This document shows, in pieces, positions 1 through 64,000 of a stretch of 64,000 bases of DNA. This DNA comes from Gemmatimonadota bacterium. GTDB lineage: Bacteria > Gemmatimonadota > Gemmatimonadetes > Gemmatimonadales > Gemmatimonadaceae. The stretch is taken from contig JAJTGR010000040.1 of the NCBI GenBank assembly GCA_021299375.1, forward strand, positions 1 through 64,000, given 5' to 3'. Both the position numbers and the translations under genes were made by a program. Under the pieces are notes generated by a model that searched no databases, had not been told where the DNA came from, and saw nothing but the letters and a program-made list of their open reading frames with translations. Within the stretch, counting starts at the first letter, position 1, and each line of letters starts with the position of its first letter.

Positions 1-21
1 ACGACCCTCGCGGCGGTCCGC

Positions 22-1983
22 GTGGGCAGCGACGCCGCCGCACTCGCGCCGCCGCCCGATGCCCCGGTCACGACGATCACGCTGACGGCCGACCTCGTGC
101 GTCGCGCCCCGGGCGCGCTAGCCGATGTGAGTCGCCTCGTGCAGTCGCTGCCCGGCGTGGCCGCCGGCAACGACCAGCGCAACGACATCATCGCCCGCGG
201 CGGAGCGCCGAGCGAAAATCTGTTCCTGATCGACGGCTTCGAGGTGCCCGGCATCAACCACTTCGGCGCGCAGGGGACGTCCGGCGGCGGGATCGGGATG
301 TTCCACAACGAGCTGCTCGCGCAGGCCACGTTTCATGCGGGCGCCTTCCCTTCGCAGTACGGCAACCGGCTGTCGGCGGTGCTCGACCTCCGGCAGCGGG
401 ACGGCGATCGCGAGCGCTGGCGGAGCCAGGCCGACATGAGCCTCGCCGGGGTGGGGCTGATCGTCGAGGGACCAATCGGCCGGCGGGCCTCGGTCATCGC
501 CTCGGCGCGCGAAGGGTACTTCGGCCTGCTGGCCGGCCCGTTCGGACTCACCGCCGTGCCGCACACCACCAACGGCCAGTTCCGGGCGTCGTGGGAGCCC
601 GGCGCCGGGCATCGCGTCTGGCTCTCGGCCATCGCCGGCCGGGACCGCATCGACTTCGAGAGCCTCGCCTCGGACCTCGAGAACCTCGACCCGACCGGTT
701 CGGAGATCGTGCGCGGTGACCGCCACATGGCGGGCCTTGGCTGGCAGCATCCCCTCGGTGGGCGTGGCGTCGGCCGGTTCACCGTGAGCCGCTCCGGGCT
801 GGGGTATGGCGAGGATGTCCGCGAGGCGCGGCTCGGCGGCGCGCGGGCGTGGTTCAACCGCTCGCGCGAATCGGAGGTCACGGCAAGGTATGACCTGACC
901 ATGCAGCTTCCGGGGTTGGGCGAGCTCAACGCCGGGGCGGTGCGGCGGCAGCTGGCGACCCGGACGCGCATGGAGGCCCCGTTCGGCAGCTTCCTGCCGC
1001 TGGCGCCGTCGGGGCGCGTGAACCCATTCGCCAGCGACGCGACCACGCGCGGCGACGTTGACGGCCTGCACCTGCAGCTGAGCCGGGCGGTGGGGCCCGC
1101 GCAGGTGACCGCGGGGGTGCGGGCCGACCGCTTCGGGCTGTCCGAGGCGGTTCGCGTCGGTCCGCGCATCGCGGCGGCGTTCCGCGTGACGCCGACGCTC
1201 GAGCTGACCAGCGGTGCCGGGCGCTACCACCAGCAGGTGCCGTTGGTCTACGTCGCTGCAATCCCCGCCAACCGCGCGCTACCGCCCATGCGTGCCGACC
1301 ACGCGGTCGTCGGCCTGTCATGGACGCCCGCCCCGGCGCTGCGCGTGACGCTTGAGGCCTACGAGAAGCGCTACGCCGACTACCCGGTCTCCACCGACCT
1401 TCCGCAGTTCACCCTCGCGAATGCCGGCGACAGCTACGACGTGGTCGGCGCGCTGGTGCCGCTGACCGCCCGTGGGGTGGGCCGCGTGCGCGGCCTCGAG
1501 CTCTTCGCACAGCGCCAGCTGGTGCAGGGGACGTACTGGCAGGCGGCGGTCTCCACCACGCGCTCGCGGCAGGCCGCGCTCGACGGCGTGTTGCGCCGCG
1601 GGGCGTACGACGCACCGTTTTCGGCAACGGTCATCGCCGGTCGGCGTGTCCGCGAGCGCTGGGACCTCTCGACGCGCGCCTCGTGGGCCTCGGGACGGCC
1701 GACGACGCCCGTGCGCACCGACCTCTCGACGGCGCAGCAGCGCCTCGTGCTCGACGCGATGCGGCTCAACGAAGACCGGTCGGCCGACTACGTGCGCGTG
1801 GACGTGCGCGCCGAGCGGCGGGTCGCCCTCGGCGGGCGGACGCTCGCCGTGTACCTGGACGTGCAGAACGTGACCAACCGCCGGAACGTCGCGGGCTTCG
1901 ACTGGAACTCGAAGACGAACCGGCTCGCCTTCACCGAGCAGGCGGGGCTGCTGCCGGTGCTTGGTCTCAACCTGAAGTTCTGA
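22..1983 (+). CDS. TonB-dependent receptor (5' part probably outside the window)
   Basis: Plug-like N-terminus (VSRLVQSLPGVAAGNDQRNDIIARGGAPSENLFLIDGFEVP), long barrel region, C-terminal aromatic residue (..LGLNLKF). Confidence 0.85.
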   Translation: MGSDAAALAPPPDAPVTTITLTADLVRRAPGALADVSRLVQSLPGVAAGNDQRNDIIARGGAPSENLFLIDGFEVPGINHFGAQGTSGGGIGMFHNELLAQATFHAGAFPSQYGNRLSAVLDLRQRDGDRERWRSQADMSLAGVGLIVEGPIGRRASVIASAREGYFGLLAGPFGLTAVPHTTNGQFRASWEPGAGHRVWLSAIAGRDRIDFESLASDLENLDPTGSEIVRGDRHMAGLGWQHPLGGRGVGRFTVSRSGLGYGEDVREARLGGARAWFNRSRESEVTARYDLTMQLPGLGELNAGAVRRQLATRTRMEAPFGSFLPLAPSGRVNPFASDATTRGDVDGLHLQLSRAVGPAQVTAGVRADRFGLSEAVRVGPRIAAAFRVTPTLELTSGAGRYHQQVPLVYVAAIPANRALPPMRADHAVVGLSWTPAPALRVTLEAYEKRYADYPVSTDLPQFTLANAGDSYDVVGALVPLTARGVGRVRGLELFAQRQLVQGTYWQAAVSTTRSRQAALDGVLRRGAYDAPFSATVIAGRRVRERWDLSTRASWASGRPTTPVRTDLSTAQQRLVLDAMRLNEDRSADYVRVDVRAERRVALGGRTLAVYLDVQNVTNRRNVAGFDWNSKTNRLAFTEQAGLLPVLGLNLKF

Positions 1984-2022
1984 GCTGGCGCCGCGCAGTA
2001 GACCGTCCGCGGCCTCCTCGTG

Positions 2023-2443
2023 TCAGGCGACCCGTGGGAGGCGGTACTCCTGGGTCGTGGCGGCCGAGAAGCCCAGGAGCCACCGCACGTGGCGAAAGTG
2101 CGAGGTCCTCGTGGCGACAAACCTCATGCGTTCGGACAGCCGGCGGGCGCCATCATTCCGGTCCTTCACCTCCAGGCGAATCGTGCGAGCGCCCTCCGCA
2201 GCGGCGAAGATCCGCAGTTGCTCGAGCAGCGCGGTCCCGATGCCGCCCCCGCGCGCAGCCGGAGCAAGCGGGGATCGCGAACGGCGCGCGTTGCAGCGGG
2301 AAGCCGCCCCCGCGCATGGCTGGAGCAAGCGGGGTGCCGTCGATGCGCAGGTCCTCCGAACCCAGCCCGCGATGGAACAGGGCCAAGATCGCGATGGCCC
2401 TTGTTTCGCCAAGGCTACCCCGCCGGGCGTGAAGGTGCTTCAC
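2023..2443 (-). pseudogene. GNAT N-acetyltransferase, reading frame split by a 61-bp imperfect duplication
   Basis: N-terminal part in ORF 2153..2443 (MKHLHARRGSLGETRAIAILALFHRGLGSEDLRIDGTPLAPA), C-terminal part in ORF 2023..2412 (RGGGIGTALLEQLRIFAAAEGARTIRLEVKDRNDGARR, acetyl-CoA motif A); frames join if one duplicate copy is removed. Confidence 0.6.
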
Positions 2444-2693
2444 CTCGATCCCTGAGGTCAGGGCTCCATGGCGGGTCTTGCAGCCCGCGACGCCCCCGTA
2501 CCGCGCACGTCACGCGTGGGGTCGAGCTCCGGGTCCTGACGCCCCCCAATGCGCCGCCCCTCATGAACGAGGCGAAGGGCGGAGCTATCCGGCGAGGTCG
2601 CGAAGCGAGCGGACAGGCAACCGGTCGCCCGCCATCACGGACGGCGGCGAGCGACCGGCAGAACCAGGAGAAACCCAGCGACACGCCCGGTCG

Positions 2694-2766
2694 GCGCCTG
2701 ACCGAAATGCGCCTGACCGAAATGCGCCGACCGAAATGCGCCTGACCGAAATGCGCCGACCGATCA
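2694..2766. repeat. Tandem repeat, 14-15 bp unit (gcg cctgaccgaaat), about 5 units
   Basis: Direct reading: gcgcctgaccgaaat/gcgcctgaccgaaat/gcgccgaccgaaat/gcgcctgaccgaaat/gcgccgaccgat. Confidence 0.95.
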
Positions 2767-3702
2767 GCGCCCGAGCGCCGTCAGTGCTCGCTGCGACACC
2801 AGCCGACCGGTGGCCGCGGTGGGGTGAAAGCCATCCCAGTAGAAGAACCCGTCGGGCTGCGCGCACGCCGTCGTCCCCACCAGGCAGGGCGTCGTGCCAT
2901 TGCTGAAGCCGAAGGTCTGCGGCGCCGCCAGCACGTCGGCAGTGAGCCGGCCCAGGTCGACCAGGTACAGCGTAAGCCCTGGGTTCGACGTCCGCAGTGT
3001 CGCGAGCTGCGTGTCCAGCCCGCCGTTGAAGAGCGTGGAGAACTGCGTGGCCAGTTGCATCGCCGCCGCGCCGTTCGCCCGTACCAGCGGCGTCTTCCCG
3101 ACATCGGTGCTGTTCAGCACGAGAATGTGACGCGCCCCGGCCGTGTACAGCTTCTGCACCATCGTCACCACGTTGGTCACCGCCGCGGTGGGGATCGCCG
3201 CGGCGTTCGGGTTGGTGGGCAGCTGGGCCAGTGCGTCGTTGATGTCGTTGCCCACGGTGGCGGTGTTGAGCACGAACAGCGCCCGGTTCCGGTTGGGCGC
3301 CGCGCCCGCGGCGAGATAGGCGTCGACCTGCGCGATCATGTTCGGTACGCCCTGCGTGGTGCCGGCGATCGGCCCGGTGCGCGCCCCACTATACGCGTAG
3401 TTGGTGCCGCCGGTGCGCGCCGGCGTCGCGGTGGCGCCGAGGCGCTGGGCCACCAGCTCCACCCACAGCGGGCCGTTGGACGCCCGCCCCGAGAAGTAGG
3501 GCGCCGGCGGGCACGCGGCCGGGGACTGGTTGCACACGTTCCCCACGTCATCGAGGCTGGCCCCGAATACCACCATCGTGGAAAAGAGCGGCGCCTCAGC
3601 GGGGGCGGTGCTCTCGTCGCTCGAGCAGGCGGCGAGGAAGAGGGCGGCAGCAGCAACGGCGAGCCGCGCCGAGCGACGGCGGAACGACAGAAGGGATTGC
3701 AT
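2764..3702 (-). CDS. SGNH/GDSL-family secreted hydrolase (lipoprotein)
   Basis: MQSLLSFRRRSARLAVAAAALFLAACSS lipobox; VVFGASLDDVGNVC (GDSL block) and DGFHPTAATG (block V DxxH). Confidence 0.85.
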   Translation of the reverse strand: MQSLLSFRRRSARLAVAAAALFLAACSSDESTAPAEAPLFSTMVVFGASLDDVGNVCNQSPAACPPAPYFSGRASNGPLWVELVAQRLGATATPARTGGTNYAYSGARTGPIAGTTQGVPNMIAQVDAYLAAGAAPNRNRALFVLNTATVGNDINDALAQLPTNPNAAAIPTAAVTNVVTMVQKLYTAGARHILVLNSTDVGKTPLVRANGAAAMQLATQFSTLFNGGLDTQLATLRTSNPGLTLYLVDLGRLTADVLAAPQTFGFSNGTTPCLVGTTACAQPDGFFYWDGFHPTAATGRLVSQRALTALGR

Positions 3703-3803
3703 GGAAATGGAGAAAGGGGTGGGAAAGGCCGATTTGCCGCCGATTCCGGCGGCTGGATAAACCAGGTGAACGGTCCGAGAACCCCGGAACATTCCGAGCC
3801 CGC

Positions 3804-3900
3804 CGCCGCCACGGCGCCCGCCGGCATGGCGCCCGCCGCCACGGCGCCCGCCGGCATGGCGCCCCCGCCATGGCGCCCCCGCCATGGCGCCCCCGCCATC
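3804..3900. repeat. 15-bp tandem repeat array (gccgccacggcgccc / gccggcatggcgccc / ccgccatggcgcccc)
   Basis: Direct reading; a 30-bp composite unit twice, then a 15-bp unit three times. Confidence 0.9.
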
Positions 3901-4085
3901 GACGCGGACCACGGCGAGCCGGGGCACAAGGCGTGGCTGGCCGAGGCAAGGCGGTGCCCGAGGCGTTCCGCCGTGGGATTCCGCCAGCGGAACGCCCCCG
4001 AATGTTTCGGGGGTCGCGGTCGGCGTGCGCGGCGCGTCGTCGTGGCTGCGGCAAGTATGCCGCACGAGGCCGCCCGCTGTCGGCA

Positions 4086-4155
4086 CTCAGCGCCCCGCGC
4101 TCAGCGCCCCGCGCTCAGCGCCCCGCGCTCAGCGCCCCGCGCTCAGCGCCCCGCG
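4086..4155. repeat. Perfect 14-bp tandem repeat x5 (ctcagcgccccgcg) spanning the kinase stop codon
   Basis: Direct reading of five units. Confidence 0.97.
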
Positions 4156-6824
4156 CGCCGCCGCACCTCGGCCATCCAGTTGAGCGCCACGGTGAGGTCC
4201 ACCTGTCCGGTACTGGTGCGCGCCATGAGAAAGTGGCGGCCGTCGGGCGACACATCGAAGTTCGCGTGGATGGCGCCCGGCAGGACGTCGGCCGCGAAGA
4301 GCTTCTGCCGCGACACCACGTGCAGGCCGCCGTCGGTGGCCAGCGTGGCCGCGAGCAGATCGTTGCCGCTCAGGTAGTACAGCCGGCGCCCATCGGGTGC
4401 CCATACCGGTTCGCTGCCCCCCTCCGCCGACACCTTCGTGCGCCCGCCGGGCCCCGGAAATGGCCGCACGAACACCTCCGGCACGCCCGACTCGTTCGAC
4501 GTGTACGCCACCCACTGACTGTTGGGCGAGAAGCGCGGCATGAGCTCGTCGGCCTCCGTCACCTCGAACCGCTGCGGGGCGGTATCGCCGGTCATCGCCC
4601 GATACCAGATGTCGCGCCCGGTTTGCTCGGCCAGCGTGCGGTACAGCAGCCAGCGACCGTCCGGCGACAGCACTCCCTCGGCCACTCGCGCCGTCGCATC
4701 ACCCTGCAGCACCACCGCCGGCGCGCTGCGATCGTACGGCTGCCACCACAGCTGCTCGTCGTTCACTCCGTTCCGCCCCCCGTAGCGGCGGAAGAGCAGC
4801 CGGGTACCGTCCGGGCTCCACTCCGGCCGGTCGGCGTTGTAGTCGCCGGACAGGCGGGTGAACGTGCCGGCGGCCACGTCGATCACGCTGACGGTGTTGG
4901 GATTGGTACTCACCGCCCCACCGCGCACCTCGAAGGTGGCCACGGCGATACGCCGCCCGTCGGGGGAAAAGCGCGGGAACCGGGCCGTGTTCAGCACGCT
5001 TGCCGCCTCCAGCACCGGCGTGCCGACGCCGTGTTCGTCGACGAGTTCGAGACGCGCCGCTGCCGTGCCGCGGAAGGCCACGAGCGTGCCGTTGCCGGCC
5101 AGGGCCGGTACCGACCCGGTGGTCACCTGTTCGTCCAGCGGGAGCGGCTGGCCGAGCGTTCCCGCCTTGGTGTCGAGGGTGGCGGCCATGAGCTGGCCGC
5201 CGTTGGTCACGTAGATCACCAGACCGTCACGCACGGCCACGACCGACTCGGCCTGCACGCCGAGATCGCGTGCCTCCCCCCCGGTGCTCGGCGCCAGGAG
5301 GAGCGACGTGCCAACGAGCAGCAGGTGCTGTCCATCCGCCGTGAGCACGGCCCGACTCCCGCAGTTGCAGAACTGGCCGTTCTGCGTGAGCCGCACCGTG
5401 CGCGCGGGCGCGCCGTCGGCCGGCACCAGCACCAACCCCATGACGCCCAGCGATGCGATGATGGTGTTGCCCGACCACGTGACGCCGCTGGGCAGCAGCT
5501 TCCCGGTGCCGCCCGGGAGTGGCACGTCGAGCGCCGCTCCGCCATCGACCGACAGCCGGCGCAGGCCGCCCGTGCCCGGCTGGAAGACCAGCGTGCGGCC
5601 GTCCGGCGACAGGGCGAAGTACCGGGCCTCCTCGGTGCCCGGCACCTCGCGCGCCGCAAGAGTCCCCACGTCCTGCACGTACAGCCGCCGCACGTTCCCC
5701 GACTGGGCGCGAAAGACAATGCGCCGGCCATCGGCCGAGATGCCGGTGGCGAGGCTCTGACTGATGGCAAGCCCTCCTGCCGGGGGCTTCACCACGAACC
5801 GCATTGGCGGCAACGCTTCGGTGTCCCGGCGGGCCACCTGCCACCCCAGGCCGCCCACCGCCACGGCCAGCGCCGCGGCATACGGCACCGGCGAGGCGTA
5901 CCACGCCCGCCCGCGCCCGGCCGCCGCCGTCCGGGCCCCGGCGGTGGCGCTGCCCCGGAACGCCGGGTTGGCGAGCGCGTCGGCGAAGGCCCGCGCACTG
6001 GCGAACCGATCGGCCGGGAGCTTTTCCAGCGCCATCGCGAGGGCCGCCGACACGTGCGGTGGGATCGACCGGCGCAGCGAGTCCGCCGGTCGTGCGGGCT
6101 CGGTGATGATCTTCATGATGATCTGCTGCGCCGAGGTGCCCAGGTGCGGCGGCTCGCCGGTGAGCATCTCGTACAGCACGCTGGCCAGCGCGTATACATC
6201 GGAGCGGGCGGTGATGGCCTTGTCGGCCGTGGCCTGCTCCGGCGACATGTAGTGCGGCGTCCCCAGCGACAACCCGGTCTCGGTCATCCGTCCGCCGGCG
6301 GCCGCGCTCACGGCGAGCGCGATGCCGAAGTCCATCACCATCGGGCGCCCGTCGTGCAGCAGGATGTTCTCGGGCTTGATGTCGCGGTGGATGACCCCCT
6401 GCCGGTGGGCGTAGTCCAGCGCATCAGCCACCTGCGACGCCACCCGCAGGGCCTCCTCGATGCCGAACTGGGTGTCGCGATCCAGCCGCTCGCGGATCGT
6501 CTCCCCCTGGATGTAGGGCATCACGTAGTACAGGAACCCGGCGGCCTCCCCCGAGTCGAAGAGCGGGAGGATGTGCGGATGCTGCAGCTGGGCGGTGGTC
6601 TTGATCTCCTGCACGAAGCGGTCGCCGCCCAGCACCGCGGCCAGCTCGGGCTTGAGCACCTTGATGGCCACCTGGCGCTCGTGGCGCAGGTCGCGGGCCA
6701 GGTACACCGTGGCCATGCCACCGGCGCCGAGCTCACGTACGATCGCGTAGCGGTCGGCCAGCGCCGCGGCGAACGGAGCGGGGTGCGCCGTCACACCCCG
6801 CCCAGCGCGCACAGGTGCTGCCAC
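4143..6824 (-). CDS. Serine/threonine protein kinase with C-terminal TolB/PD40-like propeller
   Basis: GAGGMATVYLARD, VAIKVLKPE, HRDIKPENILL, DFGIA, GTPHYMSPEQ kinase motifs; C-terminal SPDGRR/WSPDGTR repeats. Confidence 0.95.
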   Translation of the reverse strand: MAAPVRAGRGVTAHPAPFAAALADRYAIVRELGAGGMATVYLARDLRHERQVAIKVLKPELAAVLGGDRFVQEIKTTAQLQHPHILPLFDSGEAAGFLYYVMPYIQGETIRERLDRDTQFGIEEALRVASQVADALDYAHRQGVIHRDIKPENILLHDGRPMVMDFGIALAVSAAAGGRMTETGLSLGTPHYMSPEQATADKAITARSDVYALASVLYEMLTGEPPHLGTSAQQIIMKIITEPARPADSLRRSIPPHVSAALAMALEKLPADRFASARAFADALANPAFRGSATAGARTAAAGRGRAWYASPVPYAAALAVAVGGLGWQVARRDTEALPPMRFVVKPPAGGLAISQSLATGISADGRRIVFRAQSGNVRRLYVQDVGTLAAREVPGTEEARYFALSPDGRTLVFQPGTGGLRRLSVDGGAALDVPLPGGTGKLLPSGVTWSGNTIIASLGVMGLVLVPADGAPARTVRLTQNGQFCNCGSRAVLTADGQHLLLVGTSLLLAPSTGGEARDLGVQAESVVAVRDGLVIYVTNGGQLMAATLDTKAGTLGQPLPLDEQVTTGSVPALAGNGTLVAFRGTAAARLELVDEHGVGTPVLEAASVLNTARFPRFSPDGRRIAVATFEVRGGAVSTNPNTVSVIDVAAGTFTRLSGDYNADRPEWSPDGTRLLFRRYGGRNGVNDEQLWWQPYDRSAPAVVLQGDATARVAEGVLSPDGRWLLYRTLAEQTGRDIWYRAMTGDTAPQRFEVTEADELMPRFSPNSQWVAYTSNESGVPEVFVRPFPGPGGRTKVSAEGGSEPVWAPDGRRLYYLSGNDLLAATLATDGGLHVVSRQKLFAADVLPGAIHANFDVSPDGRHFLMARTSTGQVDLTVALNWMAEVRRRAGR

Positions 6825-7441
6825 TCAGCCGCGGTGACCGGCACCACCGACAGCCGCCCCACCTTGATCAGTGCCATCTCGGCCAGCGCCGGGTCGGCCT
6901 TGATGGCCGGGAGCGTGACCGGCCGCGGCAGCGACTGCACCGCCTTCACGTCGACCATGTACCAGGTGGGAGTCGCCGGGTCGGAGTCGGCATCGAAGTA
7001 CGGGTGCGTGGAATCGAAGGCCGTGTGGTCGGGATAGCCCTCGCGGACCACCTCGCAGATCCCCACGATGGCGCTGGGGTCGGCGTTGGAGTGGTAGTAG
7101 AAGCAGCGGTCGCCGCGCTTCATGCCGTCGCGCAGGAAGTTGCGGGCGCCGGTGTTGCGCACCGAGTCCCAGCAGGTTGTCTGCTGCGGCGCGCGCTGCA
7201 GGTCGTCGAACGAGAACACGTCGGGCTCCGACTTGATGAGCCAGTAGCGCATCTCGCCCGGCGCGCGGGTGTACACGTGCGCCCACTTGCCCAGTTCGTA
7301 GGGCATCGACTGCGGGGGCTTCCTGGCGGGGGCCTGCCTGGCTGGCGCCTGCTTCGCCGCCGGCTGCTTGGCCGCTGCCTTCTTGCCGGCCGGCTTCTTC
7401 GCGGCGGCCTTCTTCGCGGCGGCCTTTTTCGCCGGTGTCAT
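6791..7441 (-). CDS. EVE domain protein with N-terminal Lys/Ala/Pro-rich (histone H1-like) tail
   Basis: Tail MTPAKKAAAKKAAAKKPAGKKAAAKQPAAKQ...; core MRYWLIKSEPDVFSFDDLQ..TCWDSVRNTGARNFLRDGMKRGDRCFYYHSN. Confidence 0.9.
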   Translation of the reverse strand: MTPAKKAAAKKAAAKKPAGKKAAAKQPAAKQAPARQAPARKPPQSMPYELGKWAHVYTRAPGEMRYWLIKSEPDVFSFDDLQRAPQQTTCWDSVRNTGARNFLRDGMKRGDRCFYYHSNADPSAIVGICEVVREGYPDHTAFDSTHPYFDADSDPATPTWYMVDVKAVQSLPRPVTLPAIKADPALAEMALIKVGRLSVVPVTAAEWQHLCALGGV

Positions 7442-7671
7442 TGGGTCATGCAGCAGGCACTCGCCCCGCACCCGCGCGCCGGCATCGCGCCGCGGTCCGC
7501 GGCAGCGCCCTGCGTGAAGGTCACCAGCCCGCCGCTCAGTACGCGGCGCACCGGCACCCGCGTGTCCGGATGCTCGGTGAGTGGCGCCTCGTGCATGGAC
7601 TGCCGGAGCTCGAAGCGCTCCGACGCCTCGCCGGCCGCGGCCGGCACGGTTTCGTAGACGTAGATCGGCAT
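7438..7671 (-). CDS. FmdB-family small protein (zinc-ribbon family, Cys ligands apparently lost)
   Basis: MPIYVYETVPAAAGEASERFELRQSMHEAPLTEHPDTRVPVRRVLSGGLV resembles MPIYEYxCxxCG...CP.C..PVRRVISGG. Confidence 0.6.
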   Translation of the reverse strand: MPIYVYETVPAAAGEASERFELRQSMHEAPLTEHPDTRVPVRRVLSGGLVTFTQGAAADRGAMPARGCGASACCMTQ

Positions 7672-7838
7672 CCCGCAATCTACAAGAGCGCGGAGCACCT
7701 CGGAGGGTGACGGAATGCGCGCCCGTCGCAGAGCGTGGAGGGATCCGTCCCCCGCCCCAGACTGGCCCACACGGGCTGCACGGCGTGGGCGGAGGACACC
7801 GCGGAACCGACGTCACCCTGCCCAACCAGCGCGCCTTC

Positions 7839-8306
7839 TCACGTGATCGACCGGTCATCGCCGCCGCGATGTTCGCCGCCTCGCTTCGAAGCGGGCGCGG
7901 ACCCTTCACATGCGACCTTCCTCCCGCTTCGGCGCGGCGCCCTGCAGCCGCGCATACAACCGGAGCGCGCGACGCGCGACCTCACTGCGGCGTTGCCTGC
8001 AGCGGCGTTGCCTGCAGTGGCGCTGCCTGCAGTGGCGCTGCCTGCAGTGGCGATGAGCGGAGCATCAACGTGCCGCCCAACGAGCGCCAGACGGAACGCC
8101 AGCGCGAACTCCGCACCGTCTGGCCATGCTATGGTGAGCACATCGGGATCAATGCAGACCTGACCGAACAACGCCGGGTCGCGCCGGGGCGTGAACGTTG
8201 GCCCGTCCAGCTCGGCGCCGAGATCGAGCTCCCCAGCAGTTCCGTCACGGACGTGGAGCCTCAGTCGGGAGCCGACCACAAGACGCACGTCGGTTCCGTA
8301 GAGCAT
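7839..8306 (-). CDS. DUF2442-like protein, C-terminus extended or degraded by a tandem repeat
   Basis: VRLVVGSRLRLHVRDGTAGELDLGAELDGPTFTPRRDPALFGQVCIDPDVLTIAWPDGAEF matches the DUF2442 pattern; then ATAGS repeats. Confidence 0.6.
   Translation of the reverse strand: MLYGTDVRLVVGSRLRLHVRDGTAGELDLGAELDGPTFTPRRDPALFGQVCIDPDVLTIAWPDGAEFALAFRLALVGRHVDAPLIATAGSATAGSATAGNAAAGNAAVRSRVARSGCMRGCRAPRRSGRKVACEGSAPASKRGGEHRGGDDRSIT
7990..8049. repeat. 15-bp tandem repeat x4 (gcgttgcctgcagcg variants)
   Basis: Direct reading. Confidence 0.95.
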
Positions 8307-8576
8307 GGGTCTCCTGCTCCACAGCGGCGATCCTGAGAAGCGGTGCGCGTACCCTCACGTGGGCCCAGCTGGCCATCAGCTCGTCACGGCGCAGGTCCAT
8401 CAACTCCACGACGAGCACCACACTGCGCGCGGGGGTTGGTGGACCCGTCCCCACTCCGTCACCACCCCGTCAGGAAAACGCACCGTCACCACGCGCTGGC
8501 CATGGCTGGCATGGAAATGCCGCGAATCGTGAATGCGGGAGCGCATCGCCATGGCGATTCCACGGCACCGGCACAT
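8245..8576 (-). pseudogene. DUF4160-like protein, frameshifted
   Basis: Frame 1 MCRCRGIAMAMRSRIHDSRHFHASHGQRVVTVRFPDGVV; frame 2 VLVVELMDLRRDELMASWAHVRVRAPLLRIA; together match the DUF4160 layout. Confidence 0.5.
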
Positions 8577-8749
8577 GACGGGAGCTCAACACCGCTACCC
8601 GGGCGCATGCCAGCCCGCGTGACGTGCGAGCAGAGCAGCGCCCGGAGGCAGACGCTCGAAGCCCGGGCTGCGATGCGGCACCAGTGTCAGTGGCCCAGGC
8701 TGACAGCGCCAGCCGTGGTGGCGGGTCCGCTGCCGCGTGGGGTGAGGCA

Positions 8750-9385
8750 TTACCGGAGGTCCTCCGGCACAAGGGAGTAGACGCAGGCACTGTGCGGTGC
8801 GCCCTGAAAGTACAGGCGATTGCGCGCTTCACACTCGAACCGTGCGCCAACCGCCTCCGCCACACGCTGACTCGCCGTGTTGTTGGTGAGCACCACAATC
8901 TCCAAGCGCGTCAGGCCCAGCTCCCCAAATCCGAGGACGGCAGACTGATGGGCAGCGAACCGCGCGATTCCCTGTCCGGTTCGATTCGAGCTGACCCAGT
9001 AGCCGATGTTGCCGATGCGGTAGGCACGATTGATATGATTGACGCCTGTGCCACCCACCACTGCACCGGTCGCCGCGTCGAAGATTCCGAGGTGGTACTC
9101 GGCACCAGAGGCCCACATCTCGCTGGCGGTTTGCATCCAGGCCTCGGCATCGGACATGGCATAGTCCTTCGTGCACCATGGCATCCAGTAGGTGAGTTCA
9201 TCGATCGACTCCCGCACTGCTGCGTACAACGACGGCGCGTCGGTCGCGAGGAGTCTGCGAACGGTGTGCCTCGGGGGCTGGCGCACGTGATTCCCTCTGG
9301 TGTGATGGCTAGAGAGCGCTCGCCTGCGACCGCCCCCCGCGGACCATGTGTGAGGCAGCGGAACCCTGCACCCTGATCCGGGCAC
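8750..9385 (-). CDS. GNAT N-acetyltransferase (RimJ/RimL type); true start probably internal
   Basis: RRLLATDAPSLYAAVRESIDELTYWMPWC...GIGYWVSSNRTGQGIARFA...LTRLEIVVLTNNTASQRVAEAVGARFE. Confidence 0.85.
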   Translation of the reverse strand: MPGSGCRVPLPHTWSAGGGRRRALSSHHTRGNHVRQPPRHTVRRLLATDAPSLYAAVRESIDELTYWMPWCTKDYAMSDAEAWMQTASEMWASGAEYHLGIFDAATGAVVGGTGVNHINRAYRIGNIGYWVSSNRTGQGIARFAAHQSAVLGFGELGLTRLEIVVLTNNTASQRVAEAVGARFECEARNRLYFQGAPHSACVYSLVPEDLR

Positions 9386-9602
9386 TCGAATCGGCGTCGA
9401 TCAAGGCAAACCGCCGCAGGGCAATCGCTCGCAGATCAAGATCGAACCGGCACACCCGGAGACCGATTGCGGATCATGCAGTCGAAGGTTCATCCACGCG
9501 AAGCCCGCCGCACGAGGCATGGGATGACCCACGTGCGAACGCGCCGCGGGCAGCTGCCGACGGTGCGTTCGCGAATCAGCCCTGCTGTTTTCAGCCCCCC
9601 CC

Positions 9603-12600
9603 TCACCCACACTCACTGAACCCGCACACGTGGCACTTCACGCACCCCTCGGCGAACTCCAGTTGGCTGCCGCAGTCGGGGCAGGTGCCCATGAACACTT
9701 CGCCGCCCACGGTGCCAAACTCGACCTGCGGCTGCGTCGCGCCCACACTCGGCGCCGAAGGCACCACGGGTACCCCCGCCGCCGGCGTCGGCAACGGTGA
9801 CAAGGCGCTCGGCACCCCCTGCACCTGCGTCATCGGGCCGCTGCTGAGCAGGTCGGTCTGCACCCCCTGCTTCTCCCGCCACCACTGCTCCAGCGCCATC
9901 CCCACCGCATCGGGCAGGCTCAGCACCTTGTTGGGCCCCAATCCCACGGCACGATCGCTGGAGATGCCGCGCAGCTGACGGTGGATCTCCTGCAGCGAGA
10001 TACCACTCCGCAGCGCCAGCGAGATGAGCCGGCCGATCGCCTCGGCGTCGGCCATGGCGCTGCCGCCGGCCTTGCCGAGGTTGAGGAACACCTCGAACGG
10101 CTGCCCCTTCTCGTCTTCGGTGATGTTCACGAACATCGTGCCGAGCGGCGTGTCCTTGCGGTACGTGGTGCCGCGCATCACCTCGGGGCGCGACCGCTTG
10201 CCGCGACGGCTCGCGTTCTCCGACTCGGCGCTGAACAGCGCCTTCTTGGTGCGGTCCAGCTGGCTCTGCAACTCGGCAATGGTACCCTGGAGCTCGCCCA
10301 GCTCGCGCTTGAGCGCCGCCACGTCCTTCGCGCTCTCGCCCTTCGCTTCACCCGCGGCGGCAGCCGCGGCAGGAGCGCCGTCACGCTTGGCCGTAGCGTC
10401 GGCGGTGGCGCCGGTACTCAGCACCTGGCCGTCGCGCGAGCCGTCGCGGTACACGGTCACGCCTTTGCACTTCATGTCGTACGCCAGCTCGTAGATGGCG
10501 CGCACGTCGTCCACCGTGGCGGCGTGGCTGAAGTTGGTGGTCTTGGAGATGGCCGAGTCGCAGTGCTGCTGGAACGCGGCCTGCATGCGGATGTGGTATT
10601 CGGGCGAGATGTTGTTGGCCGTGTTGAACACCGCCTGCCACCTGGCCGGGACCTCGGCGTGCTGCACGCTGCCCGTCCTGGCGATGCGCTCCATGAGCGC
10701 GTCGCTGTACCACCCTTCGGCCTTGGCGATGGCCACGAAGTCTTCGTTCACGTCGGGCATCAGCACGCCCGCCTGGTTGCGCATGAACGCCACCGCGAAC
10801 AGCGGCTCCAGCCCACTCGAACAGCCGGCAATGATGGAGATGGTGCCCGTGGGCGCCACCGTGGTCACGTTGCAGTTGCGCAGCAGCTGCAGGGGGCGGA
10901 TGCGCTGGCCATTGGCGTCGCGCGCACAGGTCTCGTCGGGGCCCCAGATGGAGCGCGCCCACTCCGGGAATGCCCCGCGCTGGTTGGCCAGCCGCTCGCT
11001 CTCCTTCTTGGCCTCGACGTCGAGGAACGCCATGACCTTGCGCCCCATCTCCACGCCCTCGGGGCTGTCGTACGGAATGCCGAGGCGCACGAGCATGTCC
11101 GCAAAGCCCATGACCCCGAGGCCGATGCGCCGGATGCGCTTGCTGAGCGCGTCGATCTCCGGGAGCGGGTACTTGTTGACGTCGATGATGTTGTCGAGGA
11201 AGTGCGTACTGAGCGCGATGTCGCTGCGCATGGCGTCCCAATCGACGGTGCCGTCCTTCACGTAGTGGCCCACGTTGACACTGCCGAGGTTGCAGACGTC
11301 ATAGGCCAGCAGCGGTTGTTCACCGCAGTTGTGCACCACGAACCCATTGCCGATGAACGAGTGCGTGAGCGGCTCGGTGAGGTCGTAGACCATCTCCTCG
11401 CCAGCGGGCACGAGAGCCTGAAAGCGGGCGGTGAAGGTCTCGCGATATGGACCGCGGGCGCCGGAGCTGGCCAGGCGCTTGATGAGCGCGCGGTTCTTCG
11501 TGCGCGTGAGGAATCCAATCTCCTCGGCGAAACGCTGCACATTGTCGCGCGCGATCACGAGGTCGTGGTCGGCCTGGCACTCGCTGGGGACACCGTTGAA
11601 CGCCACGGTGCGCGCCGGGTGCCGCTCCTGGTAAATGCGGGACGCGATTCCGAAGTTGAGCAGCATGCGCTGCACGTCCTGCAGCAGCGCCAGCGAGATG
11701 CTGGTGAGTCGCACCGAGACCCCCGTGTCCGGGGTGCCGCTCACATGGCCATCGGCGGTAAACAGCGCCTGCAGGAAGCCCTGCTGCATCGTCTCGCCGC
11801 CCGCCAGCACCGGAGCCGGCACGCGATCGAGCTTGCATTCAGCGGTCACGCCATGGCGCGCCGCCACCAGCTCCCGCAGGCGTGTGCTGCTCACCGTGGC
11901 CAGGTCGCGCACGGGGATATCCACCACGCCGACGGCGCGGCTGGCCCCGTCGTAGCTCCCAAGCGCCTCGTGCACATCGCGCGCGAAGGCTGCGGCCACC
12001 TCGCGGTCGTCGCCCCGGAAGCCAAGCACCGCACCGTAGCCGCTGCTTCCGGTGCTGTGCCCGTCGGCAATGAGCCAGCCCAACACCCGCCCCTCCTCAC
12101 GCGTGCCGTGCGCCCCGAACCCGCCCCTGGTGTTCTGGATGTGCAGCGCGTCGCCTTCCTGAAGGTGCTGCGCTTCCACCCAACCGCGCGCCGTCATGAA
12201 GCGATGATCGGCGGTGACGCGAATCTCGTATCCCTCGCGCGTGACCACCTTGAACACCGGCTTGATGCCGCTCTGGAACGGCGCGCCGGCCGGACCCACC
12301 TTGCCGGCGCTGAAGCGCGTATCGAGCGTCACGGGGACCGCTTCACCGCGCTCACACAACTCGGCAATGGGCACCAGCCCCTGCGTGGTGGCCACCAGCG
12401 TGTCGCCGGTGACACAGGGGTTGGTTGCCTCGTACGCCCCGAGATGCGGCACCGGGTTGTACCGGTTCGCTTCATCGATGAAGAACACCCCCGGCTCACC
12501 GGTGCGCCACGCGCCGAGGATCATGGTGTCCCACACCGCGCGGGCACGCAGCTGGCCAGTGACCGTGTGCGTCACCGGGTCCACCAGATCGTAGAGGGCG

Positions 12601-13310
12601 TCGGCCTTCACCGCTTCCATGAACGTCGTGGTGATGCCCACCGAGATGTTGAAATTCGTGATCCTGGTGAGGTCTTCCTTGCACGCAATGAACTCCAGCA
12701 CGTCGGGGTGGTCGACGCGCAGGATGCCCATGTTGGCGCCACGACGCGTGCCGCCCTGCTTCACGGCATCGGTGCTCGCATCATACAGCTCCATGAAGGA
12801 CACCGGCCCCGACGCCACGCCGGTGGTGCTGCGCACCATGCTGCCGCGCGACCGCAGCCGCGAGAACGAGAAGCCCGTGCCGCCGCCGCTTTGGTGGATG
12901 AGCGCCATGCTCCGCAGCGAGTCGTAGATGCCGCTCTGCCCGTTGCTGATCGCGTCGTCCACCGGCAAGACAAAGCATGCCGACAGCTGTCCCAGTGGCC
13001 GGCCGGCGTTCATGAGTGTCGGCGAGTTGGGCTCGAATCGGCGCTGCGTCATGAGGAAGTAGAACTCCTCGGCCAGCGCGTTCACCGCCCCGTCACTCGC
13101 CCCGTACCGGCGGTCGGCCTCGGCCACCACCGTGGCCACGCGCCAGAACATGTCCTCAGGCTTCTCCACCGGCTGCCCGGACGCATCCTTCACGAGGTAG
13201 CGCTTCTCGAGCACGGTGCGGGCGTTGCCGGACAACGTGACGAGACCGTCCGGGGGCGTCGGCGAGAAGGGCATGCGGGAGAGCTCCGGCTGGGGGCGGT
13301 GAGGCATCAT
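9603..13310 (-). CDS. nrdJ: Adenosylcobalamin-dependent (class II) ribonucleoside-diphosphate reductase with intein
   Basis: LMTQRRFEPNSPTLMNAGRPLGQLSACFVLPVDD, QSGGGTGFSFSRLRSRGS, NP(intein)CGEQPLLAYDVCNLGSVNV, VAPTGTISIIAGCSSGLEPLFA; C-terminal zinc-finger-like CPDCGSQLEFAEGCVKCHVCGFSECG. Confidence 0.95.
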   Translation of the reverse strand: MMPHRPQPELSRMPFSPTPPDGLVTLSGNARTVLEKRYLVKDASGQPVEKPEDMFWRVATVVAEADRRYGASDGAVNALAEEFYFLMTQRRFEPNSPTLMNAGRPLGQLSACFVLPVDDAISNGQSGIYDSLRSMALIHQSGGGTGFSFSRLRSRGSMVRSTTGVASGPVSFMELYDASTDAVKQGGTRRGANMGILRVDHPDVLEFIACKEDLTRITNFNISVGITTTFMEAVKADALYDLVDPVTHTVTGQLRARAVWDTMILGAWRTGEPGVFFIDEANRYNPVPHLGAYEATNPCVTGDTLVATTQGLVPIAELCERGEAVPVTLDTRFSAGKVGPAGAPFQSGIKPVFKVVTREGYEIRVTADHRFMTARGWVEAQHLQEGDALHIQNTRGGFGAHGTREEGRVLGWLIADGHSTGSSGYGAVLGFRGDDREVAAAFARDVHEALGSYDGASRAVGVVDIPVRDLATVSSTRLRELVAARHGVTAECKLDRVPAPVLAGGETMQQGFLQALFTADGHVSGTPDTGVSVRLTSISLALLQDVQRMLLNFGIASRIYQERHPARTVAFNGVPSECQADHDLVIARDNVQRFAEEIGFLTRTKNRALIKRLASSGARGPYRETFTARFQALVPAGEEMVYDLTEPLTHSFIGNGFVVHNCGEQPLLAYDVCNLGSVNVGHYVKDGTVDWDAMRSDIALSTHFLDNIIDVNKYPLPEIDALSKRIRRIGLGVMGFADMLVRLGIPYDSPEGVEMGRKVMAFLDVEAKKESERLANQRGAFPEWARSIWGPDETCARDANGQRIRPLQLLRNCNVTTVAPTGTISIIAGCSSGLEPLFAVAFMRNQAGVLMPDVNEDFVAIAKAEGWYSDALMERIARTGSVQHAEVPARWQAVFNTANNISPEYHIRMQAAFQQHCDSAISKTTNFSHAATVDDVRAIYELAYDMKCKGVTVYRDGSRDGQVLSTGATADATAKRDGAPAAAAAAGEAKGESAKDVAALKRELGELQGTIAELQSQLDRTKKALFSAESENASRRGKRSRPEVMRGTTYRKDTPLGTMFVNITEDEKGQPFEVFLNLGKAGGSAMADAEAIGRLISLALRSGISLQEIHRQLRGISSDRAVGLGPNKVLSLPDAVGMALEQWWREKQGVQTDLLSSGPMTQVQGVPSALSPLPTPAAGVPVVPSAPSVGATQPQVEFGTVGGEVFMGTCPDCGSQLEFAEGCVKCHVCGFSECG
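11328..12416 (-). mobile_element. Intein, 363 aa, LAGLIDADG/DOD homing-endonuclease type, inserted in nrdJ
   Basis: CVTGDTLVAT start, VTADHRFMTARGW block B, VLGWLIADGHS and FLQALFTADGHVS dodecapeptides, YDLTEPLTHSFIGNGFVVHN end, +1 Cys. Confidence 0.95.
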
Positions 13311-13655
13311 TACGGATTCGACGTCGGCATTCCATGGCGCAGCAACGGGCGCAAGGCGTGCGGTCGGAGGACGCGCATGGTGTCCCAATTCGTGAGGCCG
13401 CGCAAGCAGCGACGTAAACCGTTGTAGAACAGGCACTTCTATTCCGCATATCACGGACGTGCGACCGGGGCCGGGTTCTCCACCTCGTACAGCTTTGTGC
13501 GGTTTTCCGGACACCTCTCGCACACCCTCGCGTCAGTACGACGTGGCGACAGTGCGAAACATCCGAGACAAACCGCTGTCTGACATCAGGTTAGCGATCG
13601 ACGGTGAATTGGCCCGCCGTCAGCATCCCGTCACCACCACGCCAGAAGAATTGTG

Positions 13656-13746
13656 ACGTCGCGCGAGACGGGTTCGCCACCGGCCGGGGCGGCTTGCCTG
13701 CTCTCACACACAGCGGGCAGTTGCCTCGTCTCGCGAGCGGCGCGAC
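13656..13746. terminator. Large imperfect hairpin downstream of the gamma-CA gene
   Basis: gacgtcgcgcgagacg ... cgtctcgcgagcggcgcgacg, with inner tgcctgct/agcgggca. Confidence 0.4.
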
Positions 13747-13761
13747 GCCCGCACGGCCCCG

Positions 13762-14250
13762 TCAGCGGCGTCGCGCGATCGCCCCGCTGCCATGTGCAGC
13801 GGCCAACTGCACGTAGCGCGCCGCGTTGTCCAGAATGCGCGCCTGCTGCTCGGCGTCCAGTTGGCGCACCACCTTACCCGGCACGCCCAGCACCAGTGAA
13901 CCCGGCGGCACGTGGGTGTTCTCGGGAAGCACTGCGCCCGCACCAATGATGCTCCCCTGCCCCACGCGCACCCCGTTGAGCAGAACGGCGCCCATCCCCA
14001 CCAGCACCCCGTCCTCGAGCACGGTGCCATGCACCACCGCCCGGTGCCCGATCACACAGTCCGCCCCCACGATGGTGGGCTTGCCCGGGTCAGCGTGAAT
14101 GACCGCGCCATCCTGCACATTGCTGCGGGCGCCGATCACGATGCGCTCCACGTCACCGCGAATGACGGCCGTCGGCCACACGCTGGTGTCCTCGGCCAGT
14201 TCGACAGCGCCGAGGACGACGGCGGATTCGTGGATGAAAGGCTGGGCCAT
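13762..14250 (-). CDS. Gamma-class carbonic anhydrase-like (left-handed beta-helix) protein
   Basis: SVWPTAVIRGDVERIVIGARSNVQDGAVIHADPGKPTIVGADCVIGHRAVVHGTVLEDGVLVGMGAVLLNG. Confidence 0.93.
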   Translation of the reverse strand: MAQPFIHESAVVLGAVELAEDTSVWPTAVIRGDVERIVIGARSNVQDGAVIHADPGKPTIVGADCVIGHRAVVHGTVLEDGVLVGMGAVLLNGVRVGQGSIIGAGAVLPENTHVPPGSLVLGVPGKVVRQLDAEQQARILDNAARYVQLAAAHGSGAIARRR

Positions 14251-14429
14251 GTGCGAGATCTCGATGTGTGGGGGGGGAATGCGTGGTGGGTTGTCCTGAT
14301 TCTTCGGCAGCTGGCTCGCTGCCCATTTGCCTGAGCGTGCCGCGGGTGAGGTCCTGCCTACCTGATCACGCAGAGGCGTGGAAGAGGAGAGGTAACGACC
14401 TTGACCGTTTGGCGCAGGTAGAATCACGA

Positions 14430-14744
14430 AGGGGCGCTTCGGGGTTTCGCGTGGGGTGGCGTTCGGTTGGGCGGCGGCCGGAATCGCGCGCCCGCCGGCG
14501 GTCGGGGGCGTCGGGCGCCACCCCGGCATCACGCGCCGTGCGAAGCGCGCCGAGTCGTGCTGGCCCGGCGGGATGGCGTCCCGGCCCCCCTGCGCGGGGG
14601 CGATCTACGACGGGAGGCCCCACCGGATCACCCCGGGTGCGACACCCGGGTGCTCCACCCGAGGAACGCGCGTGGATAGCCCGCGGCGCAGGGCGATCCT
14701 GCCGTTGTCCCGTTGTTGATCGCGACGCCGAAGGCGGCGCCCGC
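14430..14744 (+). repeat. Dispersed intergenic element, copy 1
   Basis: High identity to the reverse complement of 37323-37631, e.g. shared gtttcgcgtggggtggcgttcggttg, cacgcgccgtgcgaagcgcgcc, acgggaggccccaccgg, gatcgcgacgccgaaggcgg. Confidence 0.93.
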
Positions 14745-14834
14745 AACATGGCGCCCGCAACACGGCACCCGCAACACGGCACCCGCAACACGGCACCCGC
14801 AACACGGCACCCGCAACACGGCGCCCGCAACACG
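14737..14834. repeat. 14-bp tandem repeat x7 (gcrcccgcaacayg)
   Basis: Direct reading, exact 14-bp periodicity. Confidence 0.97.
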
Positions 14835-14930
14835 ATATCGTTGCCTCCCCGTCTTCATGCCTCTGCGCTATCGGGCAGAATGAATCACGCCACACGCGGC
14901 GCGATCGGGTACACGAGACCAGTCACCTGC

Positions 14931-17900
14931 TCAGAAATATGCGCCCAGCGTCACGTAGAACGCCCCGCCGCGCGGCACCCCGCGTGGCGCCACATACGGC
15001 GAAGCGGCACCGAGGCGCACTCGATAGGGCTGGTCATACTGCAGCGCCAGGTCGAGCACCAGCTCGGCGCCGGCCGTCGCGATGATGCCGTCACGCTGAC
15101 CGGGGCGCTCGCACAACACCTCGTTGGTACGCGCCAGCGTTGCCGGGCACCACGCCCGCGCCGCATCGCTGAACAGCACCACCGACAACCGGTCGCTGTA
15201 CACCGTGAACGGGCTCGGCACCCGACTGAACATCACCAGCGGCGCGCGATACTCGGCGCTGGCTCCCACCGCGCGGATGCCGCGCTGCACACCGGGGGCC
15301 ACGCCGCGCACCGGAAAGGTTCGCGCCGGGTCGCCAAGGCGAACCCCGGGCACGAGCTCCGCCGACAAGCCGCTGGTGCCACCCACACTGAACTCGGTCT
15401 GGGTCCGGGTATCGGCCACGCCCACGGCAGCGCGTGCGGCCAGCACGTGCCGTGCGTAGCCGGGCAGCGGCAGCGGCAGGTACCCGCGCCCGGTGAGCAC
15501 GGTGCGCCACGACCCGAGCGACGGCGCGTCTTCGCGCCAGCGATAGCTGGTGGCACTGGAGAGCGTGAGGCCTTCTTCCACGGAAATGCCGCGCAGGCCG
15601 CGCCGTGCCGTGGAGAAGGCGCCATTCACGAACAGGCTGGGATAGCGCGTGCCGCGCCGCAGCAGCGAGTTGGCCGGACCGAGCACGGAGTCGACGTCGG
15701 CGGTGAAGTCGCGCAGCTCGTACTGCGCCCCCACGCTGCCACTGGCCGACCAGCGGATGCGCGGCACACTCCACGTGCTGGCCACCGTGATGAAGCGGCG
15801 GCGGCGTGCCACCAGTCCCAGCGTGGCACGGGCATCGTTCACCACGCGGAAGGTGCCATCCCACTCCTGCGACAGCGACAGGTCCAGCACCGGCACGCCG
15901 AGCCCGGCGTACCGGTACGCACCAAACGCGTCGACCTCGCCACGCTCGGGCTGCACGAGCACACTGGCGTCCCAGGCGTGGCGCTCGAGAATGTCGAGAC
16001 CACTGCTGGTGGCGCCGAGCGTGAGGCGACCGTCGCGCCCTTCGCCAATCAACGGGAGCCAGTACCGCGGCACCAGCATGCGCGCGGCGCGATAGGTGGT
16101 GCTGCGGCCGGTGTCGGCCCTACTCACGGCGGCCAGCGGATTGCGCGCCGGATACCACGTGCTGCGCGCCACCGGGCCGAGCGTATCGAGCGCGCCCACC
16201 ACAACATGAAAGCCGTCCACGCGCTGTACCAGCGCTGCCACCCGCATGCCGTCGGGGGAGACAGTCGGTTCGTACACCCCCGTGCTGACGGCGCTGGCTT
16301 GCCGCACGGCGTCGCGTTCGTCGCGCCAGTGCAGCGTGTCCACTGCCGTCCGCGACACCGGTGCGGTTTCCAGCTGCATGCGCCCGGTGCGATCGCTGCT
16401 CCACACGAGGCGTGCGCCGTCCGGTGTGAACGACGGGCTGGCGAACACGCCGCGCGCGCCCGCCACGGCCGCCCGCAGCGTACCCAGCGTGTCGAGCACC
16501 ACGATACGCTGCTCGCCGGTGGGCAGCAGCTGGACGGCGGCCACCACGTCGCCATGCGGTGACCAGCGCGGCTCGGCCCACCGTTCGCCGGGTGTGTCGC
16601 GCGTGAGCGGCGCAAGGGTGCGGCCATCGGCGCTCACCCGCACGAGCCGCGAGGCATTCGCCTCGTACTGCACCGCCACCAGCGCCCCATCGGCGCGCGC
16701 ATCGGGTTGCGTGAGGCGCGCCCCATGGGTGAGGCGCGTTTCGTGCGGCCCCGCGCCGCGATAAAGATCGGAACGCAGCACGTAGGGATCGCGGCGCTCG
16801 AGCTGGGCGTACAGCACCGGCGTGTTGACGCCGGCGTTGGCGCCCACCGGCACATTCACATCCAACGCGTTGCGCCACGCGGCACGCACCGGTCGAGGCT
16901 GGGGCATGCCGCCCGCGGCTACGGCCGCCACGTACAGGCCCGTGACCTCGCGGCCGTTGCTCGCGCTCCAGAGCAGCGAGTCGCGCCCCAGCCAGCGCGG
17001 CGCCGCGGCGTACCAGCCATCGGAGCTCACCACCCGCCACGCGGCATCCCCCGCGCGGTCCACCGGCGCCGCCAGCGCCGAATCACGCAGCTGCGCCTGC
17101 AGTGCGCTGAACGACGTCCCGAACCCCAGCCGCGAGGCGCGGTCGAGCAGGAACGGCACGTCATGGGCGGCGGTGACGTCGACGTAGCGACGCATCCCGA
17201 GTGAATCCGGTGGCCGCCCCGTGGCCCGTTCCGCCGCCCGCTGCACGGCCCGCTCCATGAGCAGGGCGCCATAGGCGTAGGCGGTCTGCCCCCGCGGGAA
17301 GCGCGAGGTGGCCAGGCTCCAGCGCGCCATGGGCGGGATGGCCGTGTCGAGACTCGCAGCGCGCAGCACGGTGCGGAACTCCGTGCCCACGTTACGACCG
17401 CTGCCGGTGAGCGCCGACTCGTAGTACACGGCCAACCCTTCCTTCACCCAACTCGGGGTGAAGGCATTCGGAAAGAGGATCGGGTTGCGCCCGAGCAGCG
17501 CGCGCGCCGCGCGCCACGGGCCCCGAGCGCGGTCGAGGTGGAACACGTGCGCCAGCTCGTGCGTGATGACCAGGCGCAGCCAGTCATCGTGGAAGCGCAG
17601 CTCACGCGACGCAATCGGCGGTACCGCGTAGATGACCACGCGGTTGGTGGGAAACACCTGTGCGTAGCCGTTGCTCACATCGACGTTGTCGATGAGCAGC
17701 AGGTCGATGGGGCCCGCCGGTGGCGCCATCTCACGCGCGAGCTGCACGTAGGCCATTTCGGCCACCCCGGCCGCGATACGCGCCAGCGAGTCGAGCGCCG
17801 CGGGGAAGTGCACACGCAGATGGGCCGTGGCGATGGTACGCACCGGCCCACGCGGGTCGACCTGGGCCTCGGCGCGCGACGCGGCGGCCAGCGTGAGAAG

Positions 17901-17990
17901 GAACCAGCCTACCCCCCGCAAGCCGGCGCCCACGCGCCGGCCATGACGGCGGACATCCGAACCCCGTGGCCCTGGCCGCCCCCCGCTCAT
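14931..17990 (-). CDS. Gluzincin-type metallopeptidase (HELAH) with TolB-like propeller and C-terminal outer-membrane-barrel-like region
   Basis: VITHELAHVFHLDRARG...WVKEGLAVYYES; SPHGDVVAAVQL/SPDGMRVAALVQ repeats; C-terminus ends GGAFYVTLGAYF. Confidence 0.8.
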   Translation of the reverse strand: MSGGRPGPRGSDVRRHGRRVGAGLRGVGWFLLTLAAASRAEAQVDPRGPVRTIATAHLRVHFPAALDSLARIAAGVAEMAYVQLAREMAPPAGPIDLLLIDNVDVSNGYAQVFPTNRVVIYAVPPIASRELRFHDDWLRLVITHELAHVFHLDRARGPWRAARALLGRNPILFPNAFTPSWVKEGLAVYYESALTGSGRNVGTEFRTVLRAASLDTAIPPMARWSLATSRFPRGQTAYAYGALLMERAVQRAAERATGRPPDSLGMRRYVDVTAAHDVPFLLDRASRLGFGTSFSALQAQLRDSALAAPVDRAGDAAWRVVSSDGWYAAAPRWLGRDSLLWSASNGREVTGLYVAAVAAGGMPQPRPVRAAWRNALDVNVPVGANAGVNTPVLYAQLERRDPYVLRSDLYRGAGPHETRLTHGARLTQPDARADGALVAVQYEANASRLVRVSADGRTLAPLTRDTPGERWAEPRWSPHGDVVAAVQLLPTGEQRIVVLDTLGTLRAAVAGARGVFASPSFTPDGARLVWSSDRTGRMQLETAPVSRTAVDTLHWRDERDAVRQASAVSTGVYEPTVSPDGMRVAALVQRVDGFHVVVGALDTLGPVARSTWYPARNPLAAVSRADTGRSTTYRAARMLVPRYWLPLIGEGRDGRLTLGATSSGLDILERHAWDASVLVQPERGEVDAFGAYRYAGLGVPVLDLSLSQEWDGTFRVVNDARATLGLVARRRRFITVASTWSVPRIRWSASGSVGAQYELRDFTADVDSVLGPANSLLRRGTRYPSLFVNGAFSTARRGLRGISVEEGLTLSSATSYRWREDAPSLGSWRTVLTGRGYLPLPLPGYARHVLAARAAVGVADTRTQTEFSVGGTSGLSAELVPGVRLGDPARTFPVRGVAPGVQRGIRAVGASAEYRAPLVMFSRVPSPFTVYSDRLSVVLFSDAARAWCPATLARTNEVLCERPGQRDGIIATAGAELVLDLALQYDQPYRVRLGAASPYVAPRGVPRGGAFYVTLGAYF

Positions 17991-19957
17991 CGCGCCGCCC
18001 ACTCCCGGACGTAGCGCTCGAGGCCCGCCAGCAGCGCCTCCGCGTACGTCCGCTGGAACCCCACATCGCGCATGGCCGCTTCCTGCTCCGGCAGCATGAG
18101 AAACAGCCCCTCGGTGAGCACACTCGGATACCACGTGGGACGCGCGACGGCCAGGTTCTGGTAGTGCACGCCCAGGTCGCGCAGCCCGAAGCGCTTCATG
18201 AGCGCCTCCTGCATCACGCGCGCGAGGGGTTCACTGGCGTTGTGGAAGAACAGGGTGCTCGTGCCGTTACTGGTGAAGGGGTTCACGCCGTCCGGCAGCG
18301 CGTTCAGGTGCACCGACACGAACACGTGGGCATTGGCCCGTCGCGACGCGACCGCACGCTCGGCGAGCCCCAGCGGATCGAGGCTCGTGCGGGTGCTGAA
18401 CGCGTTCGCGCCGCGGGCCTTGAGGAGCTCCACCAGCTGCATCCCGACCGGCAACACGGCGTCGCCCTCGTAGAGCCCCGTGGGGCCTGTCGCCCCGGCG
18501 GGCGGATGCCCCGGGTCGACGGCAATGGTCAGCCCGCGCAGCGGGTTCGTGACATCGATGCTCGGCAGTCGGCGTACGCGCAAGACGAAGGCGCGGCGTG
18601 CGTCGTCCCAGAGGGCCAGCCAGCCGTAGGCCGGCTGCGACAACGTGAACGTCACGCGCACCCGGTCGCTGGTGACCTGCTCCCAGGCGATACGGCGCAC
18701 GAGCGTGTCGTTGCCGAGAATGGGAGAGATCTCCGGATTGGCCTGCACCCCGTACATCGTGAGCGTGAGGGTGCGTCCATCCGCCTCCACGAGGTGGGCC
18801 GGGCGGTCGCCCATGCCGATCACGACATCCACCCAGTCGGCCGCGGGCGTGACGCGCAGGCCGCCCGTCACCCGGCGCGGCATGGCCGTGCCGGCAGGCA
18901 GCAGGGTCAGCTCGTCGGTGGCGACCCACACCTCCAGCGCGTCGTCGAGCTTCACCCGCGTCGCACTGCCCTGACGGCCCGTCACCTCGAGCACGGTGCC
19001 AGGCAGCAGGATCCACTTGTAGGTGCCGCCGGCGATGGTGCGCGCATGCACCACCCGGTCGGTATCGCTGCCCACGGTGCCGGTGGCCCGCAGCTGCCCG
19101 AGGGTACGCGTGAGCGTGGGGAGGGCGCGCACGACAGGCACCGGCAACATCACCGCGTCGCCGTTGCGCGTGATCGTCACGCGCGCCGGGCGTGTACTGT
19201 CGGCCAGCAGCTGGGCGGCGACCTCGGTGGCGAAGACGGCCGCCACGTCGGCGGTGTCGGGGCTGACGGCCCCATTCGCCATCGCGCCGAGCGCGAGGAG
19301 CGGTCGCGCGATACTGTCGCGCCCGACCAGCACCACGCGGGCGTTCGCCGGCGCGCGCACACTCACCCGCAGCAATTCGTCCGGGCGCGCCCACCAGCCG
19401 CGCCCAGGTTGCAGCGACGCCGAATCCACCCGCAGCCGTCCCGTCGCCGGCAGCGACACGCGCGGGGGATAGCGCACCCGCACGCTGCGCCGCACGGTGT
19501 CGGCCCCGCGCACGGCCACCAGGTCATAGCGCGCGGCCGTCGCCGGTGGATTGACCAGCCAGCCGAGGAACGCGCCGTTCGGCGCCACCGGCACGGCGAC
19601 GTCGTTGATGCGGAGCTGGACGTCGCCGCTCCCGAGGCTGCCGAGGATGAAATTCGAATCACGGCTGGTGATGACCTGATTGTCTGCGGGGTAGCGGACC
19701 TGAACGGTCATCGGGGCGCCGGTGACCACCGGGACCGGGGGAAGCCCTGGGATGATCGGAGCGGGCCCGGGGCTGGCGCCGGTCGCTGGCGCGGGGGTGC
19801 GGCTGCAGGCGCCGAGCGCGACGAGCAGACACGCGGGGAGCATCAGCGCAAGGCGCGGTGCGCGTCCCCCATGAGAGCGGGCAGCCGGGGCGGCGGGGCG
19901 GAGGGACGGGCGACGTGGCATCCGGTGAATCTGTCCGGTTGACGAAACGCGGGCCAT
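17987..19957 (-). CDS. N-acetylmuramoyl-L-alanine amidase (Amidase_3), lipoprotein
   Basis: LMLPACLLVALGACS; GLTIAVDPGHPPAGATGPTGLYEGD...LLKARGANAFSTRTS...VFVSVHLNALPDG. Confidence 0.9.
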   Translation of the reverse strand: MARVSSTGQIHRMPRRPSLRPAAPAARSHGGRAPRLALMLPACLLVALGACSRTPAPATGASPGPAPIIPGLPPVPVVTGAPMTVQVRYPADNQVITSRDSNFILGSLGSGDVQLRINDVAVPVAPNGAFLGWLVNPPATAARYDLVAVRGADTVRRSVRVRYPPRVSLPATGRLRVDSASLQPGRGWWARPDELLRVSVRAPANARVVLVGRDSIARPLLALGAMANGAVSPDTADVAAVFATEVAAQLLADSTRPARVTITRNGDAVMLPVPVVRALPTLTRTLGQLRATGTVGSDTDRVVHARTIAGGTYKWILLPGTVLEVTGRQGSATRVKLDDALEVWVATDELTLLPAGTAMPRRVTGGLRVTPAADWVDVVIGMGDRPAHLVEADGRTLTLTMYGVQANPEISPILGNDTLVRRIAWEQVTSDRVRVTFTLSQPAYGWLALWDDARRAFVLRVRRLPSIDVTNPLRGLTIAVDPGHPPAGATGPTGLYEGDAVLPVGMQLVELLKARGANAFSTRTSLDPLGLAERAVASRRANAHVFVSVHLNALPDGVNPFTSNGTSTLFFHNASEPLARVMQEALMKRFGLRDLGVHYQNLAVARPTWYPSVLTEGLFLMLPEQEAAMRDVGFQRTYAEALLAGLERYVREWAAR

Positions 19958-20101
19958 GTGTCGCCACCTGCCCCGTGGGGCGTGGGAGATGCCGCTGATC
20001 CCTCGCACCCTTCCGCTCGAGGCGCCGCCGGTGCAACCTCCGAGCATTCCGTCCGTAGGGAGATCAGTCCCCTCGCGCGCACCCGCCCGTACCATGTTGC
20101 T

Positions 20102-21295
20102 GTGACCGTTTCCCCCCCTCACTCCCTCCAGTCGCGCCCCGGTGGCGAACGCCGGGTGGTGGCGCGTGTCTTTGCCCTCTCCGACGTGGGGCGGACGCGT
20201 GACCACAACGAGGACACCTTCCTCGTGGCCGACCTCGGGTCGGGAGCGCCCCTCGATTTCGAGCTGGGCTATCACGAGATCACCGCCGACGCGCACGGCC
20301 TGCTCTTTCTTGTGGCCGACGGCATGGGCGGGGCGGCGTCAGGCGAATTGGCAAGCGGCATGGCGGGCACCCTCGTGCTGGAGGCGCTGCGCCAGCAGTG
20401 GATGACGGGCGCGCCTACGAGTGACCGCTTCGCGACGGCCCTGCGCGACGCCACCGTGAACGCCAACAGCCGTATTCACCAGTACGCCAAGGAACACCCC
20501 GAGCATCGCGGCATGGGGACCACCGCCACGATCGCCGGGCTGCTGGGTGACCGGCTGTACGTGGTGCAGGTGGGGGACAGTCGGGCCTACCTGGTGCGCG
20601 ATGGCACCGCCCGCCAGCTCACCAAGGACCAGTCGCTCATGCAGCGGCTGGTGGAGGCCGGTGAACTCACCCCCGAGGAGGCTGAGGTGAGCGACCGGCG
20701 CAACATCATCCTGCAGGCGCTGGGCCCGGAAGCCCACGTCACCGTGGACATCACCCACCAGCAGGTCCGCCGCGGCGACACGCTCATCGTGTGCAGCGAT
20801 GGCCTCTCGGGTTTGGTGAAGGCCAATGAGCTGGCCGCCTGTGCGGGCGAAGTGTCCGATCTCCGACAGCTCTGCCGCCAGCTCGTGGACCGGGCCAATG
20901 AACGCGGGGGGCCGGACAACATCACGGTGGTCGCCGTGCGCTTCGAGGGCGACGGGCTCGACGAAGCCACCGCCACCGATCGGGTGGGCTACACGGCGTT
21001 CCCCATGGCCGGTACGCTCAACGACCAGATGCGGGAGGTGGTGGCCACCCCGCTGACGCCGCCGCGAGCCATCCGGGCCGATCCGACGCCCCCGAAGGGC
21101 ATTCGTCGGACCGCCGTGGGCGAGATGGAGGCCGAGCGACGCCGCGCGGCCTTGGCGGCCGAGGCGCCACTCATCGGCGCGCCGCCGCCGGTGCTCGAGG
21201 AACGGCGCCGGGCGGCCATTCCGGTCTTCATGGTGCTGGGACTGGCGGCGCTGGCGGCGCTGCTATGGACGGCGTACCAGGTTGCCAACGGCTGA
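20102..21295 (+). CDS. PP2C-family Ser/Thr phosphatase with C-terminal TM helix
   Basis: SDVGRTRDHNEDTFLVAD, LFLVADGMGGAASGELAS, GMGTTATIAGLLGDRLYVVQVGDSRAYL, GGPDNITVVAVRF. Confidence 0.95.
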   Translation: MTVSPPHSLQSRPGGERRVVARVFALSDVGRTRDHNEDTFLVADLGSGAPLDFELGYHEITADAHGLLFLVADGMGGAASGELASGMAGTLVLEALRQQWMTGAPTSDRFATALRDATVNANSRIHQYAKEHPEHRGMGTTATIAGLLGDRLYVVQVGDSRAYLVRDGTARQLTKDQSLMQRLVEAGELTPEEAEVSDRRNIILQALGPEAHVTVDITHQQVRRGDTLIVCSDGLSGLVKANELAACAGEVSDLRQLCRQLVDRANERGGPDNITVVAVRFEGDGLDEATATDRVGYTAFPMAGTLNDQMREVVATPLTPPRAIRADPTPPKGIRRTAVGEMEAERRRAALAAEAPLIGAPPPVLEERRRAAIPVFMVLGLAALAALLWTAYQVANG

Positions 21296-21378
21296 CCCAC
21301 CGCCCCAGCCCGCCCCGTTCTCCCTGGCCCGGCCTGGGCAGGACCGACGCTGGCACCCGGTACGCCGCGAACCGCCGG

Positions 21379-22857
21379 TCAGCGCTTGCGCAGCAGCCCG
21401 CGCCCGGCGGCCTGCTGCATGACCCGGTCGCCGCTCCACGCGATGATCGTGGGGCAGGTGAGCCCAACCTGCGCCACCCAACGCGGGTCGCCCAGACCTA
21501 CCAGGACCACGCCGCGCTGCAGTGCCTCGGCCTGGGCCGCCAGCGCGCGTACCTGACGCACCGTGTCGTCGTGCAGTCGGTGACGCCCCTTGCCGGGCAG
21601 GTAGTCGGCGAAGAGCGCGATCACGAGCGGCCCGCCGCTCGCCGCCGTCGGGGCACTGACAATGCGGGCGTCGTTCCCCGCCAGACGCATGGCGTCGACG
21701 ATGCCCGTTCGGTCGACGCGACGCGATTCGACGGATTCGTCGTCGTCGACGATGGCGACTTCGGTGACGCTCCCCATGGGCGGCACCGGGCCGTGCTCGA
21801 TGCGCAGTACCTTGTCGGCGAGCAGCGCGCCCCACGCCGTGTCCGCGCCACTGGGGCGACGCCAGTCGTTCGGCGGCGACGCCCACTGCGCCCACTTGAG
21901 GCGCCGGCGCACCGACTGTTTGACCCGCTCGGGGTCGAGCGTGCCGTCCTCGAGCCCTGCCTCGAGCGCATCGAGTGTGGCACCGAGGTCGCCCGGCCCG
22001 AGCAGCACGTCGCAGCCGGCACGCAGCGCCAGCACACAGGCCGCGCTCGCATCGCGCCCCTCCCACACGCCCGGGAGCGTCATGAGGTCCGACACGATGA
22101 GATTGTCGAACTTGAGCTGCTGCCGCAGCAGCCACTGCAGCATCTCGCGCGAGAGTGAGGCCGGCACCCGGCTCGAGTCGAGCGCCGGATACGCCACATG
22201 CGCGGTCATGACGCTGGCCACACCGCCGCTGATGGCGGCACGGAACGGATGCAGGTCGAGCTCCTTGAGCTGGTCGGCCGGTGTGTCGACCGTTGAGGGC
22301 TCGAGGTGCACGTCGTGCGTCGCGCGGGCGATACCGGGGAAGTGCTTGGCGCAGGCCAGCACCCCCTCGGCCTGGCAGGCCTCGATCCACGCGGTGACGA
22401 GCGGCGCCACCTTGCGCGCATCATTGCCCAGCGCGCGCGAGCCAATGAGCGGATTTTCCGCCAGCAGATCGAGATCGCACACCGGGCCGAGGTTCCAGTT
22501 CACGCCCATCGTGCGGGCTTCGCGCGCGGTCAGGCGGGCGGCACGGCGCAGCGCCTCGAGGTCGCCCATGGCCGTGATGGCGGCCACCGGCGGCAGCCCG
22601 GTGGCGCCCGCAAACTGCTGCCCTGCCCCGCGCTCCAGTTCGGCCGCGATGAGCAGCGGATGCCGGCTCTTGAGCTGCAGCTCCTTGGCCAGCGCGCGCA
22701 CCCCATCCTGTTCGCCGCCCACGAGCAGAAAACCTCCCACCCCGAGCCCCAGCGCCTGCTCGATGAGCGGGCGGGCGTCGGCAAAGCCCCGCTCCGGGCT
22801 CCAGCGGATGACAGGAAGCAGCAACTGCGCGAGTTCAGCGCGCGACTGGTCACTCAT
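21379..22857 (-). CDS. Glycoside hydrolase family 3 (NagZ-like beta-N-acetylhexosaminidase)
   Basis: NWNLGPVCDLDL, ACAKHFPGIARATHDVHLEPSTV, LIVSDLMTLPGV. Confidence 0.88.
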   Translation of the reverse strand: MSDQSRAELAQLLLPVIRWSPERGFADARPLIEQALGLGVGGFLLVGGEQDGVRALAKELQLKSRHPLLIAAELERGAGQQFAGATGLPPVAAITAMGDLEALRRAARLTAREARTMGVNWNLGPVCDLDLLAENPLIGSRALGNDARKVAPLVTAWIEACQAEGVLACAKHFPGIARATHDVHLEPSTVDTPADQLKELDLHPFRAAISGGVASVMTAHVAYPALDSSRVPASLSREMLQWLLRQQLKFDNLIVSDLMTLPGVWEGRDASAACVLALRAGCDVLLGPGDLGATLDALEAGLEDGTLDPERVKQSVRRRLKWAQWASPPNDWRRPSGADTAWGALLADKVLRIEHGPVPPMGSVTEVAIVDDDESVESRRVDRTGIVDAMRLAGNDARIVSAPTAASGGPLVIALFADYLPGKGRHRLHDDTVRQVRALAAQAEALQRGVVLVGLGDPRWVAQVGLTCPTIIAWSGDRVMQQAAGRGLLRKR

Positions 22858-22869
22858 GACGTCAGCTCA

Positions 22870-24036
22870 TCAGACAGGTGTGAGCGCACCGAGGATGCGC
22901 GACGCGCGGGCACCGGTGGCGCTGGGGACGTTGCCGGCGCGACCGGTGAGATGAAGATAGCCGAGCAGGGCGAAGGCGACGGCCTCCTTGGCCTCGGCAT
23001 CGAAGTAGACGTCGTCGAACAGGCGAACGGCCGGTGCGGCGCGCCCCGAACGCGCCTCGTGCCACGCCAGGGCCCCCTGAAGCGCGCGCACCAGGGCCGG
23101 GTTGTGCGCCCCGCCGCCGGAGATCAGCACTTCGGTGATCGGCTCCGGCACGAAGCGCGCGTACTGGTCGGCGATGGTAGCGGCCGTGTACGCCGTCGCG
23201 GTCGCCACGGCGTCCGCCGGTGAGGCCCCCGCCTGGGTACAGCGCGCGATGAATGCGTCGATGAACGCGGGCGTGAACAGCTCGCGTCCCGTGCTCTTGG
23301 GAGGCGCCGCATGCAGGAACGGGAGCTCCAGCAGCTCCTGCACGACCGCTTCGAGGACGCTGCCCGAGGCGGCGATGGCGCCGTCGCGATCGAAGGGCTG
23401 CCCGAACAGCCGCTGCACCGCGCCGTCAATGATCACCACGCCCGGGCCGGTGTCGAAGGCGCGTACGCGCGCGTCGGTCGCGTCGGCAGCGGGCGGCACG
23501 ATGGTCACGTTGCCGATGCCCCCGATGTTCTGCAGCGCACGCCAGTGGGTGTCGTGCGCGAAGAGCAGCACGTCGGCCATGGGCACGAGCGGTGCGCCCT
23601 GCCCCCCCACGGCCATGTCGCGGGTGCGGAAGTCGGCAATGACGGCGCACCCGGTGCGTTCGGCGAGTCGTGCCGGGTCGCCGATCTGCCAGGTGCTGTG
23701 TCCCGGCTCGTGCCACAGTGTCTGCCCATGCGACGCAATGGCGGCCACGTGGCGCGCCGTGACCCCAGCGCACTGCATGGCATCGAGGGCGGCGTCGGCC
23801 AGCCAATCGCCCACGTCGGCGTGCAGGCGGCAGTAGTCGCGGGCTGTACCGTGGTGCATGGCCGCCGCGAGCCGGGCGCGCACCTCACCGTCGTACGCGC
23901 GGGACGTGAACCCGAGCAGTTCGGCGCGCGGCCGGCCGCGGGCGTCATCGGCGAAGCGCACCACGGCTGCGCTGATGCCGTCGAGCGACGTGCCCGACAT
24001 CAGCCCCACGAGAATGCGGGCGGGGGGCGGGCTCAC
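22870..24036 (-). CDS. anmK: Anhydro-N-acetylmuramic acid kinase
   Basis: ILVGLMSGTSLDGISAAVV; IASHGQTLWHEPG; QIGDPARLAERTG; NIGGIGNVT. Confidence 0.95.
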   Translation of the reverse strand: MSPPPARILVGLMSGTSLDGISAAVVRFADDARGRPRAELLGFTSRAYDGEVRARLAAAMHHGTARDYCRLHADVGDWLADAALDAMQCAGVTARHVAAIASHGQTLWHEPGHSTWQIGDPARLAERTGCAVIADFRTRDMAVGGQGAPLVPMADVLLFAHDTHWRALQNIGGIGNVTIVPPAADATDARVRAFDTGPGVVIIDGAVQRLFGQPFDRDGAIAASGSVLEAVVQELLELPFLHAAPPKSTGRELFTPAFIDAFIARCTQAGASPADAVATATAYTAATIADQYARFVPEPITEVLISGGGAHNPALVRALQGALAWHEARSGRAAPAVRLFDDVYFDAEAKEAVAFALLGYLHLTGRAGNVPSATGARASRILGALTPV

Positions 24037-24971
24037 GACACCGCGCTGGACGCGACCGGTGGCGGCGCGTGGGGCACCACGCGGCGGATCACCCCCCCGG
24101 CTTCGGCCAGCCGCGCGTCGGCGGTCACGGCGTCCACCTGCAGCGCGTGCATGACCAGCGCGCGTTTCACACGCCCCTCGGCGTGCTGCAGCAGGGTGCG
24201 TGCCGCGTCACGCTCGAGCCCCGTGACGTCGCACACGATGCGTTCGGCGCGATCCTGCAGCTTCACGTTGGTGGCGCGCAGGTCGACCATCAGGTTGCCG
24301 TAGCTTTTCCCGATGCGGATCATCGCACCGGTGGTGAGCATGTTGCATACCAGCTTCGTGGCCGTACCGGCCTTGAGCCGCGTCGAGCCCGTGAGTACTT
24401 CGGGGCCGACAATGGGCAGGATGCACCGATCGGCCACGCGGCGCATCGCGTCCGGCGGCGGGCTGCAGGCGATGAGCGCCGTGGTGGCCCCGCGTTCCCG
24501 CGCGCGAGCGAGGGCCCCGCGAACGAACGGGGTGGTGCCCGACGCAGCGATGCCGACGACCACGTCGCCGGCAGTGACGGCCTGGGCATCCATGGCGTGG
24601 GCACCGGCCGCGGGATCATCCTCGGCGCCCTCGATGGGGTGGCGCAGCGCGTGATCACCGCCGGCGATGATCCCGACCACCATCGCCGGATCGGTGCCGA
24701 ACGTGGGCGGGCACTCGCTGGCATCGAGCACACCCAGCCGCCCCGACGTGCCGGCGCCCACGTAGAGCAGGCGGTGCCCGGCGCGGAAGGCGCGCTCGAT
24801 GAGTCCGATGGTCTCGGCGATCGGTTCCCGCTGCGACGCCACCGCATCGGCCACGACGCGATCCTCGGCGATGATGAGGTCGACGATGGCGAGCGGCGAC
24901 GCGAGATCGATGTCGACCGTGCGGGGATTGCGACGTTCAGTGACGCGTGGATCGAGCGCCGGAGCGGACAC
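24033..24971 (-). CDS. murQ: N-acetylmuramic acid 6-phosphate etherase
   Basis: LLYVGAGTSGRLGVLDASECPPTFGT; GAEDDPAAG; GSTRLKAGTATKLVCNMLTT. Confidence 0.96.
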   Translation of the reverse strand: MSAPALDPRVTERRNPRTVDIDLASPLAIVDLIIAEDRVVADAVASQREPIAETIGLIERAFRAGHRLLYVGAGTSGRLGVLDASECPPTFGTDPAMVVGIIAGGDHALRHPIEGAEDDPAAGAHAMDAQAVTAGDVVVGIAASGTTPFVRGALARARERGATTALIACSPPPDAMRRVADRCILPIVGPEVLTGSTRLKAGTATKLVCNMLTTGAMIRIGKSYGNLMVDLRATNVKLQDRAERIVCDVTGLERDAARTLLQHAEGRVKRALVMHALQVDAVTADARLAEAGGVIRRVVPHAPPPVASSAVS

Positions 24972-25134
24972 GAGGGCAGAGAAGGGGGAACGGGGGCGCC
25001 GGTATCACACCGGGGGCAATCACGATACGTTTCGACGGCATCGCCGCACCCTTCGTGCTGGTCGCCGCAGCGGCGGACGGGCGCCACCAACGCGCTGGAC
25101 ACCACACGGGAAACTAGGAACCGTCGTGACCCTC

Positions 25135-25881
25135 ATGCAACCCGCGGGTTCGCCCCGCCCGCGCCTTGCCACGCTGGTCGGCGTCCTGCCGGCACGGCGC
25201 TGGTTGCGCCTGGGCGGCGTAGCCTTGCTGCTGTGCGCCACGGCCCTGCCGCTCACGGCACAGATTCGTGGCCGGCCCCCGGCCCGCCCGGACTACGGCT
25301 GGTGGTTCTCGGGTGGGGCGTCGGGCGTGGTGCTCGGCAGCATCAACGACGGCGCCACCCAGTCGCGCTGGGATTTCGGCAGCGATCCGCTGTGGCAGGT
25401 ACGCGGCACGCTGGAGAAGGGGATCGATGAGGCCACCACCTTGGGGGTGTCACTCGGCTACGGCGTGGTCGACCTGGCGGTGACGCCGTTCCGTACGGTG
25501 ACCGTGCCCGAGGCACCACAGGTGCCGTGCGCCAACGGCTGCCAGGCGCAGACGGAACTCTGGTCGCTCATGGGCCAGTTCCGCAGCGGTGGCGACCGGC
25601 CGGGGTTCCATACCTTTTTCGAGGGACAGGCCGGTGTGACCGGGTTCCGCAACCTGCGTACGCGGGACTCGACCCAGGCTCCCATTGGCGCCACGCGACA
25701 GCAGTTCGACCTCTCCGGGTCGCTGGGGTTCGGGTTCGGTTATGCGCTGTCGCGCGGGCTGGTGGCCACCCTCGTGCAGGACTTCGGCATGGGGTGGCAC
25801 AGCGAGGCCGACCTGCCAGAGGGCACCAGCCGTACCTGGCGCATGCGCAACACCCGCGCCTCCCTCCGTTTCGCGTTCTGA
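25135..25881 (+). CDS. Predicted outer-membrane beta-barrel protein
   Basis: Signal-like N-terminus (LLCATALPLTAQ), alternating strands, C-terminal RASLRFAF. Confidence 0.7.
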   Translation: MQPAGSPRPRLATLVGVLPARRWLRLGGVALLLCATALPLTAQIRGRPPARPDYGWWFSGGASGVVLGSINDGATQSRWDFGSDPLWQVRGTLEKGIDEATTLGVSLGYGVVDLAVTPFRTVTVPEAPQVPCANGCQAQTELWSLMGQFRSGGDRPGFHTFFEGQAGVTGFRNLRTRDSTQAPIGATRQQFDLSGSLGFGFGYALSRGLVATLVQDFGMGWHSEADLPEGTSRTWRMRNTRASLRFAF

Positions 25882-25905
25882 TTCCTGATCCTCGTCATTC
25901 CGCCG

Positions 25906-27723
25906 ATGCCTGTGACTGCCGGTCGCCGACGCTCCGCCCTGCCGCTCGCACTGTGGGCGGGCCTGCTCTTCCCTCTCGCGTGCGCGCGCTCCGGCCGCTC
26001 GGGCGCCGACGAGCCCCGATTCGACGCGCCATCCGGGCCGCCGGGCGACCCGGCCATCCCGGCGCGGGTGGCGGCGGCGTTCCCCGACGCCTGGCGACTG
26101 CCCGCCGGTGCACGTGCCACCTTCGCACCACAGGTGATGGCGGTGAGCAACAGCCCCGAGGCGAGCGCGGCGGCCGCCGCGATCATGCGGGAGGGCGGCA
26201 ACGCGGTGGACGCGGCGGTGGCGCTGGGCTTTGCCCTGGCCGTGACGTGGCCGGAGGCGGGCAACATCGGCGGCGGCGGATACACGGTGATCCGCATGGC
26301 CGACGGGCGGGTGGCAGCCATCGACTATCGGGAAATCGCGCCGCTGGCGGCGACCCGTGACATGTACCTCGATGCCAACGGCAACCTCACCGACAAGAGC
26401 GTGTACGGGCATCTCGCTTCGGGCGTCCCGGGGGCCGTGGCCGGCATGGCCGCGCTGCTCGAGCGGTACGGGACCATGCCGCTCTCGCGGGTGATGCAGC
26501 CAGCCATCGCGCTGGCCCGCGATGGCTTCGTGGTGGATACCGCGCTGGCCGGCTCGATCGCGCGGGCGCGCGGCATGGTCACCCGCTACCAGCCTGAGAC
26601 GCCGTACTTCCCGAAGGGCGAGGCGCTGCCGGCCGGTGCCCGCCTGGTGCAACCTGACCTGGCCAGGACGCTGCAGGCGATCGCCGAGCAGGGCCCGGCA
26701 GCGTTCTATCGCGGGTGGGTGGCCGATTCGCTGGTGGCCGAGATGCAGCGCGGCGGCGGCATCCTCACCAGGCAGGACCTGCAGGGATATCAGCCGGTAT
26801 GGCGCACCCCCATTCACACCACGTACCGCGGCTACGGGCTGCTCTCCATGCCGCCATCGTCATCGGGCGGGGTCACGACCGCCGAGGCCATGAACGTGCT
26901 GGAGCAGTACCCGACGCTGCCGCCGTATGGCAGCGCCCGCTGGTTCCATCTGGTGGGCAGTGCGTACCAGCGGGCGTTCATCGATCGCAACGCGAAACTG
27001 GCCGACCCGGCGTTCGTGCCGGTGCCGTTGGCGCAGCTCACGAGCAAGACGTACGCAAAGCGGCTGCAGGCCACCATCAGCGAAACACGAGCCACGCCCA
27101 CGCGTGAGCTCGAGCCGCAGATGGCCCAGGCAGCCCGCGAGCCCGAGCACACCACGCACTACTCGGTGGTGGACGCCCGGGGGAATGCCGTGGCCACGAC
27201 CACCACGCTCAACAACTCGTGGGGCTCGGGCGTGTGGGTGCGCGGCGCCGGCTTCATGCTCAACGACGAGATGGACGATTTCGCCGCGCAGCCGGGCAAG
27301 CCCAACATGTTCGGCCTCGTGCAGGGTGAGCAGAATGCGATCCAGCCCGGCAAGCGCATGCTGAGCGCGATGTCCCCCACGATCGTGCTCGACCGCAACA
27401 ACCAGGTGCTGTTGGTGGTGGGCGCCGCCGGTGGCCCGACGATCATCACCGGCACCAGCCAGGTGATCCTGAATGTGCTGGAGCACCGCATGTCGCTCGC
27501 CGACGCCATGCGTGCGCCACGCGTGCATCATCAGGCGTTGCCCGATTCGCTCACCTTCGAACGCGGCGGCATTCCCCCCGCCGTGCTGGACTCGCTGCGC
27601 GGCGTCGGCCACGCGCTGCGCGAACTGCGCAGCCTGGTGAACGTCAACGCGATCATGCGCGTGAACGGCGGCTGGGAGGGCATGCCGGAGCCGCGCCGCA
27701 GCGGCGGCGCGGTGGGCTATTGA
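25906..27723 (+). CDS. ggt: Gamma-glutamyltransferase
   Basis: EASAAAAAIMREGGNAVDAAVALGFAL, NIGGGGYTVIRM, THYSVVDARGNAVATTTTLNNSWGSGV catalytic Thr region. Confidence 0.95.
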   Translation: MPVTAGRRRSALPLALWAGLLFPLACARSGRSGADEPRFDAPSGPPGDPAIPARVAAAFPDAWRLPAGARATFAPQVMAVSNSPEASAAAAAIMREGGNAVDAAVALGFALAVTWPEAGNIGGGGYTVIRMADGRVAAIDYREIAPLAATRDMYLDANGNLTDKSVYGHLASGVPGAVAGMAALLERYGTMPLSRVMQPAIALARDGFVVDTALAGSIARARGMVTRYQPETPYFPKGEALPAGARLVQPDLARTLQAIAEQGPAAFYRGWVADSLVAEMQRGGGILTRQDLQGYQPVWRTPIHTTYRGYGLLSMPPSSSGGVTTAEAMNVLEQYPTLPPYGSARWFHLVGSAYQRAFIDRNAKLADPAFVPVPLAQLTSKTYAKRLQATISETRATPTRELEPQMAQAAREPEHTTHYSVVDARGNAVATTTTLNNSWGSGVWVRGAGFMLNDEMDDFAAQPGKPNMFGLVQGEQNAIQPGKRMLSAMSPTIVLDRNNQVLLVVGAAGGPTIITGTSQVILNVLEHRMSLADAMRAPRVHHQALPDSLTFERGGIPPAVLDSLRGVGHALRELRSLVNVNAIMRVNGGWEGMPEPRRSGGAVGY

Positions 27724-27828
27724 CGGGGCGTCAGGCGGCGCACGGTCGGGGTCTGCTCATCCGCGATGGCGCAGCCGGTGCGCCCAGCGGTGCGAGCGCA
27801 GGTACGCGGCCTGTCGCGGGCGCCGCGT

Positions 27829-28728
27829 TCAGGGCGTCGCCGCGGGCCGCACCGTGACCGGCCCGTCGAGCGTCACGGAAATGCCGCCGCCACTGTTCAG
27901 GCAGGTGTCGAAGTTCGCGGTGGCCGCAGCGGCGGCCGTGCCGGCCGCCGCGCCAGCCGCGGCGCCGATGACCGTGCCCCTGGTGCTCTTGCCGATCACC
28001 TGCCCGGCGATGGCGCCAATGATGGCGCCGCCGGCCACCTTCCTGGCGTCGTCGCCCTTGCTGGTACTGCGCACGCGCTCCGTCGACGCCGTCTGGACCG
28101 TGGCGTCGACGGGGTAGGTGCGGCCGCCGAACTGCACCGACACCAACTTCACGCGCAGGACCGTGTTGTCGTTCGAGTTCTTCGCCGTCTTGGCTTCGAC
28201 CACCTCGAAGGTACCGGTTGCCCCCTCGGGGATCGACACGCCATTCGTGGCCCCCACCGACTGAGCGAGGGTGGCCGCGAACCTGTCGCCCACCGCCGCT
28301 GTGTTGCTGCACACCCTGGCGTTCGCCACGAATCGCATGGTGGTACCGGCCGCCACCGTACCGGAGACCTCGGCCGCGGGAGCGGGAGCGGGAGCAGGCG
28401 TCGGCGAAGGCCAAGGGGCTGGCGCCGCAGCGGGCGCCGGCGCGGGCGGTCGCGGTGATGGGCGCGGCGTGGGGCGCGGACGGGGAGCCGGTGGAGGCGC
28501 CTCCACCGGGGGCGGCGCAGGCTCGCGCGCCGGCACAGGCACATCCTGCAACTGTGGCTGCGCGCTGTCCTGCTGTGCCAACGCGAGGTCGCGTCCGAGC
28601 GCCGTATCGCTCGACAACGCGGCGCGCTCCGCAGCCTTGTCGCCCCCACAGGCCGCGAGGACCACGATCGCCAGCGACGACAGCATGATCGCTGTGTGGG
28701 GCCGACGGATATATTGACGCATGGGCAT
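27829..28728 (-). CDS. Lipoprotein with Pro/Ala-rich linker and glycine-zipper segment
   Basis: MLSSLAIVVLAACGG; VAGGAIIGAIAGQVIGKSTRGTVIGAAAGAAAGTAAA. Confidence 0.75.
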   Translation of the reverse strand: MPMRQYIRRPHTAIMLSSLAIVVLAACGGDKAAERAALSSDTALGRDLALAQQDSAQPQLQDVPVPAREPAPPPVEAPPPAPRPRPTPRPSPRPPAPAPAAAPAPWPSPTPAPAPAPAAEVSGTVAAGTTMRFVANARVCSNTAAVGDRFAATLAQSVGATNGVSIPEGATGTFEVVEAKTAKNSNDNTVLRVKLVSVQFGGRTYPVDATVQTASTERVRSTSKGDDARKVAGGAIIGAIAGQVIGKSTRGTVIGAAAGAAAGTAAAAATANFDTCLNSGGGISVTLDGPVTVRPAATP

Positions 28729-28818
28729 ACTCCCGAAGGGGAAAGGTCTCGATGACTGGCGAGCAGCGGACGTCTGGCCGGCCGGCCGCCGATTCGACGT
28801 AACGGTGCGACGGTCGCG

Positions 28819-30666
28819 ATGCCAACCCTGACGGCCCGTCAGGCTCTCCGCCGCCTCCTGCCGTACTACCACCCGTACCGCCTGCAAGTTGCAGCCGGCT
28901 TGGGATCGGTCGTGCTGGCGGCTGCACTCTCGGCGCTCGTCCCCTCCTTTCTGCAGCGCGGCATCGACGCCATCCGTGACGGAGCGCCGCCGACGGCTAT
29001 CCTCCGCCTTGGCGGTGTGATGCTCGTCACCGCCGTCGCCAGCGGCCTGCTGCGCTTCGTCATGCGGCTGCTGCTCAACGGCATCAGCCGCCGCATCGAG
29101 ACCGACCTGCGGCGCGACGTCTTCGCGCGCCTCACCACCCTCGATGCCGCGTGGTTCGCGCGCTGGCGCACCGGCGACCTCATGGCACGCCTCACCAACG
29201 ACCTGAGCGCAGTGCGCATGGGCGCCGGTCCGGCCGTCATGTACTTCACCAACACGGTCTTCGGCGGCCTGTTCGCCCTCGCGATGATGGTGCGCATCAG
29301 TCCGCGGCTCTCCACGGCAGCCTTGTTGCCCATGATCGGGCTGCCGGTGCTCATGCTGCGGCTCGGGCGGCGGGTCCACGCACGCTTCGAAGCCGTGCAG
29401 TCGCAGTTCTCACAGCTTTCCACACGCGCCCAGGAGAACCTCGCCGGCGTTCGCGTCGTGCGCGCGTATCGGCAGGAGGCCGCCGAGGTCGCGCGCTTCA
29501 ACGCCCTCGGCGACCGGTATCTCGAGGCGAATGTGCGGCTCGCCAGGCTGAACGGGCTGATGAACCCCGGCTTCTCACTGCTTGCTGGCCTCGCCGCTGC
29601 CGTAACCATCGCCGTGGGCGGACAGCTGCTGATCGACGGGCGCATCACGGTTGGCGCGTACGTGGCATTCGGCATCTATCTCGCCATGCTCACCTGGCCG
29701 CTCATTGCCCTTGGCTGGACCACCAATCTGTTCCAGCGCGCCGCGGCCTCCATGGCCCGGGTGCTGGAATTGCTCGACGCCGCGCCGCTCTCGGTGCGCG
29801 ACACGGGCACCGCGGTGTTGCCCCCCATGCAACGCGCGGCGCACACCGGGCAGGGCGGCCGCCGGGTGGCATTCCGCCACGTGTCGTTTCATTACCCGGC
29901 CCCGACGGCCGCCCATGGCGACGGGGCCGCACGTGACGCCGAGTACGAGGGAGCGTCCCCCAAGCCACGCTGGGTGCTGCGCGATGTGTCGTTCGACATC
30001 CCGGCCGGCGGCACCCTCGCCATCGTGGGCGCCACAGGCTCCGGGAAGAGCGCGCTCATGGACCTCATTCCCCGCCTGTTCGACGCCCAGGAGGGCGAGA
30101 TCCGCATCGATGGCGTCGATATCCGGGACCTGCCGCTGGCGGAGCTGCGCCGCGAAATCGGTTACGTCCCCCAGGAGGCGCTGCTGTTCAGCGAGACGGT
30201 GGGCGAAAACATCGGCTATGGGTTGCCGGCGCCCGATCCTGCCATGATCGAGGAGGCCGCCGGCATCGCCCAACTGCGCGAGACCATCGCCGCCCTGCCC
30301 GATGGCGTCGACACCCGCCTCGGCGAACGGGGCATCAATCTCTCCGGCGGACAGAAGCAGCGAGCCGCGCTCGCCCGCGCCCTCGCGCGTCACCCCGGCA
30401 TCGTGCTCCTCGACGACGCGCTCTCGGCTGTGGATACCCAGACGGAGGCCGACATCCTGCGTGGGCTGCGCGGCGCGCTCCAGGGACGCACGGCCATCAT
30501 CGCATCGCATCGCATCAGCGCCGTGCGCGACGCCGACCACATCATCGTGCTCGAGGCGGGACAGATCACGGAACAGGGAACGCACGACACCCTCGTGCAC
30601 CGTGGCGGGCGCTACGCCGAGCTGTTGCAGCGCCAACAGCTGCTCGAGGCCATCGAGGCGGCCTGA
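28819..30666 (+). CDS. ABC transporter, fused permease and ATPase
   Basis: Walker A GATGSGKSALMD, signature NLSGGQKQRAALARAL, Walker B IVLLDDALSAVD; N-terminal TM domain. Confidence 0.95.
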   Translation: MPTLTARQALRRLLPYYHPYRLQVAAGLGSVVLAAALSALVPSFLQRGIDAIRDGAPPTAILRLGGVMLVTAVASGLLRFVMRLLLNGISRRIETDLRRDVFARLTTLDAAWFARWRTGDLMARLTNDLSAVRMGAGPAVMYFTNTVFGGLFALAMMVRISPRLSTAALLPMIGLPVLMLRLGRRVHARFEAVQSQFSQLSTRAQENLAGVRVVRAYRQEAAEVARFNALGDRYLEANVRLARLNGLMNPGFSLLAGLAAAVTIAVGGQLLIDGRITVGAYVAFGIYLAMLTWPLIALGWTTNLFQRAAASMARVLELLDAAPLSVRDTGTAVLPPMQRAAHTGQGGRRVAFRHVSFHYPAPTAAHGDGAARDAEYEGASPKPRWVLRDVSFDIPAGGTLAIVGATGSGKSALMDLIPRLFDAQEGEIRIDGVDIRDLPLAELRREIGYVPQEALLFSETVGENIGYGLPAPDPAMIEEAAGIAQLRETIAALPDGVDTRLGERGINLSGGQKQRAALARALARHPGIVLLDDALSAVDTQTEADILRGLRGALQGRTAIIASHRISAVRDADHIIVLEAGQITEQGTHDTLVHRGGRYAELLQRQQLLEAIEAA

Positions 30667-30716
30667 CCGGTTGCGGACGGCGAGCGCCGATGGCTGACAC
30701 GGTGCACCGCCCCGTC

Positions 30717-32606
30717 CTACGGTCGCGGCGCGAACTCCCGCCGTAACGACTCCGCGTCCCATGCCGCGTCGGCCAGTGCCTGATCGTCGACCGCAAAGTC
30801 ACGCTGCAGCGTGTCTTCGAGGTCGGCCACGGTGGCACGGACCCGCGACAGAAACGACGTCATCTCCTGACGTCCCTCACCCGCCAGCAGGTGCAGGTGC
30901 TGCTCGTCGTAGCGCCGGAACGCCTGGGCCGACCGGTGCGCCCGATGCGCCCGCACCCCCACCGCGCGCAGCGCATCGACACCCACGCGCAGCGCCGTGT
31001 CGAGCGTGTCACGGTAGACCTGCGCAATGCCCAGCTCGAGCAGGTCGAAGGTCACCGGACGGTTTTCGGCGCGCGCCAGAATGCGCAGCTGCGGAAAGTG
31101 CGTGCGCGCCGTGCGGGCGATCTCCAGCGCCGTCTCGGCGTCGCCAATGGCGATCACCAGCGCCGCCGCGTTGCTGGCCCCCGCCGTGTGCAGCAGGTCG
31201 AGGCGCGAGGCATCACCGAAGTACACCTCGAGCCCGATCCGTCGCAGCACGTCCACCCGATCGCTGTCCACATCGAGCACCACCGGCCGCACCCCATTGG
31301 CGCGCAGCAACCGTCCCACGGTACTCCCGAACTGCCCGAAGCCGGCGATGATGACCGTGCCCTGATGTCCCACGACATCGGGAGCCCGCGAGGCCGGCGC
31401 CTTGACCGGCGTGAGGCGCGGCTGCAGCACCGTGTCGTAGAGCAGCAGCAGCGCTGGGGTGAGCGCCATGCTGAGCGCCACCGTGGCCACCAGCAAGCCG
31501 CTCACCTGCGCGTTCATGATCTGCTGTTGCGACGCATAGCTGAGCAGCACGAAGCAGAACTCGCCCCCCTGCGCCAGCGCCAGCGAGAACAGCAGGCCGT
31601 GCTCGCGCCCCATGCGGAAGCCACGGGCCAGGGCCCCGAGCACCGCGGCCTTGAGTACCACCACCCCAATGACCAGTCCCGCCACAGTGCCACCGTGTTC
31701 GGCGATGAGCGCAAAGTCGATGGAGGCGCCCACGGCGAGAAAGAACAGTCCGAGCAGCAGCCCCTTGAACGGCTCCACATCGCTGACCAATTCATGGCGG
31801 AATTCGCTGTCGGCCAGCACCACGCCGGCGAGGAACGTGCCCAGTGCCGCCGAGAGCCCCACCGCCTGCATGACCAGCGCGATGCCGATCACGAGCAGCA
31901 GCGACGCCGCCGTGAACAGCTCGCGCAGGTGGGTGCGCGCAATGATGCGGAACACCGGTCGCACCACGAAGCGCCCTGACGCCACCACACCGGCAACCGC
32001 CGCCAGCGTGGCGACTGCCTGCACCCACCCCGGCTGGGTGGTGATCCACGCCGGATGGGTCCCGGTGGCGGCAGGCGCTGCGGCGGTCGGTGCCAGCAAC
32101 GGTAACACGGCCAGCATGGGAATGACCGCGAGATCCTGGAAGAGCAGTACCGCAAACGCGCGCTCGCCGGCCAGCGTCTTCATGACCCCCTTTTCCTGCA
32201 GCGACTGCAGCACGATCGCCGTGGACGACAGCGAGAGAATGAGTCCCGCCGCCACCGACACCTGCCACGACTGTCCGAGCGCCAGCCCGATGGGCACGAT
32301 CGCGGCAGCGGTGCCCAGCACCTGCAACCCGCCCATCCCCAACAGGATGCCGCGCAATGCCCACAGCCTGCTCAGCTCCAGCTCGAGCCCCACCAGGAAG
32401 AGCATCATGACCACACCGAACTCGGCAAAGTGCATGATGTCCTGCCCTTCCCTCCCGATCAGCCCCAGCGCGAAGGGCCCGATGGCAACCCCGGCGAGCA
32501 GATAGCCGAGCACCGAGCCGAGGCCAAGTCGCTTGGCGATCGGCACGGCCACGACGGCAGCGGCGAGATACGCGAACGCCTGGAAGAAGAAGCCCTGGTC
32601 GTTCAT
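30717..32606 (-). CDS. CPA2-type K+/H+ antiporter with TrkA-N domain (KefB/KefC-like)
   Basis: GSVLGYLLAGVAIGPFALGLI, GVVMMLFLVGLELE, VIIAGFGQFGSTVGRLLRANGVRPVVLDVDSDRVD. Confidence 0.93.
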   Translation of the reverse strand: MNDQGFFFQAFAYLAAAVVAVPIAKRLGLGSVLGYLLAGVAIGPFALGLIGREGQDIMHFAEFGVVMMLFLVGLELELSRLWALRGILLGMGGLQVLGTAAAIVPIGLALGQSWQVSVAAGLILSLSSTAIVLQSLQEKGVMKTLAGERAFAVLLFQDLAVIPMLAVLPLLAPTAAAPAATGTHPAWITTQPGWVQAVATLAAVAGVVASGRFVVRPVFRIIARTHLRELFTAASLLLVIGIALVMQAVGLSAALGTFLAGVVLADSEFRHELVSDVEPFKGLLLGLFFLAVGASIDFALIAEHGGTVAGLVIGVVVLKAAVLGALARGFRMGREHGLLFSLALAQGGEFCFVLLSYASQQQIMNAQVSGLLVATVALSMALTPALLLLYDTVLQPRLTPVKAPASRAPDVVGHQGTVIIAGFGQFGSTVGRLLRANGVRPVVLDVDSDRVDVLRRIGLEVYFGDASRLDLLHTAGASNAAALVIAIGDAETALEIARTARTHFPQLRILARAENRPVTFDLLELGIAQVYRDTLDTALRVGVDALRAVGVRAHRAHRSAQAFRRYDEQHLHLLAGEGRQEMTSFLSRVRATVADLEDTLQRDFAVDDQALADAAWDAESLRREFAPRP

Positions 32607-33181
32607 GCCTGCAGCTCCTGCCGCGCCCCCTGCACGAGAGACGCGAGGAGGCCCCGGTAGCGCACGGCCTCGGCTTCGATGTCGGTGGGTGTCATGGCAT
32701 GCGTGCCATGGATGACGTGGGGCGGCAGCCACTGCATGCGGCAGAGCAGCGCCGTGTTCTCGAGCGGCGCCAGCAGCTGCGCGACACTCATGCGGTTGCG
32801 GCCGCCGGGGGTGTACGCATTCGCGCCGCCACCCGCGCTCACGATCTGCAGCCAGCACTTGCCGGTCAGCGCCGTCCCCTCCCGGCCGTAGGCCCAGCCA
32901 TGCTCGAGAACGAGGTCCTGCCACTGTTTGACGAGCGCCGGGGTGCTGTACCAGTAAAAGGGGCACTGCACCACGAGCACGTCGTGTGCCGCCAGCAGGG
33001 CCTGCTCACGTCGCACATCGACGTCGAAGTCGGGGTAGGCTTCGTACAGATCGTGCACCGTGATGCCGGGCATCGTACGCGCCTCCGCAAGAAGGCGCCG
33101 ATGCACCCGTGAGCGCTCGAGCGCCGGATGCGCGAACAGCAGGAGCACCCGTCGTGCCGGCGTGCTGCTCTCGTCGGTCAT
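32603..33181 (-). CDS. NAD(P)H quinone oxidoreductase-type flavoprotein (KefF/KefG-like ancillary)
   Basis: VLLLFAHPALERSRVHRRLL, VVQCPFYWYSTPALVKQWQDLVLEHGWAYG; overlaps the antiporter start by 4 bp. Confidence 0.9.
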   Translation of the reverse strand: MTDESSTPARRVLLLFAHPALERSRVHRRLLAEARTMPGITVHDLYEAYPDFDVDVRREQALLAAHDVLVVQCPFYWYSTPALVKQWQDLVLEHGWAYGREGTALTGKCWLQIVSAGGGANAYTPGGRNRMSVAQLLAPLENTALLCRMQWLPPHVIHGTHAMTPTDIEAEAVRYRGLLASLVQGARQELQA

Positions 33182-33197
33182 CGCGGAGGCATGCAGG

Positions 33198-33923
33198 TCA
33201 GATTCGCTCGACGAGAAACGCGGGGGTGAGCGGCTGCAACCACGCCGCCAGGCGTTCGAACCAGCCGGTGAACATGAGCACACCCACCAGCACGAGCAGG
33301 AGGCCGGCAAGGCGATTCGCCGTGCCGATGTTGCGCTTGAACGCCTGGAAGAAGCCGAGGAAGCGGTCGAGCAGCAGGGCGCTCAGCAGGAACGGCACCG
33401 CGAGGCCCAGCGAGTAGAAGGTGAGCAGGGTAATGCCCTTGCCCAGCTCCGTCTCGTTCGCCGCCAGCAGCAGGATGGCACCGAGCGTGGGACCGAGACA
33501 GGGCGTCCAGCCCGCCCCGAAGGCGATCCCGACGACCACGGTACCGAGGTACCCGAGGGGCTTGTCGCTCAGGTGCACACGGCGCTCCTGCTGCAGCGCG
33601 CCGACCTTGATGACATCCAGCATCCAGAGTCCCATGAGCACCATGAGCACCCCGCCGAGGCGTGCAATCCACACGCGATACTCGCGCAACAGCTGGCCGA
33701 AGGCACTCGCCCCGGCACCAAGGGCCACGAAGATGAACGTGAAGCCCAGCACGAAGAGCAACGCGTGCACGAGCGCCGTTCGCCGGGCGCGCGACACATC
33801 GTCGAGTCCCATGCCCGTGATGAACGTGACGTAGCTGGGCACTAGCGGTAGCACGCAAGGGCTCAGGAAGCTGAGCAGCCCGGCAGTGAAGGCCACAAGG
33901 ATGGTGAGAGACTCAGGCGCCAC
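33198..33923 (-). CDS. ccdA: Cytochrome c biogenesis protein CcdA family
   Basis: FTAGLLSFLSPCVLPLVPSYVTFITG ... GWTPCLGPTLGAIL. Confidence 0.93.
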   Translation of the reverse strand: MAPESLTILVAFTAGLLSFLSPCVLPLVPSYVTFITGMGLDDVSRARRTALVHALLFVLGFTFIFVALGAGASAFGQLLREYRVWIARLGGVLMVLMGLWMLDVIKVGALQQERRVHLSDKPLGYLGTVVVGIAFGAGWTPCLGPTLGAILLLAANETELGKGITLLTFYSLGLAVPFLLSALLLDRFLGFFQAFKRNIGTANRLAGLLLVLVGVLMFTGWFERLAAWLQPLTPAFLVERI

Positions 33924-33943
33924 GATTGGTCCGGAAGAGAGAA

Positions 33944-34423
33944 TCAGCGCGGAGCGCCGCGGCCACTGCCTCGCCGGCAGTCACCACACAGCCCATAGAT
34001 GACCAGCCGATGCCGCTGTCGCGAGAAGTCGTGGGCCTCGGCCAGCAGTGTCGTCATGCGCTCGAGACGTTCGTCACGAAACTCCGTGACCCGGCCACAG
34101 ACGGTGCACAGCAGATGTTCATGATGCGGAACGCCACGGGACGCTTCGTACCGCTTGAAGCCCTCCCCGAAATCACGCTCCACCACCAGCCCGCTCCGCA
34201 CCAGCACCTCCAACGTCCGATAGACGGTGGCCGTGCCCGCCGATGCGCCGCGCGCGCGCAACTCGGTGGCCACCTCGTCGGCCGAGAGGTGCCGGTCGGT
34301 ACCAAGCACCACCTCGGCGATCGCCAGACGCTGCGCCGTGGCGGGAAGGTTGTGATCGCGCAGGAATGCACGGAACGCCTCCCGGTCGGCGACAATCGCG
34401 GCAGCGTCCGACGTGTGGCTCAT
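33944..34423 (-). CDS. Fur-family transcriptional regulator
   Basis: LPATAQRLAIAEVVLGTDRHLSADEVATELRARG..ATVYRTLEVLVRSGLV; HHEHLLCTVCGRVTEF. Confidence 0.94.
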   Translation of the reverse strand: MSHTSDAAAIVADREAFRAFLRDHNLPATAQRLAIAEVVLGTDRHLSADEVATELRARGASAGTATVYRTLEVLVRSGLVVERDFGEGFKRYEASRGVPHHEHLLCTVCGRVTEFRDERLERMTTLLAEAHDFSRQRHRLVIYGLCGDCRRGSGRGAPR

Positions 34424-35154
34424 TCCGCGACGGACGCCGCCGGCACCGGGACCCGAAGGATCTTCGCGACCTGCGCCGCCGTGTACCGGATGATCTCCGA
34501 CTCTTCACCGGCCCGCCGCTGCACGCCGCGTACGACGGTCTCAACCGTTACCAGCGGCGCGTCGGCCTCGGCCTTGAGGCTGGACTCCCACTTGCCGCGC
34601 TCGGGCCCCTTGATGACGTAGCGATAGCGGGCCGTATACACGGTGTGCCGCACCGGGCGAATCGTAGGGGCGAGCGGGACGCGCTCGACCGCCTCGCCCT
34701 CGCCCTGTTCGTCGTCGGTGGGGTCGGCGATCGGTGCGCCAGCACGGGAGATATCCTCGTCGTCGCTCGCCTCGTCGACCAGCGTCTCGACGGGCACCCT
34801 GTCGGCCGGGTCGCCCAGCGGCTCCTCCGGCTGTGCCTCGGCGAGGGCCTCGAGCGCCAGTTCGGGCTCCGTCGGCTCCCCGGCCGCTGACAGCTCCGAT
34901 GCGGCCACAACCTCCGGCACCCGCACGGCGAGCACGGCGATTCCCGTCTCGACGGTGCCCTGCCTCAATGGCGAAAACAGGTGCAGTTCCTCCAGCAGGC
35001 TGAGCGGAATCTCGGCCATCACCGCACGGAGAAACCGCTCACAGACCTCGGAGACCGGGGCATCGGCGCGATCGGGAAGCGAAGGTGCGGTGGGCGACGG
35101 CGCATCAGCAATCTCCTGCTGGACGTCGGACACGGGAGTCAACGGAGCGGTCAT
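34420..35154 (-). CDS. Conserved hypothetical protein
   Basis: Long ORF, start overlapping the Fur gene's reading region; acidic linker then VRHTVYTARYRYVIKGPERGKWESSLKA. Confidence 0.6.
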   Translation of the reverse strand: MTAPLTPVSDVQQEIADAPSPTAPSLPDRADAPVSEVCERFLRAVMAEIPLSLLEELHLFSPLRQGTVETGIAVLAVRVPEVVAASELSAAGEPTEPELALEALAEAQPEEPLGDPADRVPVETLVDEASDDEDISRAGAPIADPTDDEQGEGEAVERVPLAPTIRPVRHTVYTARYRYVIKGPERGKWESSLKAEADAPLVTVETVVRGVQRRAGEESEIIRYTAAQVAKILRVPVPAASVAE

Positions 35155-35245
35155 CACCAAGGGTTGGGGGACTGGGATGGGAAAGATCACCGGCCCCTCG
35201 AGGGGGTACAAGCCGAGACATGGGTTGCGCCCTGCCCCAGGTCCA

Positions 35246-35281
35246 TTATCTTACTGATAAATTGTTGCTCGACAAACTACC
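35246..35281 (+). promoter_or_regulatory. Two palindromes (TTATC-N5-GATAA; TTGT-N6-ACAA) immediately upstream of the YceI gene
   Basis: Direct reading: ttatcttactgataaattgttgctcgacaaactaccatg. Confidence 0.5.
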
Positions 35282-35923
35282 ATGTTCACGGCACACGCCC
35301 TGCCCGTTCTCTCTGGAGCTGTCATGCTCGCACCCCGTTCGGCCCGTCATGTGACCACCCTGCTGTCGCTGCTCTCGCTGCCGCTCCTCGCCGCCGCACG
35401 TCCGCTGCCCGAGCCGAAGCCGCATGTCATCGACAAGGCGCACAGCGAGATCAATTTCGTTGCGGATTCGCGGCTGCTCAGCGCACACGGTTTCTTCGGC
35501 AAGTGGGACGCCGATGTGAAGCTCGACGCGGCCAACTGGACCAACTCGTCCGTCAGCATCACGATCGACGCGGCCAGCATCAACACGCGCGTGGAGCGTC
35601 GTGACGGGCACCTGAAGAGCGCCGATTTCTTCGACGTGGCCAAGCACCCGACCATCACCTTCAAGTCGGTGAGCGTGGCGTCCGCGGGCGCGAACAAGCT
35701 CGAGATCACCGGCGACCTGACCGTGCGCGGCACCACCAGGCGCATCACCGTCCCGGCCACGATGATGTTCTATGAGCAAGGCACCGGCCGCTTCCGCGGC
35801 ACCTTCACGATCAACCGGATGGACTACGGGGTGAGCTACGATTCGAAGCTCAACCCGATCCAACCCGAGGTGCAGGTGCAGTGGGATATCGCCCTGAGCG
35901 AGCCCAAGCCCCCCGCGAAGTAG
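35282..35923 (+). CDS. YceI family periplasmic protein
   Basis: HVIDKAHSEINFVADSRLLSAHGFFGKWDADVKLD..DGHLKSADFFDVAKHPTITFKSVSV. Confidence 0.95.
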   Translation: MFTAHALPVLSGAVMLAPRSARHVTTLLSLLSLPLLAAARPLPEPKPHVIDKAHSEINFVADSRLLSAHGFFGKWDADVKLDAANWTNSSVSITIDAASINTRVERRDGHLKSADFFDVAKHPTITFKSVSVASAGANKLEITGDLTVRGTTRRITVPATMMFYEQGTGRFRGTFTINRMDYGVSYDSKLNPIQPEVQVQWDIALSEPKPPAK

Positions 35924-35943
35924 GCCACGCCATCGACACGACG

Positions 35944-35975
35944 AACGCCGACCGCGCCCCGCGCAGTCGGCGTTT
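35944..35975 (+). terminator. Intrinsic terminator after the YceI gene
   Basis: aacgccgac cgcgccccgcgca gtcggcgttt. Confidence 0.7.
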
Positions 35976-36028
35976 CCATTTCCCGCGCCCCCCCAGCTCG
36001 CGCCCCTCCGGCTTGCGCCGTCCCGCCG

Positions 36029-37177
36029 TTACCCCGCCGCGACGATCCCTTCCGCCGCCCGCACCAGCGTGTCCGCCGCCTGCACCAGGCTCACCCGGAA
36101 CTTGCCCCGGCCGGCTGCCCCGAAGGCGATACCCGGTGTCACGACCACGCCTGGCCCCCGCAAGAGCGTATCGACCCACTCCCAGTCGCTCAGCCCTGCC
36201 GGCACGTCAAGCCACAGGTACATCGTCGCCCGCGGCGCCTCCACCGGCCATCCGCCGCGCCGGAATGCCGCCACGATCGCATCGCGCCGCGAGCGATACT
36301 CGGCGACGATCGGCGGCACCAGCGTCGCGTGGTGCAGGAACGCCGCCGTCCCCGCCAGCTGCGCGAGCGTCGATACCCCATAGCCGATGTTCGAGCGATA
36401 GGCATCCAGCCGCGTGATGGCCTCGCGCTTGCCCGCCATGAAGGCAATCCGCACCCCCGCCATGTTGAAGCTCTTGCTGCAGGTGTGCGTCTCCACGGCC
36501 ACCCGGTGCGCACCCGGCACTTGCAGCACACTCGGCACCGCGAACCCGTCGAAGGACAGCTCACTGTACGCGAGGTCACTGAGCAGGAGCACCCCGTGCC
36601 GCTCCGCAAACGCCACATAGCGGGCGAGTTCGTCGAGCGATACCGCCGTGGTGGTCGGATTGCCCGGGTAGTTCACGATCATGACTTTCGCGCGCGCCAC
36701 GTGCGCGGCGTCGATCGCCTCGAGATCGAGGCGCCCGTCGGCGAGGAACGGCACGAACACCGGCTCGGCCCCAGCCAGCATCGCGGCGCGCGCGTACACC
36801 GGGTAGTACACCTCCGGCACCAGCACCACGTCACCAGGATTCACCTGCGACTGGATGAGCTCCGCGATCCCTTCCTTCGAACCCGCGAGCGCGAGCACCT
36901 CCTGCACCGGATCGAGATGCACGCCGAAGCGCGACGCGAGATACCCCTGCACCGCCGCGGCATACTGCGGGTGCGCCCGGAAATGCGGGTAGCCGCTGAG
37001 CGCGCGATCGGCGGCCGCGCGCTGCATCGCCTCCACGACCACCTCGGGAATTGGCCCATCGGGACTCCCGATGCCGACATCGATGAGCGTCTTGCCCGAC
37101 GCGCGCGCCGCCGCGCGGCGGGCGTCGAGCTCGTAGAACACGTAGGGAGGGATGGCGTCGAGTGTCCGGGCAGTCAT
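36029..37177 (-). CDS. Class I/II PLP aminotransferase (DapL/AspC-like)
   Basis: IDVGIGSPDGPIPEVVVEAM, LALAGSKEGIAEL, IVNYPGNPTTTAVS, THTCSKSFNMAGVRIAF. Confidence 0.93.
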   Translation of the reverse strand: MTARTLDAIPPYVFYELDARRAAARASGKTLIDVGIGSPDGPIPEVVVEAMQRAAADRALSGYPHFRAHPQYAAAVQGYLASRFGVHLDPVQEVLALAGSKEGIAELIQSQVNPGDVVLVPEVYYPVYARAAMLAGAEPVFVPFLADGRLDLEAIDAAHVARAKVMIVNYPGNPTTTAVSLDELARYVAFAERHGVLLLSDLAYSELSFDGFAVPSVLQVPGAHRVAVETHTCSKSFNMAGVRIAFMAGKREAITRLDAYRSNIGYGVSTLAQLAGTAAFLHHATLVPPIVAEYRSRRDAIVAAFRRGGWPVEAPRATMYLWLDVPAGLSDWEWVDTLLRGPGVVVTPGIAFGAAGRGKFRVSLVQAADTLVRAAEGIVAAG

Positions 37178-37307
37178 GGGCGTGAAGTTAGCATGCAATC
37201 GACGCCAGAGCCGGGGAACGCGGTTCCCGGCACCCGCGCTACAGCGGCGCTTCCGGCTTCGGCGTGGGTGGGTCTGTCCACGTCGCGGTCCCCTGGATAG
37301 CTGGCCA

Positions 37308-37335
37308 GGCGGGCACCGCGAGGCGGGCACCGCCT
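37308..37335. repeat. 14-bp tandem repeat x2 adjoining element copy 2
   Basis: aggcgggcaccgcg/aggcgggcaccgcc. Confidence 0.85.
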
Positions 37336-37631
37336 TCGGCGTCGCGATCACCAACGGGAGAACAGCCGGATCGCCCTGCCCAGCAGCCCACCCGCGCGCG
37401 CTCCGCGGGTGGCGCACCCGGGGTGAGCCGGTGGGGCCTCCCGTCGTGGATCGCCCCCCGCAGGGGGGCCACGACGCCATCGCGCCGGGCTCGCTCGACC
37501 GGGCGCGCTTCGCACGGCGCGTGATGCCGGGGTGATGCCGGGGTGGCCCCGGACGCCCCCGACCGCCATAGGGCGCGCGATTCCGGCTGCCGCGCAACCG
37601 AACGCCACCCCACGCGAAACCGCGAAGAGCC
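37323..37631 (-). repeat. Dispersed intergenic element, copy 2
   Basis: Reverse complement matches 14430-14744; contains an internal 11-bp duplication ccccggcatca x2. Confidence 0.93.
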
Positions 37632-37632
37632 C

Positions 37633-39927
37633 CTACAGCAACGACACGGGGTCGCGGTCCACCACCAGACGCAGCTCGGCGTCGCGGGGCACGGGGCACC
37701 GCTCGGCAACATAGCGGGCCACCCGGGTCATCAGCTTCGGTTGCGACGACTTGAGCAGGAAGTGCCAGCGCCAGCGGTCCTTGATGCGATCGATCGGGCA
37801 CGGGGCCGGGCCAACCAGCACGAGATCGCGCAGTCCCTGACGCGTCATCAACTCCCCCAACCACTCGGCCGCGCCCATGCAGGCAGCGGCCGTGGCGACC
37901 TGGTCGACCCCACTGACCAGCACATTCGCCAGCGACACGAACGGCGGATAGGCCGGCAGGCGTCGCGCGCCCAATTCCTCGCGCACGAAACCGAGAAAGT
38001 CATGCGACAGTGCATGGCGCACCGCGTGGGCCTCGGGCATACGCGTCTGGACGATCACTTCGCCGCCCTTGGCGCCGCGCCCGGCACGTCCCGCCACCTG
38101 GCTGAGCAACTGGAAGGTGCGCTCGGACGCGCGGAAGTCGGGCAGGTTGAGGCCCGTGTCGGCGTCGACGACGCCCACCAGGGTGACGTTCGGAAAATCC
38201 AGTCCCTTGGCGATCATCTGCGTCCCCAGCAGAATGTCCACCTCGCCGCGGCCCACGCGATCGAGGATCTGCGTGTGCGCCCATTTTCCGCTCGTCGTGT
38301 CCACATCCATGCGCGCGATGCGCGCGTCGGGAAAGCGCTCCGCCACCAGCCGCTCCACCTGCTGCGTGCCAAGGCCCCGCTTTCTTGGCGATTCGGCACC
38401 GCAGCGCCCGCACACCGCGGGCACCTCCACCTGGTGCTGGCAATAGTGACAGACCAGCGCCTCGGGCACGCGATGATACGTGAGCGAGATGCTGCAGTGC
38501 GGACACACGGGGACATCGCCGCAGGCTTGGCACTGGATGAACGCGGCATAACCGCGGCGGTTGAGAAGCAGCAGCGTCTGCTCACCCAGCGTCAACCGTG
38601 ATTCCACCGCGGCGAGCAGGGTGGGGCTGAATACCCCGACCGCGGGATCATGGGGGGCATGCGGCGCGCGATGCGCGAGGTGCTGCTGGCTCACGGCGCG
38701 CATGTCCACCACCGTCACCGGTGGCAGTTGGGCCCCGGCGGCGCGGTCGGGCAGCGTGAGGCGTACCGCCTGCCCCCGGTCGGCCCGCTCCCAGCTCTCG
38801 AGGCTCGGGGTGGCGCTGCCGAGCACCACCAGGGCCCCCTCGGCGCGGGCGCGCACGATCGCCGCTTCACGCGCATGGTAGCGCGGTGTCTCGGACTGCT
38901 TGTAGCTCCCCTCGTGCTCCTCGTCGACGATCACCACGCCGACCCGCTCCAGCGGCGCGAAGAGCGCCGAACGCGCACCGACGGCAATGCGGCGTTCGCC
39001 GCGTCGCAGGGCATGCCACGCGTCGAGCCGTTCGCCGTCGCTGAGCCCCGAGTGCAGCACCGCCACGTCGTCGCCGAATGCTCCACGGAAGCGGTCGACC
39101 GTTTGCGACGTGAGGGCAATCTCGGGCACCAGCACGATGGCGGTTCGCCCCGGCTCGGCAAGCACCGCGCGCAGCACTTCGATGTACACGAGGGTCTTGC
39201 CACTGCCGGTGATGCCGTGCAGCAGGAACACCTGCCCCGGATCACCGGCGAGAATGGAGGCGATGGCCTCGCGCTGCGCCACCGACGGATGGGGCGGTGG
39301 GGCCACGCCGGCGCGCTCGGCGAACGGATCACGGGCCCGCGCCTCGTTGCGCACCTCCACGAGGCCGCGCTTGACCATGGCCGTGATCACGCCGGCTGAG
39401 CAGTTGGCCTGCACACGCAGCGCCTCGAGCGGCGCCATGCCCCCTTGTGCCTCGAGCAGATCGTACACGGCGCGCTGCTGCTTCGCACGGGCGAAGGTCT
39501 GCTCGCGCTGCAGCAGCGACGGCAACTCCTGCATGAGGTGCACGACACGCTGTGTCTTTGCCGCCGGCGACGGCGTGTTGGGCTGCGTGAGCGCCGTGGG
39601 CAACATGGCGCGCAGCGTCAGGCCCAGCGGTGCCGCATACCAGTCGGCAATCCAGCGCGCGGTGTGCACCAGCGGCGCCGGAAGCGACGGCACGTCATCG
39701 ACCACGGCGCGCACCGGCTTGAGGGACACGCCGGCCGGCGGCTCGGCCGCCCCGAGGCAGACGCCGATCTCGGTGCGATTGCGGAACGGCACCAGCACCC
39801 GGGCCCCGACGGCCACCGGCCATGCGACGCCATCGGGCACGCGGTAGCTGAACGTCCGGAACAGCGGCACCGCCAGCGCCACCTCGATGCAGCGCCCGGC
39901 GCTCACGCCGCCCGCTCCGCCGGACAC
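37633..39927 (-). CDS. priA: Primosomal protein N' (replication restart helicase)
   Basis: LLHGITGSGKTLVYIEVLR, VDEEHEGSYKQ, zinc-binding CQACGDVPVCPHCSISLTYH..LVCHYCQHQ..VCGRCGAES. Confidence 0.97.
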   Translation of the reverse strand: MSGGAGGVSAGRCIEVALAVPLFRTFSYRVPDGVAWPVAVGARVLVPFRNRTEIGVCLGAAEPPAGVSLKPVRAVVDDVPSLPAPLVHTARWIADWYAAPLGLTLRAMLPTALTQPNTPSPAAKTQRVVHLMQELPSLLQREQTFARAKQQRAVYDLLEAQGGMAPLEALRVQANCSAGVITAMVKRGLVEVRNEARARDPFAERAGVAPPPHPSVAQREAIASILAGDPGQVFLLHGITGSGKTLVYIEVLRAVLAEPGRTAIVLVPEIALTSQTVDRFRGAFGDDVAVLHSGLSDGERLDAWHALRRGERRIAVGARSALFAPLERVGVVIVDEEHEGSYKQSETPRYHAREAAIVRARAEGALVVLGSATPSLESWERADRGQAVRLTLPDRAAGAQLPPVTVVDMRAVSQQHLAHRAPHAPHDPAVGVFSPTLLAAVESRLTLGEQTLLLLNRRGYAAFIQCQACGDVPVCPHCSISLTYHRVPEALVCHYCQHQVEVPAVCGRCGAESPRKRGLGTQQVERLVAERFPDARIARMDVDTTSGKWAHTQILDRVGRGEVDILLGTQMIAKGLDFPNVTLVGVVDADTGLNLPDFRASERTFQLLSQVAGRAGRGAKGGEVIVQTRMPEAHAVRHALSHDFLGFVREELGARRLPAYPPFVSLANVLVSGVDQVATAAACMGAAEWLGELMTRQGLRDLVLVGPAPCPIDRIKDRWRWHFLLKSSQPKLMTRVARYVAERCPVPRDAELRLVVDRDPVSLL

Positions 39928-39952
39928 ACGGTGGCCGCTCGCACGACCGGCG

Positions 39953-40975
39953 TCAGCGCCGTGAAACGCCGAGCCCGGGAGCGTGGCCCAACGTCACCTG
40001 CCCGCCGGGAATGCCGGGGCCGGTAAACGGATCGTCGGCGAGCAACGCCGCCCCATCGAGGTCCGCGTCGTCGAGCAGCGGCGCAAAATGCGCCGCGGCG
40101 GCGATACCGAGCGTCGTCTCGATCATGCAACCGCACATCACGCGCATGCCGTGGGCACGGGCCACGGCAATCATGCGCAACGCCTCGCGCAGGGAGCCGC
40201 ACTTGGCCAGCTTGATGTTCACGCCGTCCACGACGCCCGCGAGCTTGGGGATGTCGCTGGCCACCAGGCATGATTCGTCGGCCACCACGGGAATGTTCGC
40301 CCGATCGCGCACGAACCGCAGGCCCGCGAGATCATCCGGCGGCAGCGGTTGCTCGAGCAGGTCCACGCCCACCTCGTTCAGCACGTCGAGCATGCCCAGC
40401 GCCTGCTTGGGCGTCCAGGCGCAGTTGGCATCGACACGAAGGGTGGCCGCGGGCGCCTCCTGCCGCACGATGCGCAGCACCTCGCGGTCCCACGAGGAGC
40501 CGAGCTTGATCTTGAGGATGGGGTAGGGCGCCGCCTCGCGCACACGCGCACGCAGCGTAGCCTCGTCGGGGGCGATGCCAATGGTGAAGCTCGATGGTGG
40601 CACCGCGGTGGCGTCGAGCCCCCACAGCTTCCACACCGGTATCCCGAGCCGCTTGGCGGCAAGGTCGTGCAGCGCGGCGCTCACCGCGCAGCGTGCGCTG
40701 GCGTTCCAGCGCATCGTTTTCTCGAGCTCGCGCTCGATGGCGTCGATGGACCACGCGTCAGCATGCTCCAGCACCGGCGCGAGGCGCTGGAGCGCCACCA
40801 TCACCGTGTCCGCCGTTTCCCCGTAGAACTTGCTGGGGGAGGCCTCGCCCCACCCCTCGGCGCCATCGCGGTCCACGAGGCGCACCCACACCACTCTGTA
40901 CTCCGATTGGCCACCGCGAGCAATGATGAACGGGTGCCGCGTGTGGACCGTGACGATCTCGGCGTGGAGCTGCAT
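39953..40975 (-). CDS. Dipeptide epimerase (L-Ala-D/L-Glu epimerase, enolase superfamily)
   Basis: LKIKLGSSWDREVLRIVR, LRVDANCAWTPKQAL, LLEQPLPPDD, VVADESC, NIKLAKCGSLREALRM. Confidence 0.93.
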   Translation of the reverse strand: MQLHAEIVTVHTRHPFIIARGGQSEYRVVWVRLVDRDGAEGWGEASPSKFYGETADTVMVALQRLAPVLEHADAWSIDAIERELEKTMRWNASARCAVSAALHDLAAKRLGIPVWKLWGLDATAVPPSSFTIGIAPDEATLRARVREAAPYPILKIKLGSSWDREVLRIVRQEAPAATLRVDANCAWTPKQALGMLDVLNEVGVDLLEQPLPPDDLAGLRFVRDRANIPVVADESCLVASDIPKLAGVVDGVNIKLAKCGSLREALRMIAVARAHGMRVMCGCMIETTLGIAAAAHFAPLLDDADLDGAALLADDPFTGPGIPGGQVTLGHAPGLGVSRR

Positions 40976-41030
40976 GGCAGGAAAGGTGGGGGGAAGGAGG
41001 TAGACCGGTGAATCGCACACCGGGTCGCGA

Positions 41031-42032
41031 CTACAGGGGCGTGAGCCCCGAGGCCCGTGCGGCGCGTGCCAGCCGCAACTCGGCACTGCCGCCCTGGCTC
41101 ATGAGGAACTGAATGAGCGCATCGGCCAGCTCGAACCCGCGGTCGTAGCGCTCCGCCGCCGGCTTGCTGAGGCACTTCATGACGATCGCGCTGAGCGCGG
41201 CCGGTACGCGCGTATCCACCTGGTCCGGGGCGACCGGCGCCTCGTGCACGTGCTTGTAGCCCACGGCATACGAGTCCTCCCCATCGAAGGGCGGATGCCC
41301 CAGGACCATCTCGTAGATCAGCAGACCAACCGCATACAGATCGCTGCGCCCATCCACCAGCCGCCCCATGGCCTGCTCCGGCGACATGTAGTGCGGCGTG
41401 CCCATGGCACGCCCGGTGGCGGTGAGGCGCCCATGAAAGCGGGCCGTGGCGATACCGAAATCGGTGAGCGCCACGTTGCCATCCTCATCGAAGAGGATGT
41501 TGTCGGGCTTGATGTCACGGTGTACCACGCCGTGCCGATGCGCGTAGTCGAGGGCGCACGCCACCTGCGTGGCCACGGAGGCGGCGGTGTTCGCCGAGAT
41601 GGTCTTTCGCCGCGACAGCAGGTCGGCGAGCGATCCCCCCGCGTAGTACGGCATGGCCAGGTACTCGAGCTCACCGGACGTGCCCATGTCGGCAATGGCG
41701 CAGATGTATGGATGCACCAGCCGCGACGCCGCCTCCGCCTCACGGCGGAACCGCTCCCGCATTTCCGGTTCCTGCGCCAGCGTGCGATGCAGCACCTTGA
41801 TCACCAGCGGCCGGCCCAGCACGGCGTGGCGCGCGAGGTACACGTGCGCCATGCCACCACTGCCCAGGCGTTTGACGACCACGTACCGATTGCCGGTCGC
41901 CTGCCGCAGCTCGCGCAGCTCATCGTCCGGGATGTCGACGGGGGGCGCCGACACCTCGGGGAGCGGCACGCCACAGCGGGTGCACTTGGCGGCCGCCGCA
42001 CGATTCCAGGTCCCGCAGTCAGGGCAGAACAT
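41031..42032 (-). CDS. Serine/threonine protein kinase with N-terminal zinc ribbon
   Basis: MFCPDCGTWNRAAAAKCTRCGVPLPE; LGSGGMAHVYLARH; HRDIKPDNILFDEDGNVALTDFGIA; GTPHYMSPEQAMG. Confidence 0.95.
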   Translation of the reverse strand: MFCPDCGTWNRAAAAKCTRCGVPLPEVSAPPVDIPDDELRELRQATGNRYVVVKRLGSGGMAHVYLARHAVLGRPLVIKVLHRTLAQEPEMRERFRREAEAASRLVHPYICAIADMGTSGELEYLAMPYYAGGSLADLLSRRKTISANTAASVATQVACALDYAHRHGVVHRDIKPDNILFDEDGNVALTDFGIATARFHGRLTATGRAMGTPHYMSPEQAMGRLVDGRSDLYAVGLLIYEMVLGHPPFDGEDSYAVGYKHVHEAPVAPDQVDTRVPAALSAIVMKCLSKPAAERYDRGFELADALIQFLMSQGGSAELRLARAARASGLTPL

Positions 42033-42083
42033 CGCGAACGAGGAGAGGAAAGTGGGGAGTGCACCGTGCTGCGGAAATCCGTG

Positions 42084-43172
42084 CTACAGGACGCCGCGAC
42101 GCCGCAAGATGAAAAGTAGCAGCCCACCCAACCCCAGTTGGACGAGCAGCAAGGCCCAGAACCCATATGGCCAGTTGGACAGGGGGATCTGCGCGAAGTT
42201 CATTCCCCACATGCCGCTGACCACCACGAACGGCAAGGTCATCGTGGCCACCACCGACAAGCGCTTGGTGGCGGCGCCCAACCGGTTCGAGACCTGCGAG
42301 AGGTACGAGTCCATGGTGCTGCTGAGCAGCTCCCGATACGTATCGAGGGAGTCGTTGATACGCAGCACGTGGTCGTAGATGTCGCGAAAATAGATCTGCG
42401 CCTCGGGCGTCAGCAGCACACTGGGACGGTTGCTGAGGACGCTCATCACTTCCCGCGACGGCTGCAGGTACCGGCGCAGCGTGAGCACCAGCCGCTTCAC
42501 CTGGAAGACGTCGCGCAGGGCCTCCTCGTCGAAGTCGACGAAGACGCGCTCTTCCAGCCCGTCGATGAAACCGTCGATCTCGTCGAGAATCGGGAAGTAC
42601 TCGTCGATCGTGCGGTCGAGGACCGCATGCAGCGTGCGCTCGACGCCACGCGCCAGCAGTTCCGGACTGCGCCGTAGCGCGGCGGCAACTGCGTCCACCG
42701 GGGCCACCGGGCCCGCGTGCACGGTGACCAGGAAGGTCGGCCCGAGGAAACAGTGCAGGTCGGTGGTGTCGAGATCGTACGGATCCTCCGTCTCGGCGGC
42801 GAGCGCCACGGTGCGGATCACGATGTAGAGAAAGCCGGGATACTCCTCGAGCTTCACCCGCGAAGCCGGGTTGAGCGTATCCTCGATCGCCAGGGGATGC
42901 AGCGTGAACACCTTCTCCAGCAACGCATGCTGCGACCGCACCGTGCTGTCGATGTCCACCCAGAGCGGTCCGCCTTCGGCCAGCAGGTCGGCCACCTCGC
43001 GGGGGTGGCAGTCGAGCACGACGCGTCCGTCTGGCGACCGGTAGATCGTACCCGGGGCCGGGTCGGGACGCCCGGGCACCGACGCGGGAACGATGCGCGG
43101 CAGCCCCACCGTGGTCGCCGCGTCGGCGCCCCCCCCGTTGCCGGCGCCCCGTCGGCGGCGACGGCGGCTCAC
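42084..43172 (-). CDS. corA: CorA-family Mg2+/Co2+ transporter
   Basis: WVDIDST, LHPLAIEDTLNPASRVKLEEYPGFLYIVIR, LPFVVVSGMWGMNFAQIP (GMN motif). Confidence 0.95.
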   Translation of the reverse strand: MSRRRRRRGAGNGGGADAATTVGLPRIVPASVPGRPDPAPGTIYRSPDGRVVLDCHPREVADLLAEGGPLWVDIDSTVRSQHALLEKVFTLHPLAIEDTLNPASRVKLEEYPGFLYIVIRTVALAAETEDPYDLDTTDLHCFLGPTFLVTVHAGPVAPVDAVAAALRRSPELLARGVERTLHAVLDRTIDEYFPILDEIDGFIDGLEERVFVDFDEEALRDVFQVKRLVLTLRRYLQPSREVMSVLSNRPSVLLTPEAQIYFRDIYDHVLRINDSLDTYRELLSSTMDSYLSQVSNRLGAATKRLSVVATMTLPFVVVSGMWGMNFAQIPLSNWPYGFWALLLVQLGLGGLLLFILRRRGVL

Positions 43173-44101
43173 GCGAGCGCCGCGAGGTGCACCATCACCG
43201 CCTTCGCCACCGCCGCCGGCGCATAGCCACCTTCGAGCGCACTCACCACGCGCCCGTCGCACCACCGGTCGGCGCGCTCGACCATGGCCCGCGTGAGGGT
43301 CTGGACGTCGTCGAGGGTGAGCGTGAACGCGCCCAGTGGGTCACCCTCGAGGCAGTCGAACCCGGCGCTGATGAGTACAAGATCCGGCGTGAAACCATCG
43401 GTGGCGGCATCGACGCCCTGCAGGAGGGCGTCGACATAGCGCGTGGCCGGCAACGACGGCGGCATGGGCACGTTCCACACCGTGCCGAACGGGCCGCGGT
43501 CGTCGGCAGCCCCCGTTCCCGGATACCACGGCCACTGATGCATGGACACGAAATGGATGCGCGGCTCGTACTCCACCAGTGCCTGCGTGCCGTTGCCGTG
43601 GTGCACGTCCCAGTCCACGATCAGCACACGCTCACACCCGTGCCGGGTGAGCGCATAGTGCGCGGCGATGGCCACGTTGCCGAAGCAGCAGAAGCCCATG
43701 GCGCGATCGCGCAGCGCGTGATGCCCCGGGGGGCGCACGGCGGCGAAGCTGCGGCGCGCGCGCCCATCGAAGGCCATGTCGACGCCGTCGAGCACACAAC
43801 CGGCGCCTGCCGTGACCGCATCCCACGAGCCTGCGCTCACCACCGTGTCAGGATCGAGGCGCCCGCCGCCGGCCGCGACCGTATCACGCACGCGGGCGAT
43901 GTAGGCGCGGTCGTGCGCGAGCGCGAGCTCGTCTTCCGTGGCGTGCCGCCCCTCCACGTGCTGCAGCGCCGCGAACAGGTCGGGCTCGTGCTTGAGCGCC
44001 CGGGGAATGGCCACGAGGCGGCCGACATGCTCGGGGTGCTCCCAACCGGTGTCGTGACGACCACAGTCGGAGTGTGAAATGAGCGCGACGGGCTGGGTCA
44101 T
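43169..44101 (-). CDS. Histone deacetylase/acetoin utilisation (AcuC-like) family protein
   Basis: RPPGHHALRDRAMGFCCFGNVAIAAHYAL, VLIVDWDVHHGNGTQ, LISAGFDCLEGDPLG. Confidence 0.95.
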   Translation of the reverse strand: MTQPVALISHSDCGRHDTGWEHPEHVGRLVAIPRALKHEPDLFAALQHVEGRHATEDELALAHDRAYIARVRDTVAAGGGRLDPDTVVSAGSWDAVTAGAGCVLDGVDMAFDGRARRSFAAVRPPGHHALRDRAMGFCCFGNVAIAAHYALTRHGCERVLIVDWDVHHGNGTQALVEYEPRIHFVSMHQWPWYPGTGAADDRGPFGTVWNVPMPPSLPATRYVDALLQGVDAATDGFTPDLVLISAGFDCLEGDPLGAFTLTLDDVQTLTRAMVERADRWCDGRVVSALEGGYAPAAVAKAVMVHLAALA

Positions 44102-44135
44102 GCCGGGCAGGTGAAGGAGGAATCTGCGGTGCCGT

Positions 44136-45593
44136 TCATCGCAGACCGCGCAGGCGGCGCGAGCTCCACTCCGCGAGCAAGGCCAGCGCCGCTGCTACGA
44201 AGAGTAGCGCCGGCGACGGACCGCGGGGAACACGCGACGTGGGCGCGGTCGGAGGCGAAGCCTCGGCCTCTGCGGGCGACGGCGCACCGAGCACCGCTAC
44301 GAGATCGGCATAGGGCGCGGCGTCGCCGGGCCCGGCAGTGGCCTCCGCAGCGGGCGCGGCGCGCGCAGGTCGCGCCGCATCCGGCGCCACCGCGCCAACG
44401 ACGTCGCCCCACCAGGCCCGGTGATCGGCCGCGCCGTCATCGGTGCCCTGCATGCGCCAACGCCACGTGTCCCGGTACGCCACGGCCACCACGCGCCCGG
44501 CACCGATTCGACCCACCACCACCGAGGGCTCGGCGTGCGTGACCTCGCCGGTGACCTCGCCGGTGTCGGCCAGCAGCACGGTACGTCCCGGCATCACCGC
44601 AAATTCCCACGCCTCCAGCCCCCGGCGTGGCGACGCGGTGAGCAGCGCACCGGCCACGCCACCCCGCAGGGCCGTCGCCCGAACGGGGCGCAGCCCCGCC
44701 AACGACGGCACCCGGACCGCGTCGCCGGCCAGCACGAGCCCTCCGCCGGCGGTCACGAAGCGCGACAACGCCGCCGCGTCGACCGCCATGCTGTCGAGGA
44801 CGAGGACCGCGGCATAACGCGCCGTATCGGGGCGCTGCGGCACCCCCAGTTGCACCGCGCCCGTGGGGGACACGCGCAGCGTGCCGTCCACCCGCCAGCC
44901 GGTCTCCTCGAGTGCCGCCACGGCGAACTTGCTCTCCCAGCCTGGCTGCGCCATGACCAGCAGCCGCTTCGGTGCGAGCGTGTCCGGCAGCGTCACCGTG
45001 GCCCGGCCGCCGCCCACGCGGGCTTCGAGCGGCGAGGCAATCGATGCGATGCGCCAGGTGGCGTCCACTCGGCCGGCCGTCACGCCCGCCGGCGCGGCCG
45101 CGGGCAGCGAATCCAGGAGCCCGCCGCCATCGCGCAACACCAGGGGCTGGGTGGCTGGTCCAGCGCTCGCCCGCACCACGTAGCCGCCGCGCGGCCCCCC
45201 CGCCGGCGCAATGGCGAGCGCCAACCCGCGACTCCCCGTGGAGTCCACCCACCGGACGGGCACACCCGCCAAGGGCAGCACCGACAAGGCCCCACGCACG
45301 GTCGCCCGTGGCACGTGCGACAGCGAGAGCGCGAGTGTGTCCTCCCCGCCGCGAGCCGCCCGCGCGACCACGGCCGCGCGCAGTGGCGCCACGACCGACC
45401 GAAGGCGGTCGTCGGTGTGGTCGGCGGCCTCCACACGAACAGACGTGACCCGCACACGCCCGGCATCGGTCGCAGCGTCGTGCCGGTCACGCACGGCCTG
45501 CCACGCCGCCAAGGCCAGTGCACCAAGTGCAAGTGCGCGGCCGGCACGCTCCAGTGCGCGGCGTCCACCATCGGGGGGCGTCAAGGTCGTCAT
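44136..45593 (-). CDS. Membrane protein, terminal member of the MoxR/DUF58 operon
   Basis: Start overlaps the stop region of the DUF4159 gene; TM-like N- and C-termini; glutamine-amidotransferase-like core (VLVLDSMAVDAAALSRFVTAGGGLVLAGD). Confidence 0.65.
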   Translation of the reverse strand: MTTLTPPDGGRRALERAGRALALGALALAAWQAVRDRHDAATDAGRVRVTSVRVEAADHTDDRLRSVVAPLRAAVVARAARGGEDTLALSLSHVPRATVRGALSVLPLAGVPVRWVDSTGSRGLALAIAPAGGPRGGYVVRASAGPATQPLVLRDGGGLLDSLPAAAPAGVTAGRVDATWRIASIASPLEARVGGGRATVTLPDTLAPKRLLVMAQPGWESKFAVAALEETGWRVDGTLRVSPTGAVQLGVPQRPDTARYAAVLVLDSMAVDAAALSRFVTAGGGLVLAGDAVRVPSLAGLRPVRATALRGGVAGALLTASPRRGLEAWEFAVMPGRTVLLADTGEVTGEVTHAEPSVVVGRIGAGRVVAVAYRDTWRWRMQGTDDGAADHRAWWGDVVGAVAPDAARPARAAPAAEATAGPGDAAPYADLVAVLGAPSPAEAEASPPTAPTSRVPRGPSPALLFVAAALALLAEWSSRRLRGLR

Positions 45594-46237
45594 CGGGTCA
45601 GCGCGTACACCACGAGGTTGACCGCGAACTTCGTGTTGTCCACCGAGAGGAAGCGCTTGTTGTCGGGGTGGAAGCTCCACTCCGAGCTGTAGTCCTTGTT
45701 GGAGTAGAGCACACTGATGCGGCCGCCCTGCAGCACCGCATCGAGCTGTTCATGCACGAGGTTGTCCCCCCAGCCGTTCATCTCATGCGAGGTGGTCGGC
45801 GGGCCGTTCTCGAACACGAAGAAGCAGCGATAGAGTTCGTGGCTGTTGGGCAGCGGCTGCAGCGGCCCCACGAGCCGGCGGATCTCTTCGCGGACCGTCT
45901 TGTGAAAGGCGCCGTCGACGTCGTGGTTGTGATCGTCGATGAACAGCAGCCCGCCACGGCCAAGATAGCGCTGCAGCACGGCGCTCTCGCGCACCGTGAA
46001 GCGCACCGGCAGGTGGCCGGTGAGATAGAGCAGCGGGTACTGGAACGCCGCTTCCGACGACAGGGGCACGATCACTCCCTGCGGGCGTACCGGCAGCGAC
46101 GTGTAGCGCGCCACCGAGTCGATGACGTTCGCCGGCACGAGCGGCGCCGAGTCCCAGTCGCCGGAGTCGTACTGGGCAGTGGCGAACACGAACGGGGCCA
46201 CGGCGGATGCGCTCACGGTGGCACACCGCGCGACCAC
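45590..46237 (-). CDS. DUF4159-like protein
   Basis: FVFATAQYDSGDWDSAP; YLTGHLPVRFTVRESAVLQRYLGRGGLLFIDD; NGWGDNLVHEQLDAVL. Confidence 0.85.
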   Translation of the reverse strand: MVARCATVSASAVAPFVFATAQYDSGDWDSAPLVPANVIDSVARYTSLPVRPQGVIVPLSSEAAFQYPLLYLTGHLPVRFTVRESAVLQRYLGRGGLLFIDDHNHDVDGAFHKTVREEIRRLVGPLQPLPNSHELYRCFFVFENGPPTTSHEMNGWGDNLVHEQLDAVLQGGRISVLYSNKDYSSEWSFHPDNKRFLSVDNTKFAVNLVVYALTR

Positions 46238-48333
46238 CCCGCCCCCGGGGTCCGCACCACGTTGCCCAACACGCGTCGGGCACCAACGAACGCCGCCGTC
46301 ACGTCACCGCCACGCTCCACCACGTCCAGTACGCGCGCAACGGCTCCCGCGAAGGCCGGTGCATCGGCGAGCGCTTCCACGCGCAGCAGCGCCAACGAGT
46401 CACGCGCAGCGTCGCGCGCCGCGGGCAGCAGTTGCGCCGCCCGCACCAGGCGCACATCGCGCTGCACCAGGCGCGTGGGCAGCGCCGCACGCCCACTGCG
46501 CCCACTCGTCCGGCCGGTGTCCTTCCCCACCAGCCGGACCTTGGCGAGGTCGACGATCACCTGTGGCGGCTTCCCACGCAGGTAGAGGCGCGAGGCGGCA
46601 CGCGACCGCTCGATGGCCTCGAGCGCCCGCTTCATGGGTGGAATGGCACCGTGCGGATCGCCCTGCTCAAGCGCACGCCCCGCGTCCCACATGGCGTTGT
46701 AGGCCTCGAGCAGGGGCTGATTGATGGCGATGACGGGTGAATCATTGCCTTCCGCCAGCATGCCGGTCGTGCTGGCCGGATTGATGACCAGCTTGCCTCC
46801 CTGCTGGTCGACACCGTGCTCATGGCCGTCCCCCGCGAAGTGGGCATGCTCCGCGCTTGACTCACCGCTGAGCCGCTGGAACACCACATCGCCCACCGCC
46901 AGCCGCAGCCGCGCCTGGTCGCGCGCCAGCGTGAGCGACTCCCGCAGCACCTCGGCACGCGCCAGCCGCGGTTGCTGCCTGTCGAGCTTCTCGGTGAGCA
47001 TCAGCAGCATGCGCTGACTGAGCAGCGACTTGTCCACGTCGGGCGGCGGCGCCGGCTCCACGGCAACCGAGTCGTACTCGGCAGGGCGTGCGATCCGGAA
47101 CGCCCGCGTCTCGCTGGCTCCGAACTCACGGGTGGCGGCCGGGTGCCCGTCACGCGCAATCGCACGCAGGTGCACCACGTCACCGGGCAGCAACTGCAGC
47201 GCCGAGAGGTCGAGGGTGCCGCGAATGGTGGCGCGGCGCTGCCCGCCCGAGGCACGCCAGTCGGCGGCACCCAGCGCGACCGAGCGCACGGTGAAGCGCT
47301 CTCCCTCGCCCGAGCTTACCAGCAGGTCGAAACGCGCCGACGCCAGGCCGATATCGTCCGTTGCCGACGCCACCAGCGGGAGCCGCCCCGTCGCCTCGCG
47401 AAAGACACTGTCGCGCGCCGGCTGCTCGAGCGTGACCATCGGCACACTGTCGGCATGTCCTTCGATGACCAGCAGCCGGGTGCGCCCACCGCGCGAGACC
47501 CGTATGGTGGCCGGCGCGTCAGGGGCGACCACGCGCACACGCCAGTCGCGACCGACGGCGCTGGCAGGCACCGGCAGGGACGCCGTCGTGCCAACCACCG
47601 TGAGCCGTGCCTCGGGCAGAGCGCCTTCACCGGTGAGTTCGATCACACTCCCGCTCACCGCCACGACGACAGTGGCATCACCGCGGTCGACGGCCGCCTG
47701 GCCGGTGTAGGCCGGCGGCTTCACGCGCAGGCGCCAGGCCCCGAGCGGCGCAACGACGCTCTCGCGGGGCACACGGGCCCCAGCTACGCCGGCCGCCGCG
47801 CGATCACCGCCGGCCGACACGCGCGCTGCGCGCGGCACGACGAGCAGCAGCGCCGACCCCATCACGAACAGCGCCGGCCCGAGCCACGCCTCACGACGCA
47901 GGCGGACGAGCCCCTCGGCCACCGCGGCCTGCGCCCACACCACCTCGGCCGCACGCGTGAGCGCGGCCGGAGCCGGGGCGACCTGCTCCATGTACGTCAC
48001 CAGGGAGAAGTCGGGCGGCGTGGCCCGCTGCTCCTCGATCCAGAGCGCGACCTGCACGGCATCGAGCGCCCGGCGGCGGCGCGCCAGCACCACCCACGCC
48101 ACCCCCGCCGCCAGAAGACCCAGCACCACGGGCCACGTCCGCAGCTCACCCGTCACCCCCCCGAACGCGCGCACCACGCGCGCCAGCAGCACCACCAGCA
48201 GCCCCGCGCCGAGCGACACGAGCAGCGTCCGTGCGCGCTGCACCGTGGCGATGGCGCGCCGTGTGCGTTCCACGGCATCGCCGACCACGCGTGGCGACGC
48301 GGTGTCGGCGCGCGACATCGTCGGCGCGGTCAT
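46213..48333 (-). CDS. DUF4175-like large membrane protein
   Basis: TM pair, ASATDDIGLASARFDLLVSSGEGERF, LARAEVLRESLTLARDQARLRLAVGD; operon position. Confidence 0.75.
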   Translation of the reverse strand: MTAPTMSRADTASPRVVGDAVERTRRAIATVQRARTLLVSLGAGLLVVLLARVVRAFGGVTGELRTWPVVLGLLAAGVAWVVLARRRRALDAVQVALWIEEQRATPPDFSLVTYMEQVAPAPAALTRAAEVVWAQAAVAEGLVRLRREAWLGPALFVMGSALLLVVPRAARVSAGGDRAAAGVAGARVPRESVVAPLGAWRLRVKPPAYTGQAAVDRGDATVVVAVSGSVIELTGEGALPEARLTVVGTTASLPVPASAVGRDWRVRVVAPDAPATIRVSRGGRTRLLVIEGHADSVPMVTLEQPARDSVFREATGRLPLVASATDDIGLASARFDLLVSSGEGERFTVRSVALGAADWRASGGQRRATIRGTLDLSALQLLPGDVVHLRAIARDGHPAATREFGASETRAFRIARPAEYDSVAVEPAPPPDVDKSLLSQRMLLMLTEKLDRQQPRLARAEVLRESLTLARDQARLRLAVGDVVFQRLSGESSAEHAHFAGDGHEHGVDQQGGKLVINPASTTGMLAEGNDSPVIAINQPLLEAYNAMWDAGRALEQGDPHGAIPPMKRALEAIERSRAASRLYLRGKPPQVIVDLAKVRLVGKDTGRTSGRSGRAALPTRLVQRDVRLVRAAQLLPAARDAARDSLALLRVEALADAPAFAGAVARVLDVVERGGDVTAAFVGARRVLGNVVRTPGAGWSRGVPP

Positions 48334-49601
48334 GACGCGGCCTCGTGCCGGCGCAGCACCCACTCGACCAGCAGCGCGGTGGCCGCCACGCCGAGCAGCA
48401 CAGGACCGAGCCACCACGGCTCGGTGCCGGCCGACTGCCGCGCGCCCCCACGAAACGCCGAGGCGGGCGCGAGGTCGCGTACCGATGGCGCGGTATCGTC
48501 GCGTGCCAGCCGGGCGGTGCGAACCGTCACGCCACCGCAGGGTGCCGTGAGCGCACGGCGCAAGCCTGCTGCCGGTGCGGAGAGCAGCAGGTCGCTCCGC
48601 TCCGGGACGGCGATCGCCACCTCACGCACACAGCCGTCCTTATCGGGCCGCTCGACGACGGCCACTTCGCCATCACTCCACCACGCCACCGGCTGCACGA
48701 GCGAGTCCGTGTCCCACCCGGCAGGCAGTCGTGCGGTCCGTTCCCAAGGGCCCACGAGCACCTGTCCCATGGCCACGACGGCGCCTGCCGTGTCTGCGGG
48801 CATGCGGACGGCCCATCCGTCGGGGCGCCCCGACCGCGGCCAGTGCAGCACCACGGTGGCCGCAGTGACCGGCGCGACCGATACGGTATCCCGGAGGTCA
48901 CCACGCTCGACGCGGACGGCATAGGCGCCGGCCGTACCGCTCGCCGTGCGCCGCGCACCGGAGAACGCGGCCGCGACCACGTCGTCGCGGCGTCCATCGG
49001 TCTGCACAAACACCGCGGGCGCTGGCCACGTCTCGCGCACCGTGTGCAGCGTGTCGCTGAACTGCACGCGTACGCGGCCCGGCCATTGAGCACGCCAGGC
49101 GTCCCACCCCTGCAGCGACCGCACCGACGGCGGCAACACCACCATGAGATCGAACCGTTCGATGCCCGGTTCGCGCTGCACCCGCACGGCCGCGGCTTGG
49201 GTCGCCGCCACGAGCGCCACGCCGGGATCGTCACGCAGGTGATCCTGCCACACGAGGTCCACGCGATCGGCGCCGTCTGGCGCCAGCCATCGCGACGAGT
49301 CGCGCTGCCACTGGCGCTCGGCCACCACAAGACGCACCGTGGCGACGCGGGTGGGCGTCCAGCGCACACCTGAGAGCGCCAGACCCGCGCACAGCAGCGC
49401 GGTCACGCGCAGGGCCAGCAGCAGCAGGTCGTTGGGGCGCGGCTGCCGCGCCACCGAGCGCGCCTCGCCGTCAGGCACGAAACGGGCCGTGGGAAGCAGC
49501 AACGGCGGTGGCCGGCGCACCGACAGCAGGTGCAGGGCCCCCACCAGTGCCGTAGCGAGGGCCGCCGCCCCCAGCACCCATGGCGTGGCGATCGACAGCA
49601 T
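48330..49601 (-). CDS. BatA/aerotolerance-regulator N-terminal domain membrane protein
   Basis: ATPWVLGAAALATALVGALHLLSVRRPPPLLLPTARFVP N-terminus. Confidence 0.85.
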   Translation of the reverse strand: MLSIATPWVLGAAALATALVGALHLLSVRRPPPLLLPTARFVPDGEARSVARQPRPNDLLLLALRVTALLCAGLALSGVRWTPTRVATVRLVVAERQWQRDSSRWLAPDGADRVDLVWQDHLRDDPGVALVAATQAAAVRVQREPGIERFDLMVVLPPSVRSLQGWDAWRAQWPGRVRVQFSDTLHTVRETWPAPAVFVQTDGRRDDVVAAAFSGARRTASGTAGAYAVRVERGDLRDTVSVAPVTAATVVLHWPRSGRPDGWAVRMPADTAGAVVAMGQVLVGPWERTARLPAGWDTDSLVQPVAWWSDGEVAVVERPDKDGCVREVAIAVPERSDLLLSAPAAGLRRALTAPCGGVTVRTARLARDDTAPSVRDLAPASAFRGGARQSAGTEPWWLGPVLLGVAATALLVEWVLRRHEAAS

Positions 49602-49604
49602 GCG

Positions 49605-50498
49605 CTACCGCGCCTCGACGGTCGCGGGCACGCTGATGCCCATGACCACGGCACGCACGGCGCGCACCGGATCGACCGATGTGACCACCTCGGTGTACCC
49701 GGCACCGATGGCCCGCCACCGCTGCGCCACGTCACGCCGGAAGGCAGCGAACGCGTCCCGATACGCGGTGCGCCCACGCACGTCCAGCACCCGCTCCAGC
49801 GCGGCCTGCTCGGGGTCACGCGCGAGGTGCACGTCCGCTGGCGGTTCGAGTTCTTCGCGCGCCACCACATGGATGAACTCGACCAGCGCCCCGGCCACCG
49901 CATGCGCCGACGCCACCTTGCGCAGTGCCTCGAGATCGCCGAGTGCATCGCTCACGATGACCATGCGGGCTGCCGTTGGCAGCTGGGCCACGAGCGGCGC
50001 CAGCGCCACCGCACCGCCGCACGGCGTGGCGTCGAGTACGCGCGCGAGTTCCTGCACCGTGCCGCGCCGCGTGCGCGGCGGCACCCGGGTGGCGCCGCCG
50101 CCGTGGGCCACGAGCAGACCCACCGGGTCGCTCGAGGCATGCGCCACCGCCGCCAATCCCACGGTCAGCCGGCGCGCCAGACGCCACTTGCTCAACTCGC
50201 CCTCCCGCTCGTCCGGGAACGCCATGCTGGCGCTGGCGTCCACCACGAACCACGTGGCGAGCTGCGCCCGGTCGTCGCTCAGCCGTACGAAGGCGCGGTC
50301 ACTGCGCGCGAGCAGCTTCCAGTCGAGTGTCCGCGGATCGTCGCCCTGGCGATACAGGCGGTACTCGGTGAACTCGCCGGCCGTGCCGCGTTGCGTGGAG
50401 CGGTGCGTGCCGGCTGGCCCCGCCGCCACAGCGCGGCGCGCGGGCCAGCGCACGCCGCGCAGCGCGTCGAGCAGCGGCCCGTACACCGAGGCCGGCAT
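49605..50498 (-). CDS. DUF58 domain protein (VWA-like)
   Basis: GTAGEFTEYRLYRQGDDPRTLDWKLLARSDRAFVRLSDDRAQLATWFVVDASASM. Confidence 0.95.
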   Translation of the reverse strand: MPASVYGPLLDALRGVRWPARRAVAAGPAGTHRSTQRGTAGEFTEYRLYRQGDDPRTLDWKLLARSDRAFVRLSDDRAQLATWFVVDASASMAFPDEREGELSKWRLARRLTVGLAAVAHASSDPVGLLVAHGGGATRVPPRTRRGTVQELARVLDATPCGGAVALAPLVAQLPTAARMVIVSDALGDLEALRKVASAHAVAGALVEFIHVVAREELEPPADVHLARDPEQAALERVLDVRGRTAYRDAFAAFRRDVAQRWRAIGAGYTEVVTSVDPVRAVRAVVMGISVPATVEAR

Positions 50499-50544
50499 GT
50501 TCACGTCGTGCGCACCCGCCGCCTGACCGCGGACATGGTCCGCG

Positions 50545-51541
50545 TCAGGTGGGCAGCGCGCTGGCCGGTGCCGCCACGCCGGCCAGCAGCGCGTCGATGA
50601 GCGGCTCCGGCGACACGCCATCCGCTTCGGCGGCAAAGTTGGGAAGGATGCGGTGGCGCAGCACCGGCATCGCCACCCGCCGGATGTCAGCCGGCGAAAC
50701 CGCCGCGCGCCCCGCCAGCAGCGCCGAGGCCTTGGCGCCCAGAATGAGCGCCTGCCCGGCGCGCGGTCCGGCGCCCCAGCGGACGTATTGCTTCACCAGC
50801 GCCGGTGCGGTGCTCTCTTGCGGGCGCGAGGCACGCACCAGGCGCGCCGCGTACTGGAGCAGCAGGTCGCTGCACGGCAGCGCCCGCACCGCACGCTGCA
50901 GCGCCAGCGCCTCGTCGGCGGTGAACACCGGTTCGATCGCCGCACCCTTCGCGCCCGTCGTCGCACGCAGGATCCCGACTTCGTCGGCTTCGGTGGGATA
51001 CCCCACGCGAATGTCGAAGAGAAACCGGTCGAGCTGCGCCTCGGGCAACGGGTAGGTGCCTTCCTGTTCGATCGGGTTCTGCGTCGCCAGCACGAAGAAC
51101 GGCTCCGGCAGGCGCATGGTCTGCCCCGCTGCCGTTACGCTGTGCTCCTGCATGGCCTCCAGCAGCGCGGCCTGGGTGCGTGGCGGCGCGCGATTGATCT
51201 CGTCGGCGAGTACGATGTTGGCGAACACGGGACCACGCACGAAGCGAAACGCCCGCGCACCGCCTCCGCTCTCCTCGAGAATCTCCGTGCCGGTGATGTC
51301 GCTCGGCACCAGGTCCGGCGTGAACTGGATGCGCCGGAACTCGAGCTGCATGGCATCGGCCAGCGAGCGGATCATGAGCGTCTTGGCGAGCCCGGGCACC
51401 CCCACCAGCAACGCGTGGCCGCCGGCCACGAGCGCCATGAGGATCTCGTCGACCACCGCGTCCTGCCCCACCACGCGCTTGCCGATCTCGGCCCGCAGCC
51501 GGTGCACCGACGCGATGAGCTGTTCGGGGGAGGCGTTCACG
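50545..51541 (-). CDS. MoxR-family AAA+ ATPase
   Basis: VVGQDAVVDEILMALVAGGHALLVGVPGLAKTLMI, FTPDLVPSDITGTEI, FANIVLADEINRAPPRTQAALLEAMQE. Confidence 0.97.
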
Positions 51542-51547
51542 CCGCGC

Positions 51548-51889
51548 TCACTTGAGGGGCCGGCGGCGACGCGACGTGAGGAACAACGTCGATGCGTCAC
51601 GCGCGCCGACCTGGCGCAGCGTGAGGCCCTCGTCACGCACCTCGGCGCCATGCAACTTCACCAGGTACGCCTCGGGCTGGGCGATGTCCGGCAGCAGGTT
51701 CGCCATGGCGGCCTGCTTCACGGCACCCACCGTCGTGTCGGGCGTACACTCCACACGCACCGCGTCCCACGCCTCGGCGGCCTGTACGCGCAGCGTCCAG
51801 GGCATATCCGTGTCAGGCGGCGCAAGCCGCAGCACTTCAGGGCGCACCCGCAGCGCATTCACGAAAGACCCCGCCGGCATGCCGCTCAT
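51548..51889 (-). CDS. Small ubiquitin-like (beta-grasp, YukD/EsaB-like) protein
   Basis: VRVECTPDTTVGAVKQAAMANLLPDIAQPEAYLVKLHGAEVRDEGLTLRQVGARDASTLFL. Confidence 0.65.
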   Translation of the reverse strand: MSGMPAGSFVNALRVRPEVLRLAPPDTDMPWTLRVQAAEAWDAVRVECTPDTTVGAVKQAAMANLLPDIAQPEAYLVKLHGAEVRDEGLTLRQVGARDASTLFLTSRRRRPLK

Positions 51890-52233
51890 GAGGCGGACTC
51901 CACCGGCCTGTCCTCTGCGGCGGAGGACGGTGCGCCACCGACCGGCGGTGCCGGCGGCAGGGACGTGAGGAAGCGTGCGATCTGCTGGTCGAACAGGTAG
52001 CTCGAGCCGCTGACCGCCGTGCCCTCAGGTGTCACCCGGGCGGCGATGGCGATCTCCTCGCCCCCCTGCCCGCGCAACACCACGTGCGTCGGTCCCTGCT
52101 TCTCGACAAAGGCGGTGTACACGCCACCCTGCTGCGCGAAGTACCGCGCCGCCGCCGCCAGCACCTCGGCGACGGACAACGCGGTCAGTCGTTCCTGCAG
52201 CTGGCGCGACGACTGCTGATGCATACCCTGCAT
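51886..52233 (-). CDS. Hypothetical protein translationally coupled to the ubiquitin-like gene
   Basis: Stop/start overlap with 51889; RYFAQQGGVYTAFVEKQGPTHVVLRGQGGEEIAIAARVTPEGTAVSGSSYLFDQQIARFL. Confidence 0.6.
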   Translation of the reverse strand: MQGMHQQSSRQLQERLTALSVAEVLAAAARYFAQQGGVYTAFVEKQGPTHVVLRGQGGEEIAIAARVTPEGTAVSGSSYLFDQQIARFLTSLPPAPPVGGAPSSAAEDRPVESAS

Positions 52234-52277
52234 GGAGATCTCGATGACGGTCGGGAGCGATGGACGTCGGCGCAACC

Positions 52278-53579
52278 TCAGTCGCGATCGATGTCCACCG
52301 GAAAGACAAGCCGGACTTCCTGCTCGGCATCACGGTCCGCTGGCGCCACATCGACCCGGAAATCACCTCCAAGCCGAGTGGTCAGGGCGCGCGCGAGCAG
52401 TGGGTCGATGGCAGTGACGGCCCGACGGGCCGCTGCAAACGAGTCGGTGGCGTCCCAGTGGAGCGCCTCGGCCCGTACGCGAAGTATACGCAGCGCGTCG
52501 GGCGGAAGTTGGTGCCATGCCACGGCGTCCTCGGGCGGGACCACCTCGAGGACGGGGCGTCCGCGCCACCGCACCGTGAGGGCCAGGAAGCCCCGCTCCA
52601 CCCGCACCCCGGCCCGCACCACGCCACCCTCGAGGGCGGCGCCGCAGACGCCGAGGCCCAGCACCAGTTCGAGGGCACGGGTGAGCCGAGCCTCGTCGAC
52701 CCGCATGGTCGGGAGCAGCACGGTCGGCTCGTCCACCTGGATCGGCACCATGGGGGCGCGCGCGCGCCACCGGGCTACCGCCGCCTGCAGCGGCCCGCGC
52801 GGGTCGACGTCGCATGCCACCACCGCAAAGCCGGGCGCCGTCACCTCGGTGAACTCGCGCGCTGCCGCCGCCAGCGTCCCGACCGCCTCGAGACGTTCCC
52901 CCACCGCCCGTGCGTCCGTGGCGGCCGTCAGCGCCTGCAGCGCCTCCACCACGAGCTCCTCCGACGCCGCGCGCACCCGTTCCGCCGCGCTCCACGCAGC
53001 CGCCTGCGCCTCGAGCTCAGCATTGGCTTCAGCCAGAGCCCCGTTGGCCCGTCGCAACGCATCCGTCTGCCGCGCTTTGTCGGTGGCCGCCGCCAGCTGG
53101 TCAGCCACCAGCCGCACCAGCGCGCGCTGCTCATCGCTCACGCGGGTGGCGCCGGTGAAGTAGAACGCCACCGCCCCGATCGGCCCGGCGGCCGTCTCCA
53201 GCGGGGCGGCGATCATCGACTGGAAGCCCAGTTCGGTGGCGACCTCGTGCCACACAGCCAGCGAGGGGTCGGCGAACACGTCACCAACCTCCACCACTCG
53301 CCGCTCGGCGACGGCCAAGCCGCTCGGACCGTCGCCGACCCGCACCCGCAGCGCGCCAATCCACGGCCGGTGAGGCGCCGGCCATTCATACTGGGCCACG
53401 GGGCGCAACCACTCGCCGTCCGCCCCGAGCTCCATGACCAGCGAAAATGCCGCCCCGATCAGCGGCGTGACCCGGTCGAGTGCGAACTGCTGCACATCCC
53501 GCGGATGTGCGGCCAGCAGGAAGGCATGGGCAATCTCGCGGATCGCCAGGAGTTCGCGGGCGTCGGCAGCGGACACGTG
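52278..53579 (-). CDS. GAF-domain sensor protein
   Basis: VRVGDGPSGLAVAERRVVEVGDVFADPSLAVWHEVATELGFQSMIAAPLETAAGPIGAVAFYF; coiled-coil; degenerate kinase-like C-terminus. Confidence 0.8.
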   Translation of the reverse strand, partial: HVSAADARELLAIREIAHAFLLAAHPRDVQQFALDRVTPLIGAAFSLVMELGADGEWLRPVAQYEWPAPHRPWIGALRVRVGDGPSGLAVAERRVVEVGDVFADPSLAVWHEVATELGFQSMIAAPLETAAGPIGAVAFYFTGATRVSDEQRALVRLVADQLAAATDKARQTDALRRANGALAEANAELEAQAAAWSAAERVRAASEELVVEALQALTAATDARAVGERLEAVGTLAAAAREFTEVTAPGFAVVACDVDPRGPLQAAVARWRARAPMVPIQVDEPTVLLPTMRVDEARLTRALELVLGLGVCGAALEGGVVRAGVRVERGFLALTVRWRGRPVLEVVPPEDAVAWHQLPPDALRILRVRAEALHWDATDSFAAARRAVTAIDPLLARALTTRLGGDFRVDVAPADRDAEQEVRLVFPVDIDRD

Positions 53580-53593
53580 CGGAGCCGCCGGTG

Positions 53594-54307
53594 TCAGGTG
53601 CCGCTGCGCGGACGCTTCGGCGAGAGCGGGCGCACCTCGAGACGATGCACCAGCATGTGCTGCGGCGTGGTCACGGCGAACGCAACGGCCGCGGCCACAT
53701 TGTCCGGCTCCAGCATCCACGTGGTGTTGGTGCCGGCCGGGAACAGCTCGGTGGCCACCGAACCCGGCGTGATGACCGACACGCCCACGCCCGCGTCGCG
53801 CACCTCGAGCATGAGCGACTCCGCGAAGCCCATCACGAAATGCTTCGTACCCGTGTAGCACGTCCCACCCACGAACGTATTGCGCCCCGCCGTACTTCCG
53901 ATGATGCACACATGGCCGCGGCCACGCGCCACCATGCCCGGCAGCACCGCCCGCGTCACATGGTACAGGGCGTTGACATTCACGTCCACCTGGCGGTGCC
54001 ATTCCTCCGCCGTCATCTCGAGGAACGGCGTCAGCACCGCCACGCCGGCGTTGTTCACCAGCACGTCGACATGCAGACCGGTCAGTGCCTCGGCGGTGGC
54101 AAGGCCATCGGTCACGTCGGCGGGAACGCGCTGGACCGCGGCGCCTGCCTCCTCACAGGCGCGGGCGACTTCCTGCAGGCGGTCGGCATCACGTGCCACG
54201 AGGATCAGGTCGTGGGCGGCGGCCAGGCGCAGGGCGATCGCGCGGCCGATACCCCGAGAGGCGCCGGTGACCAGCGCGACAGGGCGGGGGAGAGGTGGGG
54301 TCGACAT
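53594..54307 (-). CDS. SDR-family oxidoreductase
   Basis: VALVTGASRGIGRAIALRLA, LVNNAGVAVLTPF, IIGSTAGRNTFVGGTCYTGTKHF. Confidence 0.97.
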   Translation of the reverse strand: MSTPPLPRPVALVTGASRGIGRAIALRLAAAHDLILVARDADRLQEVARACEEAGAAVQRVPADVTDGLATAEALTGLHVDVLVNNAGVAVLTPFLEMTAEEWHRQVDVNVNALYHVTRAVLPGMVARGRGHVCIIGSTAGRNTFVGGTCYTGTKHFVMGFAESLMLEVRDAGVGVSVITPGSVATELFPAGTNTTWMLEPDNVAAAVAFAVTTPQHMLVHRLEVRPLSPKRPRSGT

Positions 54308-54362
54308 GCCCGGAAGCTATGCCGGTGCCCGGACGCGGAACACCCGCCGGATCCTGCCGTCG

Positions 54363-54391
54363 GTACAGAGTCGTGACAGAACCGTGAAGAA
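54363..54391 (+). promoter_or_regulatory. Candidate PHO box: three 11-bp-spaced direct repeats upstream of the phytase gene
   Basis: GTACAGA-gtcg-TGACAGA-accg-TGAAGAA. Confidence 0.4.
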
Positions 54392-54473
54392 GCAGTCGCC
54401 GAACCCGGGGAACTTCGACGGGCCCACCCTCCGTCCAACCGCGAGTGTGCGGTGTCCCCGACCCTGATTCCGT

Positions 54474-55568
54474 ATGCACAGCGTCATTCGGCTTGCCGTT
54501 CATTGCACCACAGGCGCTGCCCTGCTTGCCGCCTGTTCCCGACCGGCCGACGCCCCGCCGGCCGAGTCCACGGCAGCCCGCGCTGCCGCCGATACCCTCC
54601 GCCCGGTCGTCGTTACCCAGTCCGTCCTCAACGACTCGGACGACCCGGCCATCTGGGTCGACACGCTCGACCCCAGCCGCTCGCTGATCCTCGGCACCGA
54701 CAAGGGAGACAGCACCGGTGGCGTGTACGTTTTCACGCTCGAGGGGCGCATCGATTCGGCGCGTACGCGACGCCCCATGAAGCGCCCCAACAACGTCGAC
54801 ATCGTGCGGGGCGTCCGTCTCGGCGGCGCCCTTGTGGACATCGCCGTGGCGACCGAACGCGGCAGCATGTCGCTGCGCATCTTCCGCCTCCCCGGCATGA
54901 CGCCGATCGACGGCGGTGGGATACCCGTGTTCGACGGGGATGCCGCACGGGCCCCGATGGGAATCGCGCTGTACCGGCGCCCCGCAGATGGCGAGGTCTT
55001 CGCCATCGTGGGCGGCAAGGGCGGGCCGGTCGAGGGCTACCTCTGGCAGTACCGGTTGCGCGACGCCGGCAATGGGACGCTGCGCGGCGAGAAAGTGCGC
55101 GCCTTCGGTCGTTACAGCGGCAAGAAGGAAATCGAGGCAATCGCCGTGGATCAGGCGCTGGGCTTCGTCTACTACAGCGATGAAACGGTGGGTATCCGGA
55201 AGTACCACGCCGATCCTGACCACCCGCAGGCGGCCACCGAGCTCGCGCTGTTCGGGACCAGCGGCTTTGTCAGTGATCACGAAGGTCTCGGCATCTACCC
55301 CACGAGCGACAGCACCGGTTACCTGCTCGCGTCCGACCAGCAGGGCCAGCGACTGCAGGTGTTCCGCCGCGAGGGCGCGCCCGGGGCGCCCCACACGCAC
55401 GATGTGATCGCCACCATCCCCGTCGCCGCACTCGAGACCGATGGCCTCGACGTGACGGCCTCGCCCCTGTCACCGGCATTCCCCGAGGGCCTGCTGGTGA
55501 TGATGTCCACCGACAAGACGTTCCACTTCTACGACTGGCGCGACGTGCGCAAGCGCCTCCCGCGCTGA
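54474..55568 (+). CDS. Beta-propeller phytase (3-phytase)
   Basis: NDSDDPAIWVDTLDPSRSLILGTDKGD..GGVYVFTLEG, RPNNVDIVRGV, KKEIEAIAVDQALGFVYYSDETVGIRKY, SDHEGLGIY. Confidence 0.93.
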   Translation: MHSVIRLAVHCTTGAALLAACSRPADAPPAESTAARAAADTLRPVVVTQSVLNDSDDPAIWVDTLDPSRSLILGTDKGDSTGGVYVFTLEGRIDSARTRRPMKRPNNVDIVRGVRLGGALVDIAVATERGSMSLRIFRLPGMTPIDGGGIPVFDGDAARAPMGIALYRRPADGEVFAIVGGKGGPVEGYLWQYRLRDAGNGTLRGEKVRAFGRYSGKKEIEAIAVDQALGFVYYSDETVGIRKYHADPDHPQAATELALFGTSGFVSDHEGLGIYPTSDSTGYLLASDQQGQRLQVFRREGAPGAPHTHDVIATIPVAALETDGLDVTASPLSPAFPEGLLVMMSTDKTFHFYDWRDVRKRLPR

Positions 55569-58441
55569 TGCTCCCCCACCTGCCCACACCCATGCGTTCG
55601 CTTCTCTCCTGCGTCGTCGCCGGCCTCCTTCTCGCCGCCGTGCCGCTCGGCGCCCAGGGCGTCGTGACCGGCACCGTCACCGATCCCTCCGGCCGTCCGC
55701 TCTCGGGCGTCCTCGTGCTGGTGGACGGCACCAGCATCCGCACCGCCACTGACAAGGGGCTCTATCGCGCGGTAAACGTGCCAGCCGGCGCCCGGGCTCT
55801 GACCTTCCGCTACATCGGCTATCAGCCCGTCACGAAGACGGTCACCGTCGAGAACGGCCGTACCGCCACCCTCGACGTGAAACTGACCGAGGCGATTACG
55901 GCGCTCAGCGCCATCCAGGTGCGCGGGCAGGTGGTCGGTCAGGCATCGGCGCTCAACCAGCAGCGCACCGCCCCCACGATCGCCAGCGTGATCGACAACG
56001 AGCTCGTCGGCCGTCTTCCCGATCCCAACATGGCCGAAGCACTCGCCCGTGTGCCGGGCATCGCGGTGCTCCGTGACCAGGGCGAAGGGCGCTTCGTGCA
56101 GATCCGCGGCACGAGCCCGAATTTCAACGGCATGTCGGTGAACGGCCTGCGGCTCGCGACGCCGGAGCAGAACAGTCGGCAGCTGCCCATGGACATCGTG
56201 CCGTCCGATCAGGCCAGCCAGATCCAGGTCTCCAAGACGCTGACGCCGGACATGGACGCCGACGCCATCGGCGGCAATGTGAACATCGTCACGCGCACGG
56301 CGCGCGCCAATCAGCCGTTGTTCAACGTCACGGCGGCCGGCGGCCAGAACCAGCTCGGTGGCGGACTGCTCGCCAACCTCGGCCTCAACGCCGGCAAGCG
56401 GTTCGGTGCCAGCCAGAAGTTCGGCGCCATGATCGGCGGCACCTACTACCGCAACGACCGCGCGTCGCAGAACGTCGAAGGGGACTGGTGCTCGCAGACA
56501 CGCAACTGCGGCGTGGGCAGCTCGGTCACCTCGCTCGATGCCCCGAATCTCTTCGAGTACCGCGACTATCCGCAGGTTGACCGCCTGCGCACAGGGGTGA
56601 ACGGCACGCTCGACTACCTGCTGGCCAACAACGGCAAGCTGTTCCTGCGCGGCTCCTGGAACCAGTTCAACGACGATGAAATCCGGGCCCGGGCCCGGTT
56701 CCGCTTTCGCGGCGGCAGCGGCTCACGCTGGACGCAGGTGACGGCCGACTCCGGGACCACCACGGGCTCGCAGTTCGACCGCGACATCCGCCTGCGCAAA
56801 GTGCTGCAGGACATCTACACGGCGCAGCTCGGCGGGGAGCACTACGGCGCCGGTGGCACGGCGTTCGACTGGGCCGTGGGCATGTCACGCGCTACCGAGA
56901 ATCGGCCGGGGGCACTGACCATGGGCTTCCGCCAGAGCAACATGACGCTGGGCTACAACTTCGCCGACGCCGACCGGCCGCGGGCATACGTCGTGACCGG
57001 TTCGCTCGACGATCCCGCGCGCTTCGGCTTCAACAGTCTCGCCAACGAAGTCCGCGACACCCGCGACGAAGACCTGTCGGCCAAGCTCAATGCCTCGCTG
57101 CCGGTGCAGTTTGGCGCCTTCAGTGGCACGCTCAAGGGTGGTGTGGCGGCTCGCCTGAAGGACCGTGCGAATATCCAGACCACCACGAACTACACCAGCG
57201 CGCTCGGCACGAACTCGCTGGGCGCCACCGGCGCGACGCTCATGGGGCTACTCACCACCGAGACGGCGGGGCGCACGATCTTCGACGGGGACTACAACTT
57301 CGGACGCACGTTCGATCCAGTCCGCATGCGCGAGTTCATCGCGGCCAATCCGAATGCGTTCACCGTGAATCAGCTGTCGTCGGCCACGACATCCGCCGGC
57401 GCCTCTTTCAAGGTGAAGGAAAACGTCTATGCCGGCTATCTCATGGCCACGCTCGACGCCGGCGCCTGGCGTCTCGTACCCGGCGTACGCGTCGAAGCCA
57501 CGCAGGTCGAGAACACCGGCAACGTGGTGCGCCTCAACACCGCTGGCAGCGCGCTCGCCGAGCCCATTCGCGAAACCACGGCGACCGGCAGCTACGTGAA
57601 CGTGTTCCCATCCATCAACGCCACCTACCGCGTGGGTGAGTACACCAATATCAAGGCGGCCATCACCACGGCACTGGTCCGCCCGCAGTTCGGCGACATG
57701 GTGCCCTACGTGAACGTGCAGGTGGGCCAGCAGACGGCCAGCATCGGCAACCCCGACCTCAAGGCGACCACGGCGATCAACTACGACGTCATGGTGGAGC
57801 ACTACTTCACCAACGTCGGCTTCGTGTCGGTGGGCGCGTTCGCCAAGTCGCTCGACAACTTCATCTTTGCCACGGCCCGCGCCCGCACGGCCGACGATGC
57901 CGTCGGCCCTGATGCCACGCAGATCGTTCAGCCGGTCAACGGCCCCACGGCCACTCTGTACGGCTTCGAGCTGGCCTGGCAACAGAACTTCACGTTCCTG
58001 CCCGGTGTGCTGAAGTCGCTCGGCGTCAACGCGAACTACACCCGCATCACCTCGACGGCCGACATTCCCGGCCGTGGCCGCGAGGGCGCGGACTCGCCCA
58101 TCCCCGAGCAGGCCCCTCAGGCCGGCAACATCGGGCTCTTTTTCGACCGCGGTCCCGTATCCCTGCGGGTCGGGGGCAACTACTCGGGTGCGTTCGTCTC
58201 CACCATCAGTGCCATTTCGCCGGATGCCGATACCCGCACGAAAGCCCGCTTCCAGGTCGATGCCTCGGGCAGCGTCCAGCTTCGCCCCGGCATGAAGCTG
58301 TTCGGCGAGTTCATCAACCTCTCCAACACCCCCCTCCGCGCCTACGTGGGCGGTCGGCAGAACCGCGGCGGTGGCGGCGACGATCCCAGCTACGAGTTCT
58401 ACAAGCCGTGGGGCATGCTCGGCATCAAGATCGAGCGCTGA
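55568..58441 (+). CDS. TonB-dependent receptor with N-terminal carboxypeptidase-regulatory-like domain
   Basis: GVVTGTVTDPSGRPLSGVLVLVDGTSIRTATDKGLYRAVNVPAG; plug IRGTSPNFNGMSVNGLRLATPEQNSRQ; barrel C-terminus GMLGIKIER. Confidence 0.95.
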   Translation: MLPHLPTPMRSLLSCVVAGLLLAAVPLGAQGVVTGTVTDPSGRPLSGVLVLVDGTSIRTATDKGLYRAVNVPAGARALTFRYIGYQPVTKTVTVENGRTATLDVKLTEAITALSAIQVRGQVVGQASALNQQRTAPTIASVIDNELVGRLPDPNMAEALARVPGIAVLRDQGEGRFVQIRGTSPNFNGMSVNGLRLATPEQNSRQLPMDIVPSDQASQIQVSKTLTPDMDADAIGGNVNIVTRTARANQPLFNVTAAGGQNQLGGGLLANLGLNAGKRFGASQKFGAMIGGTYYRNDRASQNVEGDWCSQTRNCGVGSSVTSLDAPNLFEYRDYPQVDRLRTGVNGTLDYLLANNGKLFLRGSWNQFNDDEIRARARFRFRGGSGSRWTQVTADSGTTTGSQFDRDIRLRKVLQDIYTAQLGGEHYGAGGTAFDWAVGMSRATENRPGALTMGFRQSNMTLGYNFADADRPRAYVVTGSLDDPARFGFNSLANEVRDTRDEDLSAKLNASLPVQFGAFSGTLKGGVAARLKDRANIQTTTNYTSALGTNSLGATGATLMGLLTTETAGRTIFDGDYNFGRTFDPVRMREFIAANPNAFTVNQLSSATTSAGASFKVKENVYAGYLMATLDAGAWRLVPGVRVEATQVENTGNVVRLNTAGSALAEPIRETTATGSYVNVFPSINATYRVGEYTNIKAAITTALVRPQFGDMVPYVNVQVGQQTASIGNPDLKATTAINYDVMVEHYFTNVGFVSVGAFAKSLDNFIFATARARTADDAVGPDATQIVQPVNGPTATLYGFELAWQQNFTFLPGVLKSLGVNANYTRITSTADIPGRGREGADSPIPEQAPQAGNIGLFFDRGPVSLRVGGNYSGAFVSTISAISPDADTRTKARFQVDASGSVQLRPGMKLFGEFINLSNTPLRAYVGGRQNRGGGGDDPSYEFYKPWGMLGIKIER

Positions 58442-58459
58442 ACAACGGGCCGATCGTTC

Positions 58460-58493
58460 ACGGGGGGCCTCGCCAGTTGGCGGGGCCCCCCGT
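58460..58493. terminator. Strong GC hairpin between convergent genes
   Basis: acggggggcctcgcc agtt ggcggggccccccgt. Confidence 0.8.
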
Positions 58494-58535
58494 TCGCATG
58501 TCATGCCCGCACGACGCGGCCGTATGGCAACGCAC

Positions 58536-58964
58536 TCACGGCGCCGCCGACGACGCGTTGCCGATCCGTGCCAACTGCCGCTCCAGAAGCCGCTGTGCAT
58601 GCCGCGCCACCGGGGGGTCGGGGTGGCGAAGGAACGTCCTCAGCCACGTGCGTACCTGGTCGTCCTCATAGTGGGAGGCCAGTTCCATGGCGCACGTCAG
58701 CTCAGCCTGGGTCTCCGCGGCGTCTACCGCCGACTGATACAATCGGAAACCGAACGAATACGCGGTCATCGTCGCCAGGGAATCGACCTCGGCCGGCAGC
58801 GGCGTAGCCAGCGCCTCGGCTGCCCGCCCCGCCAGGAACGGCGCATTCCGTACGGCCAGGCACCCTTCCATCGCCTTGACCGCCTTTGCCTGCAGGCTCG
58901 GCCCGCACCCCGTGGTGCCCAGTGCGAGCGCGCCGAGCACCGCGCCGCGGAACCGCGCGATCAC
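58536..58964 (-). CDS. Small hypothetical lipoprotein-like protein
   Basis: GTG start overlapping the upstream stop; ARFRGAVLGALALGTTGCGPS lipobox-like. Confidence 0.6.
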   Translation of the reverse strand: MIARFRGAVLGALALGTTGCGPSLQAKAVKAMEGCLAVRNAPFLAGRAAEALATPLPAEVDSLATMTAYSFGFRLYQSAVDAAETQAELTCAMELASHYEDDQVRTWLRTFLRHPDPPVARHAQRLLERQLARIGNASSAAP

Positions 58965-61900
58965 GGCGTCGCACCGCAGCCGGTCACCACCGTGCACTTG
59001 GGGTCGAGCGCCGGCAGCTTGAGACGCGCAAGTTCCGCGTTCACGGCCGTCAGGTCCGTCTTCCACACCGTCGCCAACGTCGCCTGATACCCCGTCAGCT
59101 CCTTCGACAGGATGCCAAAGATCTCCGGCATGTACGTACCCGGCGGCCCATCACCGCGCTCCGCCATCGACAGGAGGTTCGCGAGGCGGTTGTTGACCTT
59201 GATCGGGAAGTTGAGCGGATCCTGCCCGCTCTGGTTCTTCACCTGATAGACGTTCTGCTCGACGGCGGACGCGTTGGTCCGCAGCGTCTCCCCCTTGCTC
59301 TTGAGGGCAGCGTCATCGCCGGCGCGCTTCAGGCGGTCATCGAGCTGCTCCTTCACGCGCCGGATCTCGATCACCGCGCGCTGCGCTTCGTTGGTCTTGT
59401 CGCGCACCTGCGTACCGAACGCGTACTGCCGACGCAGGTCGGCGTCGGTGACATCGGCAATGAGCGGGCTGCGCTCGATACGGAGCGGGGCCTTGAGTTC
59501 CTGTCCATCGGCCGTGAGCCGCACGGTGTAGCGCCCGGGCGGCAGTGCGGGCCCCGCCGTCCCGGCGCCCCAGAGAATCATCCCCGGGAAGCTCTCGATG
59601 CCCGTCGCGCGCAGGTCGTACGTGAAGCGCGTGAGGCCGGCACGCAGCGGGAACGTGGATGACGTGCCGCGGCGACGGCCGGCGGTGCCACCGGCCGCCG
59701 GGGTCGCCGTGTCGCCCTCGAACTCCCGCAGCACGGCACCCGCCGAGTCGAGGATCGCGAGGGTGGCCCGCTTCGGCCGCTCGGCGAAGCGCCAGCTGAG
59801 CGTCGTGCCCGGTGACGACCGCTGGCCGACGGCGGGTGCAAACAGGTGCGCCCGGCTCGCCAGCACCGCCGGTGTGGCCTGCCGCAGCGGCGCGATGTTG
59901 TCGAGGATCCAGAACCCGCGCCCGTGTGTACCGATCGCCAGTTCGTCGCGCTCCACGATCAGGTCCGCCACCGGCACGTCGGGCATGTTGAGCTTGAGGC
60001 TCTGCCAGTTCGCCCCATCGTCATACGAGATGTACACCCCGTGCTGTGTGGCCGCATACAGCAGCCCGCGTCGCGTGGGATCTTCCCGCACGGCGTGCAC
60101 GTAATCCTCGGCGCCCAGCCCGTTGACGATCTTCGTCCACGTCTTGCCGTAATCGGTGGTCTTGAAGATGTACGGCGCCCGATCGTTGAGCAGCGGCCGG
60201 CGTACCGACATGTACACCGTGCCGGCATCGAACGCCGACGCGTCGAGCTGCGACACACGCCCGAACTCGGGCATGTCCTTGGGCGTGACGTTCGTCCACG
60301 TGAGCCCGAAGTTGCGCGTGACGAACACGAGGCCGTCGTCGGAGCCGGTGAAGATCACGTTCGCGTCCTTCTTGCTCGGCCCCACCGAGAAGATCGTGCC
60401 GTACACTTCGGGACCGTTCATGTCACCCGTGATCGGGCCGCCGGACTTCTCCTGCGTCTCCGGGGCGTGGCGCGTCAGGTCCGGGCTCAGGTTCTTCCAG
60501 GTGCGGCCGCCGTCGCGCGTGGCCCACAGCCGCTGCGACGACACGAACAGCAGCTTCGGGTCGACCTGCGAGAAGAGGATCGGGAACGTCCACTGCCAGC
60601 GCTCCTTGATCTCCTTCGACGGCTCGCCGGAGTAGAACCACGGATACGGGTTCACTTCGCGCGACAGCCCGGTGCGGCGGTTGAACTTGTCGACGTAGCC
60701 CCCGTTGTTGGTGCCCGAATAGAACACGTCCAGGTCGAGCGGGTCGGGCGCGATGTAGCCGGGCTCGCCGCCGCCCACCTGGTACGACACCGCCATGCCG
60801 CCCTGCGCCTCCTGCCCCGGCGCGGCGTTCTGGCGGCCCAGGTTCCAGTTCATCGGCGTGCAGAGGGTGCTGTTGTCCTGCTGGGAGCCGCACACATGGA
60901 AGGGCACGTGTTTGGTGGTGATGGCGTGGTACCACTGTTCGGTCGGGAAGTCCTGCTCGGTGTACTTCCCGCCGCCATTGAACGTCACGGTGCCACCGCC
61001 GTCGTTGGCCACCACCAGATGCTGCGGGTCGTCCATGTCCACCCACAGATCATGCCAGTCACCGTGGCTTCCGGCGCCAATGCTGGTAAGCGTCTTGCCG
61101 GCGTCCGTCGACTTGAAGAACGACACGTTCTGGATGTAGACCAGGTCGGCGTTCTTGTGATCGGCATAGAGATGCGTGTAGTAGAAGGCGCGCTGGCGGA
61201 TGTTGCGGTCGCCATTCACGAACGTCCACGTGGCGCCGGCGTCATCGCTCTTGAACAGGCCGCCGTTCTCGTTCTCGATCAGCGCATACACGCGGTTCGG
61301 ATTGGCCGCCGTGAGCGCCACGCCGATCTTGCCCACGAGGCCACTCGGCAACCCGCGGTTGCGCGTGATCTCGGTCCACGTCTCGCCACCATCGGTGCTC
61401 TTCCAGAGCCCGGAGCCCGGCCCGCCCGACGACATCTGGTACTCCTTGCGGTAGGCCTCCCACGTGGCCGCGAACAGCACCTGCGGATTGGTGCGGTCGA
61501 TCGCGATGTCCACGGCGCCGCTCTTCGCATCGCGGAACAGCACGCGCTTCCACGTCGCGCCGCCGTCCGTGCTCTTGTAGACGCCGCGCTCCTCGCTGGC
61601 CACGCTGTACTTGCCGAACACCGCCGCATACACGATGTCGGGGTTCGTGGGATGCACGCGAATGCGCGAGATCGCATCCACGGTGCGAAAGCCCACATGC
61701 TTCCACGTCTTGCCGGCGTCGGTGCTCTTGTAGATGCCGTCACCGGGCATGATGTTGCCGCGGATCGCGCTCTCGCCCATGCCGATGTACACGACATCGG
61801 GGTTCGATTCGCTCACCGCGACGGCGCCCACCGAGGCGCTGGTGATCTGTCCGTCGGTCACGGGCGTCCACGTCTCACCCCCATCCGTCGTCTTCCAGAG

Positions 61901-62140
61901 GCCGCCGCCGGTGGCCCCGAAGTAGGCTTCGTTCTTGCGCCCCTTCACGCCGCTCACCGCAATCGACCGGCCGCCGCGATCGGGGCCGATGTTGCGCCAG
62001 CGGAACTGGGAGCGGAACGCCGAGTCGAGGGTGACCGGGGCCAGCGGCGCGGGAGCGGGCCGGGTGGCCGGTCGCACGGGCGGCTGTATCAGCGCCGCCG
62101 CCGGCAGCACCAGCAGCGTCAACGAACGCAGGGAAAGCAT
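58961..62140 (-). CDS. Secreted VPS10/sortilin-type BNR (Asp-box) repeat protein
   Basis: Repeated Asp-box motifs KTTDGGETW, KSTDAGKTW, KSTDGGATW, ATRDGGRTW; signal peptide; C-terminal FlgD-like segment. Confidence 0.93.
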   Translation of the reverse strand: MLSLRSLTLLVLPAAALIQPPVRPATRPAPAPLAPVTLDSAFRSQFRWRNIGPDRGGRSIAVSGVKGRKNEAYFGATGGGLWKTTDGGETWTPVTDGQITSASVGAVAVSESNPDVVYIGMGESAIRGNIMPGDGIYKSTDAGKTWKHVGFRTVDAISRIRVHPTNPDIVYAAVFGKYSVASEERGVYKSTDGGATWKRVLFRDAKSGAVDIAIDRTNPQVLFAATWEAYRKEYQMSSGGPGSGLWKSTDGGETWTEITRNRGLPSGLVGKIGVALTAANPNRVYALIENENGGLFKSDDAGATWTFVNGDRNIRQRAFYYTHLYADHKNADLVYIQNVSFFKSTDAGKTLTSIGAGSHGDWHDLWVDMDDPQHLVVANDGGGTVTFNGGGKYTEQDFPTEQWYHAITTKHVPFHVCGSQQDNSTLCTPMNWNLGRQNAAPGQEAQGGMAVSYQVGGGEPGYIAPDPLDLDVFYSGTNNGGYVDKFNRRTGLSREVNPYPWFYSGEPSKEIKERWQWTFPILFSQVDPKLLFVSSQRLWATRDGGRTWKNLSPDLTRHAPETQEKSGGPITGDMNGPEVYGTIFSVGPSKKDANVIFTGSDDGLVFVTRNFGLTWTNVTPKDMPEFGRVSQLDASAFDAGTVYMSVRRPLLNDRAPYIFKTTDYGKTWTKIVNGLGAEDYVHAVREDPTRRGLLYAATQHGVYISYDDGANWQSLKLNMPDVPVADLIVERDELAIGTHGRGFWILDNIAPLRQATPAVLASRAHLFAPAVGQRSSPGTTLSWRFAERPKRATLAILDSAGAVLREFEGDTATPAAGGTAGRRRGTSSTFPLRAGLTRFTYDLRATGIESFPGMILWGAGTAGPALPPGRYTVRLTADGQELKAPLRIERSPLIADVTDADLRRQYAFGTQVRDKTNEAQRAVIEIRRVKEQLDDRLKRAGDDAALKSKGETLRTNASAVEQNVYQVKNQSGQDPLNFPIKVNNRLANLLSMAERGDGPPGTYMPEIFGILSKELTGYQATLATVWKTDLTAVNAELARLKLPALDPKCTVVTGCGATP

Positions 62141-62335
62141 GGGCAGGTAAGGGTCGGGGACAGGTGGGAGGGATCACGCCTACGTTGCAGGCTACGGCCG
62201 GTGGGCGCAACTCGCTGCGCGGCCCGTGACGTGAGCCGCACCCCGCCGCACCGTTTCTCCACCGTCCCGCACTCGGTCAAGCGGCTTGTTCAACCGCGGT
62301 GTGGGCGCCCGCGACGCGGGCACGATCACGTACCA

Positions 62336-62404
62336 GATTGAAAAAGGATTGGTCCGTGCATCGCGCAGCATCCGCGCGTCACGCAGGCCAATCCCTTTTG
62401 AATC
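62336..62404. terminator. Long imperfect hairpin flanked by A/T tracts, likely (bidirectional) intrinsic terminator
   Basis: gattgaaaaaggattggtccgtgc...cacgcaggccaatcccttttgaatc. Confidence 0.65.
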
Positions 62405-62520
62405 CTGTCGTCGATCGCGCCGCCACCGGCGGCGCCATACACTGCCGTTCCCGGCGCCCATGCTGTCCTGGCCGGCGGCGACCCACACCGCCGTTCCCGG
62501 CGGCCGCCATCACGCCGGTA

Positions 62521-63865
62521 TCAGCTCACCAGCTTCCCCGCCAGGTACGCCGTGAGCTGCGACGCGTCAACCCGGTCCTGCGCCAGCGAGTCGCGGTCGC
62601 GCACCGTGACCGTCTGGTCGCTGGTGCTCTGCCCGTCCACCGTGATGCAGAACGGCGTGCCGACTTCGTCCTGCCGGCGATAGCGCTTGCCGATCGAGCC
62701 CGTCTCGTCGTAGTCCACCGGGAACGCCTGGCGCAGGTCGGCGAGAATCTGCTTCGCCATCTCCGGCTGCCCGTCCTTCTTCGTGAGCGGGAAGATGGCC
62801 GCCTTGATCGGCGCGATGGCGGGGTGCAGTCCCAGCACCACGCGCCCCTCGGCCTCGCCCTCGACCGCCTCTTCACGGTACGCGTTCACCAGCGCCGCCA
62901 GCGTCACGCGGTCCGCACCCACCGACGTCTCGATCACGTACGGCACGTAGCGCTTGTTGTTCACCTGGTCGAAGTACTCGAGCTTCTTGCTGGAGTACTG
63001 CTGGTGCTGCGTGAGGTCGAAATCGGAGCGGTTGTGCACCCCCTCGATCTCCTGGTATCCGAGGGTGCCGCCGAAGTCGAACGTCACGTCGAACGCCGCG
63101 CGCGTAGTGCGCCAGCTCGGTCGCGCCGTGCTGGTGGAACTTGAGCCGATCGGCCGAGAGCCCGAGATCGAGGTGCCACTGCATGCGCAGCGCCTTCCAC
63201 GTCTCGAACCACTCCATGTCGGTACCCGGTTCGACGAAGAACTGCATCTCCATCTGCTCGAACTCACGCGTGCGGAAGATGAAGTTGCCCGGCGTGATCT
63301 CGTTGCGGAAGGCCTTGCCGATCTGCGCGATGCCGAACGGCACCTTCTGGCGCATGCTCTGCTGCACATTCAGAAAGTTCACGAAGATGCCCTGCGCCGT
63401 CTCCGGGCGCAGGTAGACGATGCTCGCGCTCTCCTCGAGCGCACCCATGTACGTCTTGAACATCAGGTTGAACTGCCGCGCCTCGGTCAGTTGGCAGGCC
63501 TCGTGCTGGCCGGGCTGCTTGCTCGGCTTCTGCGGGCAGCGCGCATCCTCGAGCTTGTCGGCGCGGAAGCGTCCCTTGCAGGTCTTGCAGTCCACCAGCG
63601 GATCGACGAAGCCGGCCACGTGCCCGCTCGCTTCCCACGTGCGCGGATGCATCAGGATGGCCGCATCGAGCCCCTCGATATCATCACGCGAACGCACCAT
63701 CGCGTGCCACCAGCGATCCTTGATGTTCTTCTTGAGTTCCACCCCCAGCGGCCCGTAGTCCCACACCGATCCCGTGCCGCCGTAGATCTCGGAGGACTGG
63801 AAGATGAAGCCACGCCGCTTGCACAGCGAGACGAGCTTGTCCATCACATCGGGATAGCCGGACAT
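62521..63865 (-). CDS. glyS: Glycine-tRNA ligase (alpha2, single-chain type), apparent frameshift near 63096-63110
   Basis: [45 protein letters not shown]...[26 protein letters not shown]; second half in another frame [29 protein letters not shown]...[14 protein letters not shown]. Confidence 0.93.
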
Positions 63866-63904
63866 GGTTGGTACTGGTGCGGGATACGGGGAGAGAACGA
63901 CGGG

Positions 63905-64000
63905 TCAGCGAAGCAGGTGCGCGAGGATCGCGTCACCGTGGTCGCGGCCATTCTCGATGAAGATGCGATTGGCCTGATTGCCGGACGCAATGACTCCTGC
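63905..64000 (-). CDS. 3' end of a CDS, product not recognised (runs off window)
   Basis: Open frame AGVIASGNQANRIFIENGRDHGDAILAHLLR*. Confidence 0.5.
   Translation of the reverse strand, partial: AGVIASGNQANRIFIENGRDHGDAILAHLLR

Follow-up and report, generated by a model that had tools for sequence, protein, structure and literature searches.

Several small ubiquitin-fold proteins that act outside conjugation have been described in bacteria. YukD is a precedent of a ubiquitin-like protein (Ubl) that cannot be conjugated (PMC5845737). A survey of the beta-grasp fold has proposed that TmoB, RnfH, and YukD have a role in stabilisation or assembly (PMC1949818). The described systems that are closest to the locus reported here are the YukD/EsaB family (PF08817), which consists of small ubiquitin-fold proteins without a conjugation tail, the DUF2604 family (PF10790), the BilA-type Ubls with their E1, E2, and JAB operon, the beta-grasp protein MoaD of the moaDEA operon, and the MoxR-VWA (Bat/DUF58) clusters. 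In this work, we have identified a pair of genes in Gemmatimonadota that encode a ubiquitin-fold protein (UBL) and a second small protein (PARTNER). The literature search that was performed found nothing on this pair.

The pair is located in a window (the whole stretch of DNA that was analysed) of 64,000 nucleotides from a Gemmatimonadota bacterium (GenBank assembly GCA_021299375.1, contig JAJTGR010000040.1). The features of the locus are listed below in the direction of transcription.

52278 to 53480, minus strand: GAF-domain sensor protein, upstream of PARTNER; the open reading frame is possibly longer at its upstream end.
51886 to 52233, minus strand: PARTNER, 115 aa, predicted half-START/SRPBCC-like protein (b-a-b-b-b-b-a) with an invariant RGQG-E loop.
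51886 to 51889, minus strand: ATGA overlap of 4 nt between the PARTNER stop and the UBL start, translational coupling.
51548 to 51889, minus strand: UBL, 113 aa, predicted ubiquitin-fold protein with the basic C-terminus TSRRRRPLK and without Gly-Gly.
50545 to 51543, minus strand: MoxR AAA+ ATPase (AAA_3, E 4.6e-63), context outside the conserved unit.
49605 to 50549, minus strand: DUF58 protein (E 4.6e-29), context.
48330 to 49601, minus strand: BatA-like protein (E 1.7e-5, just under its cut-off), context.
46213 to 48336, minus strand: DUF4175-like protein (E 1.5e-6, just under its cut-off), context.
45590 to 46237, minus strand: DUF4159 protein (E 3.7e-51), context.
44145 to 45326, minus strand: protein of homology group c29 that closes the cluster, context.
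43217 to 44089, minus strand: histone-deacetylase-like (HDAC) protein, name read by eye from the sequence.
37639 to 39894, minus strand: PriA-like helicase, a conserved gene of the downstream block that is probably older; name given by eye.

The sequence-only reading had described two small genes of about 113 and 115 aa that are coupled by a stop/start overlap at the head of a MoxR/DUF58 cluster. This description holds for the window genome, where PARTNER is read from 52233 to 51886 and UBL from 51889 to 51548, and where 4 nt separate the UBL stop from the MoxR gene, which is followed on the same strand by the DUF58, BatA-like, DUF4175-like, and DUF4159 genes. The true start of PARTNER may be 9 nt downstream of the annotated one; many congeners begin with MHQQS. 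The names of the neighbours (HDAC, epimerase, PriA) come from inspection of the sequence by eye, without Pfam confirmation. The codes f1 to f9 denote families, with f1 being the window's own family, which is taken as Gemmatimonadaceae. The GAF-domain gene is a frequent upstream neighbour of PARTNER, chiefly in Gemmatimonadaceae. The C-terminal part of the GAF-domain protein of the window seems degenerate, and relatives such as L028 have what appears to be a full histidine kinase at this position.

The AlphaFold (AF2) model of UBL, which was built from the alignment of 45 UBLs, has a pLDDT of 91.4 and a pTM of 0.81. The Foldseek matches of the model in the PDB are ISG15, ubiquitin, archaeal ubiquitin, and the bacterial BilA Ubl. 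The target-normalised TM is about 0.8 against ubiquitin, ISG15, and BilA (0.82 for BilA). The UBL profile also matches ubiquitin-fold chains in the PDB, where the strongest values come from polyubiquitin chains with several domain copies and the single domains match more weakly (E 1.3e-5 for 5zmb, about 1e-3 to 0.1 for the others). The predicted structure and the profile matches both agree with the beta-grasp (ubiquitin/YukD-like) fold that had been guessed earlier, and UBL is, as modelled, a ubiquitin-fold (beta-grasp) protein.

The matches of UBL to known families are weak. DUF2604 is the Pfam model that is matched by most UBLs (18/45, best E 8.5e-6). The YukD model is matched weakly by 17/45 UBLs (best E 2e-4), the EccD model weakly by three (best E 6.7e-4), and other Ubl models of Pfam also match members, all weakly. 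Neither UBL nor PARTNER of the window reaches a Pfam or NCBIfam cut-off. These YukD and EccD matches would suit a UBL that belongs to a type VII secretion system as its YukD/EsaB-type component. However, the YukD search of the window genome found nothing at E <= 0.1, and no type VII secretion gene was recognised beside the pair, where the neighbours are the MoxR cluster, HDAC, PriA, glycyl-tRNA synthetase (GlyRS), and others. The type VII secretion role was dropped on these grounds and is considered extremely improbable. UBL also differs from YukD/EsaB by its START-like partner and its basic tail.

The C-terminal consensus of the UBLs from the window's order is xxRRRRPVR, and none of the 45 ends in Gly-Gly. 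The UBLs of f7 and f9 have no RRRRPVR-type tail; their C-terminus is strictly conserved as YDxxHxxxFxG with a single, invariant last Gly (L078-L086, L105-L110). Among the conserved neighbours of the pair, no homologue of E1, E2, or JAB was recognised, and the window genome has one ThiF/E1 match and one JAB match, both on other contigs. UBL resembles BilA in its predicted fold, but it has no Gly-Gly end and no Bil-type operon was seen at the pair loci. The PADLOC BilA model has no match in the window UBL and matches 1/45 members at E 0.0093. The sequence-only reading had suggested a search for a C-terminal processing motif and E1- or JAB-like genes, and the order UBLs have no Gly-Gly while no E1- or JAB-like gene was recognised beside the pair. 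Conjugation was dropped because of the missing Gly-Gly and because no linked machinery was seen. The broader explanation, where UBL is a covalent modifier or a sulfur carrier and PARTNER is its accessory factor, could draw on the likeness to BilA, ISG15, and ubiquitin, on the invariant Gly in f7 and f9, and on the PARTNER relatives that adjoin the true sulfur carrier MoaD (described below), but the RRRRPVR/PLK-type tails and the unlinked E1-like and JAB matches make it very improbable.

The predicted structure of PARTNER consists of b-a-b-b-b-b-a with a pLDDT of 87. Most of its top Foldseek matches are small proteins of the SRPBCC/START/AHSA1 superfamily (best E 2.4e-3, TM about 0.4-0.54). PARTNER has fewer strands than the full SRPBCC helix-grip fold, and no Pfam family was found at threshold. 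The model is read, with reserve, as a truncated START/SRPBCC-like fold.

UBL was detected in 55/61 relatives and, among the good genomes, in 42/43 over 21/22 genera. The pair is present as one copy per genome. PARTNER is immediately upstream of UBL in 55/55 order-level loci, and the 4-nt overlap is found in 44 of the 53 order-level loci with readable start codons. The class scan showed PARTNER in 94 of the 95 order genomes that contain UBL (a combined count from two scans), with the exception of G136, where UBL is present and PARTNER was undetected. The families f7 and f9, which belong to the same class, have a diverged UBL directly after a diverged PARTNER with a spacing of -4 to +44 nt. The comparison of the UBL profiles of the order and of f7/f9 gives E 8.5e-20. 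All matches so far are in Gemmatimonadota, which the record titles of related loci name; a pattern scan with the f7/f9 UBL beyond the phylum returned 33 loci that belong to Gemmatimonadota or to unnamed MAGs. The tblastn searches found no match of PARTNER in plasmids and no match of UBL in phages.

PARTNER and UBL are separable, as PARTNER occurs without UBL and, once, UBL without a detected PARTNER, which speaks against an obligate pair. In the genus g29 (L087, L088), UBL is missing and an HDAC-like gene lies directly after a PARTNER that keeps the RGQGGEE loop; this locus is a natural deletion of UBL. Standalone PARTNER copies without UBL are found in L101-L103 and L164-L168. The copies in L101-L103 (f4/f5) are PARTNER-like genes beside DsbA-like and, in two of them, helicase-like genes, and no beta-grasp neighbour was recognised there. 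The copies in L164-L168 are of the f7/f9 type, are carried by f2/f3 genomes, and have the C-terminus RGAY; their neighbours, judged by eye, are inositol-phosphate synthase-, copper-type ATPase-, or pyruvate dehydrogenase E1-like genes.

The conserved unit consists of PARTNER and UBL, without MoxR. The sequence-only reading had proposed that the pair is an adaptor for the MoxR-VWA chaperone-like machine. MoxR is the gene directly after UBL in almost every congener and in 3/7 other sampled genera of Gemmatimonadaceae, and in L027, from a fourth genus of the family, the MoxR cluster is just upstream of the pair. However, no MoxR cluster was found beside the pair in the loci of f2, f3, f7, and f9, nor in the congener L024. 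The neighbourhood survey thus showed that the linkage is not conserved in relatives outside Gemmatimonadaceae. MoxR is a lineage-specific neighbour whose adjacency is limited to part of Gemmatimonadaceae.

The gene order in L024 and in f2/f3, which are the other families of the window's order, is PARTNER-UBL-HDAC-...-PriA. The gene after UBL is usually HDAC-like, often followed by a dipeptide-epimerase-like gene and PriA, and glycyl-tRNA synthetase is located upstream. The window exhibits the same order of HDAC, epimerase, PriA, and GlyRS, with the MoxR-to-DUF4159 cluster separating UBL from HDAC, its usual neighbour. The order without the cluster is likely to be the older one. Later insertion of the MoxR cluster in the window lineage is the simplest reading of these gene orders, the alternative being its loss in the other lineages. 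The DUF4159 loci of f2/f3 that were inspected have no match to the window-type MoxR. Congener genomes have two to seven DUF4159 genes, only one of which is beside the pair in Gemmatimonas-like genomes, and the window genome (G000) has four (C87, C106, C40, C41). These numbers suggest that MoxR-type or DUF4159 clusters occur several times in a genome. On the gene orders described, it is quite improbable that the pair serves the MoxR-DUF58 (VWA) machine encoded downstream as an adaptor or a regulator. This function was dropped as a general role since the pair persists without a MoxR neighbour; a lineage-specific function with MoxR may exist.

Homologues of PARTNER were also found beside MoaD. 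In the MoaD-type loci examined, which come from three other families of the class (f6, f7, and f9), a PARTNER homologue is directly upstream of MoaD in 18/18 cases. MoaE and then often MoaA are located downstream, and an HU gene is usually located upstream (L071-L077, L091-L100, L104). The MoaD-linked PARTNER is possibly an undescribed accessory protein of molybdopterin synthesis. Both the PARTNER-MoaD and the PARTNER-UBL pair are present in several f7 and f9 genomes. The moaD loci that were inspected in the window's order lack an upstream PARTNER, and the UBL-paired PARTNER is the sole one in this order except for the standalone copies of the f7/f9 type that some f2/f3 genomes carry. The MoaD protein has a PPVxGG end and its gene lies before that of MoaE, whereas UBL has no Gly-Gly, and the comparison of the UBL and MoaD profiles was not significant. 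UBL as a recent paralogue of MoaD was dropped on account of this comparison.

The PARTNER profile of the order matches the MoaD-type profile at E 8.7e-26 and the profile of the f7/f9 UBL-partners at E 5.1e-12. In the trees, the standalone copies of f2/f3 group with the f7/f9 UBL-partners (95/97). The tree favours the grouping of the order PARTNER with the MoaD-type ones, and a single clade of all UBL partners has an AU p of 0.20, with long branches meeting. These results fit a swap in which PARTNER changed between MoaD and UBL, but the swap is a suggestion, since a single clade of the UBL partners is not rejected; for this reason and because of the long branches, it was dropped as a proven event. 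Taking the two kinds of pair together, it is tentatively proposed, as a possibility held well below even chance, that PARTNER may be the founder of a family of beta-grasp-binding proteins, in Gemmatimonadota so far, whose clients would be MoaD and a free-standing Ubl, and that the Ubl took over a MoaD-type partner in the window's order.

The reading that we moderately favour is that PARTNER and UBL form a two-gene cassette for an obligate pair, which would consist of a non-conjugated Ubl and a beta-grasp-binding, truncated-START-like partner. PARTNER would be made just before UBL from the same message, and a 1:1 complex would form co-translationally. The PARTNER family would recognise the beta-grasp fold, probably including the C-terminal tail. 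Tail recognition is proposed because each kind of pairing has a tail of its own: RRRRPVR is found with the partner that has the RGQGGEE loop, YDxxHxPFxG with the f7/f9 partner, and PPVAGG of MoaD with the MoaD-type partner. A binding mode shared by UBL and MoaD is a guess from adjacency, since the two are not detectably related by sequence. The UBL of the order is basic and its PARTNER near neutral, and UBL and PARTNER of f7/f9 are both acidic; charge complementarity as a general pairing rule was dropped accordingly.

START/SRPBCC-type folds often bind hydrophobic ligands. PARTNER could thus be a small-ligand sensor or an enzyme subunit while UBL works elsewhere, with the overlap balancing the dosage of the two proteins within one pathway without direct binding. 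The several lineages that have PARTNER without UBL agree with such simple co-expression. However, the order of the two genes and their 4-nt overlap are retained where the flanks differ, and binding explains more readily why PARTNER recurs beside beta-grasp proteins (UBL and MoaD), which renders co-expression alone unlikely. Under the obligate-pair reading, the PARTNER-UBL complex would act as an adaptor or a stabilising module, as has been proposed for YukD/EsaB and TmoB. The pair is nearly universal in the order and has no constant gene downstream, which suggests that it serves the cell in general and not a single adjacent machine.

Most of the bacterial ubiquitin-fold proteins that are free-standing and non-conjugated are functional orphans. 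UBL has a constant, translationally coupled PARTNER, so that a candidate binding partner is named in advance, and the pair is near-universal within the main order of a poorly studied phylum of soil bacteria. The association of PARTNER with MoaD suggests a kind of protein whose task is to handle beta-grasp carriers, a matter of interest for how cells keep, protect, or redirect their Ubls and sulfur carriers. If the beta-grasp-binding family is true, it would provide a natural link between the sulfur-carrier and the ubiquitin-like sides of beta-grasp biology.
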